NCBI GenBank assembly: GCA_958296035.1
Contig: OY282431.1
Span: forward strand, 2,774,037 to 2,838,036
Direction: 5' to 3'
Source of the DNA: Paracoccaceae bacterium
GTDB lineage: Bacteria; Pseudomonadota; Alphaproteobacteria; Rhodobacterales; Rhodobacteraceae
Length of the DNA: 64,000 nt
The position numbers and the translations under genes were made by a program. Position 1 is the stretch's first letter. Each line of letters opens with the position of its first letter. A model generated the notes under the pieces. It was given only the letters and a program-made list of their open reading frames with translations. It did no database searches and was not told where the DNA came from. This document shows, piece by piece, positions 1-64,000 of this stretch.

Positions 1-995
1 GCCCACAATTCTTCACGCTGGCCTTCCGATTGCGCAAGGATCCCGTCGACAATCAGGGCTTCGTCCTCTGCCGCCTCTGCCACTTTGATCACATGCTTCT
101 CGACGTCCGATTTCTGTAAGGCGCCAATGTCAACCATGACCAGCCATTCCGAACTATTCCCAAAGGGCAGCCTCTGTCTCAGGCCGGTTTCGACCAGAAA
201 TTCGAAACCGATCCGGTTGATCAATTCAAAGGCGGAAACCTGGTCGGGAAAAGCGTCCATGAACAGCGCCAGGAGCCCATGCGCTGCCTCAATTCCATTC
301 AGGGCCAGAAGGGCTGTTGCGGATTCACCCGGAGGACGAAACAACTTCAGCGTGGCGGCAGTAATGATAGCCAGGGTTCCTTCCGAACCAATTATGAGGT
401 TCCTAAGATCATAACCGCTGTTATCCTTGGGCAATTCATCCAGACAGCTGACAACACTCCCGTCGGGGAGCACGGCCTCAATGCCCTTGCAAAGGTCGCG
501 GGCATTCCCGTACCGGACGACATGAACACCTCCGGCGTTGGTTGCCATGATGCCACCGATTTGGCTGGAGCCCTTTGATGCGATCGATAGTGGAAACAGT
601 CTACCGGCATCTGCAGCTGCAATACTGGCTTCTTGCAGGGTCAGGCCCGCATCTACAGTCATACGATCCCTGGCTGCGTTGATGCTTCGGACAGCACGCA
701 GACACTGCAGGGATAGCACCAGTGGACGTTCCAGGTCCGGCGCCACCTGACCGCCGACAAGCCCGGTTCCACCGCCAAAGGGAATGACAGGAATACGCTC
801 CTTATTACACAGAGCCACAATCCCGGAAACTTCCCTGACCGAGATTGGTGCCACGACAAGCGCATCCCGGCACTTGTACAACCCCCTGGGCTCACGTGAG
901 AAACGCTCATCGAAGGTCGGCATGTGCAGGCGCGGATACCTGGCTGTCAACCGACTGACGAAACGCTGGTCGGCCGGCCTTAGCACCTCAGCCAA
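1..995 (-). CDS. FAD-binding oxidoreductase, GlcD / D-2-hydroxyglutarate dehydrogenase type (3' end cut by window)
   Basis: A flavoprotein oxidizing a D-2-hydroxy acid, by family. The frame is open from the left edge to a TTG start (TTGGCTGAGGTG) with AGGA six bases upstream and an in-frame stop just before it; no ATG lies nearby except one about 25 codons in. The first ~110 residues hold the PCMH-type FAD-binding fold: VVAPISVREVSGIVALC, then the pyrophosphate-binding loop PFGGGTGLVGG. Next come IGGIMATNAGGVHVVRYG and the IIGSEGTLAIIT motif, both typical of GlcD, D-lactate dehydrogenase and D2HGDH proteins. The C-terminal substrate-cap domain continues off the window. It starts 9 bases after the acetyltransferase gene ends and is probably its operon partner. 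The exact substrate cannot be told from sequence. It is distinct from the glcD gene further right in the window. Confidence 0.85.
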   Translation of the reverse strand, partial: MAEVLRPADQRFVSRLTARYPRLHMPTFDERFSREPRGLYKCRDALVVAPISVREVSGIVALCNKERIPVIPFGGGTGLVGGQVAPDLERPLVLSLQCLRAVRSINAARDRMTVDAGLTLQEASIAAADAGRLFPLSIASKGSSQIGGIMATNAGGVHVVRYGNARDLCKGIEAVLPDGSVVSCLDELPKDNSGYDLRNLIIGSEGTLAIITAATLKLFRPPGESATALLALNGIEAAHGLLALFMDAFPDQVSAFELINRIGFEFLVETGLRQRLPFGNSSEWLVMVDIGALQKSDVEKHVIKVAEAAEDEALIVDGILAQSEGQREELW

Positions 996-1003
996 TCAAT
1001 TTC

Positions 1004-1594
1004 CTACCCGGCATCCGTGTGTCCCCGCCTGTCGGTTCGCATGTAGGCGTAAAGAACGTGATTCTGCCAGATGCCTGCAATTTGCAGGTAGCTCTGTGCG
1101 ACACCCTCATACTTGAAACCACACCGCTCAAGCAGGCGACGTGAAGGATTGTTGGACGCCAGGCAAGCTGCTTCGAGACGACTCAGTTCGAGTTCGTTAA
1201 AGGCATAATGTACAACGGCACCGATGGCTTCGCTCATGTAACCCTTGCGGGCGTGATTGCCGCCGACCCAATAACCGAGAATAGCCGATTGAGACGGACC
1301 AAACCTCACATTGTCCAGCGTCAATCCGCCCACAATTACGTCGTCATTGCGACGAACAAGCAGGAAGGGAAACGCGGTTTGCTCCCTGATACTCTTGCGA
1401 GCGCACTTGACACGGCGGTCAAACGCCGCTTTGCTCAAATGGTCGTCTTCCCACTTTGGCTCCCACGGCTGCAGAAAGTCACGGCTTGACTGGCGCAATT
1501 CGGCCCATTCCCTGTAGTCTGACCGTTTCGGCGGTCGCAGGCAAAGCCGTTCTGCGGTTAACTCCACATATGAAGACCTGAGCAGCACGATCAT
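1004..1594 (-). CDS. GNAT acetyltransferase, RimJ/RimL type
   Basis: Predicted N-acetyltransferase of 196 residues using acetyl-CoA. The RimJ/RimL layout is clear: an N-terminal ERLCLRPPKRSDYREWAELR start, then GYWVGGNHARKGYMSEAI, which carries the acetyl-CoA pyrophosphate loop (R/Q-x-x-G-x-G/A with G-K-G-Y), then the RLEAACLASNNPSRRLLERCGF block where Asn and the C-terminal Cys-Gly-Phe are near-universal in this group. RimJ acts on ribosomal protein S5; whether this protein does is inference only. The start ATG overlaps the stop of the M16 peptidase gene (ATGA), so translation is probably coupled. In many alphaproteobacteria such a GNAT gene follows the thrC-M16 pair, which supports the assignment. 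Confidence 0.88.
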   Translation of the reverse strand: MIVLLRSSYVELTAERLCLRPPKRSDYREWAELRQSSRDFLQPWEPKWEDDHLSKAAFDRRVKCARKSIREQTAFPFLLVRRNDDVIVGGLTLDNVRFGPSQSAILGYWVGGNHARKGYMSEAIGAVVHYAFNELELSRLEAACLASNNPSRRLLERCGFKYEGVAQSYLQIAGIWQNHVLYAYMRTDRRGHTDAG

Positions 1595-2853
1595 GCAAGC
1601 AAATTGCTGGTAATGGACTCTCGATCCGGCGCACTGCCAATCGGGCCATAAAGAGCAAGTGTTGGCACTTGCGACCCAAGCATAGAGGCAGCGAAGCTCT
1701 TTACTTCGGCCAGGGTAACCGATTCAAAGCGGGCAATTGATTCATCGATCGATCTGAGTTCGCCGTGAACAGCGAGCAATTCGCTCATGCGTTCAACACG
1801 GAACATCGGAGTCTCGTAGGCCATAAGGATGCCAACCTTGATCTGCGTTCGAGCCCGCTCGACCTCCTGGTCAGTCAGACCGGTTGTGCTTTTTCTAAGT
1901 TCGCTGGCACAGCATTCCGCCAGTCTTTCCAGATCATTACACCCTGTGGCGGCGTGAACCACAAACATTCCGGTATCCATGTTCTGAATGCATTGTGCAG
2001 AGATAGAATAACACAGTCCCCGTCGCTCTCGTGCTTCCGCAAACAACCTCGACGACGCGCCCCCTCCCATAGTCAGGGCATATATCCTTGCGACCGGTTC
2101 GTCACGATGCAAGATCGGCGGCGCCTCAAATGCCAGCACGAACTGGGCCTGTTCGACGCTCTTTGTGTTGCGATACTCACCGCTGTGATAGGTGCACGGC
2201 TCCGGTCGCTCGCCGCGGAATGGCTTCAATTCGCCGAACAGGCTCCTGGCCAGCGCCACCAGTTCGTCATGACTTACTGCACCGGCAGCGGACAGTATCA
2301 TCCTGTCCGGGCGATAATGCTCACCCGTAAAATCCCTGAGGTGCCGACTTTCGTAATGCTGCACCAGCTGTGCGCTGCCGAGAATACTCCTGCCAAATGG
2401 CTGCTCGGGAAATACAGTGCGAAACAGGCCTTCGAAAACCATTTCCTCGGGATAGTCCTGGTATTGCCTGATCTCGTTGAGAATGACATTCCGTTCCAGT
2501 TCCAGCTCATTCGAGGCAAATTCCGAATTTATCGTGATATCGGCCAGCAAGCGCACTGCCAGCGACACATCCTGCGCCAGAACACGTGCCACGAAGGCAG
2601 TTTTTTCGCGACTGGTATAGGCATTGAGGGCCCCGCCCACATTCTCGATTTCCTGCGATATCTGCTGCGCTGTCCGCGTCGTCGTTCCCTTGAATGCCAT
2701 ATGTTCCAGGAAATGTGCGATGCCATTCTGGTCGGCGCGCTCGTGGCGGCTGCCAGCGAGCACATGCAACCCTAGTGCCGCCGATTTGAGCCCGGCCATG
2801 TGGTTGCTAACCACGCGAAAACCGTTTGGCAACGTTGTTACACGCGTACTCAT
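1591..2853 (-). CDS. M16 family zinc metallopeptidase (mitochondrial processing peptidase-like)
   Basis: Zinc endopeptidase of 420 residues, related to the beta subunit of the mitochondrial processing peptidase. The inverted zinc motif HxxEH is present as HFLEH (His47, Glu50, His51), and the third ligand Glu lies in ERNVILNEI at residue 127, exactly 76 residues downstream as is usual for M16. The C-terminal inactive-type M16 repeat follows, with FEAPP and GGGASSRLF-like blocks that form the clam-shell. There is no signal peptide, so it is predicted cytoplasmic. It overlaps thrC upstream and the GNAT gene downstream by four bases each, placing it firmly in the operon. The thrC-M16 pairing is common in alphaproteobacteria; its physiological substrate is unknown. 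Confidence 0.93.
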   Translation of the reverse strand: MSTRVTTLPNGFRVVSNHMAGLKSAALGLHVLAGSRHERADQNGIAHFLEHMAFKGTTTRTAQQISQEIENVGGALNAYTSREKTAFVARVLAQDVSLAVRLLADITINSEFASNELELERNVILNEIRQYQDYPEEMVFEGLFRTVFPEQPFGRSILGSAQLVQHYESRHLRDFTGEHYRPDRMILSAAGAVSHDELVALARSLFGELKPFRGERPEPCTYHSGEYRNTKSVEQAQFVLAFEAPPILHRDEPVARIYALTMGGGASSRLFAEARERRGLCYSISAQCIQNMDTGMFVVHAATGCNDLERLAECCASELRKSTTGLTDQEVERARTQIKVGILMAYETPMFRVERMSELLAVHGELRSIDESIARFESVTLAEVKSFAASMLGSQVPTLALYGPIGSAPDRESITSNLLA

Positions 2854-4241
2854 ATGTTTGATTCCGCCCTGATAATTGACTGGATGTCTTCAAGCCGGGG
2901 AGCAATGCGCAACACACGCTCCGGTGCATCCATGATGCCGGCCATGGATTGTGGCAACCGTGGCCAACGATCGCTCCACTCCTGCACCGCATCGGGAAAC
3001 TTGGCTGGATGGGCGGTCGCGAGCGCCACAACCGGACCGCTGGTTTCTTTCGCCACGCGCCGGCCGACCGCCACGCCGACCGCGGTATGCGGGCAGATCA
3101 GGCGTCCGGTTTCCAGATTTGTTCTTCTTATCTCCAGGCCGGTTTCCTGCTCGCTGCAGCTGTCGGCTGCAAAATATCTGCTCAACCAGGATCTGGCGCC
3201 GGGGGTGATTTCAAATCCGCCATCGGCAACCTGTCCCATCAACGCCGCAATGGCTTGCCCGTCCCGCTCATAGGCATCGAACAGCACACGTTCAAAATTC
3301 GAGCTGATCTGGATGTCCATCGAGGGACTCATGGACTGAATGACATTTCGCATACGGTAGCGACCCGTCCTGAGAACCCGGTCGAGGATGTCGTTCTGGT
3401 TGGTAGCGACTACAAGCTGACTGATCGGAAGTCCGAGTCGTCTTGCCGCGTAGCCGGCATAGACGTCACCGAAGTTGCCGGTTGGCACGACGAACACAGG
3501 TGAGCGCCGGGGCGCGCCGAGCGCGACGCCGGCAAAGACGTAGTAGACGATTTGCGCGAGAATGCGCGCCCAATTGATTGAATTGACCGCCGCCAGGCCA
3601 AATTCGCGGCGGAATTTGTGATCGTTGAACATTGCCTTGACCAGCGTCTGGCAGGCATCGAAGTCTGCTTCGACGGCAATTGCATGAACATTCCCGGCCC
3701 TGGTCGTTGTCATTTGCCGGCGCTGGATGTCGGACACCCTGCCGTGCGGAAAGAGAATGAAGACGTCAACCGACGACAATCCCTTGAAGGCCTCGATGGC
3801 CGCCGAACCTGTATCGCCGCTGGTCGCCCCGATGATGGTTACCCGCTGACCTGACCTGGTCAGGAAGCGATCAAACATTCGACCAACCAGTTGTAGTGCC
3901 AGGTCCTTGAATGCCAGCGTCGGGCCATGGAACAGTTCCTGCAGAAACAGGTTTGGTGTCAATTGAACCAGTGGACACCGAATTGCATGGCCAAACGCCT
4001 GATACGCTTCGTGAATCAGTCGCTCCAGTTCACCAGGCGCAAAGGCACGACCGACAAACGGCGCCATGACTGCAGAGGCAACCTCCTCGTAACTGCGAGC
4101 AGCAAGATCTTCCAGCGCTTCGCTGCTCAGACTGGGCCAGAACTCGGGAACATACAGGCCGCCATCCGGCGCAAGGCCGGCGAGAGTAGTTTGATCAAAT
4201 TCAAGCGGCGGCGAATTGCCGCGTGTGGACACATACTTCAT
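2850..4241 (-). CDS. thrC: threonine synthase
   Basis: Converts O-phosphohomoserine to threonine with pyridoxal phosphate, the last step of threonine synthesis. The 463-residue protein starts MKYVSTRGN and continues with DGGLYVPE, the hallmark N-terminus of the long proteobacterial and fungal ThrC class. The PLP lysine is Lys112 in HGPTLAFKDLALQ. The phosphate-binding loop is in GATSGDTGSAAIEAF, and VPTGNFGDVYAGYAA is the second conserved block. Both gene junctions overlap: the start codon lies against the SURF1 stop, and the last bases overlap the M16 start (ATGAG). Length and motifs are complete. There is no leader peptide or obvious attenuator, so it is probably transcribed with the oxidase genes. 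Confidence 0.97.
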   Translation of the reverse strand: MKYVSTRGNSPPLEFDQTTLAGLAPDGGLYVPEFWPSLSSEALEDLAARSYEEVASAVMAPFVGRAFAPGELERLIHEAYQAFGHAIRCPLVQLTPNLFLQELFHGPTLAFKDLALQLVGRMFDRFLTRSGQRVTIIGATSGDTGSAAIEAFKGLSSVDVFILFPHGRVSDIQRRQMTTTRAGNVHAIAVEADFDACQTLVKAMFNDHKFRREFGLAAVNSINWARILAQIVYYVFAGVALGAPRRSPVFVVPTGNFGDVYAGYAARRLGLPISQLVVATNQNDILDRVLRTGRYRMRNVIQSMSPSMDIQISSNFERVLFDAYERDGQAIAALMGQVADGGFEITPGARSWLSRYFAADSCSEQETGLEIRRTNLETGRLICPHTAVGVAVGRRVAKETSGPVVALATAHPAKFPDAVQEWSDRWPRLPQSMAGIMDAPERVLRIAPRLEDIQSIIRAESNI

Positions 4242-4933
4242 CAGCTAGACTTCACTTTGGCATCGTCGGGTGGCGCTGTGGCGAGCTTTCGCAACCAGTA
4301 AGCCGTCATTGCCAGCCAGACTGTGGCCAGAGAAAACCAGGTCACGGCGTACTGGAAATGGTCGTTGGCAATATCCGAACTGTCAACCGGTAAAGGAATG
4401 AGAGCAATCGGCGTCGGATCAGTCTGGCTGACGACAAGCATGACCGGCTCCGTTTCAAGCACCCCTGCCATGCGGTCCACCTGCCTGGCAAACCACAGCT
4501 CAGCGTCCGGTTCCGGCGTGAACCAGCGGTCATGCTCATCGGGCCAGTGGAGATTGCCATGAACACGCAGCCAACCCGGGGGCTCGGGAAGCCTGGCTCC
4601 GTCCGGGAGGAAGCCGAGATCAAGCATGATACGACGATCCTCGGTCTGAAAGGGCGCTATGATTCGATGTCCCGGGCCAACACCCCTTATGCTGGTCAGT
4701 ACGCGCAAGTGCCCCGGGGATAGCCGGCCCTCGGCTCTTACAGACAGGTAATTGTGCCTGGTTTCGACCGGGCGATCGGGTAGAGCGATCGGCACCTCGG
4801 CAATTTCCCTGTCAATCCGTTCAAGAATCGCTTCCTTCCAGGTCAACCTCTGCGTCTGCCAGATGCCCAGTCCGACCAGTACTGCAAATCCGGCGGCACC
4901 CATGGCTGCGGGGGCAATCCACCTGGTGTTCAC
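4241..4933 (-). CDS. SURF1 family cytochrome oxidase assembly protein
   Basis: Inner-membrane factor that helps insert heme a into subunit I of aa3-type oxidase. Family similarity begins at VNTRWIAPAAMG, so a GTG start there (230 residues) is preferred. The frame stays open upstream to a TTG at position 5050, but that extension is Arg/Pro-rich and unlike the family; neither start has a good ribosome binding site. Features are one N-terminal membrane segment (AAGFAVLVGLGIWQTQRL, with the typical GxWQxxRLxWKE signature), a periplasmic domain, and a second membrane segment near the C-terminus (TWFSLATVWLAMTAYWL). The gene abuts thrC. The 250 bases between it and ctaE hold no gene I can support; in some relatives a DUF983 gene sits there. 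Confidence 0.88.
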   Translation of the reverse strand: MNTRWIAPAAMGAAGFAVLVGLGIWQTQRLTWKEAILERIDREIAEVPIALPDRPVETRHNYLSVRAEGRLSPGHLRVLTSIRGVGPGHRIIAPFQTEDRRIMLDLGFLPDGARLPEPPGWLRVHGNLHWPDEHDRWFTPEPDAELWFARQVDRMAGVLETEPVMLVVSQTDPTPIALIPLPVDSSDIANDHFQYAVTWFSLATVWLAMTAYWLRKLATAPPDDAKVKSS

Positions 4934-5185
4934 GGCTGGAGCCGGTGGTTGCCGGCAGGAAGTTGCCAGCGATGGCCGCGGCACCGTTCGCCGCGCCAGC
5001 CCGGGCTCTGACGCTCCATGAAGAAACGGCCATCGGCTACGAGCAGGCAACTGTAGAATTGATGGTCCGATGGCTTTGCTGCTGTATCCATGCGTTCGGC
5101 GGTCACGCCAGGGTGACGTCGAAAGGAACTCATCGCACCGGGCCTATGGTCGCGACATCCCCTGGTTTCCGGCCGGCGACGCTCC

Positions 5186-5977
5186 TCAGCCTCCCCAAAT
5201 GTAAACGGCCGCGAACAGGAACAGCCACACCACGTCGACAAAGTGCCAGTACCAGGCAGCAGTCTCGAATCCGATATGGGCCGTCGGTGTGAAATGGCCC
5301 TTCATGGCCCGCATAAGACACACAAACAGAAACACTGTTCCGATTATGACGTGCGCGCCGTGGAAACCGGTCGCCATGAAGAATGTTGCCCCATAGATGT
5401 TGCCCGAGTATCCAAATGCGGCATGGCCGTATTCATAGGCCTGCAGTGCCGTGAAAGCGACGCCGAGGATGATGGCCAGAATGAGACCGTTTATCAGGTC
5501 CTTACGATTGTCTTCGTGGACGATGGCATGGTGGGCCCATGTGGCAGCCGCTCCCGATGACAGGAGGATCAGTGTATTGATCAACGGTAAATGCCATGGA
5601 TCAAACGTCTCAATGCCGACGGGCGGCCAGACACCCCCTGCACCCTCCTCCATCGGGTACATGGCGTGTTTGAAAAAATTCCAGAACCATGCCGAGAAAA
5701 ACATGATCTCGGACATGACAAACAGAATGAACCCGTAACGCAATCCGATCTGGACGACGGGCGTGTGGTCACCAGAATGTGATTCGCGAATGACATCCGA
5801 CCACCACGCAACCATCACGTAGGCAATCAACACCATCCCAATCAGCATCAACCACGGTCCATAGCCATGGAAGAACAGAACTGCCCCGAATAACATGGTA
5901 AATCCACCGACGGCACCAAGAAACGGCCAGACCGACGGGTTTACCAGGTGGTAGTCATGATAATTTGTGTGTGCCAT
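5186..5977 (-). CDS. ctaE: cytochrome c oxidase subunit III
   Basis: Integral membrane subunit III of aa3-type cytochrome c oxidase, 263 residues with seven predicted membrane helices. Recognized by [19 protein letters not shown] at the start, [17 protein letters not shown] with the conserved Glu of the lipid and oxygen path, and the C-terminal [14 protein letters not shown] signature. The ATG chosen has AGGA about nine bases upstream; a GTG two codons earlier overlaps the ctaG stop (GTGA) and is a plausible alternative. It is part of the ctaC-ctaB-ctaG-ctaE array. It acts with subunits I and II in respiration at the inner membrane, but subunit I is not encoded in this window. Confidence 0.96.
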
Positions 5978-5979
5978 CT

Positions 5980-6582
5980 TCACCCATCCTGGAATGTGGC
6001 TTCGTTGACTGGCAGCAGGCCAGCCCTCTTCGCCTGTGCAGTGTCTCCGTCAGGTATCTCGATTCGATGAAACGTATACGACAGTGTAACCGTTCCTATC
6101 GATCTGGTTTCCGGATCGTCAAGAATGCCTGGATCGACGTAAAAGCTCACGGGCATGTCCATCTGCTGGCCCGCCCCCAATACCTGCTGCTGGAAACAGA
6201 AACAGTCGATCTTTACAAAATAGGCTCCGGCGGCAAATGGAAACACGTTGTAACTCGCCGATCCGGCAATGTCTGAACCGGTTGGATTGAATGCCGTGTA
6301 GTGGGTCAGTGCGGTGTCCCCGATCCTGATCTCAACTTCCCTTTCGGCCGGTTTGAACCGCCACGGCATTCCTCGCTCGACTGAAGCATCGAACCTGACC
6401 TTGATACTCTGTGGAACCGGCGTCACGTCATTGGCTTGCGCCCGAATTGTGCTGCCGGCAAACCCCGTCACCCGGCAAAACCAGTCATAAAGCGGAACCG
6501 ATGCCCAAACCGCCATTCCCATGATGCAGATTACGCCAACAAGGGCAATGACCGTTCGCCTGTTTCTGGCAGCGACCGTCAT
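5980..6582 (-). CDS. ctaG: cytochrome c oxidase copper assembly protein CtaG / Cox11
   Basis: Delivers copper to the CuB site of oxidase subunit I. The protein has 200 residues: a short cytoplasmic N-terminus, one membrane helix ([17 protein letters not shown]), the conserved FCRVTGFAG segment after it, and an immunoglobulin-like periplasmic domain. The copper motif is CFCFQQQ, the Cox11 signature with two cysteines. The ATG overlaps the stop of the preceding small gene by four bases (ATGA), and its own stop lies against the ctaE start. Its target, subunit I, must be encoded elsewhere in the genome. Confidence 0.95.
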
Positions 6583-6767
6583 TGGCCGCTCTCCACAAGC
6601 GAGGGTCGCACGGCGTGATCAAATGCCTCCATCTGGTGACCGCTGCCCAGCTTCACCAGCGTCAACGCAAAGACCAGCACCACAAACAGCACAAGGCAGA
6701 TGCCCACCGCGAGATTGCGTCCGCTGCGCGCCGCATGAAGTTCATGTTCCCTTGCCAGAGGCATCAT
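6579..6767 (-). CDS. small single-span membrane protein of the cox operon (CoxF-like)
   Basis: A 62-residue protein with one membrane helix (LAVGICLVLFVVLVFALTLVKL) flanked by a basic N-terminus and a short acidic tail. Position is the main evidence: small one-helix proteins occupy the slot between ctaB and ctaG in many alphaproteobacteria and are sometimes labelled CoxF or cytochrome oxidase small assembly protein. It shares its start region with the ctaB stop and overlaps the ctaG start by four bases, so it is almost certainly translated. I do not recognize a functional motif; a role as an oxidase assembly or stability factor is inference from location. Confidence 0.75.
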   Translation of the reverse strand: MMPLAREHELHAARSGRNLAVGICLVLFVVLVFALTLVKLGSGHQMEAFDHAVRPSLVESGQ

Positions 6768-7726
6768 CAGAACAAGGGCAACCAGCTGGATGCAAGGGGA
6801 CGCAGAAAGACGTCCGCAATCAGTCCGGCAAAAATCAGGAACAAATACACAAGCGAGAACCTGAAAAACTTTCGTTCAGCACGGTATCGGTCGCCGGTCG
6901 CCTCCACATCCGTGCGACGTACCAGGTTCACGGCGCCCAGCAGGAAGACACCATTCATGACGATTGCCAGACTTAGCGACATCGGACCGCCTACCGAACC
7001 TAGCGCCATCATCAGGGAAACCGGCACCAGAGCACAGGTGTAGCCGAGGATGTAACGGCGTGTGACCGTTTCGCCACGGACGACCGTCAGCATCGGAATC
7101 CTGGCCCGAGCATAATCGTCATGCATGAACAGCGATAACGCCCAAAAGTGAGGCGGTGTCCACAAGAATATCAGGGCGAACATCAGCACCGGTTCGAGCG
7201 CCAGTGCGCCTGTGGCAGCGACCCATCCGATTACCGGAGGCAGGGCACCTGCGGCCCCGCCGATCACGATGTTCTGTGGTGTGGTCCGCTTAAGCCACAT
7301 CGTATAAATGACGACATAGTAGAATATTGTAAGCGCCAACAATCCTGCGGCCAGCAAGTTGGCGGCCAGTGCCAGCATTACGACCGCGAGGCCAGCCAGC
7401 CACAGACCCATGAGCCTGGCATCATCCGCACTGATCTTGCCGCACGGGATCGGCCTGTTGCGAGTTCGCCTCATCATGGAATCAACATCGGCATCCCACC
7501 ACATGTTGAGCGTTCCCGATGCTCCGGCACCGATTGCAATGAATGCCAGCGAAGCCAGACCAATGACTGGATGGATGGATACGGGCGCGACCACCATTCC
7601 GACAAGGGCTGTGAATATGACCAGAGACATGACGCGGGGCTTGAGCAGCACCAGAAGATCATTGACCCCCAGATCTGCGGCCGGTGTGGCCGTCAATTCC
7701 CGCTTCATGCTGGCTCCGGCGGACAA
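6767..7726 (-). CDS. ctaB: protoheme IX farnesyltransferase (heme O synthase)
   Basis: Membrane prenyltransferase that adds a farnesyl group to heme b, giving heme O for aa3 or bo3 oxidases. The 319-residue protein is of the UbiA superfamily with about nine helices. The two Asp-rich substrate motifs are present: NMWWDADVDSMMRRTRNRP, with the N-x-x-x-D-x-x-x-D pattern, and the loop around LWTPPHFWALSLFMHDDYARARIPML. The KPRVMSLVIFTALVGM start is characteristic. It follows ctaC by nine bases. In most alphaproteobacterial operons ctaD (subunit I) lies between ctaC and ctaB; here it does not. Confidence 0.96.
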   Translation of the reverse strand: MSAGASMKRELTATPAADLGVNDLLVLLKPRVMSLVIFTALVGMVVAPVSIHPVIGLASLAFIAIGAGASGTLNMWWDADVDSMMRRTRNRPIPCGKISADDARLMGLWLAGLAVVMLALAANLLAAGLLALTIFYYVVIYTMWLKRTTPQNIVIGGAAGALPPVIGWVAATGALALEPVLMFALIFLWTPPHFWALSLFMHDDYARARIPMLTVVRGETVTRRYILGYTCALVPVSLMMALGSVGGPMSLSLAIVMNGVFLLGAVNLVRRTDVEATGDRYRAERKFFRFSLVYLFLIFAGLIADVFLRPLASSWLPLF

Positions 7727-7735
7727 GTCGCAATC

Positions 7736-8608
7736 CTATCGCGAAGCAACCATGAAGCTGTCATCCAGCGGTGCCTCGGCGTATTCCTCGCGAGCCCTGT
7801 CCAGCCAGTCTTCGTAGATATCCTGACTGACCACCTTGACGGTGATCGGCATATAGGTGTGGTCCTTGCCACACAGCTCGGAACATTGCCCGAAATAGAT
7901 GCCCTCAACCTCTGGCTTGAACCACAGGCCTGCCAGGCGACCAGGTACGCCGTCCTGTTTGACACCGAATGCCGGAACCGTCCAGGCATGAATGACATCC
8001 GAAGCTGTCACATAAACGACAACCGTCTTGTCGACAGGCAACACAAGCGGTGCGTCGACCGCCAGCATGAATTCATCCGGCATGTAGCCATTCTCGACCA
8101 GTTCTCCCTGCTGGAGCATGAAACTGTCAAACGATATGTCGTGGTCCATGTACTCATAGGTCCAGTACCACTGGTTGCCGGTCGCCTTGACCGTAATATC
8201 GGCCTCCGGCAATCGCTGCTGCTTGAACAGAATTGGCAGGGAAACGATCCCGATGCCAATCAGAATCAGGATGGGCAATACCGTCCAGACGAATTCGACC
8301 CTGGTGTTGTGTGTGAACTGGGCTGCCTTTGGATTTGCGCGCGAATTGTAGCGCACAATGACGATCAGCAGCAGGGTCATCACGATGGCGCAGATTACGG
8401 CGCCAATGACATTGACGATATTGTCCAGCCAGATGATGTCCCGGGCAACTTCCGTTACAGGATCCTGGAAATTGTATCCATCCGCAACCGGCTTGCCGAT
8501 TCTCTCAAGTTCCACTCCGACATCGACTGCCGGGGCAGCTGAGGCCTGTAGCAAGGCCGCCATCGCGACGAGACAACCGACGGCCTTTGTTCTGAGCGTC
8601 ATGTCCAT
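7736..8608 (-). CDS. ctaC: cytochrome c oxidase subunit II
   Basis: Subunit II carrying the CuA center that accepts electrons from cytochrome c. The start is placed at MDMTLRTKAVG, preceded by AGGA and followed by a signal peptide ending near ASAAPA; the open frame runs 27 codons further upstream but that part is unlike the family. There are 290 residues: signal peptide, two membrane helices (about 62-88 and 106-126), the aromatic GNQWYWTYEY motif, and a periplasmic cupredoxin domain with CuA ligands His207, Cys242, Glu244, Cys246, His250 and Met253 in CSELCGKDHTYM. It is the first gene of the minus-strand respiratory operon, so the promoter should lie upstream of position 8608. Confidence 0.96.
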   Translation of the reverse strand: MDMTLRTKAVGCLVAMAALLQASAAPAVDVGVELERIGKPVADGYNFQDPVTEVARDIIWLDNIVNVIGAVICAIVMTLLLIVIVRYNSRANPKAAQFTHNTRVEFVWTVLPILILIGIGIVSLPILFKQQRLPEADITVKATGNQWYWTYEYMDHDISFDSFMLQQGELVENGYMPDEFMLAVDAPLVLPVDKTVVVYVTASDVIHAWTVPAFGVKQDGVPGRLAGLWFKPEVEGIYFGQCSELCGKDHTYMPITVKVVSQDIYEDWLDRAREEYAEAPLDDSFMVASR

Positions 8609-9200
8609 TTTCCTGTCCTGTGTGGTTTCCGGATCGCGATCGGCATCATGTTCCGGTGGATTCCTTCCAATGGAGCCACGCCTTCGCAACTAACTCCTAA
8701 GACTCCAATTGGCAACATCCACGCCAGGACGAAACCCCCCGGAACAGAAACTCTGGCGAGATAGAGCGAGTACCTGACATCGGTGCATGCAATTCCGGTA
8801 TGGTGACAATTGGAGTCTCCGACAGGAACGGCTGCCTTGCCAGGACAGGAGTTCGGCCGGGATCACTGAAACCTGTCCTCCAGGAGGAGCCCTGATCGAC
8901 CCGTGAAGCAAGACGCAGCACGGTGCGCCGATTCACGCCGAGCAATGCCAGGGGAGATCTCGAAAACGGAAAGCCATACCCCTTCCATCAACCGGTCATA
9001 TCCGGGATACCGGACCGTTCCGCGGCCGGCACTGATGAAGACGACCTCGGTGCAGACCTGCGCTGCCGACGATACCACGGCCTTGAGGCACGCTCGCCTT
9101 GGGTCGATCAACAGCAATCGCCCTTTCTTCTCGCCTGGTGCCCAGTTCCGGAGCAGCGACGGGGCCGGTCGCGGGCATCACTACATTCAATGCGTTTGGA
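8609..9200 (-). other. intergenic region upstream of ctaC
   Basis: About 590 bases between the maeB stop and the ctaC start, both on the minus strand. Several short open frames occur on either strand, but none resembles a protein family I know and none has a convincing ribosome binding site. It presumably holds the maeB terminator and the promoter of the respiratory operon, but I could not point to a clear hairpin or -35/-10 pair. Confidence 0.4.
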
Positions 9201-11477
9201 TCAGCCGTAACTGGCAACCGGTGTCAGCGCCAGTGATGCTATATTGTACAAGCCTCGGGCCGTTACAGCAGGCGTCACTATGTGGGAACGATTGCCCATC
9301 CCCATCAGAATCGGGCCCACCTCTATTCCAGCTGCTACGCTCTTGAGAATATTGCGGGCCGCGCCGGCCCCGACCGTGCATGAATAGATCAGGGTGTTGG
9401 CCTTGCCCTCCATGCGAGAATTTGGAATCAGCGTGCGTCGCAAGGCAGGATCCAGAGCTGTATCCGTGTTCATCTCCCCTTCGTACTCGAAGTTGCAGTC
9501 CATCGAATCCAGTATTCCTAGCACTTCCCGGGTAACCAGCCCGGACTGGCTTTCAAGGTTGCCGAATTGCGAATCAGAACAGATTGCAATCTTCGGACTG
9601 ATGCCGAAACGCCTGACATGCCGTGCCGCCGCCACTACGGTATCGGCGATTTCCTCGGCGGATGGATCCGTGTGAACGTGCGTGTCTCCGATGAAAAGGT
9701 TGCCGGCTTCGTTCAGTATCAGCGACAGTGCACCGATCGGATGGAGAGAATCGTTGGCAAGGATTTGGTCCACATACCGCAAGTGCCACAGATACTGCCC
9801 GATTGTGCCGCAAATCAGGCTGTCTGCCTCTCCAAAAGCGACCATCAGGGCCGCAATAACCGTACTATTCGAGCGCACGATGGTCCGGGCGAGAAATGGA
9901 GATACACCCTTGCGGTTCATGAGCTTGTGGTAGCCACTCCAATACTGTTCGAAACGTGCATCGTTTTCGGGATTTACGATATCGAAATCCCGCCCCGCCT
10001 CGATTGCCAGCCCGGCCCGTTCGATGCGTGATCTGATCACATCCGGTCGCCCGACGAGAATGGGTTGGGAACCCTGCTCGGAAACAAGCGACTGAACCGC
10101 GTACAACACCCGGGGGTCCTCACCTTCGGCGAAGACAATGCGGCGGTCGCTGGCCCGTGCCGCGTCGACAATCGGTCTCATGACCAGGCTCGACTTGTAC
10201 ACCTGTCCCTGCAAGTGACTCTCATACTCGGCGATTTCCCGCGGCCGGGTGGCGACGCCTGACCGCATTGCAGCGGCGGCAACCGCGCTGGCCACACGAG
10301 GCAGCAATCTGGGGTCGAATGGCCGCGGAATCAGGTAATCCGGCCCAAAATTAAGTGTCTCGTCGTGATAGGCTCGTCCTACCTCTTCCGAGGTGGAATC
10401 TCTGGCCAGCCCGGCGATTGCCTCGGCGCAGGCTACCTTCATCGCGTTGTTGATAGCGGTGGCCCCGACATCCAGCGCGCCCCGAAAGACGAACGGAAAG
10501 CACAGCACATTATTGACCTGATTCGGATAGTCAGAACGTCCTGTGCAGATCAGTGCATTGGGGGCAACTTCCAGCACCTGCTCGGGCAGGATTTCCGGAT
10601 CTGGATTGGCCAGGGCAAAGACGATGGGATTGGGAGCCATCGACTGGATCATTTCCTGGGACACCAGCCGCGGTCCGGAAAGACCCAGGAGGAAATCCGC
10701 TCCGACCATGGCCTCGGCCAGACAGGTCAGGTCGGTATCGCGAGCGTACCGCGCCTTTTCGTCGAAAAGGTCATGACGCGAGGTTGAAACAACCCCCTGC
10801 CTGTCAAGAAGAAGAATGTTCTCCATGCGCACGCCAAGTTTCACCAGCATGTCAAGGCAAGCAATTCCGGCCGCTCCGGCTCCAAGCGCAACGATCTTGA
10901 GGTCGCCTATGTTCTTGTTGGCGACCTTGACGGCATTCAGTGTTGCTGCAGCAACGACGATTGCAGTGCCATGCTGATCATCATGGAATACCGGTATGTT
11001 CATGCGATCGCGACAAACGCGTTCGACCAGGAAGCAATCCGGCGACTTGATATCCTCGAGATTCACGGCCCCAAAGGTGGGCTCGAGCTTGATGATTATC
11101 TCGGCCAGGGCTTCTGGATCGCTCTCGTTGATTTCGATGTCGAAGCAGTCGAGATTGGCAAATTTCTTGAACAGGACTGCCTTCCCCTCCATGACCGGCT
11201 TGGCAGCACTGGCACCGATGTCGCCCAGTCCGAGAACGGCGGATCCGTTGGAGATAACCGCAACAAGGTTTCGCCTGGCGGTGTAAAGCGCTGCGTTCAT
11301 CTGATCGTTGCTGATTTCGATACAAGCCTCGGCAACACCGGGAGAGTAGGCCAGTGCCAGATCTCGACCGGTTGTCATCGGCTTGGTTGGTCTGATCTCC
11401 AATTTGCCGGGGTTGGGAAATCGATGGTATTTCAGAGCATCGGCTCGCAGTGAACCTTGAGGTGATTCTGGAGACAT
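9201..11477 (-). CDS. maeB: NADP-dependent malic enzyme with phosphotransacetylase-like C-terminal domain
   Basis: Oxidative decarboxylation of malate to pyruvate, feeding acetyl-CoA and NADPH pools. At 758 residues it is the hybrid bacterial type. The N-terminal malic domain (about 1-165) has TTGRDLALAYSPGVAEAC and the PVMEGKAVLFKKFA lysine block. The NAD(P)-binding Rossmann domain (about 165-420) has VALGAGAAGIACLDMLVKLG. The C-terminal part (about 430-750) matches phosphate acetyltransferase (RIVFAEGEDPRVL, CSDSQFGN, PILMGMGNRSHIVTP). In characterized relatives this tail is not catalytic for acetyl transfer but affects oligomerization and acetyl-CoA regulation. It is monocistronic as far as can be seen. 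The ATG follows a GGGTCC stretch with a weak Shine-Dalgarno match. Confidence 0.95.
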   Translation of the reverse strand: MSPESPQGSLRADALKYHRFPNPGKLEIRPTKPMTTGRDLALAYSPGVAEACIEISNDQMNAALYTARRNLVAVISNGSAVLGLGDIGASAAKPVMEGKAVLFKKFANLDCFDIEINESDPEALAEIIIKLEPTFGAVNLEDIKSPDCFLVERVCRDRMNIPVFHDDQHGTAIVVAAATLNAVKVANKNIGDLKIVALGAGAAGIACLDMLVKLGVRMENILLLDRQGVVSTSRHDLFDEKARYARDTDLTCLAEAMVGADFLLGLSGPRLVSQEMIQSMAPNPIVFALANPDPEILPEQVLEVAPNALICTGRSDYPNQVNNVLCFPFVFRGALDVGATAINNAMKVACAEAIAGLARDSTSEEVGRAYHDETLNFGPDYLIPRPFDPRLLPRVASAVAAAAMRSGVATRPREIAEYESHLQGQVYKSSLVMRPIVDAARASDRRIVFAEGEDPRVLYAVQSLVSEQGSQPILVGRPDVIRSRIERAGLAIEAGRDFDIVNPENDARFEQYWSGYHKLMNRKGVSPFLARTIVRSNSTVIAALMVAFGEADSLICGTIGQYLWHLRYVDQILANDSLHPIGALSLILNEAGNLFIGDTHVHTDPSAEEIADTVVAAARHVRRFGISPKIAICSDSQFGNLESQSGLVTREVLGILDSMDCNFEYEGEMNTDTALDPALRRTLIPNSRMEGKANTLIYSCTVGAGAARNILKSVAAGIEVGPILMGMGNRSHIVTPAVTARGLYNIASLALTPVASYG

Positions 11478-11759
11478 TGCGGGTCCTAGTTGTTGCAGGA
11501 ATCAAATGCAGAGGGCCACGATGCTTCGAGCCGCCCGGATCTACTCGGGCATCCGAATAATTGAACCTGTCGCCTTGTTAAAGCAGATCCGGTTTCATAC
11601 GCTCTCGGCCGGTGATCCTGACCCGGTTCAACAACCCTTTATGCCATCGGACATGGCGAGGATCGAGAGCGCTGTACTTCTAGCGCTCCGCTTCATCGCG
11701 ACCGGCATAACGCCCGCATCGGGCATCCTGAGAATCATCATTGACGGGAACGCGAACGC
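11478..11759. promoter_or_regulatory. divergent promoter region maeB / aminotransferase
   Basis: About 280 bases between two divergent genes, so it should contain both promoters. An 85-codon plus-strand frame spans it and runs into the aminotransferase start, but it has no recognizable family content. No strong palindrome or operator stood out by eye. Confidence 0.35.
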
Positions 11760-13079
11760 TTGACTTACGTGATCCGAGAAGCGTTGGAAATCGCCGCTGA
11801 AGACAACTTGGCGGAATTGCTGGCTAGACGCCGACGTTTGCTGGGGCCCAATGTCCCAACGTTCTATGAACATCCCCTTCATATCGTGCGTGGAAATGGT
11901 GTCTGGCTCTGGGACAGCCGCGGCAGGAAGTACCTCGATTGTTACAACAATGTGCCGCATGTTGGACATTGTCATCCGCGCGTAGTCGAGGCAATCGCAC
12001 AGCAATGCGGCACGCTGAATACACACACAAGATATGTTCATGACGCCATTCTGGAGTATTTCGAAAAGCTTCTGACGAAGTTTCACCGGCAGTTGGGCAG
12101 CGGGATTCTCACCTGTAGCGGGTCCGAGGCCAATGATGTGGCCCTGCGAATGGCTCAGGTGTTCACAAACCGCACCGGAATTGTGGCGACCGACAATACC
12201 TATCACGGCAATACGGCATTGGTCAGCCAGTTGAGCGACAAGAACGCACACATTGGTGGTGACGCCTCCAATGTTGTCAGAATCGCGGCACCGGTCGGCC
12301 AGGCAACGCGTTACCAGGACATGCCTGAAGACGAGAGTCAGTGCTTCGCAGGCTCGGTCTCGGATGCGATAGCGCTCCTGGAAAGCCGGGGGCGAGGCTG
12401 TGCTGCCCTGATTGTCTGCCCCTATTTTGCCAATGAAGGTTTCCCTGCCCTGCCCGAGGGATTTCTCAGCCTGGCCTGTGCGCGGGTCCGGGCCGCTGGC
12501 GGTTTGGTCATTTGCGACGAAGTTCAACCTGGCTTCGGACGCCTGGGCAGCCATTTCTGGGGGCACGAGCGCGCCGGCATTCAGCCGGACATTGTCACGC
12601 TTGGCAAGCCCATGGGCAATGGTCATCCTGTTGCCGGCATTGTGGCGCGTTCTGATGTGTTGGCCGCGTTTCGTCGCGTATTTCGGTATTTCAACACATT
12701 TGGCGGCAATCCGGTTGCAGTGGCAGCTGCCCGCGCCACACTGGAGACGATCGAGGATGAAGGCCTGGTCGACAACGCATTACGTACTGGACGCTATGCC
12801 AGGCAGCAACTTCGGCACCTGGCTGGCAAATGGCCGGTTCTGGGTGCCGTACGCGGCAGCGGGTTGTACTTTGGAGTCGAGATTTGCGACGTTGACTGTC
12901 TGCCGGATCCGCGCCTTGCGAGTCGGTTGATAAATGCCATGCGTCACACGGGCGTATTGGTCAGCACAACGGGTCGCTTTGGCTCCCTGTTGAAGATCCG
13001 CCCGCCCATGCCGATTGCAGCAGAAGAGATCGACATGCTGGTCGATTCTCTGGACAATTCCTTGAGGTCGATGCAATGA
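11760..13079 (+). CDS. class III PLP aminotransferase-fold enzyme, AGXT2L / phospho-lyase type
   Basis: A fold-type I PLP enzyme of about 439 residues. Residues include the GSEANDVALRMAQ block (121-133), DNTYHGNT, CDEVQPGFGRLG with the cofactor-stacking Asp253, and the Schiff-base lysine Lys283 in TLGKPMGNGHP. The LNTHTRYVHD segment after the first glycine-rich region resembles the AGXT2L1/AGXT2L2 branch, which in animals contains the phospho-lyases for phosphoethanolamine and 5-phosphohydroxylysine rather than true transaminases. The downstream APH-fold kinase overlaps it by four bases (ATGA), and kinase plus lyase is the expected pairing. The start is uncertain: TTG at 11760 or GTG nine bases on; neither has a strong ribosome binding site. 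The chemistry is inference; ordinary omega-transaminase activity remains possible. Confidence 0.85.
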   Translation: MTYVIREALEIAAEDNLAELLARRRRLLGPNVPTFYEHPLHIVRGNGVWLWDSRGRKYLDCYNNVPHVGHCHPRVVEAIAQQCGTLNTHTRYVHDAILEYFEKLLTKFHRQLGSGILTCSGSEANDVALRMAQVFTNRTGIVATDNTYHGNTALVSQLSDKNAHIGGDASNVVRIAAPVGQATRYQDMPEDESQCFAGSVSDAIALLESRGRGCAALIVCPYFANEGFPALPEGFLSLACARVRAAGGLVICDEVQPGFGRLGSHFWGHERAGIQPDIVTLGKPMGNGHPVAGIVARSDVLAAFRRVFRYFNTFGGNPVAVAAARATLETIEDEGLVDNALRTGRYARQQLRHLAGKWPVLGAVRGSGLYFGVEICDVDCLPDPRLASRLINAMRHTGVLVSTTGRFGSLLKIRPPMPIAAEEIDMLVDSLDNSLRSMQ

Positions 13080-14065
13080 TCGCGCCATCACTGCGCAAGA
13101 TCGCTACCGAACAGGCCGAGGAAGTCCTTGACCACTATTCCGGCTGGCGTGTCAATCGTCTGGTAGACTACCGTGAAAATACGGTCTTCGAGATCGAATC
13201 CCGTGACGGGACGCGTGCTGCCTTGCGGCTGCACCGACCTGGCTACCAATCCGTCAATGCCATTCACTCCGAACTTGCCTTCATGGCGCATTTGTCTAAC
13301 CAGGGTGTAAGAGTCCCCTCGCCTGTACTTTCCGACCAGGGCAGTGCGGTTTGCCATTCCCGAAGCGGCAAGACCGTAAGTGTTCTCACCTGGCTTGACG
13401 GGCAACCATTCACCGACTTTCACGACAGGGCGTCCCATTCGATCAGCGAGAGGCGCGAACTCTACCGCCTTCTCGGGACCGAACTGGCGATGGTCCACAA
13501 TCACGCCGATGACTTTGAACTTCCTGCTTCCTTCTCTCGCTGGAGCTGGGACATGGATGGCTTTTTCGGATCGTCACCCTTGTGGGGACGTTTCTGGGAT
13601 CATCCTTCACTGTCTGCTGGCCAGCGCAAGCTTATGTTGGAATTGCGTCATGCATTGCGTCGACGCGTTCAGACGCTACAGTCCAGAGGGTTTGATTTCG
13701 GACTCATTCACGCCGACGCGCTGCCGGAAAACGTGCTTGTTCACCACGGACAGGTTTCTCTCATAGACTTTGACGACTGCGGCTTCGGCTTTCGCATGTA
13801 TGAGCTGGCCGTTGCACTTTGGCGTGTCATGTCTTCGGCCAATGCAGCTCTTTTTGCCAAAGCCTTGGCCGACGGGTACAGGAGCCAGAGAACGCTTGTT
13901 GACTGGCAATGGCAAGAGCTCGAATTGTTCGTCTTGATTCGCTATCTGGCATGTCTTGGCTGGATCATGCCGCGCCGCGAAGTCGGTGACGTTGCCAAGC
14001 GATTTGAGGACTACACGGCCTGGCTCGAATCCGAAGGGTTTCGCTGGCTCCAGGAGAATGGCTGA
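13076..14065 (+). CDS. APH-fold small-molecule kinase (hydroxylysine kinase / homoserine kinase-like)
   Basis: Phosphotransferase of 329 residues with the aminoglycoside-phosphotransferase/choline-kinase fold. The catalytic loop is HADALPEN (His212, Asp214, Asn219) and the metal-binding Asp is in IDFDDCGFG (Asp231). An N-terminal nucleotide lobe has the ALRLHRPG strand. It resembles the AGPHD1 and YihE-type kinases that phosphorylate a small amino alcohol or amino acid. Overlap with the preceding PLP enzyme suggests the product is the lyase substrate, as in hydroxylysine breakdown in animals, or in bacterial proteins where the two domains are fused. Substrate not determinable here. Both lobes are complete. 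Confidence 0.87.
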   Translation: MIAPSLRKIATEQAEEVLDHYSGWRVNRLVDYRENTVFEIESRDGTRAALRLHRPGYQSVNAIHSELAFMAHLSNQGVRVPSPVLSDQGSAVCHSRSGKTVSVLTWLDGQPFTDFHDRASHSISERRELYRLLGTELAMVHNHADDFELPASFSRWSWDMDGFFGSSPLWGRFWDHPSLSAGQRKLMLELRHALRRRVQTLQSRGFDFGLIHADALPENVLVHHGQVSLIDFDDCGFGFRMYELAVALWRVMSSANAALFAKALADGYRSQRTLVDWQWQELELFVLIRYLACLGWIMPRREVGDVAKRFEDYTAWLESEGFRWLQENG

Positions 14066-14473
14066 ACGGGAGCGCCGTGACAACGAATTCCAGGACATCC
14101 TGTATTGCCGACAGGGCGATCACCGCCACGCCAATTGGTTTGGAAGTGCATCCCTCAATCGCAGGTCGGGCTACCCAGGAAGGCGTCAAATTATCACGTA
14201 CGCATCCCGCAAGACTGGCAAGTCTTTGCAACCGGGAACAGGAAATTGGTGCTTCTGAGCGGACCTGGCCCTTAAAGCGCAAGGGAAAACTGGCTATTGG
14301 AGAATTGATGACTATCTTCATTGGCAGACGCGGCACAATGACTGTCCACGAGTAGCCGGGCTTCCTGGTTAAGGCCGCGAGGCAAACCGGCACCGTTCAG
14401 TGGTTTATCAGTCTTGGAATATGTGCCATCGGGAATTTCTCTGTGGAGAATCTGGACAAGGGGCAGAAGAAAA
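14066..14473. other. intergenic region
   Basis: About 400 bases after the kinase gene. A 92-codon plus-strand frame and a 142-codon minus-strand frame overlap here; neither has a recognizable domain or a clear ribosome binding site. I see no terminator-grade hairpin. Confidence 0.35.
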
Positions 14474-14920
14474 ATGGTCTTGGCAGTTGGAACTCAAGAG
14501 TTTGACTGGTTCTGTAAGGGAACATGGAAAAGGGCTGCCGGCAACACGGCCTGGTGCCTGGCCGGATGTTCCATAGGCGACATGGGTACCATACTGTTCT
14601 TTCAGTTGACGGGTATCCCCTGGCCCACACTGTGGATTATGGTCCTGGCAATATTCAACGGGCTGATTACCTCCATTCTGTTGGAAACGATAGTTCTGCT
14701 TCGGCAAATGAATTTGTCCGCGGCATTCAAGACAGCGATTGGAATGTCCCTGCTGTCGATGATTGCGATGGAGACCGCAATGAATGTGGTGGATGTCGCA
14801 GTGACCGGAGGTGCCAAGCTGACTTTGACCGTCCTTCCCCTGATGTGGATTGCCGGATTTCTCACCCCGCTGCCCTACAATTACTGGCGCCTCAAGAAAC
14901 TTGGCAAGTCTTGTCACTAG
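14474..14920 (+). CDS. DUF4396 family integral membrane protein
   Basis: A 148-residue membrane protein. Family-like features are the WCLAGCSIGDMGTILFF segment (a Cys in a glycine-rich first helix), the following ITSILLETIVL helix, MSLLSMIAMETAMNVVD, and the C-terminal PLMWIAGFLTPLPYNYWRLK, which resembles the DUF4396 ending. About four helices are predicted. The ATG has the purine-rich AGGGGCAGAAGA upstream; the frame stays open 20 codons further to a TTG. Its function is unknown; some relatives sit next to heavy-metal or copper genes, but no such gene is next to it here. It stands alone in a gene-poor stretch. Confidence 0.75.
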   Translation: MVLAVGTQEFDWFCKGTWKRAAGNTAWCLAGCSIGDMGTILFFQLTGIPWPTLWIMVLAIFNGLITSILLETIVLLRQMNLSAAFKTAIGMSLLSMIAMETAMNVVDVAVTGGAKLTLTVLPLMWIAGFLTPLPYNYWRLKKLGKSCH

Positions 14921-16374
14921 ACGTTCGGCGATGTGGCAGACAGCTGCTGCTGCAACCACCGGTTTCGGGTTGCGCCGAACCGTATTCAGCAATTGGTGAC
15001 CTGATGAATTCACATCGTGGCAGGGCGCTGCCTCCAATTGCCAGATGCTGCAGGAATCAAGTCAGGGTTCGAAAGCAGACATTGTCGGCTGCCCGTCTGG
15101 CGCTACATTCTTACCGTATTCTCATCTGAACATAGCGGGCATTTCCAAACCATTCAGCCCGGATGAACACGAGAGACCGAAGCTTGAATGCACTGGATAG
15201 CGGGTGGTCAAGGGTCACATTCGTCAGGAAGCCGCTCATTCCTTCCAGATGGTCGAATAGTGTCACGGGATTTAACCTGAACCCGGATTGAACTGGCCTC
15301 TCTCTTTGCAATCCTGCTGGCCGAGGGGAGTCTGACCAGGTGAAGACAGAAACTTGAGAAGACGCGGGAAGCTGCCAAAACACTTGCGGATATCGATTAC
15401 GGGCCATTTCTATTTGCGGTCGGTTGGCCATCGAGCGGGCGAGGGAACGCTTCGGGAGTCGGAATTCATAGAACAGCGTGATGTCTTCGGAGAGCAGGTC
15501 AGGCGATTTGCAGTTGCATTTGGAGTCGTCCCTGATCCGCTTGATCCAATCACGGAATATCTTCAGCACCTTGCCTGGCATTCAGGCTGCGAATTCATCG
15601 GGATTCCACCTTGAGCAAATGAAGATCTGGAGGAGGATGAGTGGATGACATCAAGCAGGTTCACCCATTAATCAGTTCACTACAGCATCAATTCGGTGGA
15701 ACTGGATCGCCTGACTGGCGATGACAGGTGGGCCAGAATGGCCTTGCGGCAAGCCCATGCGAGGTTCGCTGATACACCCGAGCATCTGCTTGGCGACGAT
15801 GTATCCGAAGAACAGCGTAGACGACCTGGGAAAGCGGTTCCACAAGCTGAGCAGAAAGCAGTTGAAGCCGAGGAAACCAGACTCGAGGAAATCCGTAACG
15901 GCTCAAGGAGAAAATTGGATTTCACGGGCATGGAAGGGTCCACTAATTGACAAGCATACGGATGACCCATGCGGCTATCCGTTGCGGACAACGGGGTTCA
16001 GGGAAACTGATCTCAATCTTGGTCTCAACTACGGCATGCATACTGCCCGGGGGAGTCCTGTCGACAAGCAAAGGCACCGCGGAATACAAACAGAATCCTG
16101 AGAACTGCATGACGACCCTTGACTGCCTGTCAGAACTATCAAGGCCGAACGGCACCCCTGTCGCGGCAAATGACAATGTTTCGCCCATCTAGAATTGCAG
16201 ATGCGGATACACATTCGCCGTCGGTGATACCCGGGATGACTACCGCTTGCTCGGCCTCATACGGGCAGATCCTGCCGGATCGCACACGCATGCCCCGCTG
16301 CGGGCCCTTGTAGATGTCGGAAAGCAGGAATGTCTCCTTGCACGCCTCCAGCAAGGCAAGCTGTCGTGCGAACT
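14921..16374. other. gene-poor region without supportable genes
   Basis: About 1.45 kb with many short overlapping frames on both strands. The longest are 156 codons on the minus strand (15111-15581) and about 127 on the plus strand; none looks like a known family. A 71-codon minus-strand frame at 16139-16354 follows the coiled-coil gene in the same direction and could be a small real gene, but I cannot support it. The mixture suggests decayed sequence. Confidence 0.35.
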
Positions 16375-16704
16375 TCAGGCGGCTTCGACCTCCTCGGCTT
16401 CCCCGGCCGGGCGGGGCAACTGCATTCCAATCCGGATCATGTCGATTACGCCTTCGAGGCGCGCAACACGATTGCCAAGACTGTTGACCCCACGCCGCAA
16501 CTCGGCAATCTCACCATGCAACTTGGCAATCTCCCCACGCATCTCGCTTCTCAACTCGGCAATCTCCCTACGCATCTCGCTTCTCAGATCGGCGATCTCA
16601 CCACGCAACTCTCGTTTCAGCCCGGAAAGCTGACTCATGATCAGGGCCGCCAGTGCCACGCCGGTGCCGATCACTGCCAGCAGCATCTCCAGGTCTCCAC
16701 CCAT
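16375..16704 (-). CDS. small membrane-anchored coiled-coil protein
   Basis: A 109-residue protein with an N-terminal membrane helix (LLAVIGTGVALAALIMSQL) followed by a long amphipathic coiled coil made of near-repeats of a seven-residue unit: RGEIADLRSEM, RREIAELRSEM, RGEIAKLHGEI, then AELRRGVNSLGNRVARLEG. The tail is acidic (AGEAEEVEAA). Such proteins are widespread orphans in bacterial genomes and may oligomerize at the membrane; I do not recognize a specific family function. The strand is supported because the repeats and the membrane helix make sense only in this frame. No partner genes are evident. Confidence 0.7.
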   Translation of the reverse strand: MGGDLEMLLAVIGTGVALAALIMSQLSGLKRELRGEIADLRSEMRREIAELRSEMRGEIAKLHGEIAELRRGVNSLGNRVARLEGVIDMIRIGMQLPRPAGEAEEVEAA

Positions 16705-17313
16705 TAGTCAGTCTCCACGTAAATCTCCATTCCCATCATACCATGCCCTTCATCAAACGACAGGGCTTGCCGGCATTTCATCCCTCTCCTCCGCAACCGG
16801 CCCGGGTTTCCTGGGCTGCTATCAGGTTGAACTTGCCTTGCGAATAATAGATTCCGGCCAACCGGCAGGAGCCACTGCGATGACGCTGTTATCTTCAGGA
16901 AAGTGAGTCCCCGTTCAGGGCGGATTCTCTTTTGTCAACCGCGGCGCGGCGAACCGGGCCTGTTTTCCAGCTTTCCCAAAATGCTTGTAATTTGGCTCGT
17001 CAGGTCTTCAAGTCTTGCAATTGCCGTGAGAGGACCTGGCTGGTAAATGACTTGATCCCGGCTGATTCCCATTTGGCGAGAGTGTGCCGACAGCCATCAG
17101 GTCAGAGCCGTCCCAACCCGGGACATGTCAGCGACCAGGCGAAGATTGCCCAGTTCCTTACAGGAGGCAATATGCCCATGGGCACACTGAGGTCCCCAGG
17201 GCAACAATCATTGCCTGGGCCGGCCGGGCGCGGGCTTGCAGAAGGGCACATTGGCAACATATCTTCACAACACGGGTTTTGCTCTCCCGAATGTTAACTG
17301 GAAAGAGATTCAA
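16705..17313. other. intergenic region upstream of the TRAP transporter
   Basis: About 600 bases between the coiled-coil gene and the plus-strand transporter operon. No gene is supported. It should contain the promoter of the transporter; GGAAAGAG just before the dctP start is its ribosome binding site. No regulator gene lies next to it. Confidence 0.35.
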
Positions 17314-18291
17314 ATGAACGTCCTTCGAATAATCATCGCTGCCGCAGTCCTGTCGCTTAGTGCGCAGATTGCTGTTGCTGAAACAACCTGGAACATGGCG
17401 ACAGCCTACAAGAATGAGAATTTTCACACCCGGAACATCGCCCTATTCGCGTCCGACGTCGAGGCGATGACCGGCGGAGAACTAAGAATTACACTGCACA
17501 CCAACGCTTCGCTACTCAAGATGCCAGAAATCAAGCGAGGAATTCAGACAGGACAGGTGCAGGCCGGAGAAATCCTGCTTTCAGCATACGGGTCCGAAGA
17601 TCCTTTCTTTGAAGTCGATGGCATCCCGTTCCTATCGCGAGGCCAGATGACCGCGTGGCAAGTGTATCAACTGACCTTGCCCTACATCAGCGAAAAACTT
17701 GAAGAGCAGGGTCTGATGCCACTGTTTTCCGTTCCCTGGCCGGGCCAAGGCCTCTATGCCAAAAAACCGATCACTTCCGTCTCCGACTATGAGGGCGTAA
17801 AGTTTCGTGCCTACAACGCACTGACAGCGCGCCTTGCAGAGTTGATGGGGGCCATACCGACTACGGTGCAGTCGGCCGAAGTTCCTCAGGCATTTGCAAC
17901 CGGTGTTGTCAGCGCCATGATTACCTCGGCAGCGACCGGCAATGACACAAAGGCGTGGGACTTCGTATCACACTTCTATGATGTCAATGCCATGAACAAC
18001 AAGAACATGGTGCTCGTAAACCGTGACGCCTTCGACTCCCTGTCGGAAGATTTGCAAACAGCCGTGCTTGCTGCCGCGGCCAAGGCGGAAACACGCGGCT
18101 GGATCATGAGCAATCACGCCCAGTCGGTAACGACTGCGGTCTTGGCAGAAAACGGAATGACGGTTGGACCACCCAACCCGGCATTGGTGGATGAACTCAA
18201 GGCCATCGGCGCACAAATGGTTGACGAGTGGCTGGCCAAGGCCGGTGTTCGCGGTCAGGACTTCATAGTGGTCTACAATGCTCTGGAATAG
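17314..18291 (+). CDS. dctP: TRAP transporter substrate-binding protein (DctP family)
   Basis: Periplasmic solute-binding subunit of a tripartite ATP-independent periplasmic transporter, 325 residues. The ATG chosen has GGAAAGAG upstream and opens a classic signal peptide (MNVLRIIIAAAVLSLS to AVAETT); the frame extends 26 codons further upstream but without signal-peptide character. The mature part follows the DctP pattern: WNMATAYKNENFHTRNI, GIQTGQVQAGEILLSAYG, the ligand-carboxylate Arg region in VKFRAYNALTARLAELMGA, and PQAFATGVVSAMITS. It is followed by the small and large permease subunits and then by hyuAB, suggesting a carboxylated cyclic amide or its breakdown product as substrate; that is inference. 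Confidence 0.93.
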   Translation: MNVLRIIIAAAVLSLSAQIAVAETTWNMATAYKNENFHTRNIALFASDVEAMTGGELRITLHTNASLLKMPEIKRGIQTGQVQAGEILLSAYGSEDPFFEVDGIPFLSRGQMTAWQVYQLTLPYISEKLEEQGLMPLFSVPWPGQGLYAKKPITSVSDYEGVKFRAYNALTARLAELMGAIPTTVQSAEVPQAFATGVVSAMITSAATGNDTKAWDFVSHFYDVNAMNNKNMVLVNRDAFDSLSEDLQTAVLAAAAKAETRGWIMSNHAQSVTTAVLAENGMTVGPPNPALVDELKAIGAQMVDEWLAKAGVRGQDFIVVYNALE

Positions 18292-18326
18292 CCAGTAGCA
18301 TTCTCGAATCAGGACAGGTCGTCCCA

Positions 18327-18854
18327 GTGCTGAAAACGCGCCGAATACTCGACGCGCTCTATGCTGTCGGAGCGTATACCGGGGCGGCCTTCATTGTCGG
18401 GATAGGATTGCTAATCACAGCCCAGGTCGTCGGGCGGGAGTTCGGAACCCAGGTCAAGGGTGCCGACGACCTGACTGCATGGAGTGTTGTCGCAGCGGGA
18501 TTTCTGCCGCTGGCCCACACCTACCGAAGTAATGGACAAATTCGGGTCACGCTGCTGATTGAGCGGTTTTCCGGCGCTACAAGACGCGTAATGGAACTCA
18601 TTGTGTTGGTCGTGGCGATGTTTTTCGTTGGATTTCTGACTTATTCCGCCTTCGACATGATCTGGGATTCCATGCGCTTTGGAGATCTGTCAAACGGACT
18701 GATCGTAATCCCACTGTGGATCCCACAGGCGTCAATGGGGGTTGGTGCGCTGTTGTTTCTCGTCGCCATAATTGATGATATTGTGGTTTCACTGTTGGGG
18801 AGCGATCCTTCCTACGTGCAGTCGTCCGCTGCCAGGGACCTTCCGGAACTCTAG
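18327..18854 (+). CDS. dctQ: TRAP transporter small permease subunit (DctQ family)
   Basis: Four-helix small membrane subunit, 175 residues. A GTG start with AGGACAGGT upstream is preferred because family similarity begins at LKTRRILDALYAVGAY; the open frame runs 33 codons further upstream, overlapping dctP. Typical DctQ features are TAQVVGREFG after helix 1, DDLTAWSVVAAGFLPLAHTYR, GQIRVTLLIERF and the C-terminal IPLWIPQASMGVGALLFL. The next gene, dctM, lies 257 bases away, which is unusual because these two subunits are normally adjacent or fused. Confidence 0.9.
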   Translation: MLKTRRILDALYAVGAYTGAAFIVGIGLLITAQVVGREFGTQVKGADDLTAWSVVAAGFLPLAHTYRSNGQIRVTLLIERFSGATRRVMELIVLVVAMFFVGFLTYSAFDMIWDSMRFGDLSNGLIVIPLWIPQASMGVGALLFLVAIIDDIVVSLLGSDPSYVQSSAARDLPEL

Positions 18855-19111
18855 GATTGTTACCGAAATACGCCGGGCCGGGAGGCGCCTTGTTCCGGGA
18901 CGCGTCCATTGGCGACTGCTTGAACCTTGGTCGGTCCGGGCTCGGGCCGCGCCGGTACGACAGATCGCAGCGGCGATTGGATTGACGTAACCACAATCGC
19001 CGTTTGACAATTGACTTCCGGCACTAAACCAGTTTTGTGACGCCCGGCACGCTAGAACTGTAATACGCCCTTTTGAGGATTTGGCATCCGCCCGATATTT
19101 CCTGCGCCGCA

Positions 19112-20422
19112 ATGACTCCCGAACTCGCACAACTTTCGCTGACGATGCTGCTGTTCATGTTCCTGTTTCTTGGCTCAGGACTGTGGATTGCGGTCTCGCT
19201 TCTCGGCATAGGCTGGATCGGTCTATATTTTTTCAGCAGCGTGCCGGTCGAGAAGGCCATGGCTACATCCATTTGGCAGACCAACTCCTCGTGGACTCTG
19301 GCAGCGCTGCCCCTGTTCATATGGATGGGAGAAATCCTGTTCCGATCGCGCCTTTCCGAAACATTGTTCCAGGGCTTGTCGCCCTGGCTGGCCTGGCTTC
19401 CGGGTCGCCTGCTTCACGTAAACGTTGCCGGCTGTGGAATATTTGCGGCAGTCTGCGGTTCCTCCGCAGCCACTGCGGCGACAATTGGGAGGATGTCGCT
19501 TCCTGAACTTGATGCGAGAGGCTACAATCGGCGACTCTCGATCGGAAGCCTTGCCGGTTCGGGCACGCTCGGGCTGTTGATTCCACCGTCAATTATCATG
19601 ATCGTGTATGGCGTTTCCGCCGACGTGTCCATCGTTCGACTATTCCTGGCCGGCGTGTTTCCGGGATTGATGGTGATGGGGCTATTTATGAGCTACATCA
19701 TTGTTGCGGCACTCCTGAATCGTGATATCGCACCCCGCCAACGGGAAAAAATGTCCTTTGGAACGCGCCTCCGGCGGTCCCGGGGACTTGTCCCGGTTGT
19801 GGTGCTGATCGGCGGTGTGATCGGGTCGATCTATGGCGGGATCGCAACAGCTGTTGAGGCGGCTGCAGGTGGTGTTATCGGCGCCCTGGTTCTTTCGGCA
19901 GCAAACCGTTCGCTTTCGGTTTCGATGTTCAGGGAGAGCTTGCTGGCAGCAACCCGGCTGTCCTGTATGATATTCCTAATCCTTTCGGGGGCCGCCTTTC
20001 TTACCACCTCGCTGGCCTATTCGGGAATTCCGACGGCCCTGGCGAGCTGGGTTGCGAGTCTCGAACTGCACCCCTACGCCCTGATGGCAGTTCTGTGCGT
20101 GCTTTACGTGATTCTCGGTTGCTTCATAGAAGGGATTTCGATGATCGTGCTTACGGCGACAGTCGTCCTGCCTCTGGTCTCGCAAGCCGGCTTCGACCTG
20201 TTGTGGTTCGGCGTATTCATAATAATGGTTGTCGAGACTGCACAGATAACACCACCGCTCGGTTTCAATCTTTTCGTAATTCAGGGGCTTACGGGTCAGA
20301 ATATTTTCCGAATTGCCGGCTCAACACTGCCGTTCTTTTTCCTTCTGCTGGTCGGAATCGTGCTCATCACGATCTTTCCAGACATCGTCACATGGCTGCC
20401 TTCCACACTCGATCAAAGATAG
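19112..20422 (+). CDS. dctM: TRAP transporter large permease subunit (DctM family)
   Basis: Large membrane subunit of 436 residues and about twelve helices that carries the Na+-coupled transport path. It has GVPVGVAL-like spacing in the first helices, FIWMGEILFRSRLSETLFQGLSPWL, VCGSSAATAATIGRM, the GSLAGSGTLGLLIPPSIIMIVYGV signature of DctM, and VVETAQITPPLGFNLFVIQG near the C-terminus. The ATG at MTPELAQLSLTML is chosen because the 13 upstream codons are not family-like. It completes the dctPQM set and is followed after 269 bases by hyuA on the same strand. Confidence 0.94.
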   Translation: MTPELAQLSLTMLLFMFLFLGSGLWIAVSLLGIGWIGLYFFSSVPVEKAMATSIWQTNSSWTLAALPLFIWMGEILFRSRLSETLFQGLSPWLAWLPGRLLHVNVAGCGIFAAVCGSSAATAATIGRMSLPELDARGYNRRLSIGSLAGSGTLGLLIPPSIIMIVYGVSADVSIVRLFLAGVFPGLMVMGLFMSYIIVAALLNRDIAPRQREKMSFGTRLRRSRGLVPVVVLIGGVIGSIYGGIATAVEAAAGGVIGALVLSAANRSLSVSMFRESLLAATRLSCMIFLILSGAAFLTTSLAYSGIPTALASWVASLELHPYALMAVLCVLYVILGCFIEGISMIVLTATVVLPLVSQAGFDLLWFGVFIIMVVETAQITPPLGFNLFVIQGLTGQNIFRIAGSTLPFFFLLLVGIVLITIFPDIVTWLPSTLDQR

Positions 20423-20691
20423 TGCGAGGTGGACAACAGAGCGTATTGCGGGACTTGCCTGCCCGCCTCTGCAGATATTGACTGCTGTGCCATGCTCGAT
20501 TGCACCAGCCATCTGAAAATGGCTTGTCGTGACCTGCTTCAGATCCGCACGTCGTTGCCGAATTCGCAGCCAGTCCCGGGAGAATGGAGTGCAGCCGGCT
20601 GGCGTGGTATGGGGGCCACGATTGCCCGGTACAGTGCTTCTGGTCAGCGGGCGGTATTGCGGGTTTCAGACACCTCGGGGCGGATAGCGTC

Positions 20692-22782
20692 ATGACAGCC
20701 ACGTCAGGAATGGGTCGGCTTGGCATTGATATCGGTGGGACCTTTACGGATATCGCGCTCGAGTTGGGTGGCGAGCGGTTTACGAGCAAGGTTCTCACCA
20801 CCGGCAACCGGCCGGTCGATGCCTGTCTTGTCGGGTTGCGGCGGGTCATGCAGGCCTCCGGCGCCGCTCCCGCCGACATCGCGGTTGTCATTCACGGCAC
20901 CACCCTGGCGACCAATGCCATCATCGAGCGCCAGGGTGCGGTGACCGCCCTGGTCACAACCCGGGGCTTCCGCGATACCATCGAAATCGGCACCGAGGGC
21001 CGCCCGGAGCAGTACGACATCAACATCCTCAAGCCCCTTCCGCTGGTCCCGAGAAGGCGGCGTTTCACGGTCGCAGAGCGGCTCGACAGCAAGGGCAACG
21101 TGCTCCTTGCGCTTGATGAAGCCGGGCTCGAGGATCTGCTGCCGCATCTTGATGCCTCCGGCGCCGAGGCCCTGGCCATCGGCTTCATCAACGCATACGT
21201 CAACGCAGATCACGAGAGGCGGGCGCGGCGCTTCTTCCGCCGCCGCCGGCCGCACTGGTCGATATCGATTTCATCGGACGTCTCGCCGGAGTTTCGGGAG
21301 TTTGAACGCTTTTCGACGACCTGTGCCAATGCCTATCTGCAACCGCTGATGTCGCGCTACCTGGCGGCCTTCGAGGGCGAGCTGCGCGCCCTGGGTTATG
21401 CGTGCCCGCTCTTGCTGATGCTGTCGAGCGGCGGCCTGACATCGGTTGACACAGCCCGGGACTTCCCGGTGCGTCTGATCGAATCCGGCCCTGCAGGCGG
21501 CGCCATATTTGCCGGCGGCATTGCACGCCGCATCGGGCTGGCGGGCGCCATCTCGTTCGACATGGGCGGTACGACGGCCAAGATTTGCATGCTGGACGGC
21601 GGGACGGCGCAAACAAGTCGCCGCTTCGAGGTGGGGCGTGTTTACCGTTTTCGCAAGGACAGCGGTTTGCCAATCCGTATTCCTGTCATCGATATGGTGG
21701 AGATAGGGGCCGGTGGCGGATCGATCGCACATGTTGACGAGCTTGATCGCCTGGCGGTCGGCCCGCGCAGTGCCGGAGCGGACCCGGGGCCGGCATGTTA
21801 TCGACGCGGTGGCAGGGACTTTACGGTCACCGATGCCAATCTGCTGATGGGACGGATCGACCCGCTGGGCTTTGCGGGCGGCGCTATCCGGCTGAGCATG
21901 GAGGCTGCGCAGCGAGCCGTAAACGAGGGTGTCGGTCTGGCGCTCGGCCTGGACGAGGCGGTGGCGGCATTCGGGACCACCGAGGTGGTGTGCGAAAACA
22001 TGGCCAGCGCCACCCGGGTCCACGCCATCGAGAGCGGCAAGAATGCGAATGATCGGGCGATGATTGCCTTCGGTGGTGCGGCGCCGCTGCACGTATGCCA
22101 GCTGGCCGACAAGCTCGGCGTCAATCGCATTATCATACCGCAGGACGCCGGTGTCGGTTCTGCGGTCGGCTTTCTGCGCGCCCCCATTTCCTATGAGCTG
22201 GTGCAGACCGTCTACGAGTCTCTGGATGCGTTTGACTATCGGAGGGCCAACCGGATCTGTGCCGGGATGGAGGCGGCGGCCCGGCGCCATGTCGAGGTCG
22301 GCGCCGGCAGGCGTGCAAACCTGACGGTGCGGCGCAAGGCCTATATGCGCTATGCGGGTCAGGGGCACGAAATTGCTGTCAGTGTGCCGGTGGAACGCTT
22401 CGATGCCGGTGCATCCGGAATGTTGCAGGCGTTGTTCGACCGGGAATACCGAAAGGTGTTCGGGCGCAATGTCGGCGGCGTTGCCGGCGGCGAGATTGTG
22501 TCCTGGAGTGTGGACGTTGCGTCAGAGCCGTTTTGTGAACCAGCAGCCGCCCCGTTCCTGCCGCCGGACGGTGAGCCTTCGATGCGCCAGGTGTTTGATA
22601 CGGCCAGCCGGCAGTTGCTGTCATTTGCTGTGGTGGCGCGCCATCGGCTTGCCCCCGGGTGCACCCTGCCTGGTCCGGCGATCATCCATGAGGCTGAAAC
22701 CTCGATCGTTGTTTCGTCTGCCTTTGCGGCCCGGGTGCTTGCGCACGGGGACATCGAGCTGCAGCGCATGGCTGCGAGGTAA
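20692..22782 (+). CDS. hyuA: hydantoinase/oxoprolinase subunit A (HyuA)
   Basis: ATP-dependent amidase subunit of 696 residues that activates a cyclic amide such as hydantoin or 5-oxoproline. The N-terminal phosphate-binding signature is GIDIGGTFTDIALE, followed by HGTTLATNAIIER, then the second actin-like ATPase block (FDMGGTTAKICMLDGG), GGGSIAHVD and AGADPGPACYRRGG, all hallmarks of hydantoinase A. The ATG at MTATSGMGRLG is preferred with GGGGCGGA upstream; MGRLG six codons on is possible. hyuB follows after 14 bases. Base composition is visibly richer in G and C than the adjoining TRAP genes, which may point to a separate origin. Confidence 0.95.
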   Translation: MTATSGMGRLGIDIGGTFTDIALELGGERFTSKVLTTGNRPVDACLVGLRRVMQASGAAPADIAVVIHGTTLATNAIIERQGAVTALVTTRGFRDTIEIGTEGRPEQYDINILKPLPLVPRRRRFTVAERLDSKGNVLLALDEAGLEDLLPHLDASGAEALAIGFINAYVNADHERRARRFFRRRRPHWSISISSDVSPEFREFERFSTTCANAYLQPLMSRYLAAFEGELRALGYACPLLLMLSSGGLTSVDTARDFPVRLIESGPAGGAIFAGGIARRIGLAGAISFDMGGTTAKICMLDGGTAQTSRRFEVGRVYRFRKDSGLPIRIPVIDMVEIGAGGGSIAHVDELDRLAVGPRSAGADPGPACYRRGGRDFTVTDANLLMGRIDPLGFAGGAIRLSMEAAQRAVNEGVGLALGLDEAVAAFGTTEVVCENMASATRVHAIESGKNANDRAMIAFGGAAPLHVCQLADKLGVNRIIIPQDAGVGSAVGFLRAPISYELVQTVYESLDAFDYRRANRICAGMEAAARRHVEVGAGRRANLTVRRKAYMRYAGQGHEIAVSVPVERFDAGASGMLQALFDREYRKVFGRNVGGVAGGEIVSWSVDVASEPFCEPAAAPFLPPDGEPSMRQVFDTASRQLLSFAVVARHRLAPGCTLPGPAIIHEAETSIVVSSAFAARVLAHGDIELQRMAAR

Positions 22783-22796
22783 AGGAAGGCGGGCCG

Positions 22797-24539
22797 ATGC
22801 AGGACCTTGATCGCATTCGCCGACAGTTGATCTGGAGCCGGCTGATCTCTGCCATCGAGGAGCAGGCGCAGACCGTTATGCGCACCGCATTCAGCCAGTC
22901 GGTAAGGGAATGCGGCGATCTTTCGGCTGGCGTCTTCAATCGTCGGGGCGAGATGATTGCGCAGGCGGTCACCGGCACGCCCGGACACGTCAATGCGATG
23001 GCCATCTGCGTGCGGCACTTTGTCGACAGGTTTCCGATTGACACCATGCGTCCGGGCGATGTCTTTTGCACCAACGATCCCTGGCTTTCGGTGGGTCACT
23101 ACCACGACGTGACCGTGGTCACGCCCGCCTTTTACAAGGGGCGCGCGGTTGGTCTCCTGGCCAACACTTGCCACATCGTCGACATGGGCGGCCGCGGTCT
23201 GGGACCGGACGCCCGCCAGGTGTACGAAGAGGGCATCAACATTCCGATCATGCACCTTGCCCGCGAGGGCCGGATCAATGAAGACCTGATGGGCATCTTG
23301 CGTACCAATGTGCGCAATGCCGGCGACATGGAAGGCGACTTCTACGCCATGATGAACTGCAACGACGACGGCGCCCGGCGCCTTGCCGCGATGCTGGAGG
23401 AGTTCGGCCTGGCGGATATCGAGGCCATCGGTGACACCATCATGGCGCAGTCCAGGAAGCGTGTCGAGGCGGCGATCGCCGACATACCCGACGGGGTTTA
23501 CGAGCATGTCAGTGAGCTCGACGGGTTCGAGGCGCCGATCCGCATCCGGTGCAGGCTCACGGTGGCCGGTTCGGCAATGGCCATCGACTACAGCGGCTCC
23601 TCGCCTGCCAGCCCTTACGGGATCAACGTCGTCAGCAATTTCTGCCTGGCCTATACAGTTTTCGGCGTCAACTGCATCATCGCGCCGAACATTCCGTGCA
23701 ACGCCGGCTCGATCGGCGTTGTGCAGGTGTCGGCACCGGCGGGTTGCATCCTCAATGTCCAGCGCCCGATGCCTGTCTCGGCCCGCCACGTGATCGGGCA
23801 AATGCTTCCCGATGTTGTCTTCGGCTGTCTGGCCCAGGCCATTCCTGACCGGGTGCCGGCCGAAGGGGCCGGCGCCATGTGGAATCCGATGCTGCGGGGC
23901 GGCCGCATGGCCGTTGATCCTGCCGTCGCCGCCCAGGCCGAAGAGCCGGGGCCGGATTATGATGTCATCCTGTTCAATACGGGCGGCACGGGCGGCCGGC
24001 CGACCATGGACGGACTGACGACAACAGCCTTTCCGAGCGGTGTTCGCACGCCGCCGGTCGAAGCTGTGGAGGCGCGTTTTCCGGTCATCATCTGGCGCAA
24101 GGAGTTCCGGGAGGACTCCGGCGGTGCCGGATTGTATCGGGGTGGCCTGGGACAGGTTCTCGAAATTGGCGGTGCCGGCGATGCGCCGTTTACGGTTGCC
24201 GCCATGTTCGACCGCACCTGGCGCGCCGCCGAGGGGCGCCATGGCGGCAGGGATGGAAAGGCTGGCGTCGTGTGTACGACATCCGGAGACATTCTGAAGA
24301 GCAAGGGCCGGCAAACCATCGGCAGCGGTGAACGCCTGGTGCTCGAACTGCCTGGGGGCGGCGGCTACGGACCGCCGGCCGACAGGGACCCGCAGCGGGT
24401 CCGGGACGATGTGATCGATGGACTGGTCAGCGTCGACAGCGCCCGGCAGGACTATGGCGTCGAACTCACACCCGAACTCGATGTGGATCTGGCCCGGACC
24501 CAGCAACGCCGTCAGGACATCAGAAAGGCCGGCGAATAG
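22797..24539 (+). CDS. hyuB: hydantoinase/oxoprolinase subunit B (HyuB)
   Basis: Partner of HyuA, 580 residues, forming the ATP-dependent hydrolase. The start has an AAGGAAGG ribosome binding site. Signature segments are IRRQLIWSRLISAIEEQAQTV, RECGDLSAGVF, GTPGHVNAM, PGDVFCTNDPWLSVGHYHDV with putative metal ligands, and the C-terminal GGGGYGPPADRDPQRVRDDV that closes HyuB proteins. It probably ends the operon. Relatives split N-methylhydantoin, hydantoins, 5-oxoproline or acetophenone-type compounds, so the substrate cannot be fixed. Co-location with a dicarboxylate-type TRAP transporter suggests import followed by ring opening. Confidence 0.95.
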   Translation: MQDLDRIRRQLIWSRLISAIEEQAQTVMRTAFSQSVRECGDLSAGVFNRRGEMIAQAVTGTPGHVNAMAICVRHFVDRFPIDTMRPGDVFCTNDPWLSVGHYHDVTVVTPAFYKGRAVGLLANTCHIVDMGGRGLGPDARQVYEEGINIPIMHLAREGRINEDLMGILRTNVRNAGDMEGDFYAMMNCNDDGARRLAAMLEEFGLADIEAIGDTIMAQSRKRVEAAIADIPDGVYEHVSELDGFEAPIRIRCRLTVAGSAMAIDYSGSSPASPYGINVVSNFCLAYTVFGVNCIIAPNIPCNAGSIGVVQVSAPAGCILNVQRPMPVSARHVIGQMLPDVVFGCLAQAIPDRVPAEGAGAMWNPMLRGGRMAVDPAVAAQAEEPGPDYDVILFNTGGTGGRPTMDGLTTTAFPSGVRTPPVEAVEARFPVIIWRKEFREDSGGAGLYRGGLGQVLEIGGAGDAPFTVAAMFDRTWRAAEGRHGGRDGKAGVVCTTSGDILKSKGRQTIGSGERLVLELPGGGGYGPPADRDPQRVRDDVIDGLVSVDSARQDYGVELTPELDVDLARTQQRRQDIRKAGE

Positions 24540-24722
24540 AGGTAAGCGGGCAATGGAGGACGTCTCAATTAGCTACAGATTCTCAGTTCTCCTCATCTGA
24601 AGCCAGTATCAAACCGGCAAAAAAGATGGAGAACGGAATTGCACATACACTACCCACACCGGAGCGAGCGCCCGCTCGGCGTATGTCAACGCTACTTTAT
24701 AAGTCCTCAGGTCCGCTATTCT

Positions 24723-24752
24723 ATTTTGTCCCCACTTTTGGTCGTTTTGTCC
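24723..24752. repeat. probable IS21-family terminal sequence with internal repeats
   Basis: The stretch ATTTTGTCCCCAC, then TTTTGGTC, then GTTTTGTCC contains short repeats of TTTTGKCC directly next to the stop codon of an istB relic. Clustered short repeats at the ends are typical of IS21 elements. The matching opposite end was not found, fitting a decayed copy. Confidence 0.4.
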
Positions 24753-25105
24753 TAACTCAGTACTGATCCAATCTCCTTGCCTTTTGGTCTCCCTCGCCGC
24801 TTCGGGGCCGGTGGAATGATCGGCGCATTGGTCCTGACATGCTCCGGCATCAGGTCCCGATGCTTGCGCAGCCGGTAGCTGGCCCCCTCAATCGGGATGA
24901 CCACGGCGTGATGCAAACGACGGTCGAGCAAGGCCGTCGCCACCACCGGATCACCAAACACCTCGCCCCATTCGCCAAAGCCCCGGTTCGATGTCAGGAT
25001 CATGGCTGCCTTCTCGTAGCGGGCCGGGACCAGCTCGACCAGCGTTGTCCTGTAGACGCGTTTGCCCATCCTGACAGCCCTGACCCCCAGGGCGCCGGGC
25101 AATCC
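24752..25105 (-). pseudogene. istB: istB-like IS21 transposition helper ATPase, internally deleted relic
   Basis: The frame encodes the C-terminal half of IstB: ARYEKAAMILTSNRGFGEWG, EVFGDPVVATALLDR, HHAVVIPIEGASYRLR, then an Arg/Lys/Pro-rich tail (PKRRGRPKGK). Upstream, LGVRAVRMGKRVYRTTL matches the segment that normally follows the Walker A loop, but it runs straight into ARYEKAAM. The intervening ~60-70 residues with Walker B, and the whole N-terminal domain with an intact Walker A motif, are missing. The element is therefore dead, and no istA transposase gene is present. It marks the left border of the Gabija-like island. Confidence 0.75.
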
Positions 25106-25636
25106 TGCCCCGCCTCGGGTCGTGTGCGGGTCAGCAGGCAAAAAAGGAATGTAGCACAATCCTGTCGGACAAATGTTAGGAATTGTCGAGATGTGACCAT
25201 GTTGCTGTCGTGTCACAACATGTCCTCATAGCGTCCCAACTTCTACGCAGGATGCCGTCAGATGATTGGCAAGAACCTGTGGCATGTTGATCCTGATGAG
25301 CAGCATGGACATGTGGCATCGAAGAGTTGCCAATTGTTCCCGGTTCCAAATTGCATGGTGCAATTCTGCGCAATCGACAATTCATATACGGGCGCGGATA
25401 ACAGTGCTGCGGTTTCCACCATGCGTGCCTGTGTCATGCAATCTCCCGCTGCGCTGGATAGGCGGTCGCCCCGACACAATTGGCAGAGTTTGCGAGCCAC
25501 GTCTGGTGCTCTGATAGCCTTTCAGGCGTGTCTTGCTGCTCCAGGAAACCCTTGGATGCAACTTCTCCTTCGGCGCAATGGCGTTTAGGGCATCCAAGTT
25601 GCAGGTAGCTCTCGATAAAGCCGCGATTGTTACTCG
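25106..25636. other. intergenic debris between IS relic and gajB
   Basis: About 530 bases with no supportable gene. Short frames on both strands overlap each other. It may include the missing end of the IS21 element, but I could not recognize a terminal repeat. Confidence 0.3.
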
Positions 25637-27553
25637 TCATGATGGGCTCCCTCGCCCAGGAACTGTAGCGGAGGGGGCCTCCGTGAAGCCCATTTCCGCA
25701 AGAAATCGGGACGGCTCCTTCGGCCATGTCCTATATCGCGAGGCTCGCGACAGGACTAGCCGCTTCTTTGTGCGCGTAATGGCGACGAAGCAGCCACGGC
25801 GTTCCTCTTCGATTGCTGCGCTGTCGCTTCCCTTCCTGACGCTATGCCAGGATGGAAGAACCTCTTCGGCAAGGCCGATCAGGTAAACGGTGTCAAACTC
25901 CAGACCCTTTGCCCCGTGAATAGTGGAAAGCCTTACTGCTCCAGGGTCGGCAACCGGTTTCTTTGAACGTAGTTCCAATTCCTGCAGGAACCGATCAAGT
26001 GGCACCGGGCCAACCGCAGTTCTGATCTCACCGGACAACCGTCGCCAAGCACTTAAGTCATCCTTCAGGTCCTCGCTCGGACCGTTTTCCTTGAAGCATT
26101 GAAGGACCTGATTGATTGCTGAGGTGGGGTTCAATCCGCCTGTGGCGAGAGCTGCGATAGGTTCGATTAATTCTTCGAAGGGAGAAAGTCGGGCGCATTG
26201 TCGTACAGTGTCCAGCCAAACCGAAAGGTAATGTAGATCCTTCGTTTGAGCTCGCGCCAGCAGGTATTCGAAATCGATCGACTCGGACGTGAAGTCGGAG
26301 AACGTCTCTACAAGTGCAGTCAGGTTGAGCCGATCAAGTGGCCGGTTGATCTGCTTCAAACATGCAACTAGCCATCTCAATTGGGGCGATACGAAGTCGT
26401 CGCGGCGCATAAGGAGCGTTGCCGATATGTGCTCCGCGTTAAAGGCATCGTGCAGGGCCTCCAGCAGTGCGCGAGTCCTGGCCAACACAAGCGTTTGGGC
26501 GCGTTCGGTGTCATCCAGATTGGCGATCTCGTGGGAGATTCCGGCGGCCTCGTCCGCGTCGGTCCTGAAGACGCGCAACTGAACTTGCTGAATGCCGGTG
26601 GAATTACCAGGTCTAGCCGGAAGCGCCGGGTGCTTCGATTGGTCGCGGCGGACATTGTAGACGAGGAGTCGATTCGCGGCCTCGACGATACGAGGGGGAC
26701 AGCGGAAGTTGGTCGGCAATTGCACGACCTCGCAATTGAAGTCCTCGACCAGACTGCGGATCCGGCGGACGTTCGCCCCGTTCCATTCGTAGATGGTCTG
26801 ATCGTCGTCGGCGACGGCGAATATCTGGTCGAAGTTCTCCCCCGCCATTCGCCGTATAAGCTTGTACTGTGCGTCGTTTGTATCCTGGAACTCGTCAACC
26901 ATCCAGTACCTGTAAATGGTCTGATAATGTCGTGCCATGACCGGGTAATTGAAGAGTTTGTACGCTTCAAGGATTAGTGAGCTGAAATCCAGCGCATTAG
27001 CGCGGCGCAGTTCGTTTTCATACAAACGATACACCTGCGCCAGTTCCTTGGAGTAGTGATCCCTGTTCTCAACCTCCTCGGGACCAATCATCCGGGCCTT
27101 GAGAGTGTCGATCATTGGCAAGATACGGTAGAATTCGTGTCCTAAGTGCTGCTGCTCGCGCCTGATCGCATCCTCCAGGACCGCTTGGCGGTCGGATTTC
27201 CGGGAGAAGATTGCGAAGTCAGGCCTAATTCCGAGATGCGCGCCATGCTGACGCAAGACCTGTGCGCAGAAGCTGTGGAAGGTGTGAATATCGGCCCGTT
27301 CATCGAGTCCGGGTACTAGCTTGGTGACCCGGCTGGACATCTCGTGCGCAGCCTTGTTCGTAAACGTTAGGGCTAGGACACGAAAGCGCCTGTCCCTCGA
27401 TTGATCCAGCAATTGGGCGACCCGGCAGGTTAGCACACGGGTCTTTCCTGAACCGGGTCCCGCTAGCACAAGCAGTGGACCATGGTCCCACTGGACGGCT
27501 CTGCGCTGGATGTCCGACAGTTCGTGGAGAGTGGTTTGGAGAGTATCGCCCAT
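25637..27553 (-). CDS. gajB: UvrD/PcrA-like superfamily 1 helicase, GajB-like
   Basis: SF1A DNA helicase of 638 residues, partner of the upstream OLD-type nuclease. Motifs in order: Q-motif region ELSDIQRRAVQWDHG; Walker A GPGSGKT (32-38); Ia LTFTNKAAHEMSSR; II DEFQDTNDAQ; III VADDDQTIYEWNGA; IV LPTNFRCPPRIV; V STIHGAKGLEFDTVYLIG; VI EERRGCFVAITRTKKRL. In Gabija, GajB binds GajA and is thought to sense or modulate nucleotide and DNA state. The start codon shares one base with the gajA stop (TAATG). It is longer than the Bacillus cereus GajB (about 494 residues); the extra length lies in the region between motifs IV and V. A free-standing repair helicase is the alternative, made unlikely by the partner gene. 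Confidence 0.85.
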   Translation of the reverse strand: MGDTLQTTLHELSDIQRRAVQWDHGPLLVLAGPGSGKTRVLTCRVAQLLDQSRDRRFRVLALTFTNKAAHEMSSRVTKLVPGLDERADIHTFHSFCAQVLRQHGAHLGIRPDFAIFSRKSDRQAVLEDAIRREQQHLGHEFYRILPMIDTLKARMIGPEEVENRDHYSKELAQVYRLYENELRRANALDFSSLILEAYKLFNYPVMARHYQTIYRYWMVDEFQDTNDAQYKLIRRMAGENFDQIFAVADDDQTIYEWNGANVRRIRSLVEDFNCEVVQLPTNFRCPPRIVEAANRLLVYNVRRDQSKHPALPARPGNSTGIQQVQLRVFRTDADEAAGISHEIANLDDTERAQTLVLARTRALLEALHDAFNAEHISATLLMRRDDFVSPQLRWLVACLKQINRPLDRLNLTALVETFSDFTSESIDFEYLLARAQTKDLHYLSVWLDTVRQCARLSPFEELIEPIAALATGGLNPTSAINQVLQCFKENGPSEDLKDDLSAWRRLSGEIRTAVGPVPLDRFLQELELRSKKPVADPGAVRLSTIHGAKGLEFDTVYLIGLAEEVLPSWHSVRKGSDSAAIEEERRGCFVAITRTKKRLVLSRASRYRTWPKEPSRFLAEMGFTEAPSATVPGRGSPS

Positions 27554-29469
27554 TACCTCAGCCCCCGCAATTGTTCGATGACGGTACGGAATGCCTCCGG
27601 CGTCCGCTGCACCAGGTTGGCGTCAAGGCGCAGCCGCGCCGCGAATTTCGCCGCATAATCGGTTTTGTTGTCCCGCAATCGGGTCACGAGGTCATCATCA
27701 CGCAGTTCATTCGAGTCCTTCACGCCGACAGTCTTTAGTACTTCCCGCAGTTCAGGTCCGAGCCCGTCGGCTACAAGTTGTGCCTCCAGGTCACGCTCAG
27801 CATGGGTTCGACATCGGGATTCCAACTCTTCGTCGCTGAACCCGCGGGATGCAATAGCCTTCCTAAAATCTTGTCCGGCTTTGTCGCCGTCGAATACCGC
27901 CAACCAGGGAATATTGAATGCACGGGCGAGTGCCGCAAAGGTCGCTGGGTTACCGTTGTTCTGCGCATCAATGACAGCCACTCCGTGCTGGTCGAGGTCA
28001 TAGTCCAGTGCAGACGCGATGGCGTGCACGATCAAGAAATCCGCTTGACCTTCGACGATCAGCCACCGCTCTGCGAAGAAGATCTCTCCTCGCATACGTC
28101 GGGCGTAGGTTTCGAGCGCCTGCAATTCGCTGTCCCCAATGTAGAGCGCAGAGCTGTCCCGTAGATTGCGTATTATCAACCCGAGCTCTGAGCGGCGCTT
28201 GTCCGTGCCGCAGCACGTGAGTAGTTTACGGTAGGTTTTTTCGTCTAGCACGCCGCGGACTGTCAGTGTTTCAGTGGTCTGCTCGTAGTTGAGCAACCCG
28301 GACGCGTTTTCGGCGACAGCGTTGAGTCCGGGCAGCGGCGGAACGGATGCAGTGAATTCTGCTGGCAACGACCGTACTTCAGTTCCATTCGACGTGAGGC
28401 GCACGAGCCGCAGGTCGCGAAACGGAACGTTCTGGACGAAGTACGGCGAGTGGGTGGTGACGATTTTCTGTCCGGGCAGCGCGTCAACATTGTGCCACAA
28501 TGTACGCACGGCTTGCGGGTGAAGATGTGTCTCTGGTTCTTCGAGGGCCAGCACCGGTTCGCTTCCCTGTTCGAACAACTCGCGGAGCACATGGTCCACA
28601 AACGCCTGGAATAGAAAAATGACTGACAGGCTCTGTATTCCCTGCCCCTGATGGCGTAGCGGAAGCCATGGCAAGCCAGGTTCGTTGCGGTGAATGATTT
28701 CGGCTCGGGACAGCATATCCCAAATCTTGAGTGGAACCATTCGAAGATCGAGGCCGCCTTCGCGGTCTCGGGCGGCGATCCGGGTAGCGCCCGAAAGCGT
28801 TTCCGCAATACTATCAAGGCGTGGGTCGGCCTCGAGAAGTTCGCGGTTAAGCGAATCCAAAGTTTGGAGGGCGCGGGTTTCCAGTTCTGGAGGGATGTTC
28901 AGGTCCTTCAACAACCGGGTCCAAAACTGGGATGAGCGAGTTGAAAACTCATCCCCCGAGTCGCGCAAGGCACCGAGATAAAACACAGGCAGGTAATGCC
29001 AGAACCGTTCCAGGTTAAGGCGGCGGGCGCTGCGGCCGACAAGGGGAGTGCGGCTGGAATCGAGAAATTCCCAACCTGGTTCAAATGTCTCTGTGTCCGC
29101 GTTCCACATGCACCGTGCACGCAACGTGACCGAACGTAAGGGCGTGTGGAAACTCTGTTGCACAATGTCTGCGAGATCGGCTACGATATCGTCGGACCAT
29201 TCTTCGGGTTTACGTTCCTCGGCGCGTAGTTCGATGCTAATTCCGCTGGAGGATTTTGGATCTTCCGTGTCGTCTGCGAGGTGAATGTCGTATTCGTTGA
29301 AGCCGGCACCGCGTTGGCCCCATCGGCGTGTCAGCGCGATTCGCAGAGCGTCGAGTATCGCTGTCTTCCCCGCGTTATTCGGGCCAACGAAAACTGTGGT
29401 ATCTCCGAAATCGACGGCTAGATGCCGGATACAACGGAAATTCTTAATCTCGATGCGACTTATATGCAT
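27553..29469 (-). CDS. gajA: OLD-family ATPase/TOPRIM nuclease, GajA-like
   Basis: ATPase-nuclease of 638 residues. The N-terminal ABC-type ATPase has Walker A GPNNAGKT (29-36), a signature-like RHQGQGIQSLSV (272-283), Walker B LALEEPETHLHPQ (308-319) and the switch His in TTHSPYF. The C-terminal TOPRIM domain has Glu473 in WLIVEGQAD and the acidic pair Asp527/Asp529 in AVFDGDKAG. This is the OLD class 2 / Gabija GajA layout, and class 2 OLD proteins pair with a UvrD-like helicase, as here. The ATG at MHISRIEIKNFRC is chosen because that segment is the family's true N-terminus; 82 open codons upstream lie in the overlapping SNF2 relic. No good Shine-Dalgarno is seen, so translation may rely on read-in from the upstream frame. 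Confidence 0.85.
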   Translation of the reverse strand: MHISRIEIKNFRCIRHLAVDFGDTTVFVGPNNAGKTAILDALRIALTRRWGQRGAGFNEYDIHLADDTEDPKSSSGISIELRAEERKPEEWSDDIVADLADIVQQSFHTPLRSVTLRARCMWNADTETFEPGWEFLDSSRTPLVGRSARRLNLERFWHYLPVFYLGALRDSGDEFSTRSSQFWTRLLKDLNIPPELETRALQTLDSLNRELLEADPRLDSIAETLSGATRIAARDREGGLDLRMVPLKIWDMLSRAEIIHRNEPGLPWLPLRHQGQGIQSLSVIFLFQAFVDHVLRELFEQGSEPVLALEEPETHLHPQAVRTLWHNVDALPGQKIVTTHSPYFVQNVPFRDLRLVRLTSNGTEVRSLPAEFTASVPPLPGLNAVAENASGLLNYEQTTETLTVRGVLDEKTYRKLLTCCGTDKRRSELGLIIRNLRDSSALYIGDSELQALETYARRMRGEIFFAERWLIVEGQADFLIVHAIASALDYDLDQHGVAVIDAQNNGNPATFAALARAFNIPWLAVFDGDKAGQDFRKAIASRGFSDEELESRCRTHAERDLEAQLVADGLGPELREVLKTVGVKDSNELRDDDLVTRLRDNKTDYAAKFAARLRLDANLVQRTPEAFRTVIEQLRGLR

Positions 29470-29474
29470 GCGTA

Positions 29475-30350
29475 TTAGGCCGTCGGTTTGGCGGCAGCTT
29501 CGGTCATGTCTAGATCCTGAGCAGATCCGGCGCCGCTTTCTCGACCCGCGGCTCGGATGAGTACTTCGCGAACGGCCATCCGTTCGCAGTGCATGGTCGT
29601 TGCCTCCCCTTTGGCCGTTTGGCCCTGAACAAAGATGTCGGAGAAATGCAACTGGTACGGTGTCGAGGTCTGCGGGTCCATGGAGACGGCTGTCGGTCCC
29701 GCGACTTCGTGACACGTTTCATTCAGCTTCCCATCCACGGCGGAGACAGGGTCGCCGGGACAGAGCAGACTCCCGTCGAAGTATCGATTCTGTTCCGGAT
29801 GTACCCGGTAGAACGTCAGCTCGCGTAAAGTCGCGTTCGGCGCATCTAGTCGCTGCACGGCGGGCACACGATCTCCGGGCACAACCCGCATGCTGTCCAG
29901 TTTGCTAAAGAGCCGTTCGCGAATGCGGGCCACACGATGCTCCAGGTAAGTGGGATTTCAAGGCAGATCGTAATAGATCATCAGGTGGCAGAATTGAAGG
30001 TTACTGCCTTCTTCGGCTGACTCGGTGGCCACGCAGATTTGACGGCTCGGCCGAAATTCCTTCTGTGCCTGCTTGCGCTCGCCAAGATTCATTTCCCCTT
30101 GAATCTGACCGGTCGGGTTGCCCCAATCCTCGAGTTTGTAGCAGAGAAAATTAAGAGTGTTCCGGTGTTCGGTGAACAAAAGGAGCTTGCCGCGTCCGTC
30201 TTTCAGCCCGTCGCCTTCCGAACATTGCACACAATGGCGCAACGCCTTGAGTTTGGAATTGCGTCCGCTCTCTCGAAAGTTCCAGACCTGGGCCGCCAAT
30301 TCGCCAAGCCAGCGCTTCCGCCTGGCTGGAGGCCGCACTTCTGAATCCTC
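29475..30350 (-). pseudogene. SNF2-family helicase C-terminal relic with premature TGA
   Basis: One reading frame, interrupted once, carries the SF2 helicase C-terminal domain of an SNF2/DISARM-DrmD-like protein: GKLLLFTEHRNTLNFLCYKL, an IQGEMNLGERKQAQKEF strand, ICVATESAEEGSNLQF (motif V region) and MIYYDLP-stop-NPTYLEHRVARIRERL. The family has DLPWNP here, so the stop at 29958-29960 is a TGG-to-TGA change of a highly conserved Trp. The frame then continues intact for about 150 codons and ends five bases before gajA. At the other side it begins after an in-frame TAG, with no N-terminal helicase domain. It is therefore truncated and nonsense-mutated. The 150-residue tail is not recognized. 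Confidence 0.75.
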
Positions 30351-30598
30351 CTAGTTCTTGGCGCCAAGATCCGTTGATTCTTCCACTGACCAGGGCAGGC
30401 TGTCCGGCTTGCCTGTCGGCAAATGCGCTAATGCAAAATCAATGGGCAGCAGTCGATGATCAAGGCTCCCCACTTCCAGCTGAACTAGCTTTGGCGCTGA
30501 CTGATGTATTGACGCAACCGACAGCCGGCCTGCCAAAGGCAAGCAATGCAGCATGATCTTGACCTGTTGCCACGCAAGGTCATCACGACATGGCAGGC

Positions 30599-31561
30599 CT
30601 AGGATCGGTTATGTGCGATCCTTCCAATCAAGTTCATCAGGAGTTGTGCTGCCAATATCGCCGTCGAGCCACTCAAATCGTAATCGGGCGCAACTTCTAC
30701 CAAATCAACGCCCCGGATGTTTCCCCTTGCCGCCAGGCCATCAAGAAATTCCAGCACCTCGTAATAGAGGAACCCTCCGTGACTGGGAGTCCCGGTCCCG
30801 GAAGCTATCGACGGATCGAAAGCATCAATATCAATGGTCACATAGTAGTCGCTGCTGGCCGGAATGCGTTCAAGCAGTCTACGTCGGCCGAAGCGACGAG
30901 CCTGGCGCACTGAAATGATGTCCGAACCCAAATTTCTGGCATCCGCATAGCCCTCGCGGGTCGTCGAAGATACATTCCGAATTCCAATCTGGGTCAGGCC
31001 GGTTACATGATCCTGCTCAAGCGCCCGGCGCATTGGATTTCCATGCCCGTATCTGACGCCGTGGCGCACATCCACAAAATCCAGATGTGCATCTATCTGA
31101 ACAAGGTGCAGCGGGGCCTGGTCGCGAAACGCATTGATGCATGGAATGTTGACTGAATGGTCGCCGCCAATCACGACCGGTATGCTTCCTTGTCCAAGAA
31201 TCTGGCTGACTGCACCTTCGATGTTCAAGTGGCTGTTAAGCGTATCTGTGTGGACAATATCGGCATCACCCGCATCCACAATTCGGACCTTGTCTGCTTC
31301 CAGATAGACGACCCCATCCTCATGGTCGTACGCACCTGCATGACCGAAGGAGAACAGCGTCGATGCCTCGCGCACGGCCCGCGGCCCCAGTCTTGCACCC
31401 GACCGCCATTGCGTTCCACAATCGTAGGGTGCTCCCAGTACGACAAAGTCCGCATTCCATTCGGCTGGATCGGGCTCATAAGGGTATTTCCCGAAAGTAC
31501 AAATCCCGACGAAAGGAAGGTCCAGCCTTCCACTGTCATACGCGTGCTCGTTGTTGGTCAT
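30599..31561 (-). CDS. speB: agmatinase / ureohydrolase family protein
   Basis: Mn-dependent ureohydrolase of 320 residues. Metal-binding motifs are all present: GGDHSVNIP, QIDAHLDFVD (D-A-H-x-D) and TIDIDAFDPSIASGTGTP (D-x-D-x-x-D-P), plus the substrate loop GNPMRRALE. The N-terminal FVGICTFGKYPY and GAPYDCGTQWRSGARLGPRAVREAS fit agmatinase-like enzymes. Agmatine hydrolysis to putrescine and urea is the default assignment, but proclavaminate amidinohydrolase- or guanidinobutyrase-like activity is possible. The start ATG at MTNNEHAY is chosen; an ATG six codons earlier and a longer frame exist. It stands alone and is divergent from topA. Confidence 0.88.
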   Translation of the reverse strand: MTNNEHAYDSGRLDLPFVGICTFGKYPYEPDPAEWNADFVVLGAPYDCGTQWRSGARLGPRAVREASTLFSFGHAGAYDHEDGVVYLEADKVRIVDAGDADIVHTDTLNSHLNIEGAVSQILGQGSIPVVIGGDHSVNIPCINAFRDQAPLHLVQIDAHLDFVDVRHGVRYGHGNPMRRALEQDHVTGLTQIGIRNVSSTTREGYADARNLGSDIISVRQARRFGRRRLLERIPASSDYYVTIDIDAFDPSIASGTGTPSHGGFLYYEVLEFLDGLAARGNIRGVDLVEVAPDYDLSGSTAILAAQLLMNLIGRIAHNRS

Positions 31562-31866
31562 AGCCTGTACAGTTCCCATCTTCCGTCCAGAGCCAGATCG
31601 CAAATGAACCCAGGAAGCTATCCTGAATCCGGCCAGCGGTCCTTTATGGTAGCCTCCGCAACGCGCAATTTCCTGCACACGCGCCAACTCAACCGTTGCG
31701 TCGTCGAGAGTTTGCACAAAGAATTCCCGAATTGGCGATTCAGCCCTTAACCTTTGGCTCTTACTGCACTAGGTTTAGACGCGAAAGCCGTTTGATAGGA
31801 ATCAAGGGGTGTTCTACTCAATCAGACCAACCGTTCGCTCACTTCCCAGTCGCTTCGGAGCAATGA
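31562..31866. promoter_or_regulatory. divergent region agmatinase / topA
   Basis: About 300 bases between two divergent genes that should hold both promoters. The topA ribosome binding site is CGGAG about eight bases before the ATG. No strong operator palindrome was seen. Confidence 0.35.
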
Positions 31867-34758
31867 ATGCCAATAGTCGTTGTCGAGTCACCAGCAAAAG
31901 CTCGAACAATCGAGAAAATCCTCGGTCGGGACTACCAGGTGCTGGCCTCTTATGGTCACATCCGTGACCTGAGGGAAAAACAGGGCTCCGTCGATCCGGA
32001 AAACGGTTTCTCCATGACCTGGGATGTGGATAACAAGTCCCGTGGACACATAAGCGCGATTGCCCAAGCCCTGCGGTCAGGTCAGGAGTTACTGCTTGCT
32101 ACCGACCCTGATCGGGAGGGAGAGGCGATAAGCTGGCATCTCCAGCAAGTCCTCGGAAAGCGCAAGGGTCTTGGCACTACAGTTGCCAATGCCAAGAGAA
32201 TTGTCTTCAGTGCGATCACCAAGGATGCCATAAAAGGCGCGCTTGCCGAGCCCCGACAGGTCGATTCCGACCTCGTCGATGCATACTCCGCGCGACGCGC
32301 ACTAGATTATCTGGTCGGCTTCAATATTTCACCAATATTGTGGAAGAAGCTGCCCGGCGCCAAGGCTGCGGGCCGGGTACAGTCGGTTTGCCTGCGGTTG
32401 ATTGTCGAAAGAGAACTCGAAATCGAACAATTCAACAAACGCGAATACTGGACTGTTGACGCGCTGCTCGAAACCGAAAGGCGGGAATCCTTTCAGGCCC
32501 GATTGCTGGTACTCCACAACAAGAAGCTGGGTACCTACGGTCTCGAATCCAAGGACAAGGCAACGCAGGCTGCAGAAGCCATAAGGGCAGCGGACCTTTC
32601 TGTCCGGGACCAGAAATCGCGCAATCGCATGAAGAAGCCTCCCCCCCCGTTCACGACCGCGACTTTGCAGCAGGAGGCAAGCCGCAAGCTCAGATTCAAC
32701 ACCAAGAGAACCATGTCCGGGGCCCAAAGGCTCTACGAGGCCGGCCACATAACGTATATGCGGACCGATGCCATCGACATGGCGCCGGAAGCTGTGCGCG
32801 CCGCACGTCAGGAGATTACCAGGCGGTTTGGCAAGGGATACTGCCCGGCCAATCCTCGCGTGTTCAAGAACAAGGCCAAGAACGCACAGGAAGCACATGA
32901 ATGCATCCGCCCCACGGACTTTGCAGGCACTTCCGCTAGCTTGCGTCTTTCCGACAAAGATCAGTCGCACCTCTACGAGTTGATCTGGAAGCGAGCGACG
33001 GCCAGTCAAATGTCGACAGCACGTTTCAAGCAGACGCAAGTCGACGTCGGCACCGAGAACGATTCAATCATTCTGCGTGCCACAGGTAATGTCATGATCT
33101 TCGATGGCTATCTGAGCGTTTACCAGGAGGGGCAGGACAAAAAGGTGGATTCGCACGACCCGGCCAAGGGTGCATCAAACAAAATCCTGCCGACCATGGA
33201 GACGGGCGATGCTGTCGTACTCAAGGATATCCAACCCGGCCAACACTTCACAAAGCCCAAGCCGAGATTCACGGAAGCGTCATTGATCAAGAAAATGGTC
33301 GAACTCGGGATTGGTCGTCCTTCCACCTATTCTGCGATTGTTTCCCGAATTCAGGAGCATGGATATGTAGACCGGGTCCAGAAGGCCCGCACCTTGCAGC
33401 CGACGCCGCGGGGACGGGTGCTCAACACATTCCTGATGAGCTTCTTTACCAAATACATCGAGTACGACTTCACGGCCGAAATGGAGCGGCAACTTGATGA
33501 CATTTCCGGGGGGCGAAAGCGTCGAAACGACGTTCTCGAAGATTTCTGGCGTCCTTTTTCCAGGTCGGTGGGAAGCGCTTCGCAACTGAAGTTTGTTGAC
33601 GTTGCCGAAATGCTGTCCGACACCATAGCGCCACAGGTGCTGGTCCCCGTTGGCGAAGATCAGGATGTCCGTCTGTGCCCGAACTGCAAGGGGGAAAAGC
33701 TTGTTATCAAGGTGTTTTCGGGTAGCGATCCGTTCTTTGCGTGTTCAGGCTGCCGTTTCAGGTTGCCCATTCAAAAGGGCGCAAAGGGTTACGCAGGAGC
33801 GTCTGCCGTGCTTGGCATCGATCCTGAAACCGGACGCAATATCAGTCTCAAGAACGGCAGGTTCGGTCCCTATCTTGAACTTGCCAAGGCGACCAAACCA
33901 CGCAGAAAGGCAAAGACCGTCAGTGTTCCCAAGCAGATTCCGACTGACCAGGTCGATCTTGAACTGGCCCTTAAGCTGCTATCCCTGCCGCGCCTCGTCG
34001 GTCCCCACCCCGAGGGCGCGGGCGATATCCTGGCAGGCATCGGCAGGAACGGCCCCTACCTGAAATATGGCAGCACTTATGTCAATGTATCGGATCCGCG
34101 TGAAGTTCTTACCATTGGCATGAATCGGGCCATGGAACTTCTTGCCAAGGGCGGTACCGGCCGCAGTGGCGAAAGGATGCTTGGTAAACACCCGGTTTCG
34201 GGTGGTCCGGTCAAGGTATTGTCCGGACGTTACGGACCATACATCAAGCATCCCGGCGGCAACCGATCGATCCCGAAATCGATGGATCCACAGAAGCTCA
34301 CTCTCGAACAAGCGGTGGCCTTGATCGAAAGCACCGCGGGTCAGAACTCGCGCTCCTTTTCTTCGAATGTCGTCCAGGTTCTCGGGGTCCACCCCAAGAA
34401 AGGCGGCGATGTTGCACTTATGAATGGACGCTACGGTCCATACGTAAAATGGCAAAAGGTCAACGTTACTATTCCGCAGACTATTTCCGATCCGAAGCAG
34501 ACCACGCTTGAACAAGCCGTAGAAATGATCGACAACAAGCTGGCAGGCAAGCCGGTCCCCGGCAGCTTCAAGGTCTTGGCGGCATTGGGCGATCATCCAG
34601 ACAAGGGTGGATCGGTTCAGGTTCTGCAAGGTCGGTACGGTCCGTGCGTACAGTGGAAGCGCACTTACGTAACCCTGCCGGCGAACATCAGTCCACAAGA
34701 AGTCACGCTGGATCAGGCGACCAGGATGATAGCCCAGAAATCAAAGAAGCGGAAATGA
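31867..34758 (+). CDS. topA: DNA topoisomerase I
   Basis: Type IA topoisomerase of 963 residues that relaxes negative supercoils. TOPRIM residues are Glu7 in VVVESPAKA and the DPDRE motif at 80-84. The active-site tyrosine is Tyr297 in ITYMRTDA. GIGRPSTYSAIVSRIQEHGYV is the conserved gate region. A single four-cysteine zinc ribbon follows (Cys604, 607, 626, 629). The C-terminus then carries five related repeats, each ending in a GRxGPY-type motif (LGIDPETG, VGPHPEGAG, LGKHPVSG, LGVHPKKG, LGDHPDKG), as in other alphaproteobacterial and cyanobacterial enzymes. The final repeat has Cys in place of the usual Tyr (GRYGPC). The stop overlaps the mce start by four bases (ATGA). In many relatives dprA precedes topA; here an intergenic region does. 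Confidence 0.98.
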   Translation: MPIVVVESPAKARTIEKILGRDYQVLASYGHIRDLREKQGSVDPENGFSMTWDVDNKSRGHISAIAQALRSGQELLLATDPDREGEAISWHLQQVLGKRKGLGTTVANAKRIVFSAITKDAIKGALAEPRQVDSDLVDAYSARRALDYLVGFNISPILWKKLPGAKAAGRVQSVCLRLIVERELEIEQFNKREYWTVDALLETERRESFQARLLVLHNKKLGTYGLESKDKATQAAEAIRAADLSVRDQKSRNRMKKPPPPFTTATLQQEASRKLRFNTKRTMSGAQRLYEAGHITYMRTDAIDMAPEAVRAARQEITRRFGKGYCPANPRVFKNKAKNAQEAHECIRPTDFAGTSASLRLSDKDQSHLYELIWKRATASQMSTARFKQTQVDVGTENDSIILRATGNVMIFDGYLSVYQEGQDKKVDSHDPAKGASNKILPTMETGDAVVLKDIQPGQHFTKPKPRFTEASLIKKMVELGIGRPSTYSAIVSRIQEHGYVDRVQKARTLQPTPRGRVLNTFLMSFFTKYIEYDFTAEMERQLDDISGGRKRRNDVLEDFWRPFSRSVGSASQLKFVDVAEMLSDTIAPQVLVPVGEDQDVRLCPNCKGEKLVIKVFSGSDPFFACSGCRFRLPIQKGAKGYAGASAVLGIDPETGRNISLKNGRFGPYLELAKATKPRRKAKTVSVPKQIPTDQVDLELALKLLSLPRLVGPHPEGAGDILAGIGRNGPYLKYGSTYVNVSDPREVLTIGMNRAMELLAKGGTGRSGERMLGKHPVSGGPVKVLSGRYGPYIKHPGGNRSIPKSMDPQKLTLEQAVALIESTAGQNSRSFSSNVVQVLGVHPKKGGDVALMNGRYGPYVKWQKVNVTIPQTISDPKQTTLEQAVEMIDNKLAGKPVPGSFKVLAALGDHPDKGGSVQVLQGRYGPCVQWKRTYVTLPANISPQEVTLDQATRMIAQKSKKRK

Positions 34759-35156
34759 TCGGCAATCTCAATCATGTCGCGATTGTAGTACCCGACCTGC
34801 GGGCGGCCTGCGAACTCTACGAAACTGCTTTCGGAGGCAAGCTATCCGACCGCGTCGAATTGCCTGAACAAGGCGTTTCGGTCGTGTTTGTGACGCTGCC
34901 AAACACCAAGATCGAGCTGCTGGAACCACTGGGTGCAGACAGCCCCGTGACAAGGTTTCTGGAGCGCAATCCCGGCGGCGGCATCCACCACATCTGTCTC
35001 GAAGTACCCGATTTGGAAGAGGCACAGGACCGGGTCACCGGTGAAGGTCTTCGGGTGCTAGGTGCTGGCCCTTCAATTGGCGCTCATGGAAAGCCTGTGA
35101 TTTTCCTGCATCCGCGTGACTGTCTTGGCACGCTGGTCGAGTTCGAGGAAGCCTGA
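34755..35156 (+). CDS. mce: methylmalonyl-CoA epimerase
   Basis: Interconverts (R)- and (S)-methylmalonyl-CoA in the propionyl-CoA route. The 133-residue protein is of the vicinal-oxygen-chelate fold: IGNLNHVAIVVPDL with the first metal His, then GGGIHHICLEVPDL with the second His, and GTLVEFEE with the terminal metal Glu. The ATG overlaps the topA stop; a longer frame upstream merely runs through topA out of its frame. It is followed after three bases by the DUF1467 gene, the usual neighbor in alphaproteobacteria. Its mutase and carboxylase partners are not in the window. Confidence 0.95.
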   Translation: MIGNLNHVAIVVPDLRAACELYETAFGGKLSDRVELPEQGVSVVFVTLPNTKIELLEPLGADSPVTRFLERNPGGGIHHICLEVPDLEEAQDRVTGEGLRVLGAGPSIGAHGKPVIFLHPRDCLGTLVEFEEA

Positions 35157-35159
35157 CCG

Positions 35160-35441
35160 ATGTCGATTGGCGGGGCACTTGTACTCTATGCAGTAATCTG
35201 GTTTCTCTGCCTGTTCATTGCCCTGCCCCGCCGCATTCGGACCCAGCAGGAAGATGGCCGAGTATTACGGGGCACCCCACCTTCTGCACCATCCAACCCA
35301 CATCTGATCGCCAAATTGAAATGGGTAACCCTGGTCACCACGATCGTCTGGGCCGTGATTGCCTCGGTTGTGGCCTTTGAGCTGGTGACAATCGAGGACA
35401 TTGATTTCTTCGGCCGTTGGGGCGATGGTCAATACGGTTGA
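35160..35441 (+). CDS. DUF1467 family small membrane protein
   Basis: A 93-residue protein with two membrane helices, GALVLYAVIWFLCLFIALP and KWVTLVTTIVWAVIASVVAF, separated by a basic linker with RIRTQQEDG. This matches DUF1467, an alphaproteobacterial family regularly found just downstream of mce. Its function is unknown. It is spaced three bases from mce, so the two are surely co-transcribed with topA. Confidence 0.9.
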   Translation: MSIGGALVLYAVIWFLCLFIALPRRIRTQQEDGRVLRGTPPSAPSNPHLIAKLKWVTLVTTIVWAVIASVVAFELVTIEDIDFFGRWGDGQYG

Positions 35442-35800
35442 GAGGCTGCCTCAAGAACGGCTCGCCATGCAGCGGGTGTCACCAACCTGCCTTTCAGAGC
35501 CAGGATGCAGCACGGCCGCCGATCCATGGGCCTGACTGCTCCCCATTGGGCAGCACTAGCCGTGCCTGGTGCGTGTCTTGCCTTCCGGTAAGCTATTTCG
35601 AATTCGGGAAGCCATGAAGAACCCGCGAAACCACCGGGTTTGCCGTGGCTGGATGAAGCCGTTCAGGTTGCTTCTGCCTCATGAAGTTTCACACAGGGAG
35701 CGCGCCGCTCGACCGCCGGCTGAACGCAACCAGGAATAGCATGACTCGCCTTGTGGAGAGGCGCACGCGGCAAGACGAACCGGCGATCCCGAGAATTCTG
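35442..35800. other. intergenic region between convergent genes
   Basis: About 360 bases between convergent DUF1467 and VOC genes. No gene supported and no strong hairpin found by eye. Confidence 0.35.
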
Positions 35801-36214
35801 TTATCGGTCGTCCGAAAACCACAATCCTGGTTCAGCGAATTCGACCGAATTGCCGGCAGGGTCCCGAACATAGAGTGATCGTGCGCCATTCGGCCACACA
35901 AACTCCGCTTCCAGGTCAATTCCAAAAGCTTCAAATCTTTCCTTCCAGGCGACAAGCTGGTCCTCGGTTGCTGCGAAGCAAACATGGCCCTGACCGTCCG
36001 TGCCATGAATGAATTCGGGATTCTGATCCAGACGGCGTGTCTCCTCGGGGTTGAAAATGAGCAGTACCGCGCCGTCGCATCGAAAGAACACGTGGCGATT
36101 GGCATGACGCGTAATCTTGGAAAGCCCAAGCCCCTCTCCGTAGAAGTGCTCGGCTGCATCCAGATCTGTTGCGTAGAGAACTGCCTCAAGAACGGCAGGT
36201 GTTTCGAGTGTCAT
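35801..36214 (-). CDS. VOC-fold (glyoxalase/bleomycin-resistance/fosfomycin-type) protein
   Basis: A 137-residue vicinal-oxygen-chelate protein: VLEAVLYATDLDAAEHFYGEGLGL is the first beta-alpha-beta unit, GHVCFAATEDQLVAWKERF the second, and DPAGNSVEFAEPGLW the terminal block with the metal-binding Glu. The start at MTLETPAVLEA is used; a longer frame (33 codons) is not family-like. The enzyme type (lyase, dioxygenase or thiol transferase) cannot be decided. It lies downstream of def-fmt on the same strand, 82 bases after fmt ends, and may be co-transcribed. Confidence 0.8.
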   Translation of the reverse strand: MTLETPAVLEAVLYATDLDAAEHFYGEGLGLSKITRHANRHVFFRCDGAVLLIFNPEETRRLDQNPEFIHGTDGQGHVCFAATEDQLVAWKERFEAFGIDLEAEFVWPNGARSLYVRDPAGNSVEFAEPGLWFSDDR

Positions 36215-36296
36215 GGTCACGTCGATTAAATCCGAGAGTGCGTAATTCTGGGCGCCTGTTCTTCCCGTGTACCAATTTGTCCAATAATCTGGGACA

Positions 36297-37199
36297 TCAG
36301 GAAAATGCCGCACCGGGGGGGAGGCGCATTCCCGGGCTCATATCATTCGTATTGACAACACGTCCGCCGGCGCGCTGACTTCTGAGTATGCGTACAGCGC
36401 CGCTGCCACAGGCAATTTCGAAGCGGTCATTGAGAACAACACCGGGAGGACCAGTCGAAGCAGAAACCTCGCTCAGAAGAAACTTGATCCGCTGGCCATC
36501 GACTAAACTCCAGGCACCGGGAAATCGGGACAGACCTCTGATCTGACAGTCGATCTGTGACGCCGAGCGCGACCAGTCAATACGGGACTCGGTCTTGCTG
36601 ATCTTGTGAGCATAGGTAACCCCGGTCTCGGACTGTCGCATCGGTATCCATTTGGGGAGATCGCCCAGAATTTCGGCACACATGCGGGCTCCGAGTACTG
36701 CCAGACGATCTGACAGGCTGTCACCGGTATCTGCTGGATTGATGAGCTCTTCTCTTCGTTCGAGTATTGGACCTGCATCAAGACGTTTATCCATCTTGAT
36801 GATACAGACTCCAGTTCTGTTGTCACCAGCAATAATAGCCCGCTGAACCGGTGCAGCACCGCGCCAGCGCGGCAGGAGCGATGGGTGCACATTGACAAAT
36901 CCATGTTCAGGCACATTCAGAAGAGATTCCGGGATGATGTGCCCATAGGCCACGACAACCGCAACCTCGACCCCCAGCTGGCGGACCGACGCAGTTTCGT
37001 CGGACAGCGTATTTGGCCAGCAAACAGGCAAGCCCAACGCTTCGGCCGCCAATCCGACCGGCGTCGGATGAACCGCATGGCCTCTTCCCTTTGCCCGTGG
37101 TGGCTGCGTGTAGACGCGCCTTATATCGTGGCCATCCCGAGCGATCGCCTCCAGAGTTGGAACTGCAAACTGTGCCGATCCCATGAACAGAAGCTTCAT
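36297..37199 (-). CDS. fmt: methionyl-tRNA formyltransferase
   Basis: Formylates initiator Met-tRNA with 10-formyl-tetrahydrofolate. The 300-residue protein has the N-terminal KLLFMGSAQFAVPTLEAI and the catalytic triad Asn103, His105 and Asp141 in NVHPSLLPRWRGAAP and MDKRLDAGPIL. The C-terminal tRNA-binding domain includes RGLSRFPGAWS. It lies 51 bases downstream of def, the standard def-fmt pair. truA, which often follows in alphaproteobacteria, is not present. Confidence 0.97.
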   Translation of the reverse strand: MKLLFMGSAQFAVPTLEAIARDGHDIRRVYTQPPRAKGRGHAVHPTPVGLAAEALGLPVCWPNTLSDETASVRQLGVEVAVVVAYGHIIPESLLNVPEHGFVNVHPSLLPRWRGAAPVQRAIIAGDNRTGVCIIKMDKRLDAGPILERREELINPADTGDSLSDRLAVLGARMCAEILGDLPKWIPMRQSETGVTYAHKISKTESRIDWSRSASQIDCQIRGLSRFPGAWSLVDGQRIKFLLSEVSASTGPPGVVLNDRFEIACGSGAVRILRSQRAGGRVVNTNDMSPGMRLPPGAAFS

Positions 37200-37250
37200 G
37201 GGCGCACCGTGGGATCGAAGCCCGGACCCTTGGGATGCGACAAGCCTGCG

Positions 37251-37784
37251 CTAGGGTTGCTTTGGCCTGTGTTTGCCAGCAGCCAGCTCCTTCTTGAATT
37301 TCTTGACGAGTAGGCCTCGTTTGAGGCGCGAAATATGGTCGATAAACAATTTTCCATTAAGATGATCAATCTCGTGCTGGGCACAGCGGGCCTGCAATCT
37401 CTCCAGCGTGTTTTCGACGATCTGTCCTTTCAGATCCATATATCGCACTTCCACGGCCGACGGCCTGGTAATATCGCAGAAATGACCCGGGAACGAGAGG
37501 CAGCCCTCGCTGGCTTCATCTGTCTCGTCCGACGTCCAGAGGATTTCGGGGTTGATCATTACGATGGGGCTCTGCTCGTCCTCCTCGGAGGCCATCTCCA
37601 TTACAGCAATACGTTGACCAACGCCGACCTGGGGAGCCGCCAATCCAATCCCCGGGGCATCGTACATGGTTTCAATCATATCCTGCGCCAACCGCCGCAC
37701 ATCCTTGGTAATGGAATATACTGCGACAGCCCGCCGCCTCAGGATAGGTGCTGGAAACAGTAGTATGCGTCTTCTTGCCATCAA
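37251..37784 (-). CDS. def: peptide deformylase
   Basis: Removes the formyl group from new proteins. The 177-residue metalloenzyme has the three PDF motifs: GIGLAAPQVG (46-55), EGCLSFPG with metal ligand Cys95, and QHEIDHLNG with His137, Glu138 and His141. The length fits type 1B enzymes. First gene of the def-fmt operon. Confidence 0.97.
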   Translation of the reverse strand: MMARRRILLFPAPILRRRAVAVYSITKDVRRLAQDMIETMYDAPGIGLAAPQVGVGQRIAVMEMASEEDEQSPIVMINPEILWTSDETDEASEGCLSFPGHFCDITRPSAVEVRYMDLKGQIVENTLERLQARCAQHEIDHLNGKLFIDHISRLKRGLLVKKFKKELAAGKHRPKQP

Positions 37785-38808
37785 ACAGATCTAGTCCTTT
37801 GCCGACTTCACTGCAATGGCCCAACGGGATTGCGGGATTGGCAGACCCCTTGCCAATGTCTGCAACCGGTACCATTTTGACTTCTCCTTCTCGGGATCTG
37901 TGTACTGCTGACAAAACGTTACGCACCGGTCCGGTGTCCTGCATGCCACAAAGGACCTCGGGGAGTTTTCCGGCGGCGGGGTATTCGTCGATTCAGCTGC
38001 TCAGGATGAATTCGCTGCAAACAGTGTGTCTCCTCACGACTGACATGATCATGAATTTGGCAGCAGGACCGTAACCCTGGGCGCGAAGCGCTTCTGTGTC
38101 GGCAATTCAACCGGAATTCTCGAATTCAACCCTGGCCCTGTAATTGTGTCGCGCCTTACTTACATGGACTTGTGGAAGTAACATAATTATATGTCATTAT
38201 AAGCTGGGCCAAGAGTGATCGTGATCGGGAGGGCACAGCCTCGAAACTGGTCGTTACGCTTGCCAGCTTTGCAGTGGAGCTCGGGTATGAGGATAGCAGC
38301 GTGACGCCAAAGGAACGTCTTGTTGGGCACTATGTGCAGCTGGGTGTGCTCAGACGACCCTAGCGGCGAGGCCAGGAGGCAATCTTCGGATTTCGCCAAA
38401 TTGTCGGATTCTTCGTGGCGCGCAATCTTGCGCGAGATGGCTGGCCCCTGGCCAGCATTGGGAAGTTCAGCCGTTCCTCCAAATAGACTGCTTTTGTGAC
38501 CGATTCAAAGCAGGCGTGAACCTGCCAGGATTCCAAGGAATTGAAATCGGTACCCGACAAACGAGAAAATAATCTTGATCGCCTCTGGTCCCGGTGTGGA
38601 TTGTGTCCATGCAGAGTTTGGCAACGCAAGGTGAACGGACCCGCAAGAGGATTCAAGGCGCCCACAACAACACTGTTTCCAGCAAGGGCTAGAGTTTTTT
38701 CTGATTGCGGGCCAACCGCCCGAGCCAACCCGACCTTTCAGCGAGCTTTGTCGCCTGGAATACCGATAACAGCCCGGCGCGTTTGAGCAATTTGCGGATT
38801 TCGTCAGC
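37785..38808. other. intergenic region, no supportable gene
   Basis: About 1 kb between the start of def and the stop of the P1 peptidase gene. Frames up to about 120 codons exist on both strands without recognizable content. A short plus-strand stretch near 38200-38361 (ASKLVVTLASFAVELGYED and on to a TAG) reads like the end of a protein but has no start or known family. It may be decayed sequence. Confidence 0.35.
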
Positions 38809-39882
38809 TCAACGCAGGCTCTCTACTGCTGCTCCTGGAGCAAATTTCTTCTGCCAGGTTGGCAACAGATCGCCAGGTTTTGCAGTGGCACAATGGATTG
38901 CCCGGGCAACAGCGCGGGAAAGGCATGTGCTGGAATGATGTCCGAGTTCAAACAGGGCTTCACCAGTGTTATCCACGGTCACTTCTCCGCTGGATGCAAA
39001 GAAAATTGCGTCACCATCAAAGATCGTATGGGATGGCAGTATTGCTCTGGCCAGCCCGTCATGGGCACATACTGCGAGTCGGGTAGTCTGTGCCTGGGTC
39101 AGTTTCACATCCGTCGCAAGAATGGCAATCGTCGTGTTTTGTCCCTTGTTGCGTACATGACCTTCAACAGGCAACTGTCCTTTCGGCAGGGTTTCGTGTC
39201 GACCGTGTATGGGAAACTCCCCATCAATGCAGAACGGTGTTGCCCAGAAGCGACCAGTCTGCCCCTGCACAACGCTTCCAAGGGCGTTCACGGCAACGAT
39301 AGCTCCGACTGAGTAACCTGAATTGGTTATTGCTGACGCGGTGCCCAGACCGCCTTTCAAATCCATGGTCGAGGCGCCGGTGCCGGCCCCGACAGATCCG
39401 ATTTTGAATTGCGTTGCTGCATTTTCCAACGCCTGACGACCAAGTGCCTTGTACGGGTTAGACTTCCAGCGCTTGTTCCCACCATTCAAGAGGTCGAAAA
39501 GGATTGCGGACGGCACGATGGGCACACGCACATCCTCAACCTGAAAGCCCCTCCCCTCACTTGCCAGTTGATCAGCAACACCAGAAGCGGCGTCGAGGCC
39601 GAATGCAGAGCCTCCGGACAGAACAATTGCGTCAACTTTCTGGACCATGCGGTCGGGCGCAAGGAGATCTGTCTCGCGTGTACCCGGAGCACCACCCATG
39701 ACATGAACACCGGCGACAAATGGCCGGTCGGCTACAAGTACAGTTACCCCGGACTTCAGGATTTGGTCGTTGGCATTGCCGACCTTGAAACCTCGGACAT
39801 CGCAGATCGAATTCGACGGTCCACGCATCCGGTTTGCTTCCGTGTCACCTGCCCCATTGTCTTCGTTGTTATTTCCCAGCAT
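38809..39882 (-). CDS. P1 family (S58, DmpA-like) aminopeptidase
   Basis: Self-processing aminopeptidase family protein of 357 residues. Key blocks: GVTVLVADRPFVAGVHVMGGAPGTRETD near the start, AIVLSGGSAFGLDAASGV, SVGAGTGASTMDLKGGLGTAS, and the NKGQNTTIAILATDVKL segment around which P1-family precursors usually split to expose a Ser/Thr nucleophile. The start chosen (MLGNNNEDNGAG) has AAAGG five bases before it and overlaps the upstream membrane-protein gene by 14 bases. Relatives cleave N-terminal D- or L-amino acids or beta-peptides; the real substrate is unknown. Confidence 0.9.
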   Translation of the reverse strand: MLGNNNEDNGAGDTEANRMRGPSNSICDVRGFKVGNANDQILKSGVTVLVADRPFVAGVHVMGGAPGTRETDLLAPDRMVQKVDAIVLSGGSAFGLDAASGVADQLASEGRGFQVEDVRVPIVPSAILFDLLNGGNKRWKSNPYKALGRQALENAATQFKIGSVGAGTGASTMDLKGGLGTASAITNSGYSVGAIVAVNALGSVVQGQTGRFWATPFCIDGEFPIHGRHETLPKGQLPVEGHVRNKGQNTTIAILATDVKLTQAQTTRLAVCAHDGLARAILPSHTIFDGDAIFFASSGEVTVDNTGEALFELGHHSSTCLSRAVARAIHCATAKPGDLLPTWQKKFAPGAAVESLR

Positions 39883-40246
39883 TTGCCTTTGTTCTCTGTC
39901 GCCTCTCAAGCCAGTAAACAATTCCGAGCACAATCCAGGCCGGCAAACTGAACACGATTGCATAGAGCATGATACCAATTGGTCCGAACAATCCGCCGGT
40001 CAAGGCCGCAAATACGCTAACCGGCCCAAGGATCAAAACTATCAGGATGGTCAATAGTCGCCGATGCCGCCGCCAAAGCAGATGGATAGGCGTAGCCAAA
40101 GGAAAACCCGCAACGGCCAAGAAGAACAGGTCTCTCAGCAAATGTTGAACGGAGGCAAACGAGTATCCTCTGAGCAGGGTTAGAACGACCATTCCCAGAG
40201 GTAACCAGATCGCGGCGCCGAGAATGAAGACTATCCACCTTTTCAC
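39869..40246 (-). CDS. small four-helix membrane protein
   Basis: A 125-residue hydrophobic protein with four predicted helices (WIVFILGAAIWLPLGMVVLTLL; DLFFLAVAGFPLATPIHLLW; LLTILIVLILGPVSVFAALTGGL; IGIMLYAIVFSLPAWIVLGIVYWL) and a basic C-terminus. It starts with GTG. No family recognized. Overlap with the peptidase gene suggests a two-gene operon. The strand is supported by the continuous hydrophobic pattern and the coupling. Confidence 0.65.
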   Translation of the reverse strand: MKRWIVFILGAAIWLPLGMVVLTLLRGYSFASVQHLLRDLFFLAVAGFPLATPIHLLWRRHRRLLTILIVLILGPVSVFAALTGGLFGPIGIMLYAIVFSLPAWIVLGIVYWLERRQRTKANAGK

Positions 40247-40358
40247 AGAAGTTCACAGCCGGTCTAGAGAAACGTTTGGCATTGATGCAATCCAGTCATC
40301 TGACATCTTCAAAGGCGCAACGGATTCGCAGAACCATGGGTCACAAGAACTATATCGG

Positions 40359-40390
40359 AATTGCCGGCGTTGTCAGCCGGCAATTTTCTT
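40359..40390 (+). terminator. strong intrinsic terminator without an evident upstream gene
   Basis: Perfect 10-base stem AATTGCCGGC / GCCGGCAATT with a 7-base loop GTTGTCA followed by TTTTCTT, on the plus strand. An outer ACAAGAA / TTCTTGT pair could extend it. No plus-strand protein gene ends here, so the transcript it stops is unknown, possibly a small RNA. Confidence 0.7.
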
Positions 40391-41200
40391 GTCAGGCACC
40401 ACCGGCGCCGTCATCGCTCCGGCGGCAGTAACAACTGCGATTGTAGCGAATCGGCCCCATCATGGGCTGTACCTCGGCACGCGCATCGCAAGCCTCTACG
40501 CAGGCCTGAAACAGGCAGCGGCCTATCCTTCGGCTGTGCTCGGCAACGTCAGTCTCGAGGGCTGCCATGTCCGGTGTGGGCTAGTGCCGGTCGATGCAGG
40601 GATAAATGTCGTCAACGAGCCCATCAGTGGCAGCACAAAACTGTTCTGGCAAGCGGGCACGTATCTCGGGTGTCAGTACACTGATCGTCTCTGGCGGCTA
40701 CTTGGGTTCTGCCCTGGCTGCGACGGTGTGCGGTTGCAGGAAGACGTTAAGGACATTGGCCATGTCGGCTTCTGTGCTGCGCGCCAGTAGGCTGACAATA
40801 TTGCCAATCGGGTCTTGACGTTGCATAGATGCGGTCATCGGGGACCCGCCTTTTTCGGGGTTATTGACTACGCCAGATTCTACGCATTTTGGTGCCGAAG
40901 GGAATCCCCGATTTCCTGTGCGGATAGCTGAAATGTGACAGTTTCTTGGCCAGTTGAAGAAATTGTCACGCGGGGCGTGAAGGGGTCGCAAGACGGGGGG
41001 TCAAAATTGCCCGAAGCAGCCGATTGGGGAAAAAGTGGGCAAATCTTTGTCGTGATATGAGAAATACACCTGATCGCGATCCCTTTTGTGTCGTTGACGA
41101 ACGGGAACGCTTTCTCCAGGATTGCACCTCTAACCATTGGTGTTCGCGCCACGGATAAGCCGCTCGCTGGGGCGGCTTTCTATTATTCAGGTACTCCATA
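40391..41200. other. intergenic region with hairpin, no supportable gene
   Basis: About 800 bases of short conflicting frames; the longest (about 95 codons, minus strand near 40698-40991) is not recognized. A terminator-like hairpin AAGCCGC / GCGGCTT followed by TCTATT lies at about 41157-41184, just before a truncated NYN gene. The region appears to be decayed accessory DNA. Confidence 0.35.
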
Positions 41201-41296
41201 ATGAAAAAACGGGTGCCGGAGTATTTTGACGGCTTCAATCTATATCACGCGATAGACGACCTAAAACAGGACCGCCTGAAGTGGCATAGTCGTTAG
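41201..41296 (+). pseudogene. NYN-domain (LabA/DUF88-like) gene fragment
   Basis: A 31-codon frame reads MKKRVPEYFDGFNLYHAID and on to DDLKQDRLKW, then a stop. The start matches the first strand and helix of NYN/PIN-like RNases, whose N-terminus is typically V-x-V-D-G-F-N-L-Y-H with the first catalytic Asp. The rest (about 150-200 residues) is missing, and downstream sequence does not resume the family in any frame I could follow. The first-strand V-x-V-D is changed to EYFD. A relic. Confidence 0.65.
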
Positions 41297-41766
41297 GTGC
41301 TAGCCTGAGTTCGATTTTGCACAATTTTCCCTCAGCTTCACGTCTGGAAGATGTCGGTATTGGCGACTTGATCGAGGGCATCGTCAAGCGGGAACACAAG
41401 GTCGCCCGTGTCACTGACATCTTTCCAGCGGATTTGCCAGGACCCATGACGCAGACGTACTCAGCCCCGTGAACTCGGATTTGCACGATTGTGTAGCGAA
41501 GCATAGTGTTTCAACCATGTGCTGGATGCTGGCCGGTCATTTGGTCATCAAGGTGTCGGTGAATTGCCAACTACTCTCCAGTTTGCCCGCTTACTTCTGT
41601 GCAACATAACTTTTCTTGATTTATTCAAATACACATTTTGGCTTCCCGAGAATTGGCATGCATCAGTCCTGGAGAGTTCCCGCAGGTTTATATTGGCGAA
41701 TTCAGGATGCAGGCTGCCAAGCCGTAGGTGCCGCAGTTGAGAATTGACGCAGGCAGGAAAGAATGG
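41297..41766. other. region upstream of the R-M gene
   Basis: About 470 bases without a gene. An A/T-rich block around 41600-41650 (TTTTCTTGATTTATTC) stands out from its surroundings and may contain the promoter of the downstream restriction-modification gene. Confidence 0.3.
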
Positions 41767-44700
41767 ATGCCGCAAGGAGGTAAAACCACAGCATCAAATC
41801 GCCGTAAGGTGCATTCCCGAGCAAATGCGCTTCTGGAAGGTGGCTCGAACGAAGCAAACATTCGCAACCGCCTTTGCCGCTTGCTCGATGTGCTTAACTG
41901 TGACGAGTACCGCCTGGAATACCCCACAGGAGGCGGGCGGGCTGACATCTATCTGCCGCGTCAACGCACCATTATCGAGACCAAAGCGATCGGCGGTGCC
42001 GAGGCGCCTGCAGGTGGCAATGAGTCACCGTCTGAGCAGCTTGACCGGTACATGCAGGCCGAGATCGGCAAGGTGCGGGAATCCCTGTTCACCAATGAAA
42101 GCGACCGCTCCTGGACCGGTATTCTGACCGACGGGCGGGTCTGGCACAGCTGGTCATATGTGCACCGCGACAACCCGTCGGCACAGGAGGAGAAGCAGGA
42201 CTTCAAACCCAATAGTGGGCGGGAACTTGCCGAATGGCTGGGCCAGGAGCTGGCCGGCGACCCTGTCAGCAAGCCGTGGATACCGGCAAATCCTGCTGCT
42301 CTGTTCGCCGAGCATGCAAAGTCTTTGCGAGCTGTTTACAACGAATTGACAGGTCGGCAAGCCGTAGAGACGGACACCAGGCTCGCCTTGTGGCGCGACA
42401 TGCTGCACAGTTCCGGCATGGAGCCGCAAACGGATGCTGCTCGCCACAGCCTGTTCCGTACACATTCCTTTCTGATAGCGCTGGCCCGCGGCGTGGTCTG
42501 GACGATGGAACACCCGCATGAGGAGCCGGACCCGAAAACTCTGCTGGGCGACGGCATTGTGTCCTGGATCGTGCAAACAACCGTTGGCCGCCAATGGGCA
42601 GCTGGGTTGTTCGAGACAATATGCGGGTTTGAGTGGCGGCAGCGTCGCGGCGACGTGCTGCGCCCGCTTTACGAGGCGTTTGTCGGCAGTGATGATCGTA
42701 AGGACTTCGGCGAGGTCTACACACCGGACTGGCTGGCCGAGCTTGTGGTCAACGAAGTGCTTGATGAGGATTGGTGTGGACGTGCATTTGAGGCCGCACG
42801 TGGCGAGATTGTCAATCATCAACCTTTGCGCGGGATCGGCGTTCTTGATCCCTGCTGTGGGTCCGGCACGTTCCTTTATCACGCCGCCAGGCGGCTCCTG
42901 GATTATCCCGACATCTCCCGTCAGCCGTCCGGCAGGCAAGCAGACATAGTCAGCCGCCTGGTGTACGGCATAGACATCCATCCAGTGGCCTGCGAGTTTG
43001 CCCGAGCGACACTGCTGCGGGCGCTCCCTGCCGAGCCGCCCGGCGGCGATGCAGCCCTGCGGATCTGGAACGGCGACTCACTATTACTGCATGGTGCCGA
43101 AAGTCAGTCCCTGTTTGCCCCACAAAATGGCGAGGTGGTGTTCGTGTCACCGGCCGGAAGCGAGGTCCGGCTGCCGGAAGCGTTCGTCACGCGGCCGGAT
43201 TTTGCCAGCTTGATCAAGGACATGACGGGTGCTGCTGTCCAAGCGTTGCCAATGCCATCACATATTGAGCACAGCGTGCAGGATGATGCCGACCAGAACC
43301 AGTTGCGCGCCAGCCACGCTACCTTGCAGGAGATCATCAGGAACGAGGGCAATTCAGTCTGGACCTGGTTCATGCAGCAGACAGTCGGCCCCTATCTCCT
43401 GGCTCGGCACAAGGTTGACCGCATTGTCTCCAATCCGCCCTGGGTCAAGATGGCAACCATTCAGCACCAGACCCGCAAGCGGCGGCTTGAGGCGTTCGCC
43501 AGGGGGATGGAGCTGTGGCAGGGTGGTATACAGGCTCCGCACACGGATATCGCACAACTCTTTATCAAACGCTGCCGCGAGCAGTATCTGCAAGATCACC
43601 TGAACGCTCCAGCTGCATGGGTCGTCAAGCACTCGGCGATCAAGGGCGGCAACTGGGAGAAATTCCGCGCCTGGCGACGAGGTGACGGTGCCGAGGGCAA
43701 GGAGCAACGTCATGACTTGGCCTCCACAGGCCAGATACTTGATCTGGCTCCGGCACAGGTGTTTGGTGGTGGTGATGCACAGAAATCCTGCGTGCTGATC
43801 GACAACATGCGTACCGCGCTTGGCAGAGATGTGCCGACCCTTGTGGCCCATTGCCCCTCGGACCGGCCGAATGCCGGCTCGACACTGCAGGAAGCGAATG
43901 AGTGCATTGAATGGAATGTACCCGAGGCGTCATTGCCGGAGGGGGAGTCCGGTTACAACGGCATGTTCAGGAACGGCGCCACCATTTTTCCGCATGTTCT
44001 GGCCATTGCTGACCGGATCGCAGGTGATGGCGAAACCAGAACTGTCACCACCCGACGCTCAGTACAGTCACCGTGGAAGGAGGTACACCCCCCGGACGGC
44101 GAGATCCCTGCAAGCTGGCTGGCTCCACTCTTGCGCTCGGAACATCTGTTGCCATTTGTGCTGGCTCCAGAGGGGCCGGACAGCGCAATCGTGCCGGTTG
44201 ATGAAGAGGGGCAGTTGCTGGATGAGAAAGCCGCTCTTGCAATTCATGGATGGCGGGAACTGCAAGACATCTACCGGGAATTCCGAGGGCAAGGTCAAAG
44301 TACTCCCGCTACATTGCTGGAAAGGCTTGATTATCAGCGCAACCTATCGCGGCAGCTTCCGCTTGTGCAGGCTGAGAGGGTTGTCCCGCTCACCCGTGTG
44401 ATTTATCCGGTGTCAGGAGACATCATGCGCGCCTGCAGGCTGCCTGCCTGCGCAGATGTGGTCGGTCATACAATCTATCATGCCACATTCGATGCGCCTG
44501 AAGAAGCTGCTTATCTCGTGGCATTGCTGAATGCGCCGGCGCTCAATCCTGCCTTTGTGCAGTCACGACGCAGTGGCCGGCATTTTTCTCTTCATCCATG
44601 GCGGCGGGTACCTATTCCGCGCTTTGACCCCGGCTGCAGGCTGCATTGCGAGATCGCAGCCCTCTGTGTGGAGATTGAAGATGAGACCGACGCATTCCTG

Positions 44701-44823
44701 GCTGCGCAGCAAGGTAACCTGCCGCGCAGCCAGATCGGCCGCTCGAAGCAGATCAGACAGTCCGGACTGTTTGCCCGTCTGGATGATATGGCAAGGCAGT
44801 TGATGCCGGAACAGTGCCCTTAG
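41767..44823 (+). CDS. single-chain restriction-modification enzyme (type IIG / Eco57I-like N6-adenine methylase with N-terminal nuclease)
   Basis: A 1018-residue protein. The N-terminal PD-(D/E)xK-like nuclease motif is GGRADIYLPRQRTIIETK (Asp60, then Glu71-x-Lys73). The central gamma-class amino-methyltransferase has motif I LDPCCGSGTFLYHAARRL (Asp near residue 361) and the catalytic motif IV SNPPWVKM (near 556), with a long insert between them. The C-terminal part (about 760-1018) should be the target-recognition domain. This single-chain layout fits type IIG enzymes that cut and methylate. No separate specificity subunit or endonuclease gene is adjacent. The ATG is chosen for AGGAAAG upstream; a GTG 13 codons earlier is possible. 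Bordered by an NYN relic and a transposase relic, so probably acquired. Confidence 0.87.
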   Translation: MPQGGKTTASNRRKVHSRANALLEGGSNEANIRNRLCRLLDVLNCDEYRLEYPTGGGRADIYLPRQRTIIETKAIGGAEAPAGGNESPSEQLDRYMQAEIGKVRESLFTNESDRSWTGILTDGRVWHSWSYVHRDNPSAQEEKQDFKPNSGRELAEWLGQELAGDPVSKPWIPANPAALFAEHAKSLRAVYNELTGRQAVETDTRLALWRDMLHSSGMEPQTDAARHSLFRTHSFLIALARGVVWTMEHPHEEPDPKTLLGDGIVSWIVQTTVGRQWAAGLFETICGFEWRQRRGDVLRPLYEAFVGSDDRKDFGEVYTPDWLAELVVNEVLDEDWCGRAFEAARGEIVNHQPLRGIGVLDPCCGSGTFLYHAARRLLDYPDISRQPSGRQADIVSRLVYGIDIHPVACEFARATLLRALPAEPPGGDAALRIWNGDSLLLHGAESQSLFAPQNGEVVFVSPAGSEVRLPEAFVTRPDFASLIKDMTGAAVQALPMPSHIEHSVQDDADQNQLRASHATLQEIIRNEGNSVWTWFMQQTVGPYLLARHKVDRIVSNPPWVKMATIQHQTRKRRLEAFARGMELWQGGIQAPHTDIAQLFIKRCREQYLQDHLNAPAAWVVKHSAIKGGNWEKFRAWRRGDGAEGKEQRHDLASTGQILDLAPAQVFGGGDAQKSCVLIDNMRTALGRDVPTLVAHCPSDRPNAGSTLQEANECIEWNVPEASLPEGESGYNGMFRNGATIFPHVLAIADRIAGDGETRTVTTRRSVQSPWKEVHPPDGEIPASWLAPLLRSEHLLPFVLAPEGPDSAIVPVDEEGQLLDEKAALAIHGWRELQDIYREFRGQGQSTPATLLERLDYQRNLSRQLPLVQAERVVPLTRVIYPVSGDIMRACRLPACADVVGHTIYHATFDAPEEAAYLVALLNAPALNPAFVQSRRSGRHFSLHPWRRVPIPRFDPGCRLHCEIAALCVEIEDETDAFLAAQQGNLPRSQIGRSKQIRQSGLFARLDDMARQLMPEQCP

Positions 44824-45134
44824 GCGTGATCCACGTGGAAGTGTCATGCTTTCCGGAGCTCATGGATGCGCTCCGGCGGCAAATAGCGAGCCTCCTGCAA
44901 GAATTGTTCAGTAGTCCACATTCGAAGCTGTCGCGCTATCATGATGATGGCTATGGCATCACCTTCGGCGACCGCCGGTCCTCTACCGGTGATGTTCACA
45001 TGTCGAGCGTGCATGTGCGCTCTTGCCCACCAATAGCCCTGCCAGGAAGACGTGCGTGATCGCACCGTCCGCTGAAACAGGGGACGGTGGCAGTCAGATC
45101 GACGATCGCTGTCCGGTCAGGTGGCCTTGGCAGG
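44824..45134. other. short intergenic region
   Basis: About 310 bases downstream of the R-M gene. A minus-strand frame of about 73 codons ends with PPERIHELRKA and could be a gene fragment, but I do not recognize it. Confidence 0.3.
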
Positions 45135-45290
45135 TCAGTCGGGAGCCGCCAGGCGCAGCAGGTGCCCGGTCGTCATGGCCAGGACGCCAAACATCAGGCG
45201 GCAATACACCCTGGCATGGCCGCGGACCCTGAATTGGCATCCGCCAAAATTATCCTTGAGGGCGGCATAGACAACTTGAATGATGGATAA
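45135..45290 (-). pseudogene. IS transposase C-terminal fragment
   Basis: The minus strand encodes about 50 residues: VVYAALKDNFGGCQFRVRG, then HARVYCRLMFGVLAMTTGHL and a stop. The FGG-x-x-x-RVRG and LMFGVLA pattern matches the C-terminal end of DDE transposases, where the last catalytic region and a basic segment precede the stop. Nothing upstream in the frame continues the family, so only the end remains. The exact IS family is not certain. Confidence 0.5.
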
Positions 45291-46001
45291 ACAGGTCTAT
45301 TCATCACCTTGATGTCCGGTTTGCGCAAACAGCAGGTGACCGGACCGGGCGGCGCGGCAGCGGCTTTGGATACGTTCAGCACCGGCGCGCCCAACGCATC
45401 AGGCTTGGGCGGCGGACAGACAGGATTCGCGTGGCGGCATCGCAGGGCGGCAACCCGTGCGGCCGTGAACGGCGTAAGCGGGCAACCCGGTTATTCATGG
45501 GCAATGTTCCGTGTCATTCGCATCTCCTCATGTCCAATAAACACCTCTATCGATGGCCTGACCCGCCCTTTCCAGGGTCAGCTCGAGCGGCCGGGGAATT
45601 GGTGACCAACCGCAATCGACTGGCGGCAGTTATCCATACCGAACCATGAAGCATCTGCGCCCCTGTGGTTGCTTTCGTTGTCAGGATGAACCCTTGATCC
45701 CACGCCAGTATGCAGGCAACCTTGGCCCAAAACGCGCTCTGCCTCTGCTCAAACGCAGCCTGACGCTCTATGGCTGGAAATCGGCAAAAACAGGCAGACC
45801 CTGTCTGCCTTGCGCAAATGGACCCTCGCCAGACTATTTGGCATTCGCAACCAGGTGCCCCTCACCTGGGGTGAAGGCCGCCATACCTGGAATATCGGAA
45901 CTCCAAGCGCGGAAAACCGTTGCAAATTAGCCAACGATGTTGAAAACAGCTGTTCCCGTTAACACATCGACAACGCCGAACAAAAACGACGAGGATTACT
46001 A
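45291..46001. other. intergenic region upstream of the semialdehyde dehydrogenase
   Basis: About 700 bases without a supportable gene; short frames conflict. GAGGA six bases before the next start is its ribosome binding site. The promoter must lie here, but no clear -35/-10 was seen. Confidence 0.35.
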
Positions 46002-47477
46002 ATGTTTGACAGTACAAACCTGCTGGACATGTTGAAAGACCCGGACCTGCTGGCATCACGAGCCTATGTCGCTGGAGAGTGGGTCGATGCCGACAGCAAA
46101 AGGACATTCGACGTCGTCAACCCGGCCCGCGGAGATGTCGTAGCCTCGGTTCCCGACCTCGGAATTGATGAAGTCAGAAGGGCGATCGACGCAGCCGAGG
46201 CCTCACAGAAGGCATGGGCGGCAAAGACTGCCAAGGAAAGGTCGAACGTTCTTCTGGAATGGTACCGTTTAATGATGGTAGGCGCCGACGACCTTGCAGC
46301 AATCCTTACCGCCGAAATGGGAAAGCCGCTGGCTGAAGCAAAAGGTGAAGTTCTTTATGGAGCAAGCTTCATCCAGTGGTATGCCGAGGAGGCAAAGCGC
46401 GTATACGGCGAAACCATTCCCGGGCACCTGCCCGACAAGCGCTTGTTCGTAATCAAGCAGCCCATTGGCGTCGTCGCTTCAATCACGCCCTGGAACTTTC
46501 CAAACGCCATGATCACCCGCAAGGCAGGCCCGGCACTCGCTGTCGGCTGCGCCTTTGTTGCCCGACCAGCCAGCGAAACACCATTGTCAGCGCTTGCCAT
46601 GGCTGTTCTGGCCGAACGCGCCGGTGTGCCTAGAGGTGTTTTCTCCGTTGTGACCTCCACAAGCTCGCGCCAGGTGGGCGAGGAATTCTGCTCAAATCCT
46701 GCCGTGCGCAAGGTCACCTTTACAGGTTCAACCGAAGTCGGCCGCATCCTGATGCGCCAGGCCGGGGACCAGATCAAGAAGGTCTCCATGGAACTCGGTG
46801 GGAACGCACCGTTTGTCGTGTTTGATGATGCGGACATTGATGCAGCGGTTGAAGGCGCCATGGCGAGCAAGTATCGCAACAATGGCCAGACCTGTGTGTG
46901 TGCCAATAGAATTTACGTGCAAGACGGGATCTATGACGAATTTGCGCGCAAGCTCGCCGCAGCAACCAAGTCCCTGCATTTGGGAGACGGGTTTTCCAGC
47001 CATGTCAACACTGGACCGTTGATCAACTCGGCAGCGCTGGAAAAAGTACAGTCTCACATCACCGACGCGGTCGACAGGGGTGCAGAGGTCCTTGTTGGCG
47101 GAAGCCCGCATGAACTCGGAGGCCTGTGGTTCCAACCAACCGTAATCGCCGGCGTCGACCAGTCAATGCTGGTTGCATGCGACGAAACTTTTGGGCCCCT
47201 CGCACCGCTGTTCCGGTTCAAGGACGAGGACGAAGTGATTGAGAAGGCCAACGATACAATTCATGGCCTGGCTGCGTATTTCTATACCCGCGATTCATCT
47301 CGGGTGTGGAAAGTAGCCGAAGCTCTGGAGTACGGAATTGTTGCCGTCAATACAGGAATCTTTTCCACCGAAGCCGCACCATTCGGGGGCGTCAAGCAGT
47401 CTGGAATTGGCCGTGAAGGCTCGCGCCACGGGATGGAGGATTTTCTTGAGATGAAATACATCTGCCTGTCAATCTGA
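46002..47477 (+). CDS. gabD: NAD(P)-dependent succinate-semialdehyde dehydrogenase family protein
   Basis: Aldehyde dehydrogenase of 491 residues, best matching the GabD group that oxidizes succinate semialdehyde to succinate. Motifs: SITPWNFPNAMITRK (cofactor and catalytic Asn), FTGSTEVGRIL (Rossmann glycines), MELGGNAPFVVF (general-base Glu) and NNGQTCVCANRIYV (nucleophile Cys). The C-terminal GGVKQSGIGREGSRHGMEDFLEMKY block is the GabD signature. Glutarate semialdehyde dehydrogenase is a close alternative. In the usually conserved cofactor-binding stretch, the KPA motif appears as RPASETP, which may affect NADP preference. Transcribed alone, with a strong terminator 55 bases after the stop. 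Confidence 0.93.
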   Translation: MFDSTNLLDMLKDPDLLASRAYVAGEWVDADSKRTFDVVNPARGDVVASVPDLGIDEVRRAIDAAEASQKAWAAKTAKERSNVLLEWYRLMMVGADDLAAILTAEMGKPLAEAKGEVLYGASFIQWYAEEAKRVYGETIPGHLPDKRLFVIKQPIGVVASITPWNFPNAMITRKAGPALAVGCAFVARPASETPLSALAMAVLAERAGVPRGVFSVVTSTSSRQVGEEFCSNPAVRKVTFTGSTEVGRILMRQAGDQIKKVSMELGGNAPFVVFDDADIDAAVEGAMASKYRNNGQTCVCANRIYVQDGIYDEFARKLAAATKSLHLGDGFSSHVNTGPLINSAALEKVQSHITDAVDRGAEVLVGGSPHELGGLWFQPTVIAGVDQSMLVACDETFGPLAPLFRFKDEDEVIEKANDTIHGLAAYFYTRDSSRVWKVAEALEYGIVAVNTGIFSTEAAPFGGVKQSGIGREGSRHGMEDFLEMKYICLSI

Positions 47478-47532
47478 ATTCCCGGACGACCGCCAGGCAC
47501 CGGGCACGCTGTCCATCATCGCCAAACAAGAA

Positions 47533-47565
47533 AAGCCCGACGCCGGAAATACCGACGTCGGGCTT
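47533..47565. terminator. bidirectional intrinsic terminator between gabD and hsp20
   Basis: Perfect AAGCCCGACG / CGTCGGGCTT stem, extended by CCGG/CCG with one mismatch, small AAATA loop, with an A-run before it and T at the stem end. It sits between two convergent genes and could stop transcription from both sides. Confidence 0.8.
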
Positions 47566-47591
47566 CGCAGTTGGAAATTGATGCGGCTGGT

Positions 47592-48062
47592 CTAGCCTTC
47601 GATTTCTACCGCGCCTTTTGAGGTACGGGCACCGTTGGAAGCCGACGAAATTGCGATCTTCCGCGGCCTGAGAGCTTCGGGAAGTTCGTGCTGCAGGTTG
47701 ATATGCAGCAATCCATCGACAAAGGATGCGCCGGTTACGCGAACGTGATCAGCCAACTGGAATTTCTTGATAAAGCCTCGCTGGGCAATTCCCTGGTGCA
47801 GGAAAGTGCGCTGGCTGGCGGACTGTTCCTTCCGCGCCGACACGATCAGCTGGTTCTGCCGAAACTCGATGTCGATCTCCTTGCCGGAGAACCCCGCAGC
47901 GGCGATCGAGATACGGTACGTCTCTTCGGACGTCTTCTCGATGTTGAACGGCGGATATGAGCTGTTCGGAACTTCCCTCGACGCAAGCTCGGAAAACAGG
48001 TCCGCGAAGCGGTCGAAGCCAACGGTCGTGCGATAAAGGGGGGTAAAATCAAATGTGCGCAT
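47592..48062 (-). CDS. Hsp20 family small heat-shock protein (IbpA-like)
   Basis: ATP-independent holdase of 156 residues. The start is ATG with GGAGG six bases before it (MRTFDFTPLYRTTVGFDRF), the class A IbpA-type N-terminus; longer frames upstream lack this. The alpha-crystallin domain spans about 35-125: YPPFNIEKTSEETYRISIAAAGFSGKEIDIEF, then the FHQGIAQRGFIKKFQLAD region and LLHINLQHELPE. The C-terminal anchoring I/V-x-I/V appears as KIAIS. Often under heat-shock control (ROSE-type RNA thermometer or sigma-32) in alphaproteobacteria; I could not confirm a thermometer in the 235 bases upstream. Confidence 0.93.
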   Translation of the reverse strand: MRTFDFTPLYRTTVGFDRFADLFSELASREVPNSSYPPFNIEKTSEETYRISIAAAGFSGKEIDIEFRQNQLIVSARKEQSASQRTFLHQGIAQRGFIKKFQLADHVRVTGASFVDGLLHINLQHELPEALRPRKIAISSASNGARTSKGAVEIEG

Positions 48063-48297
48063 GGTCATCCTCCATTGAGCGATATTTGCGAATTGCCTTC
48101 CATCAAGGACAGGCGGTACTGACGGAACCATTCCGGCTTCCGACAACCTGTAAGTTGTGTATTGAGGGCCAGGAATTCAAGCCCGAACAAAACTTTCTTG
48201 CACCTCTGACAGGATTTCCTTGCCGAGTACGGCACCGGTTCAGGTCTCGGTTATCTCACCGTCCGGAGCAAGGACTATCGTGCCAATCGCCAATCCT

Positions 48298-49620
48298 CTA
48301 GTTGACGGGTGGTACAGAATGGGCGAAGGCCAGATTGTCCATGCCGGGTGGAACTTCTCCACCCATTGCCCAGTCCAGCAGCTCGACTGTGTGCACGACA
48401 GGCACGTTCGTACCGGCTCCAATTTGCATTATGCAGCCGATGTTGCCCGAGGCGACAACATCCGGTTTTCGCTGCTCTATGGCCTTGATCTTTCGCTGTT
48501 TGAGGCGAGCTGACAGTTCCGGTTGAAGCAGGTTGTAGGTTCCGGCGGAACCGCAGCAAAGGTGGCTGTCGACCGGCTCGTTGATTTTGAAGCCTGCCTT
48601 GCAAAGAAGATTCCTGGGAGCAGATTTGACCGACTGACCGTGCTGCAGCGAGCAGGCGGCGTGATAGGTAACGCGAATTCCCTTTGGCTGCAGCTGAGGC
48701 ATTCCGATGCGGTCCAGAAACTCGGTGATATCAAGCGCTCGCTCGGATACAGCTTTTGCCTGTTCGGCTAGTTCCGAGTTTCGGAACATGTATCCGTAAT
48801 CCTTGACAGTCGTACCGCAACCGCTGGCGTTGATGATTATGGCGTCTACACCGTCACCTGCCACCTCTTCTGACCAGGCCCTGATACTGGCTTCTGCCTG
48901 GCGGTGACTGTCCCGAACCTTGCCCATGTGGTGGGTCAGAGCACCGCAACACAATACACCGCCAGATACGACCACATCGCACCCGACCCGGCGCAACAGC
49001 CGTACTGTTGCCTCGTTAATGTTTGTGCGAAGTGCCTTCTGGGCACATCCGGTCATCAACACCACGCGCCATCGTTGCTTCCCAATGGCAGAAAACTCCT
49101 GAGGGTCGTCGTCCCTGCTCACCGGTGGAATGTGATCCGGAGCCATTTCCAGCATGGCCCGCAGTCTGGCGTCCGGCATGAGCCCGCTCAATCCCTTTCC
49201 AATACGTGCTCCAAGTAGTGACAACCTGAAACGACGGGGATAGGGAATGATCTCCTTGAGCAACCAGCGCAACAGGCGATCGGTCAGGGGTCTCCGGTAA
49301 GTCTCTTCAATATACTGGCGAGTGTAGTCGACCAGGTGCATGTAGTGCACACCTGAGGGACAAGTCGTCATGCAGGCCAGGCACGAAAGGCAGCGATCAA
49401 TATGTTTTACGGTGGCTGCGTCAGCCGGGCGCCCATTTTCGAGCATATCCTTCATCAGGTAGATGCGCCCGCGCGGACTATCCAGTTCATCGCCAAGCAA
49501 CTGGTAGGTCGGACAGGTTGCCGTACATAGCCCGCAATGGACACAGCTTCTGAGGATCTCGTTGGCTCGCTGCAGCGAGGGATCTTTAAGCTGTTGCTCG
49601 GAAAAACTGGTTTGCATCAT
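48298..49620 (-). CDS. glcF: glycolate oxidase iron-sulfur subunit
   Basis: Iron-sulfur subunit of membrane-associated glycolate oxidase, 440 residues. Two ferredoxin-type clusters: CVHCGLCTATCPTY and CLSCLACMTTCPSGVHY near the N-terminus. Two CCG-domain repeats: SGGVLCCGALTHHMG and DSHLCCGSAGTYNLL, as in heterodisulfide-reductase-like proteins. It passes electrons from GlcD/GlcE to quinone. It lies 160 bases downstream of glcE on the same strand. Either of two adjacent ATG codons could start it; GGGGG fits the second better. Confidence 0.95.
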   Translation of the reverse strand: MMQTSFSEQQLKDPSLQRANEILRSCVHCGLCTATCPTYQLLGDELDSPRGRIYLMKDMLENGRPADAATVKHIDRCLSCLACMTTCPSGVHYMHLVDYTRQYIEETYRRPLTDRLLRWLLKEIIPYPRRFRLSLLGARIGKGLSGLMPDARLRAMLEMAPDHIPPVSRDDDPQEFSAIGKQRWRVVLMTGCAQKALRTNINEATVRLLRRVGCDVVVSGGVLCCGALTHHMGKVRDSHRQAEASIRAWSEEVAGDGVDAIIINASGCGTTVKDYGYMFRNSELAEQAKAVSERALDITEFLDRIGMPQLQPKGIRVTYHAACSLQHGQSVKSAPRNLLCKAGFKINEPVDSHLCCGSAGTYNLLQPELSARLKQRKIKAIEQRKPDVVASGNIGCIMQIGAGTNVPVVHTVELLDWAMGGEVPPGMDNLAFAHSVPPVN

Positions 49621-49780
49621 GTCCCCCTGGCAAGCATGGTCGTTGCAATTCCGGTGACGGACGAACCTCTTTTCCAGACCTCAAGGTGCGGCCGCTGTCT
49701 CCTGGTGCCCGGCCGCCTCGGGGCCGATACATCAATTGGCAACGCCACAAGACTGTGTTGCAAGGGTCTTTGCATGTTTT

Positions 49781-50938
49781 TCAGTTCACCTGGTGCCGGC
49801 AATCCATAATGCCGCGATTTAGCAGATTGCGAGGATCGAATTCTTGCCGCACGGCCTCCGACAAGCGAGCTAGAATTGCGTCTTGCGGATGAAAGACTCC
49901 GTAACGGCGCTTGTTGGCGTCACTGGTGCGAATCAACGTTGCATGACCTGGCAACGGACCAATCAGGGCGCGCAGGTCAATCGATTCCCTGGTCCTGATC
50001 CACAGGACCGCTCCGCCGCAGTCGTAAACAACATCGATCTCATAGGATCGGCGGACCATGTCCACCAATGCGGCGGCGTCCCTCGAACGGGTGGAAACTC
50101 TCCAGACATCGCCGCCTTTGGCCGCCTCAAACAATTCGACATCCCGGACAAATTGCCAGCCGGCCTGTGTTCTCACCGGGTCCCGCTCGACAACTACGTC
50201 TCCAAATTTCGCCAGTCGCCTCGTCAACTCTCGGGTACGATAGTCTATCGAGACTTCGAATCCTTCCAGCCGGATCATGGTAACAGGATGACCGTCCATT
50301 CCTCGCGGCAGGTGGGCAGCACCGGAAACGCCGAATGGAGAATTCAGGGCATGTATCATTGCCCGGATTGCCTGGTCGTCCGAAAGCCCGTTGATGAGCA
50401 GCACCGCGGTGTCATGCGGAATTGGCAATACCTTGAAGCATATCTCGGTCAGAATTCCGACGGTTCCTAACCCGCCTACAAACAGCTTGCTGATATCGTA
50501 GCCCGTGACGTTCTTCATGACCCTGCCACCCGCAGTTAGAAATTCGCCCTCGCCGCTTACAAAGCGGATACCGATTACGTAGTCTCTGCAGCCACCGCAA
50601 AGGACGCGGCGCGGGCCGGAACTGTTGGCTGAAACCAGCCCTCCAACCGTCGAAACGCCTTTTGTTCCGAGCAGCTTCCGGCAGTCCATGGGTTCAAATG
50701 GCAAGAACTGACCATGCTCCCGCAAGACTGTATTGACTTCGTCAAGGGGTGTTCCCGCCCCCACAACAAGTGTCAGTGCTCCCGGTTCGTACTCGCGTAT
50801 TCCAGTCAGCCCTGTCGTTGACAGGAACTCTCCCGTACACGGATTGCCGAGCGGGCGCGTGCCGCCGCCCTGAATCCTGATAGGATTGTTCGCAGACGCT
50901 ATGAACGCAGCGAGTTCATGTTCATTTTCCGGTCTCAC
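49781..50938 (-). CDS. glcE: glycolate oxidase FAD-binding subunit
   Basis: FAD-binding subunit of 385 residues with the PCMH fold: IRIQGGGTRPLGNP as the FAD loop, LSTTGLTGIREYEPGALTLVVGAG, GVSTVGGLVSANSSGPRRV and VMKNVTGYDISKLFVGGLGTVGI, all typical of GlcE. It is shorter than GlcD because it lacks the full cap domain. The start overlaps the glcD stop by four bases (ATGA). Needed with GlcD and GlcF for activity in E. coli. Confidence 0.95.
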   Translation of the reverse strand: MRPENEHELAAFIASANNPIRIQGGGTRPLGNPCTGEFLSTTGLTGIREYEPGALTLVVGAGTPLDEVNTVLREHGQFLPFEPMDCRKLLGTKGVSTVGGLVSANSSGPRRVLCGGCRDYVIGIRFVSGEGEFLTAGGRVMKNVTGYDISKLFVGGLGTVGILTEICFKVLPIPHDTAVLLINGLSDDQAIRAMIHALNSPFGVSGAAHLPRGMDGHPVTMIRLEGFEVSIDYRTRELTRRLAKFGDVVVERDPVRTQAGWQFVRDVELFEAAKGGDVWRVSTRSRDAAALVDMVRRSYEIDVVYDCGGAVLWIRTRESIDLRALIGPLPGHATLIRTSDANKRRYGVFHPQDAILARLSEAVRQEFDPRNLLNRGIMDCRHQVN

Positions 50939-52368
50939 TGCGAGCGTCTCGCCATGGACAGTTCAAGCGGAAAGACCTTGGCTGGATTAAGCAGCCAGCT
51001 GCGGTCAAAGACATCCTTGACACGCATCTGCATCTCGAGATCGGCGGGTGAGAATTGTACCGTCATGAGCTCGCGTTTTTCCACACCGACGCCGTGCTCG
51101 CCGGAAAGGCAACCTCCCTCCCGGACGCACAGCTTCAGAATCTCGGCTCCCAGTTCCTCGCACTTGTGGAGTTCGGCCGGGTCGTTGGCATTGAACAGGA
51201 TTAGCGGATGCAAATTGCCATCGCCGGCGTGAAATACATTTGCGACCTGCAGACCGTACCTGTCCGACAACTCTGCAATGCCTCCTAGCGCTGCGGGCAG
51301 CCTGGATACCGGAATCGTTCCATCCAGGCAGATATAGTCGCCGACCTGGCCCATTGCTCCGAATGCAGCCTTTCGACCGGCCCAGATCTTCTGCGATTCC
51401 TCGGCGGACGCACTCTGCCGCACCTCGACAGGATTGTGCCGCCAGGCGACCTGTGTGATCAAGCCCTGCTGATATTCAATCTCCTCGGGCGAACCCTCAA
51501 CCTCAACGATGAGAAGTGCCTCGACATCCGGATATCCGGCACCCGAAAACGCCTCACATGCCCGAATACAGGTTTGATCCATGAATTCGATTGCGACCGG
51601 CAACACACCTGTGCCGATGATGTCGGCCACACAGCTGGCTGCACCTTCACTCGTCGAGAAACCGATGAGCGTGGGCCTTGCGCCTTCCGGTTTTGGCAGG
51701 ATGCGCAAGACTGCCTCGGTGACGATACCGAGTTGACCTTCGGAACCGCAGACCACACCAAGCAGATCAAGTCCGGGAGAATCGAGGAACTCGCCACCAA
51801 TATCGACAATCTCCCCATCCATGAGCACCATCCTTACGCCCAACAGGTTGTTGGTCGTGACGCCGTATTTGAGGCAATGGGCGCCGCCTGAGTTCATGGC
51901 GACGTTACCGGCAATTGTGCAGGCCAGCTGGCTGGACGGATCGGGCGCGTAGAAGAAGCCATCTTCTTCAACCGCCGCCGTAACAGACAGGTTGGTACGC
52001 CCGGCCTGAACACGCACCAGGCGGCTGTCATAGTCAATGTCGATTATTCCATTGAGCCGGGAAACACAGACGACGACACTGTCGCTGGTAGGGAGGGCAC
52101 CGCCGGATAGCGACGTGCCGGCGCCGCGAGGTATCACCGGGATGCCTTCCCGATGGCAAAGCTTCAGGATTTGTGACACCTCTTCCGTGGTTGACGGAAG
52201 CGTTACGGCGAGCGGAGGGCACCGATAGGCGGTCAACGCATCGCATTCATAGGCAAGCGTCTCGTGCCCGTCGTCGATTACCGAATCGGGAGGGACAACT
52301 TGTCGCAGCCGCTTTACTATACGGGCCTTGTCGCCCAGAATGCGCTGGTCAGGAGTAGGAAGTTCCAT
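50935..52368 (-). CDS. glcD: glycolate oxidase catalytic subunit
   Basis: FAD-linked oxidase that converts glycolate to glyoxylate, 477 residues. FAD domain: VIPRGAGTSLSGGALP, IAGNVAMNSGGAHCLKYG and GVVCGSEGQLGIVTEAVLRI. The cap domain ends with the conserved NVFHAGDGNLHPLILF (metal-ligating His) and GGCLSGEHGVGVEKRELM. First gene of the glcDEF operon; no GlcC-type regulator lies next to it. The start ATG has a weak AGGAAGTT-type site. Confidence 0.96.
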   Translation of the reverse strand: MELPTPDQRILGDKARIVKRLRQVVPPDSVIDDGHETLAYECDALTAYRCPPLAVTLPSTTEEVSQILKLCHREGIPVIPRGAGTSLSGGALPTSDSVVVCVSRLNGIIDIDYDSRLVRVQAGRTNLSVTAAVEEDGFFYAPDPSSQLACTIAGNVAMNSGGAHCLKYGVTTNNLLGVRMVLMDGEIVDIGGEFLDSPGLDLLGVVCGSEGQLGIVTEAVLRILPKPEGARPTLIGFSTSEGAASCVADIIGTGVLPVAIEFMDQTCIRACEAFSGAGYPDVEALLIVEVEGSPEEIEYQQGLITQVAWRHNPVEVRQSASAEESQKIWAGRKAAFGAMGQVGDYICLDGTIPVSRLPAALGGIAELSDRYGLQVANVFHAGDGNLHPLILFNANDPAELHKCEELGAEILKLCVREGGCLSGEHGVGVEKRELMTVQFSPADLEMQMRVKDVFDRSWLLNPAKVFPLELSMARRSQ

Positions 52369-52526
52369 TTCTTTCTACCCTTTATTCGTTTTGACCCGGA
52401 GGCTTCTGACCGCCAACAAGCGGTATCTTCTCCAGTATGCTCGGCGCCTGGCCGGATTATTCCGACACAGAACCCGCGGTTTTACTGTCGGAGCAAAGCA
52501 TTCAGCTTCGGGCAATCGACAATGTC

Positions 52527-52544
52527 AACATTTCGGTAAGGTGC
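52527..52544 (+). repeat. imperfect direct repeat, copy 1
   Basis: AACATTTCGGTAAGGTGC; the second copy, at 52658-52675, differs by one base (AAGTGC). The 131-base spacing and position next to the defense operon suggest an insertion-sequence end or a binding site; undecided. Confidence 0.5.
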
Positions 52545-52657
52545 GCAAGCCTGCTTGATCCCGCTTTGAATGTCAACATTCGCGTCATTCTCCATTCTCA
52601 AATTCACACTCTCAAGGTCCAAACAGGCAATTTGAACCACTATTCTGCCAGTGGCCA

Positions 52658-52675
52658 AACATTTCGGTAAAGTGC
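52658..52675 (+). repeat. imperfect direct repeat, copy 2
   Basis: AACATTTCGGTAAAGTGC, in the same orientation as copy 1, with a single A/G difference. Confidence 0.5.
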
Positions 52676-52903
52676 ACGAGCAAGAACGGAATCAAATCAA
52701 AGTTGCTGCAACTCAAGGCTTCGAGGTCAGCCATGTGGTGCAGGAAGGTGGCTCGTGATTTTCGGGAAGTAGCAACAGCAAACAATCCGATCTAACCGAT
52801 GAATTTGGAAACACCAAATTGCTGGTTTTTCGGGAGCAATCGAACAGACACTGTAGGTAATTCCTACAGCCTCAAGTTGAGAATTGCATCTGGGGGCGGC
52901 CCC

Positions 52904-55900
52904 TTATCGACCCGCCGAGACCTCCCTAATCACGCTGCATTCCGTGGGAACCGACATCAGGTTTTCAATGCCTGTTGTAATGTCCAGTCGCAGACAAATG
53001 TCAGCATCTTCGTCTATTGTTCGGGCTACAACAACCCGGTCATGGAAAGTTCCTTCATTGTCGGACCAGGGGGAAAAAATCGGATCAATGGCAATTTGGG
53101 AATTCCTGAATTCTGACTGCATCGCGCCAAGCTCGTCGAGTTGTGACTCTTCATCCCGATGGCCGAACTTCCAGGCAATATTGACCTGGTCCACGTTAAC
53201 TCCGGAATCGATGACCGCACCTAGGAATGAAGCCAATCGTTCCCTGCTACGCGGTCGAGCAGCACACCAAGGATCTTCAATTCGAACCGACACCCTCCGT
53301 CCCACAATAGGCTTGAACAAGGGTGCAATCTCGCGGGCCTGACCAGGACGAAATCGAAACTTGCGAAGTTGGTCGGTCAAAGCTGAGAGCGGCCCTGGTA
53401 TCTCAGAAAACCGACTGTACATTGTTGCCAGCCAACTGTCGGCCATCCCAACTGTACTCTGATGGCTAACCGCAGCCAGCGCACCCTCCATGAGTGGTAG
53501 CGAGTTCGGAGCGACATAGAATTCCTGCACTTGCTGTCCAATTGGCAACGAGAGCCTTGGTGCGATCTGGAGAAGGTCGTCCGGCACAGTATAGAATTTC
53601 AACCGATTGGACTTCTCAAACTTAACCAGTTGGCATGCCACCTCCCGATCAACCCCTGTCGCCAACCTCCGGTTACACATGCTCGGCGTTGTCACAGCTA
53701 AAGCCTTCCGATCTTCCCGTTCGGTCAACCAATTGCGCAGCGCATTCGCGCTTGCCAATGCCTCGCCACGAACCGAGGCACCAAATAACCGCGGGCCGGC
53801 CACGATAATCTTATCTCTTGCCTCCACTAAACGAAGAGCAAGTGCAGTCGATCCAGTCTGGACCACTGGCACTGCCATATCTGGAGCGTGAGCCGGGAGT
53901 GGAACGCTTTTTTCCAACAGCGCGCGAAGCCAGTTCAGTACCAGTCGGCGGTCAAACCTATCCCACAGCGCTTGATTAGAGTAGTCGTTCATGCATCGCA
54001 TACAGCTTGTTTCGCACTCGTCGCCCCTGGGACAATCCAAAACGGCCAATGCATATGAGATCAGGTTACGTGCTGAGAATCGTGAGTCTTCCAGCAACTT
54101 TCTACAATAGCCGGCACCTCCAGGGGTTGTGTCTGAAAGAATAACGAGAGGCACCCCGCCCGGACTCTCAACTGTAACACGTAACTCTCTCAAGTCTATG
54201 CCTAACAAGTCTGCCGCCCCAATGCGGATCGACTCTGCCAGAGTTCGCAAAAACCTGTCTAAAGCTGCAAATTTCTCATCTTCCGTTCCGCTCTCCATGG
54301 TCGGAAGTTCTTGTTCGATCTTGATTCCCCGTAAATCGGTCTCAAGCACATGGGCAAGGTCTGTCGGCCTTTTGAGACCATCTGCATGACATGGATCTCC
54401 GGATCGTGGGTTATTGTGGCGATGTGTCTTCTCTCCGGTGCCGACATATGCCTGCGGTGCCGGCCGAGAGAACTCGCAACATGGACACCAATGGTATCCT
54501 GTCCCGCTCGGCCCCCGGTTTAGTATTATCAACCGCCCAGTTAGTTCGCCTTCCTTAGGAATTGCCGGTGCAAAGAACTTCTTGACCAACACTAGATTCG
54601 TTTTCTTGAAGTGCTCCGGCTGGGCCCGCGTCAGCAATCGAGCTTCATCTACTTGCTTATGACGAAGGCGACTAGCACCTGGATCTCGACCTGTACGATC
54701 CTCGTATGACGTGAGGAAACCGACAGGTTCCAAGAATGGCCTGCGTTGGCCGCCTGGCTTGTCCATGCATTGTGGACAAACATCTTCGAAATCATCCCAT
54801 TCGGGCCGAATATCGCAGTGCTGACATTTTGAACAAACCCGATGAAAACCCGTTTCCATCCAGACGTCATCGCTACCATGCGTTGAGCGCCTGGAGATTC
54901 CTCTGCTCGTCCAAATTCGGCCTCCGGCCACAATCTCCGATCCGGGCGCATATTCGGCGATTGCCAAACTTGCATCGCGTCCAAGCTGCAATGCTCGATC
55001 ATCACGACCTCTGGCACCGCGCTCTGTCACAATTTCAAGATGAATTGAGTGAACTGGGAAACTGTAGGTAGGGATCACTGCTGCGCGCGAAAGCACCTCG
55101 ACCGCAAAACGATCAAGAAAGCGCCGCATGTTTCCAATTTGAGCCTGCATTCTGCGGGTGGCCCGCTCCATTTCGCTTCGTGTCGCATCAGACTTGGAAA
55201 GAACTTGTAGTGCCTCTTGGCGATCTTTCTCCATTCTGCGCCATCTGTCAGAAACTGTTTGCACCCATCGCTTTACTTCGTCAATGATGTGCTGGGAGAG
55301 TGCCTCGCTCCTTAGACCAACCTGTTCCAATTGGGGCGGCAAGCCTGCGATCATGGATTCTGCCGTGTTCAGAAACTTCATCCCCTCCGCGCTCCCAAGC
55401 CATTCCACCAAGTCATCACCGACCCTACATTCTTCGTCAACTGTCAAGGTTTCGCCGAGAATGTCTTTCAACCTAGGAGCACCTGTGCGGACATTACCAG
55501 CGAGACGTTTTCTTAGCCATCCTGCCAAGACACAGGACACCTGGTGACGCCTAAAAAAGCTAGGATTGTCCAGGGAGAGATACGGTGCTGGCGGGGGCGT
55601 TTCCAGATAACCTCTGAGCGCGTGAAATTGTGCTTGATCATAACGACTTGATCGAGCGACCATTAGCGCCATCGGCGCCGCTTGGGCACGTCTGCCTGCT
55701 CGTCCAGCTCTTTGCTGATAATTCGCTATTCCTGGAGGCACATTCCGGCAGAGCACTGCGTCCAGACCGCCCAAGTCAACACCCAATTCCATTGTTGTCG
55801 TACAACTCAGGACATTGACCTCACCCTCTCGAAAACGCTCCTCTATCTCGGCTCTTTCGACCACACCGATTGCGGCGGTATGCTCCCGGGCAATGCCGCT

Positions 55901-58837
55901 CAGCGGTTTTTTCCTATACCGGGCGACGTAGTGATTTCGACGTTGCGTCTCACTTCGTTCTTTCGCCTGGATCTTGACCAAACGACCCTTACAGCGCCAA
56001 GCCAAACAGATTCCGTCCAGGTTGACTTGAGAAGTTGTACCGCAAATACGGCAACGGAAGAGCGGGTCTTCTTGCACAGGAGAGAACTTCAAAGAAGCAA
56101 GATTCAAGACCTGCCCAAAACCACGTGGTTCCAAGATACGGTTAATGGGCCGCACTGCCTCTTTCCAGAACACTTCTAGAAGGTCACGCGCCTCACATTC
56201 GTCAAAGCCCAAGCGGTTTACAAGAACCCAAAGCCGACGGTTGGTTCGAGAGGATTCCGGCAAGAGCGTTTGCAGCCGTTTCGCTTTGGCTGTGCGTGTC
56301 AACGCCCAACAGATATCGGCGCTAGCGAGACCCTCGCCCCAGACCGAATCGTCTGTCAGGTCAATTACTTCAAGACTGTTTATGGCACGCGAATAACGAA
56401 TGAGATCAAAAAGGAACTTGCAAAGGCCTTTCGCTAAATGGCGACGTTTCGAAGATAAATGATCCTCCAGATTCTTTTCTACTCTGCTGGACCCCAAATA
56501 CGACACTTTCACCAATCCGAGAGATTCAAGTGAGACGCGGCGAAGTCCCCTACAAAACTCTCCTGCAATCAGAGCTAAGAGGCGATCCTTCGCTGTCGCG
56601 GTGGTCATGGGATTGGGATTACGTCGGTCATAGAGGCAAAATCCCTCGCGGCGAAGCATTCCCCAAACACCGTCTCGCAGGCCTTGCAGATCCTGCGGTT
56701 CGTCTGGATCGCGATCAAGGGTTCGCACTATTGCGCCCCGAACAGCCAAGTCGCGCGATGTGCGTTCGAAGAATGGAGCAAAGAATGCCGCGTCCTGACG
56801 GCTGTCCGCGAACACCAGTAGATTGCGTCCTTTCATTGGTGCCGTGCTAGATCTACCAACTGGTTCCGGTAGCGATTCAATAAGCGTTTGGGCGCTTACG
56901 GCTGCCATTGCGTCATCGCCTGGATGAATCGATGTGACAGGCTCGGCGAAGCGGCCTCCCCTTTGTCCGCATGACGAACAAAGCTCGACATAGTCACGTC
57001 TTTCCTCGCTATCCTCTTTCATCTTGGCTGGTTCAAGGGCTAAAATGCCCTCGCCAGGTCCATTAGCCAGCATTCCGGTTTCGGGGTCGAAGAAGAAGGG
57101 TTGTTCCGATTGCTCCTTGACTGGCGATTCTTCCACTTCCAGTTCGGCGGCCATCGTTCCTGCTGCAGTCAACCGCAGTACCCTTCGCTTGACCCATCGG
57201 GCATCGTCAGGACGAGGGTGAAGTTGTCGCCTGTCATCCCACGCTTCCACATAGGGCTCGCCACAGTTTCGACAAACGAGCAAAAGGTATGCCGGCGCGT
57301 TGTCGATATGCGTTCCAGTCCGAGATATTCGGATTTTGCTCCAGTGCTCCGGATCGTTAGTTGTGAGACGCAAGGCCACACCCTCGACTCCGGATGCAGC
57401 CAGATGGTACCGGGCAGGTAATAATGGAAATGCTCCAGGCAGGGACGGCTTCGCCATGACACCCACGGAGATCAATGCCGTTAGCGCTTTGCGTGCATCA
57501 GTCTCGCTAGCCGAACTGAAGACTCGCTTGGCCAGATCTTCGAATGGAAGTGCCCGTCCGTTTAATGCACTGGCAACCGCCCAAACCTCTTCTCGTGGCG
57601 CCAGAACGTCAATCAGGCCATCACCGAGTGCTCGTGCCTTGTCTACGACAAATCCGTTCAAGCCTTCGGCCTTCACCGCATCATTCCAGTCGTCGACGAT
57701 ATACTCTTCGTTTTCGACTCTCATGGTCCGGTTCTCTCGTAGGCACGATAAAACCTTGCCTAGTCGAATCCAGTGCGATACAGGCACTGCAGGTTCTGTG
57801 TGACCGCCTGATAGCGCTGGATGTGGCTGCCGTTCGGAGAAAATAACCGCTCCCTCTCCGCGAGCGAACGGTTCGCCAAAAAGATCCTCGGCGAATCGCG
57901 CCAGTTCCTCGCAACGAGAAGCATCAAGGCTCGCGGATGTACCGACACAACGCATCGTTCCCGGCTGTATTCCCAATCGAGCTTTTAGTTTTCGCAGCAG
58001 AAAAGCAACTTCAACTGCTTGTGCGCCGGCATAGGTATGGATTTCATCCAAAACGAGCCAGCGGATCATTGATCCAGCCAAAAGTGCCCGATTTCGAGGC
58101 AACAGCAGGATATGCTCAAGCATTGCATAATTGGTGACGAGGATATGTGGAGGCCGCTCTAGCATTTCCCCGCGTGACAACAGCCAATTGTGCGGCACGC
58201 TTTCGGCAGTCGGAAAATTACTTTGGAATGTTGGAGTAGCAACAAGGCGTTGCTGCTCCTGAATGCGAGAGGCATTGGAACGAACCTGACCAGTGAAGCG
58301 TCCCAAGGTGATTCCGGGATCGCAGAGATCCCGAAAAAGTAAACGTGCAATTCGGTGCATCTGGTCGTTGGCTAGAGCGTTCAACGGGTAAACAAGAATA
58401 ACCCGTACACCCGGCTTCTCCAGGTTTCCTTGTCGAACCAAGTCATCAATTAGAGGATACAGGAAGGATTCAGTCTTTCCAGAGCCCGTACCAGTAGCGA
58501 CGAGGTAATTCTCGTCGCGACCCATCGCCGCTGCCTGGTGCAGGTGAAGGTCTCTCCTGTATAGTTTCCGACCTTCGTCAGTCGATGCCAGTACCTTCCA
58601 AGTTTCGTGAAGTACTCCTTCGGCCACAAGCTGTTCGACCGAACCTTCTTTCTCAAAATCTGGAAGACTTTCTACAAACGGACCCTTGACGAGACCGGCT
58701 TTCAAACAGGCCTCCCAAATCTTGTTGGACAACCGCGGCGCCCTAGCAAAGGACACTGGAGCAGCCGTTGTTATATAGCGCGCGAGAACATCCTCCAGGT
58801 CGCACTTAAAGCGCATCGGATCGATTTCGGAGGTCAT
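52904..58837 (-). CDS. druE: giant DEAD/DEAH helicase with DUF1998, Druantia DruE-like
   Basis: A 1977-residue protein. The N-terminal SF2 helicase has Walker A ATGTGSGKT (114-122), VYPLNALANDQ (Ia), VTNYAMLEHILL and LVLDEIHTYAG (DEIH at 264-267). The helicase C domain (about 1010-1090) has SCTTTMELGVDLGG and NYQQRAGRAGRR. Cysteine pairs form several putative zinc ribbons (CRNCG, CSSCG, CRICG, CSKCQHCD/CPQCMD). The DUF1998 region (about 1480-1640) has GPSGTGYHWCPCCEFSRP, DTTPGGAGYCRKLL and CPRGDECETSCMRCMNDYSNQ. A further ~330 residues end with a FHDRVV motif resembling phospholipase-D-like MIT C-terminal domains. Size, domain order and the upstream partner fit DruE of Druantia type III. The start overlaps the druH stop (ATGA). 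Confidence 0.85.
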   Translation of the reverse strand: MTSEIDPMRFKCDLEDVLARYITTAAPVSFARAPRLSNKIWEACLKAGLVKGPFVESLPDFEKEGSVEQLVAEGVLHETWKVLASTDEGRKLYRRDLHLHQAAAMGRDENYLVATGTGSGKTESFLYPLIDDLVRQGNLEKPGVRVILVYPLNALANDQMHRIARLLFRDLCDPGITLGRFTGQVRSNASRIQEQQRLVATPTFQSNFPTAESVPHNWLLSRGEMLERPPHILVTNYAMLEHILLLPRNRALLAGSMIRWLVLDEIHTYAGAQAVEVAFLLRKLKARLGIQPGTMRCVGTSASLDASRCEELARFAEDLFGEPFARGEGAVIFSERQPHPALSGGHTEPAVPVSHWIRLGKVLSCLRENRTMRVENEEYIVDDWNDAVKAEGLNGFVVDKARALGDGLIDVLAPREEVWAVASALNGRALPFEDLAKRVFSSASETDARKALTALISVGVMAKPSLPGAFPLLPARYHLAASGVEGVALRLTTNDPEHWSKIRISRTGTHIDNAPAYLLLVCRNCGEPYVEAWDDRRQLHPRPDDARWVKRRVLRLTAAGTMAAELEVEESPVKEQSEQPFFFDPETGMLANGPGEGILALEPAKMKEDSEERRDYVELCSSCGQRGGRFAEPVTSIHPGDDAMAAVSAQTLIESLPEPVGRSSTAPMKGRNLLVFADSRQDAAFFAPFFERTSRDLAVRGAIVRTLDRDPDEPQDLQGLRDGVWGMLRREGFCLYDRRNPNPMTTATAKDRLLALIAGEFCRGLRRVSLESLGLVKVSYLGSSRVEKNLEDHLSSKRRHLAKGLCKFLFDLIRYSRAINSLEVIDLTDDSVWGEGLASADICWALTRTAKAKRLQTLLPESSRTNRRLWVLVNRLGFDECEARDLLEVFWKEAVRPINRILEPRGFGQVLNLASLKFSPVQEDPLFRCRICGTTSQVNLDGICLAWRCKGRLVKIQAKERSETQRRNHYVARYRKKPLSGIAREHTAAIGVVERAEIEERFREGEVNVLSCTTTMELGVDLGGLDAVLCRNVPPGIANYQQRAGRAGRRAQAAPMALMVARSSRYDQAQFHALRGYLETPPPAPYLSLDNPSFFRRHQVSCVLAGWLRKRLAGNVRTGAPRLKDILGETLTVDEECRVGDDLVEWLGSAEGMKFLNTAESMIAGLPPQLEQVGLRSEALSQHIIDEVKRWVQTVSDRWRRMEKDRQEALQVLSKSDATRSEMERATRRMQAQIGNMRRFLDRFAVEVLSRAAVIPTYSFPVHSIHLEIVTERGARGRDDRALQLGRDASLAIAEYAPGSEIVAGGRIWTSRGISRRSTHGSDDVWMETGFHRVCSKCQHCDIRPEWDDFEDVCPQCMDKPGGQRRPFLEPVGFLTSYEDRTGRDPGASRLRHKQVDEARLLTRAQPEHFKKTNLVLVKKFFAPAIPKEGELTGRLIILNRGPSGTGYHWCPCCEFSRPAPQAYVGTGEKTHRHNNPRSGDPCHADGLKRPTDLAHVLETDLRGIKIEQELPTMESGTEDEKFAALDRFLRTLAESIRIGAADLLGIDLRELRVTVESPGGVPLVILSDTTPGGAGYCRKLLEDSRFSARNLISYALAVLDCPRGDECETSCMRCMNDYSNQALWDRFDRRLVLNWLRALLEKSVPLPAHAPDMAVPVVQTGSTALALRLVEARDKIIVAGPRLFGASVRGEALASANALRNWLTEREDRKALAVTTPSMCNRRLATGVDREVACQLVKFEKSNRLKFYTVPDDLLQIAPRLSLPIGQQVQEFYVAPNSLPLMEGALAAVSHQSTVGMADSWLATMYSRFSEIPGPLSALTDQLRKFRFRPGQAREIAPLFKPIVGRRVSVRIEDPWCAARPRSRERLASFLGAVIDSGVNVDQVNIAWKFGHRDEESQLDELGAMQSEFRNSQIAIDPIFSPWSDNEGTFHDRVVVARTIDEDADICLRLDITTGIENLMSVPTECSVIREVSAGR

Positions 58838-61800
58838 GGGCGGTCCTTAGCAATTTGCCAAGTTAGGAGGAAGAAGGTGAACAATTCGGGCGCCAGACGA
58901 AGCAGTACTGCCAAGTTACATAAGACCCTAGAATTTGACCATCCAAGCTTGTGTCCGAGTTTCGCTACCAATTCGTCCGCCTCCCCCGTCCGGCTGGCAC
59001 GTGCAAACATGGAGAGACATGCGGCAATCCAGAGGTCGATGCTGTAAGGTTCTGTGTGATCTGCTGACCTAAGCGGGACTCGAGGTCGCTCATCATCAGG
59101 TGTCAATTCCCAGGTCAATCGGCTCAATCGGTTCAGGTCCTCTTGCCGACGGCTATTGGCACCAGCTTCGGCATCCAGGTTGGAGAACATCCCTGCTGTC
59201 CGCAAGCGATCCACAAATCGACGGTGGGATGCGCGCCAATGATCTGGGCCCAAGACAGGCGTTCCTCTCCAAAACCAGCCGGCTGAGGGGTCATTGTCTA
59301 CAATCTGGAGATTTCGAAAAAACTTGCATGCATCAAACTCACGGAGCGGCACATTGTATTTCTCCGCGTCCAGGCTATTCCGAAATGCCAGGTAAACCGT
59401 ACCATGCAACTGAGACTGATCTCTTAGACGTGCCTGACCTAAGGAATACAACCTGGCCAACTCAGCCATCCCTGTGTTCAGCGACCCCGACAGACTGGCA
59501 AACGTTGCGGTCGACGCTCCATACAGCCCGGGGAAAATATGGATCGGATGCATCACTGGAATCCAATTTCGCGATGTGTGGTCGGGCGGCGCAATTGCAC
59601 CAGCCATCATCAGTTCCCTCGTTCCCCCTGGCTGTGCCAATAGAGATCTACCGACCTCTTTCCAGCGTGATATGAGCGGTGTTTTGATCGCCGACCAGCA
59701 GTCAGCCGCGTAACAGTCAGCCAGCCACCCGCACAGTGTCTTGAAACGCTTTCGGGTATCCATATCCACAGACCCGTAATTGGCGTCGCCGAAAAGGATT
59801 GCATAGGTTTCGCCTCTGGAATTGCGCAATGGGTGCCACGTACTCTGACTCTCTGCCTCTGCCTCCGGCCGAAGAAATAGCCGTGCAAGAACAAGACCGT
59901 CGTCAAACTCAATTGATGTTACAGTCAATTGGATTTGTGTTGGATCTCCATCTATCAACTCGACCTTTAGCCAAGAAGGTCGGCGTGTCGAAACCGGACG
60001 CCTGCCCAGGCTTGCCTCCACAAATTCTGTTTTTCCACTTTCACGCTCCACTTCCAGTGCCAGAGCATCCATACGCCGCATGAGATTGAGGCGCAGACGA
60101 AGACCGTCAACAGTGGGAATACGTTGGACGGACAGCGGCTCGACGGACGACACAATCTCAAACAACAGCAATTCATTGCCATTTGCGCGGCGGAGAATGA
60201 CTCTGCTGTCAGTTGTAGCTTCAAGGAGATAACGGACTGCCAAATTGCGGGAAAGCCCACGAGCGAAAGGATGGTCCTCTCGTTGCCCACGAACTCGCAA
60301 GGTGGCTTGCGGGTCAGGGCATCGAATCGAAATGGTATCAAAACGGTCGTGCTCATCCACAGTAAGACGCGTGTTGAGCGGAAGTCCCAATTCCGACCCG
60401 TCTTCTGATCGGCGCCTAATGACGACCACATCCGGCCACGGTAGGTCGAAGGGAACGAAATCACCATCGATTTCGAATACGGCACGGGCCAAAACGTAGC
60501 CGCCAGAAACATCAAGGGAAAGACGACCCCTGCTATCTTGGGTTACGTTTTGAGACAGCTTCAGCACAAAATTTCTCGGTGCAGGGTTGCTACGATAAAC
60601 CAGTCCATCGCCACCTGCAAAGGCGGGCCACACCAAAGATTGAATGGAAATACCCGTGGTGCCAGGTGGATTCAAACCATGGGAAGGAGCAAGCAGGTCG
60701 ATCCGCATTCTCACGGGATCTGAATGTACAACATCGCGAAACTCTGAGAAGAGAGTGTCAATGCTGATTTCACCCAATCCTCTGACTACATTGATCTCAG
60801 CTTCTGCCTCCGCCTTCCCTACTGAAAGTCTCAATCGCCGCAATTCATCCCGCTCGAATCCGGTATTGACTTCAACCATGGCCGAGGGACCGTACAACCG
60901 CCCACTTGGTCCACTGGCCACTATACCACCACGAATTGTTAGACTACGGCGAGGTTTGGCACGAAGACGCACCTCTCCTCCTTGGGTTTGAAGTACTATC
61001 GGCGAATACCCCAATTGCGTATATGCGATGAAACTGGATGTTCTGGTCTCTAACGCAGGCTCACCTTCAACCGAGAACTCACGTCTTGACAAAATGACCG
61101 TGTCGGTTGTCTCGATTTCGAAATCGCCCGACTGCCCTTTCAATTCCTTGACGACGCGGCCTGACATGCAATCGAAAATGGCCAGCGCCTCGGGGTCAAC
61201 AAGAAAATCTAGCTCATCTCTGCATTCATTGGCATTCCAGCGCAGGTGAGCAGGCCATGGTTCTGGAAGCACCCAGTCCTCGCCACCTCGAAGATTATAT
61301 GGACTGATATCTTCGTCCAGCCACAAGCGAATGTGACCGACGACCCTAGGGGCACGAACCGTCAACCCATGGGTGTTCCAAATCAATTGAAGCTTCGGTG
61401 AAGCACCAACCACGTTGCTCCCACCGCCTTTGGACGGTGGTCTGTCTTTACCTACTTCATCCTCTAGAATCTTACGGAACCGTTTCTCGATAGGATACTT
61501 GGCAACAAAGGCATCAGGATTCTGACGAATTTTGGCAAAAAGAGCCGCATGCCAAGCTGTCTCGTCCCAAAGAATTGCACGGCGCGGAGTTACAACGGAC
61601 GGGGGCAAGAAGGTCAAGGAATCATCTTCCCAACGGTTCAACATAACAGTCGCCTCTGTTGGTGGCGGGCCGAATGCAGCCTCTTGACGGAGGAATCCCT
61701 GGATGAGTCGTGGAAGAATCGGTATTGGGACACCGGCATGGAGCAGATAAACGTCGACCATCCGGCTAAAACCGTGGGTCGGCAGACCAAGCCTGTTGCA

Positions 61801-62127
61801 TACACAACAAAATCTGTCGAAAAGGATTTCCCGATGCCGTTGGACGACCAAGGGCACACCAAGCCTGTCTTCCAAGTGCCGGTAGATGGCGTTATCGAGT
61901 TCTCCGTAATTCTCGCTTAAGGCCTTTGCCACGCACCATGTAGAAACATAAGGGAATTGGCCAAAAAGACTCGAAATTCTGCCGGGATCACCTCCCAGGA
62001 AATTCTTCGATTGTTGGAACGCCGACTGCCTTTGAGGCTCGCTAACAGGAACAAGGCCAATAAAGGGGGGCATCTCTGGTGATCTCAATAGACGGCTCAG
62101 CAGTGTGTCAGTGGACCGGCAACCCAT
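58834..62127 (-). CDS. druH: Druantia type III DruH-like protein
   Basis: A 1097-residue protein without any catalytic motif I recognize. The N-terminal ~200 residues are helical (LLSRLLRSPEMPPFIG and on). The middle (about 290-870) looks rich in beta-strands, with many short alternating-hydrophobic segments. The C-terminal ~200 residues are again helical and include RRFVDRLRTAGMF and LTWELTPDDERPRVPLRS. Identification as DruH rests on size, on being the only partner of a DruE-type helicase, and on translational coupling to it. The ATG at MGCRSTDTLL has AAGGG eight bases upstream; a GTG 17 codons earlier has no such site. Alternative: an uncharacterized partner of a DUF1998 helicase outside Druantia. 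Confidence 0.65.
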   Translation of the reverse strand: MGCRSTDTLLSRLLRSPEMPPFIGLVPVSEPQRQSAFQQSKNFLGGDPGRISSLFGQFPYVSTWCVAKALSENYGELDNAIYRHLEDRLGVPLVVQRHREILFDRFCCVCNRLGLPTHGFSRMVDVYLLHAGVPIPILPRLIQGFLRQEAAFGPPPTEATVMLNRWEDDSLTFLPPSVVTPRRAILWDETAWHAALFAKIRQNPDAFVAKYPIEKRFRKILEDEVGKDRPPSKGGGSNVVGASPKLQLIWNTHGLTVRAPRVVGHIRLWLDEDISPYNLRGGEDWVLPEPWPAHLRWNANECRDELDFLVDPEALAIFDCMSGRVVKELKGQSGDFEIETTDTVILSRREFSVEGEPALETRTSSFIAYTQLGYSPIVLQTQGGEVRLRAKPRRSLTIRGGIVASGPSGRLYGPSAMVEVNTGFERDELRRLRLSVGKAEAEAEINVVRGLGEISIDTLFSEFRDVVHSDPVRMRIDLLAPSHGLNPPGTTGISIQSLVWPAFAGGDGLVYRSNPAPRNFVLKLSQNVTQDSRGRLSLDVSGGYVLARAVFEIDGDFVPFDLPWPDVVVIRRRSEDGSELGLPLNTRLTVDEHDRFDTISIRCPDPQATLRVRGQREDHPFARGLSRNLAVRYLLEATTDSRVILRRANGNELLLFEIVSSVEPLSVQRIPTVDGLRLRLNLMRRMDALALEVERESGKTEFVEASLGRRPVSTRRPSWLKVELIDGDPTQIQLTVTSIEFDDGLVLARLFLRPEAEAESQSTWHPLRNSRGETYAILFGDANYGSVDMDTRKRFKTLCGWLADCYAADCWSAIKTPLISRWKEVGRSLLAQPGGTRELMMAGAIAPPDHTSRNWIPVMHPIHIFPGLYGASTATFASLSGSLNTGMAELARLYSLGQARLRDQSQLHGTVYLAFRNSLDAEKYNVPLREFDACKFFRNLQIVDNDPSAGWFWRGTPVLGPDHWRASHRRFVDRLRTAGMFSNLDAEAGANSRRQEDLNRLSRLTWELTPDDERPRVPLRSADHTEPYSIDLWIAACLSMFARASRTGEADELVAKLGHKLGWSNSRVLCNLAVLLRLAPELFTFFLLTWQIAKDRP

Positions 62128-62448
62128 GTTCTTGCCCTTACGCCAACAATAGTATTCACTCCATGCGGTTGGGTTCACGACTACAACAAATAAGTACGCA
62201 TGCCTAGATGAGCACAGTTGCTGCTTGCTAGCACCGTCTCAGGTATCCTCGTCGCGCAATCGGCATAATTCTTCGACGCAAGCTTGAGTGCGGTGGCTTG
62301 GGTCCCAAATGACTTGCCCTGAGTTCGACTTTGTAGTGCGTCGTGAATGGCGCGTTTATCTAATGGGTGCGATTCCCACGCAACACTTGTCGCTTCGGTT
62401 GGGTGTAGCCAGGGCGGTTTGCGGAGATAAAATGTAGACCATTGGCAA
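62128..62448. other. region upstream of the Druantia-like operon
   Basis: About 320 bases that should hold the druH promoter and the terminator of the Gfo/Idh gene (same strand). No gene, terminator or attachment site could be confirmed. Confidence 0.35.
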
Positions 62449-63525
62449 CTACCCGCTTTCGACTTCTATTGAGCGGTTTTCCAAGGCAGACTGTTCTGCA
62501 GCCGATGAAAACCGCAATATCTGTCGCGCCTCGTAGGCCTGCAGCACAGGCTGACCGCCGTTCTTGAGAACGTTGATATAGTGCCGGGTCGAATGCACGA
62601 ATGACTGTTCCCAACTTACATTCATGTCCCTGAATTCGGTCAGTCCGCCGTCCCGAAACAAGACCAGCGGCACAGCACCGGCCAGGTGTCCATGTCCGCA
62701 ATTGATCCAGATCACACCCTTCGTGCCGGTGATTTCGACCCGATCATCCTGGGCGTAGTAAGGTGTGACAATTTCGAGCTCGGGAGAATAGACGATCTCC
62801 AGATTTCCGACGCGATTGCCCGGAAACCTGAACGATATCATTGATTGGGCATCGTACCAGGCACCATCCTTCCGCTGCACCCTGCCTATGAAGGCATGGA
62901 CTTCCCTTGGATTGCCCATGAATCCCCAGGCCAGGGCAAATTTGTGGTGTCCATCATCGAACACCAGCGGGCCGCCTCCCGAGCGAGACCTTTGCTGTCG
63001 CCATTCAAGAGCGCTCGCCGAAACCTTCCAGCCTGTGCGACTCGTGCCGGGATTGCTCTTAATGCGAATCGACTGTGGCTCACCGATGGCATTCTGTGCG
63101 ATGAGTTGCCTGGCTCTGGCCACAGGCGGGTGAAACAGAAAATTCTCAAAGACCTTGAATGGCCTGTCATAGGTCTCGACAGCCTCAACCAAGCGGTCCG
63201 CTTCTTCCAGTGTTGGGCACATCGGTTTTTGCAGCGAGATTGCCTTGCCGGCATCCATGGCCGCCAATGCCGCGGCCAGGTGAAGATCGTGGGGCAACAG
63301 GATTTCAACGAGATCTATGTCAGGATTCTGCAGGAGTTCTTGCAGGTCATCGGTAATTTTGACTTCACCTATTCCCCAGTCATGAGCCTTGCGCTGTGCC
63401 GCGCCCGGGTCTGCATCGCATAGCATGCGAATACGGGTGGCGGGGTTGTTCAGGTACTCGATGACATGAAGGTCGGAAATTCGACCTGTGCCAATTAGCC
63501 CGACCCCGATAGGACTGTCTTTCAC
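62449..63525 (-). CDS. Gfo/Idh/MocA family NAD(P)-dependent oxidoreductase
   Basis: Sugar or polyol dehydrogenase-type protein of 358 residues. N-terminal Rossmann fold: IGVGLIGTGRISDLHVIEYL; the family's EKP motif appears as LQKPM (Lys100-Pro101). The C-terminal domain has GGGPLVFDDGHHKFALAWGFMG, which contains the conserved D-x-x-x-H-H segment. A GTG start with GGGAAGAG upstream is preferred since the family N-terminus begins there; the frame extends 27 codons upstream. The substrate is unknown. Divergent from a secreted protein at the right edge, often a sugar-binding protein in such arrangements. Confidence 0.87.
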   Translation of the reverse strand: MKDSPIGVGLIGTGRISDLHVIEYLNNPATRIRMLCDADPGAAQRKAHDWGIGEVKITDDLQELLQNPDIDLVEILLPHDLHLAAALAAMDAGKAISLQKPMCPTLEEADRLVEAVETYDRPFKVFENFLFHPPVARARQLIAQNAIGEPQSIRIKSNPGTSRTGWKVSASALEWRQQRSRSGGGPLVFDDGHHKFALAWGFMGNPREVHAFIGRVQRKDGAWYDAQSMISFRFPGNRVGNLEIVYSPELEIVTPYYAQDDRVEITGTKGVIWINCGHGHLAGAVPLVLFRDGGLTEFRDMNVSWEQSFVHSTRHYINVLKNGGQPVLQAYEARQILRFSSAAEQSALENRSIEVESG

Positions 63526-63933
63526 TGCTCTCTTCCCTTTTCGCTCCGACACAATTCCGTGAACCCAGGTGCAATGCCTTCGATGCCCTGTTTCTGGATC
63601 AGGCACAATGCTTCACTGATCGCAATTTGTTCAATTGGTGGTTGGTACGAGCTGCGCTGACGCGGAAACCTGCGCGCAGCATTCTGATACATGCAACATG
63701 TTGAGCGTGGCCTCAGCCTTTCAAGCCTCCGGCGCCGTCCGAATTCCATTGGCTCCTTTCTTCATGCGTAATCTCTCGAGCATCTCGGTCGCATCCAGTC
63801 AGCCCTTTCATCAGCACTGGATTCGCTAGCAATTCGTGCAGTATTCATTTGAAGGAACCAGCGAGATTCGTAGGATGGGCAGAATTGCCCCTGTGGCAAC
63901 AGCAACAAGACTTGCAAGAGAGGTCTACCCGAC
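63526..63933. promoter_or_regulatory. divergent region Gfo/Idh gene / secreted protein
   Basis: About 400 bases between divergent genes that should carry both promoters. No regulator gene and no clear operator palindrome visible. Confidence 0.35.
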
Positions 63934-64000
63934 ATGAAAGCAACAATTATCAGAAGGGGAATGGCGACGCTGACAGGAATGTTGGCCAGCGTGTTCCTGA
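63934..64000 (+). CDS. secreted protein, N-terminus only (cut by window)
   Basis: The frame starts ATG with AGAGAGGT upstream and reads MKATIIRRGMATLTGMLASVF, a positively charged N-terminus followed by a hydrophobic stretch, which looks like a signal peptide. Only 22 codons are inside the window. Given the divergent Gfo/Idh dehydrogenase, a periplasmic solute-binding protein is a reasonable guess, but nothing in the visible part proves it. Confidence 0.55.
   Translation, partial: MKATIIRRGMATLTGMLASVFL

What the first reader, a model, noticed from the sequence alone, without database searches (positions are those of the whole stretch)
52904..62127. Two-gene, 9.2-kb operon matching Druantia type III architecture
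A giant DUF1998 helicase of 1977 residues is translationally coupled (ATGA overlap) to an upstream protein of about 1100 residues and nothing else. Established: Druantia systems are defined by DruE, and type III by DruH plus DruE. Here the operon sits between glcDEF and a sugar dehydrogenase gene. Inference: an anti-phage system in an alphaproteobacterium.
Basis: partly seen in the sequence, partly recalled or inferred. Interest (0 to 1): 0.75.

Follow-up and report, generated by a model that had tools for sequence, protein, structure and literature searches.

The report
Druantia-like defence pair with unfamiliar partner
A two-gene bacterial operon pairs a giant DNA helicase of the Druantia antiviral kind with a large protein that is not recognisably the usual partner, so it looks like a little-known variant of a known phage-defence system.

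Summary
In detail: a 1977-aa DUF1998 helicase (52904-58837, minus strand) overlaps by ATGA an upstream gene starting at 62127 (1097 aa). The helicase is DruE-like (PADLOC 548 bits; best non-DruE profile 88). The "type III" label fails its defining test: none of 11 partner-family members hits a PADLOC profile at E<=1, the NCBIfam DruH model misses it, and profile comparison with 14 true DruH proteins gives 0.4% probability, no better than reversed controls, although the same method links subgroups inside each family at E 1.6e-30 or better. An ML tree keeps this helicase lineage outside the DruH-linked DruE clade; its exact place is unresolved. In 26 of 28 related contigs DruE follows the partner; the other two end first. 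Across 21 intact pairs the genes co-diverge (r 0.98) and the partner changes faster in 209 of 210 comparisons, as expected of a sensor. Low GC3, patchy presence and defence genes near some relatives fit mobile defence. Best reading: a Druantia-like helicase(-nuclease) system with a partner family absent from the libraries used. Structure prediction was off and the published III-B branch could not be compared, so a hidden DruH fold or III-B membership stays open.

The parts
52904..58837 (-). druE-like gene: 1977-aa SF2/YprA-family helicase with MZB (DUF1998) module and a C-terminal extension
   Evidence: seven PADLOC DruE profiles 312-548 bits, best non-DruE 88; Pfam DEAD, Helicase_C, MZB; best PDB match 9tu7, E. 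coli DruE
58834..62127 (-). partner gene: 1097-aa protein of a family without a credible library match
   Evidence: no hit in PADLOC (E<=0.1; 11 members at E<=1), Pfam, PHROGs; NCBIfam only E 0.27; PDB only E 0.7 or worse; relatives in 26 genome and 2 viral contigs
58834..58837 (-). ATGA overlap of the two genes (translational coupling is inferred)
   Evidence: sequence; 4-nt overlap in 17 of 21 intact pairs, window included
58472..58492 (-). Walker A GTGSGKT, residues 116-122, Lys121
   Evidence: invariant in the 11 aligned sequences
58037..58048 (-). DEIH (motif II), residues 264-267
55688..55717 (-). motif VI QQRAGRAGRR, residues 1041-1050
53993..54034 (-). cysteines of the MZB/DUF1998 module, residues 1602-1615
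52907..53914 (-). C-terminal domain (residues 1642-1977), possibly PLD-like: IEDPWC (1853), FHDR (1931), GIENLM (1956)
   Evidence: ZorD1 C-terminus match 6.3e-9 over 1820-1969; sub-threshold MIT_C (PLD-like) E 0.02; FHDR and GI(D/E)NLM in all 9 sequences displayed, IEDPWC varying in two

Best explanation
A horizontally acquired two-gene anti-phage system of the Druantia kind in which a DruE-like helicase works with a lineage-specific large partner that stands where DruH stands in type III. By analogy with E. coli Druantia III, the helicase would load on 3'-tailed single-stranded phage replication or recombination intermediates, move under ATP, and cut DNA through its possibly PLD-like C-terminal domain; the faster-evolving partner would sense infection and license the helicase. 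Shown here: intact motifs, conserved side-by-side pair, co-divergence, faster partner change, foreign base composition, defence neighbours in some relatives. Inferred: substrate, direction, nuclease activity, sensing role, phage protection. An AddB gene and no RecC match were found in the host, so a link to end-processing like that reported for E. coli would probably run through AddAB.
For: DruE identity with controls: window 548/514 bits against DruE1/DruE3; two ARMADA-type helicases 296-349; type I against DruE3 542; E. coli type III against DruE1 570; a cyanobacterial helicase 785/725; this genome's second helicase 532/488. Pair conserved: DruE directly downstream in 26 of 28 fetched loci, the other 2 contigs end first; the 11 helicases that match at least the first ~1640 residues in a 390-genome sample all have the partner, two fragments showed none. 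Co-divergence r 0.98, 0 of 2000 permutations; partner less identical than DruE in 209 of 210 pairs. GC3 0.515/0.518 against 0.561-0.778 for 16 other window genes that I picked. Patchy: 3 of 9 genus genomes, 2 of 398 phylum genomes, own genome counted. Defence neighbours: 4 of 10 hand-picked neighbours match PADLOC at 1e-8 (HmaC in L060, Mokosh-like in L069, Ppl/mads-like in L076, an McrB-like ATPase two genes upstream in L080); MmeI-like protein 8 kb away in the window. AddB/RecC. Mechanism analogy: PMC13192584, sections 9, 11 and 13 read.
Against: No experiment and no structure. 6 of the 10 hand-picked neighbours had no PADLOC match at 1e-8 and no background rate was measured. A DruE-like score alone does not prove a Druantia system, since the own-genome second helicase of unknown setting scores alike. 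The C-terminal domain does not align significantly with that of DruH-type DruE (0.2%), whereas a cyanobacterial one does (2.8e-7), and 10 of 21 intact pairs lack it (lengths), so cutting may not be essential. No minus-strand promoter-like site was found in 62100-62460 (sigma-70 consensus scan only).
Confidence: 0.75

Rival explanations
1. It is ordinary Druantia type III whose DruH has diverged beyond sequence recognition; the partner has the DruH fold and acts as DruH does. (This would refine, not overturn, the defence reading.)
For: Same gene order, similar size (1097 against 1119 aa), adjacent or overlapping genes in both, and DruH is described as more divergent than DruE (PMC13192584). Grouping the helicase with the DruH-linked clade plus the Roseomonas helicase is not rejected (AU 0.44), and KH and SH do not reject the DruH-linked clade alone.
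Against: 0 of 11 members hit any PADLOC profile; hhalign 0.4% against reversed controls 0.8 and 1.0%, while divergent DruH halves link at 2.3e-68 and the partner's own clades at 1.6e-30 or better; DruH occurs in the same bacterial family and its model finds it there (8 of 295 genomes). A crude propensity plot was uninformative.
Confidence: 0.42
2. It belongs to the branch that Bell et al. 2025 call Druantia type III-like / III-B, a known branch whose partner is not described in the parts I read. (Compatible with the best explanation; it would lower the novelty.)
For: That branch is described as distinct, occasionally with the PLD domains and most often with no nuclease domain; here 11 of 21 intact pairs have a C-terminal domain and 10 do not (lengths).
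Confidence: 0.4
3. An ARMADA, DISARM or Dpd system, or a relic of one.
For: ARMADA helicases are close relatives, and grouping the window lineage with them is not rejected (AU 0.56).
Against: No BrxHII-like helicase or PglX-like methylase beside it (flanks judged by eye); two ARMADA-type helicases score 165-252 bits lower than the window's on DruE1/DruE3; DpdJ 85 and DrmA 47 bits; partner plus DruE is the recurring pair.
Confidence: 0.04
4. A DNA-repair helicase operon (YprA/MrfA type) with no defence role.
For: Shared SF2-DUF1998 core; YprA 6znp is the third PDB hit.
Against: Far better PDB match to DruE (1.8e-64 against 9.8e-17), patchy distribution and foreign composition.
Confidence: 0.05

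Closest known systems
Druantia type III (DruH-DruE; E. coli, PDB 9tud, 9tu7)
   Same: two genes, large partner first, DruE-family helicase second; similar sizes; the ATP-site lysine is residue 121 in both
   Different: partner is not detectably DruH; helicase at cross-type similarity and outside the DruH-linked clade in the ML tree (exclusive grouping: AU 0.0035, KH 0.065, SH 0.097); C-terminal domain not alignable with that of DruE III
Druantia type III-like branch / III-B (Bell et al. 2025, PMC12458937)
   Same: described as a distinct DruE branch with variable C-terminal nuclease
   Different: could not be compared: no sequence of it was within reach
Druantia types I, II and IV
   Same: DruE-family helicase
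   Different: one partner gene only; it has no PADLOC match and no profile link to the 10 partner proteins tested from loci that I took as type I, type II-like or DUF4338-associated (single sequences)
ARMADA I/II
   Same: related YprA-family helicase
   Different: no BrxHII-like or PglX-like gene seen beside it

Membership tests
Druantia (any type) | DruE-family helicase | tested here: met
   PADLOC DruE1 548, DruE3 514 bits against BrxH 88, DpdJ 85, DrmA 47; two ARMADA-type controls 296-349
Druantia type III | DruH (YjiT family) encoded with DruE | tested here: not met
   0 of 11 members with a PADLOC hit at E<=1; no NF038336 hit for the window partner or the genome nor for 3 relatives; hhalign 0.4%; positive controls. 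By sequence only: fold not testable
Druantia type III | two-gene operon, partner then DruE | tested here: met
Druantia type III | DruE falls with DruH-associated DruE | tested here: inconclusive
   ML tree excludes it; AU 0.0035 rejects an exclusive grouping, KH 0.065 and SH 0.097 do not; grouping that adds the Roseomonas helicase is allowed; constrained searches were short or cut
Druantia type III | two C-terminal PLD domains, last one predicted active | tested here: inconclusive
   weak PLD-like signals at 1820-1969; no significant alignment to the DruE III C-terminus
Druantia type III-like / III-B | helicase in that branch | not testable with these tools
   reference sequences not reached
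Druantia type IV | DruF and DruL with DruE | tested here: not met
   definition from a PMC8565338 passage; one partner gene only, without any PADLOC hit; I did not check which DruF/DruL profiles the library holds
[quoted passage not shown]
   operon and flanks judged by eye; definition from PMC12458937 section 5
DISARM | separate DrmA helicase and DrmB DUF1998 genes | tested here: not met
   helicase and MZB in one chain; DrmA 47 bits
Dpd | DpdJ helicase | tested here: not met
   DpdJ 85 bits against DruE 548; NCBIfam DpdJ 79 bits, cut-off 800

The most novel reading that the evidence does not exclude
A separate Druantia type: a DruE lineage, so far found in alphaproteobacteria, that uses a second, unrelated family of about 1100-aa partner in place of DruH, which would mean that DruE is a common effector onto which non-homologous phage sensors have been fitted more than once (the Roseomonas plasmid pair with a 1325-aa partner and this genome's second helicase with a 903-aa partner would be further cases).
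Probability: 0.4. Interest if true: 0.7.

Novelty: new variant of a known kind. Interest (0 to 1): 0.5.

Why it matters
The profile sets used here do not recognise the partner, so a rule that asks for DruH plus DruE would pass this system over and DruE-based defence may be under-counted. If the partner is not a DruH, comparing it with DruH would separate what is common to DruE activation from what is sensor-specific, and would make testable whether DruE is a shared effector with exchangeable sensors. A host with AddB and no RecC match also offers a test of whether the reported RecBCD dependence of E. coli Druantia III is general.

Tried and rejected
A Chou-Fasman propensity plot did not recover the known layout of DruH and was dropped. 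I looked for actinobacterial (III-B) pairs without success: the taxonomic centre could not be set and the three actinobacterial plasmid loci opened were ARMADA-like or unclear. A viral-contig scan with the DruE alignment returned only the contig already known. Short repeats downstream of the helicase were tested as a mobile-element end: the 24-nt pattern occurs once in the genome at up to 3 mismatches, so this was dropped. The glcD and Gfo/Idh homologues lie on different contigs in the 5 other same-genus genomes where both were found, so a clean empty site could not be shown.

Considered and rejected: Dpd, DISARM, ARMADA, housekeeping YprA (scores and gene content above); type I, II and IV partners. 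My type labels for the comparison loci come from their annotated neighbours; the three cyanobacterial loci that I labelled type II are doubtful, because the one scanned scores best on DruE1 and DruE3 and their C-terminus resembles that of DruE III.
Full report
Observation. The upstream gene most likely starts at 62127, a position at which several relatives also begin. Pfam finds DEAD, Helicase_C and the MrfA Zn-binding domain (MZB, the DUF1998 of the papers) in the helicase.

The helicase. Among PADLOC profiles it scores 548 bits for DruE1, 514 for the best DruE3, 370 for DruE2 and 344 for DruE4; the next families are BrxH 88, DpdJ 85, SngC 84 and DrmA 47. Controls put this in scale: E. coli type III DruE gives 2180 for DruE3 and 570 for DruE1; a Pseudomonas type I helicase gives 2332 for DruE1 and 542 for DruE3; two ARMADA-type helicases give 349/326 and 305/296 for DruE3/DruE1; a cyanobacterial helicase gives 785 for DruE1 and 725 for DruE3; the second helicase of the window's own genome gives 532/488. 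So the window helicase sits at the level of a different Druantia type and above ARMADA, but such a score is not unique to known Druantia systems. The best PDB match is E. coli DruE 9tu7, E 1.8e-64 for the single sequence and 7.5e-97 for the 11-sequence lineage profile.

The partner. It has no match in PADLOC, Pfam or PHROGs, only a chance-level hit (10 bits, E 0.27) in NCBIfam and PDB matches no better than E 0.7. The E. coli DruH control hits a PADLOC DruH profile at 2457 bits and NCBIfam NF038336 at 953 bits; a Rhodobacter DruH hits both too (95 and 177 bits). None of 11 partner-family members, the window's included, hits any PADLOC profile at E<=1. DruH itself is found by its model in 9 of 398 genomes of the phylum and 8 of 295 of the same bacterial family, and not in the window's genome. 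Profile-profile alignment of 25 partner sequences with 14 DruH sequences gives 0.4% probability; two reversed controls give 0.8 and 1.0%. The same method links two halves of the DruH set at 2.3e-68 and the partner's clades A-B, A-C and B-C at 4e-128, 1.4e-52 and 1.6e-30. Twelve other proteins from DruE loci (10 from loci I took as type I, type II-like or DUF4338-associated, one Roseomonas, one own-genome) were compared as single sequences, a weaker test, and none linked to the window partner. I conclude that DruH is not detectable by sequence; remote fold homology is not excluded, because structure prediction was off.

Relatives. A genome-contig scan gave 98 pattern matches, 31 confirmed, 26 loci; viral contigs gave 36 matches, 2 loci. 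Of the 26 record titles, 25 name an alphaproteobacterium (by my knowledge of the genera) and one only Pseudomonadota. DruE follows the partner in 26 of 28; the other two contigs end within the partner or about 350 bases after it. In three loci (L057, L058, L062) the helicase frame is split, in L058 the partner too. In a 390-genome sample of the order, the 11 helicases, own included, that match the whole query or its first ~1640 residues all have the partner upstream; several of these genomes are the same as. Two fragmentary helicases (L044, L045) showed no partner in the stretch fetched, and other partial hits were not followed. Within the genus 3 of 9 genomes carry the partner, within a phylum sample 2 of 398, the own genome counted in both. 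Plasmid records with a match are two of Sinorhizobium, with an apparently broken clade C relative; phage records none at E 0.01.

Evolution. Over 21 intact pairs (8 broken or truncated loci dropped) the partner is less identical than DruE in 209 of 210 comparisons; the identity matrices correlate with r 0.98, reached by 0 of 2000 permutations. This mirrors the published statements that DruH is more divergent than DruE and that the two trees agree (PMC13192584). The 4-nt overlap is kept in 17 of 21.

Tree. A 32-taxon maximum-likelihood tree (1462 columns) has the window lineage monophyletic at 100 and the DruH-linked DruE clade at 100, separate from it; the Roseomonas helicase joins the latter at 97; the deeper joins have support 28, 38 and 73. 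Forcing the lineage to group with the DruH-linked clade alone is rejected by AU (0.0035) but not by KH (0.065) or SH (0.097). Grouping it with DruH-linked plus Roseomonas (AU 0.44), type I (0.16), the cyanobacterial helicases (0.34), ARMADA (0.56) or the own second helicase (0.55) is not rejected. The constrained trees came from short or interrupted searches, so this is approximate.

C-terminus. A C-terminal domain (residues 1642-1977 here) is present in 11 of 21 intact pairs and absent from 10, by length. FHDR and GI(D/E)NLM occur in all 9 sequences displayed; the IEDPWC stretch reads LEDPYC and IADPYI in two of them. Signals for a PLD-like nuclease are the ZorD1 C-terminal match (6.3e-9) and a sub-threshold MIT_C match (E 0.02, in one of four C-termini tested). 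It does not align significantly with the C-terminal region of DruH-type DruE (0.2%) or of the cyanobacterial helicases (0.2%), although these two align with each other (2.8e-7). A nuclease role is therefore inferred.

Context. The operon's GC is 0.534 against 0.569 for the rest of the window, and its GC3 0.515 and 0.518 against 0.561-0.778 for 16 other genes that I picked. A 1031-aa protein at 41728-44823 has one PDB match, MmeI, at E 2e-4. In genome G964 of the same genus a BseCI-like DNA methylase (E 2.1e-6) lies about 1.2 kb from the Gfo/Idh homologue, on the side where the window has the operon. Of 157 neighbour ORFs of at least 150 aa in 23 relatives I scanned 101: PADLOC matched 31 families at 1e-10, 25 of them shown, several being redundant profiles, with no background control; Pfam showed transposase, conjugation and relaxase genes in two members each, among metabolic genes. 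Of 10 hand-picked neighbours 4 matched PADLOC at 1e-8 (HmaC, Mokosh-like, Ppl/mads-like, and a McrB-like ATPase hitting restriction profiles) and 6 did not. The McrB/McrC-like names in L080 are my reading of the sequence.

Mechanism. From PMC13192584 (abstract, sections 5, 9, 11, 13 and 19, and passages), E. coli DruE unwinds 3'-tailed DNA, cuts long DNA and has PLD domains, while DruH is a likely sensor without a stable complex with DruE. The M. smegmatis paper (PMC13316683; abstract, section 2.1 and passages) reports a DruH-DruE interaction needed for defence. I transfer the helicase part with fair confidence because the motifs are intact, the nuclease part with less, and the sensor part by analogy of position and rate. 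The own genome (3.64 Mb, one contig, 95% complete) has an AddB match over cut-off (697 bits) and no RecC match; RecB and RecD were not searched.

Literature. Bell et al. 2025 (PMC12458937; abstract, sections 5, 7, 26 and passages) describe a distinct Druantia type III-like branch with variable C-termini; its main text has no occurrence of DruH, and I saw no account of that branch's partner. Searches for Druantia with Rhodobacterales, Rhodobacteraceae and Alphaproteobacteria found 0, 0 and 3 papers, the last three seen only in the listing; three further searches on Druantia terms are. The library is open-access only and supplements were not read, so this is no proof that the pair is unpublished.

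Noticed in passing
own genome, L046:6435-10751 (-) and L046:10645-13356 (-): A second DruE-like helicase (1438 aa, DruE1 532 bits) follows a 903-aa frame with no Pfam match above cut-off and an Ig-like stretch by eye: perhaps a second helicase-plus-large-partner operon in the same genome.
   Followed up: partly
window 41728-44823 (+): 1031-aa MmeI-like (type IIL) restriction-modification protein about 8 kb downstream of the operon (one PDB match, E 2e-4; motifs by eye).
   Followed up: partly
L049:4998-14247: Roseomonas mucosa plasmid pair: a 1325-aa protein with no link to DruH or the window partner, followed by a 1731-aa DruE3-like helicase; the 1325-aa protein is in four plasmid records at 99.9-100% identity.
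   Followed up: partly
L080 (IMG/VR contig): A contig listed as viral carries the pair directly after McrB/McrC-like genes and an ImmA/IrrE-like gene (names by eye).
   Followed up: partly
L132:167-1759: In a same-genus genome a BseCI-like DNA methylase lies near the Gfo/Idh homologue, on the side where the window has the operon: possible defence hot spot.
   Followed up: partly
L003:11908-15850: Sinorhizobium medicae plasmid with an apparently broken clade C partner relative among insertion sequences and TIR/SIR2 genes.
   Followed up: no
window 52521-52681: Two imperfect 24-nt repeats between the helicase and glcD; the 24-nt pattern searched occurs once in the genome.
   Followed up: yes
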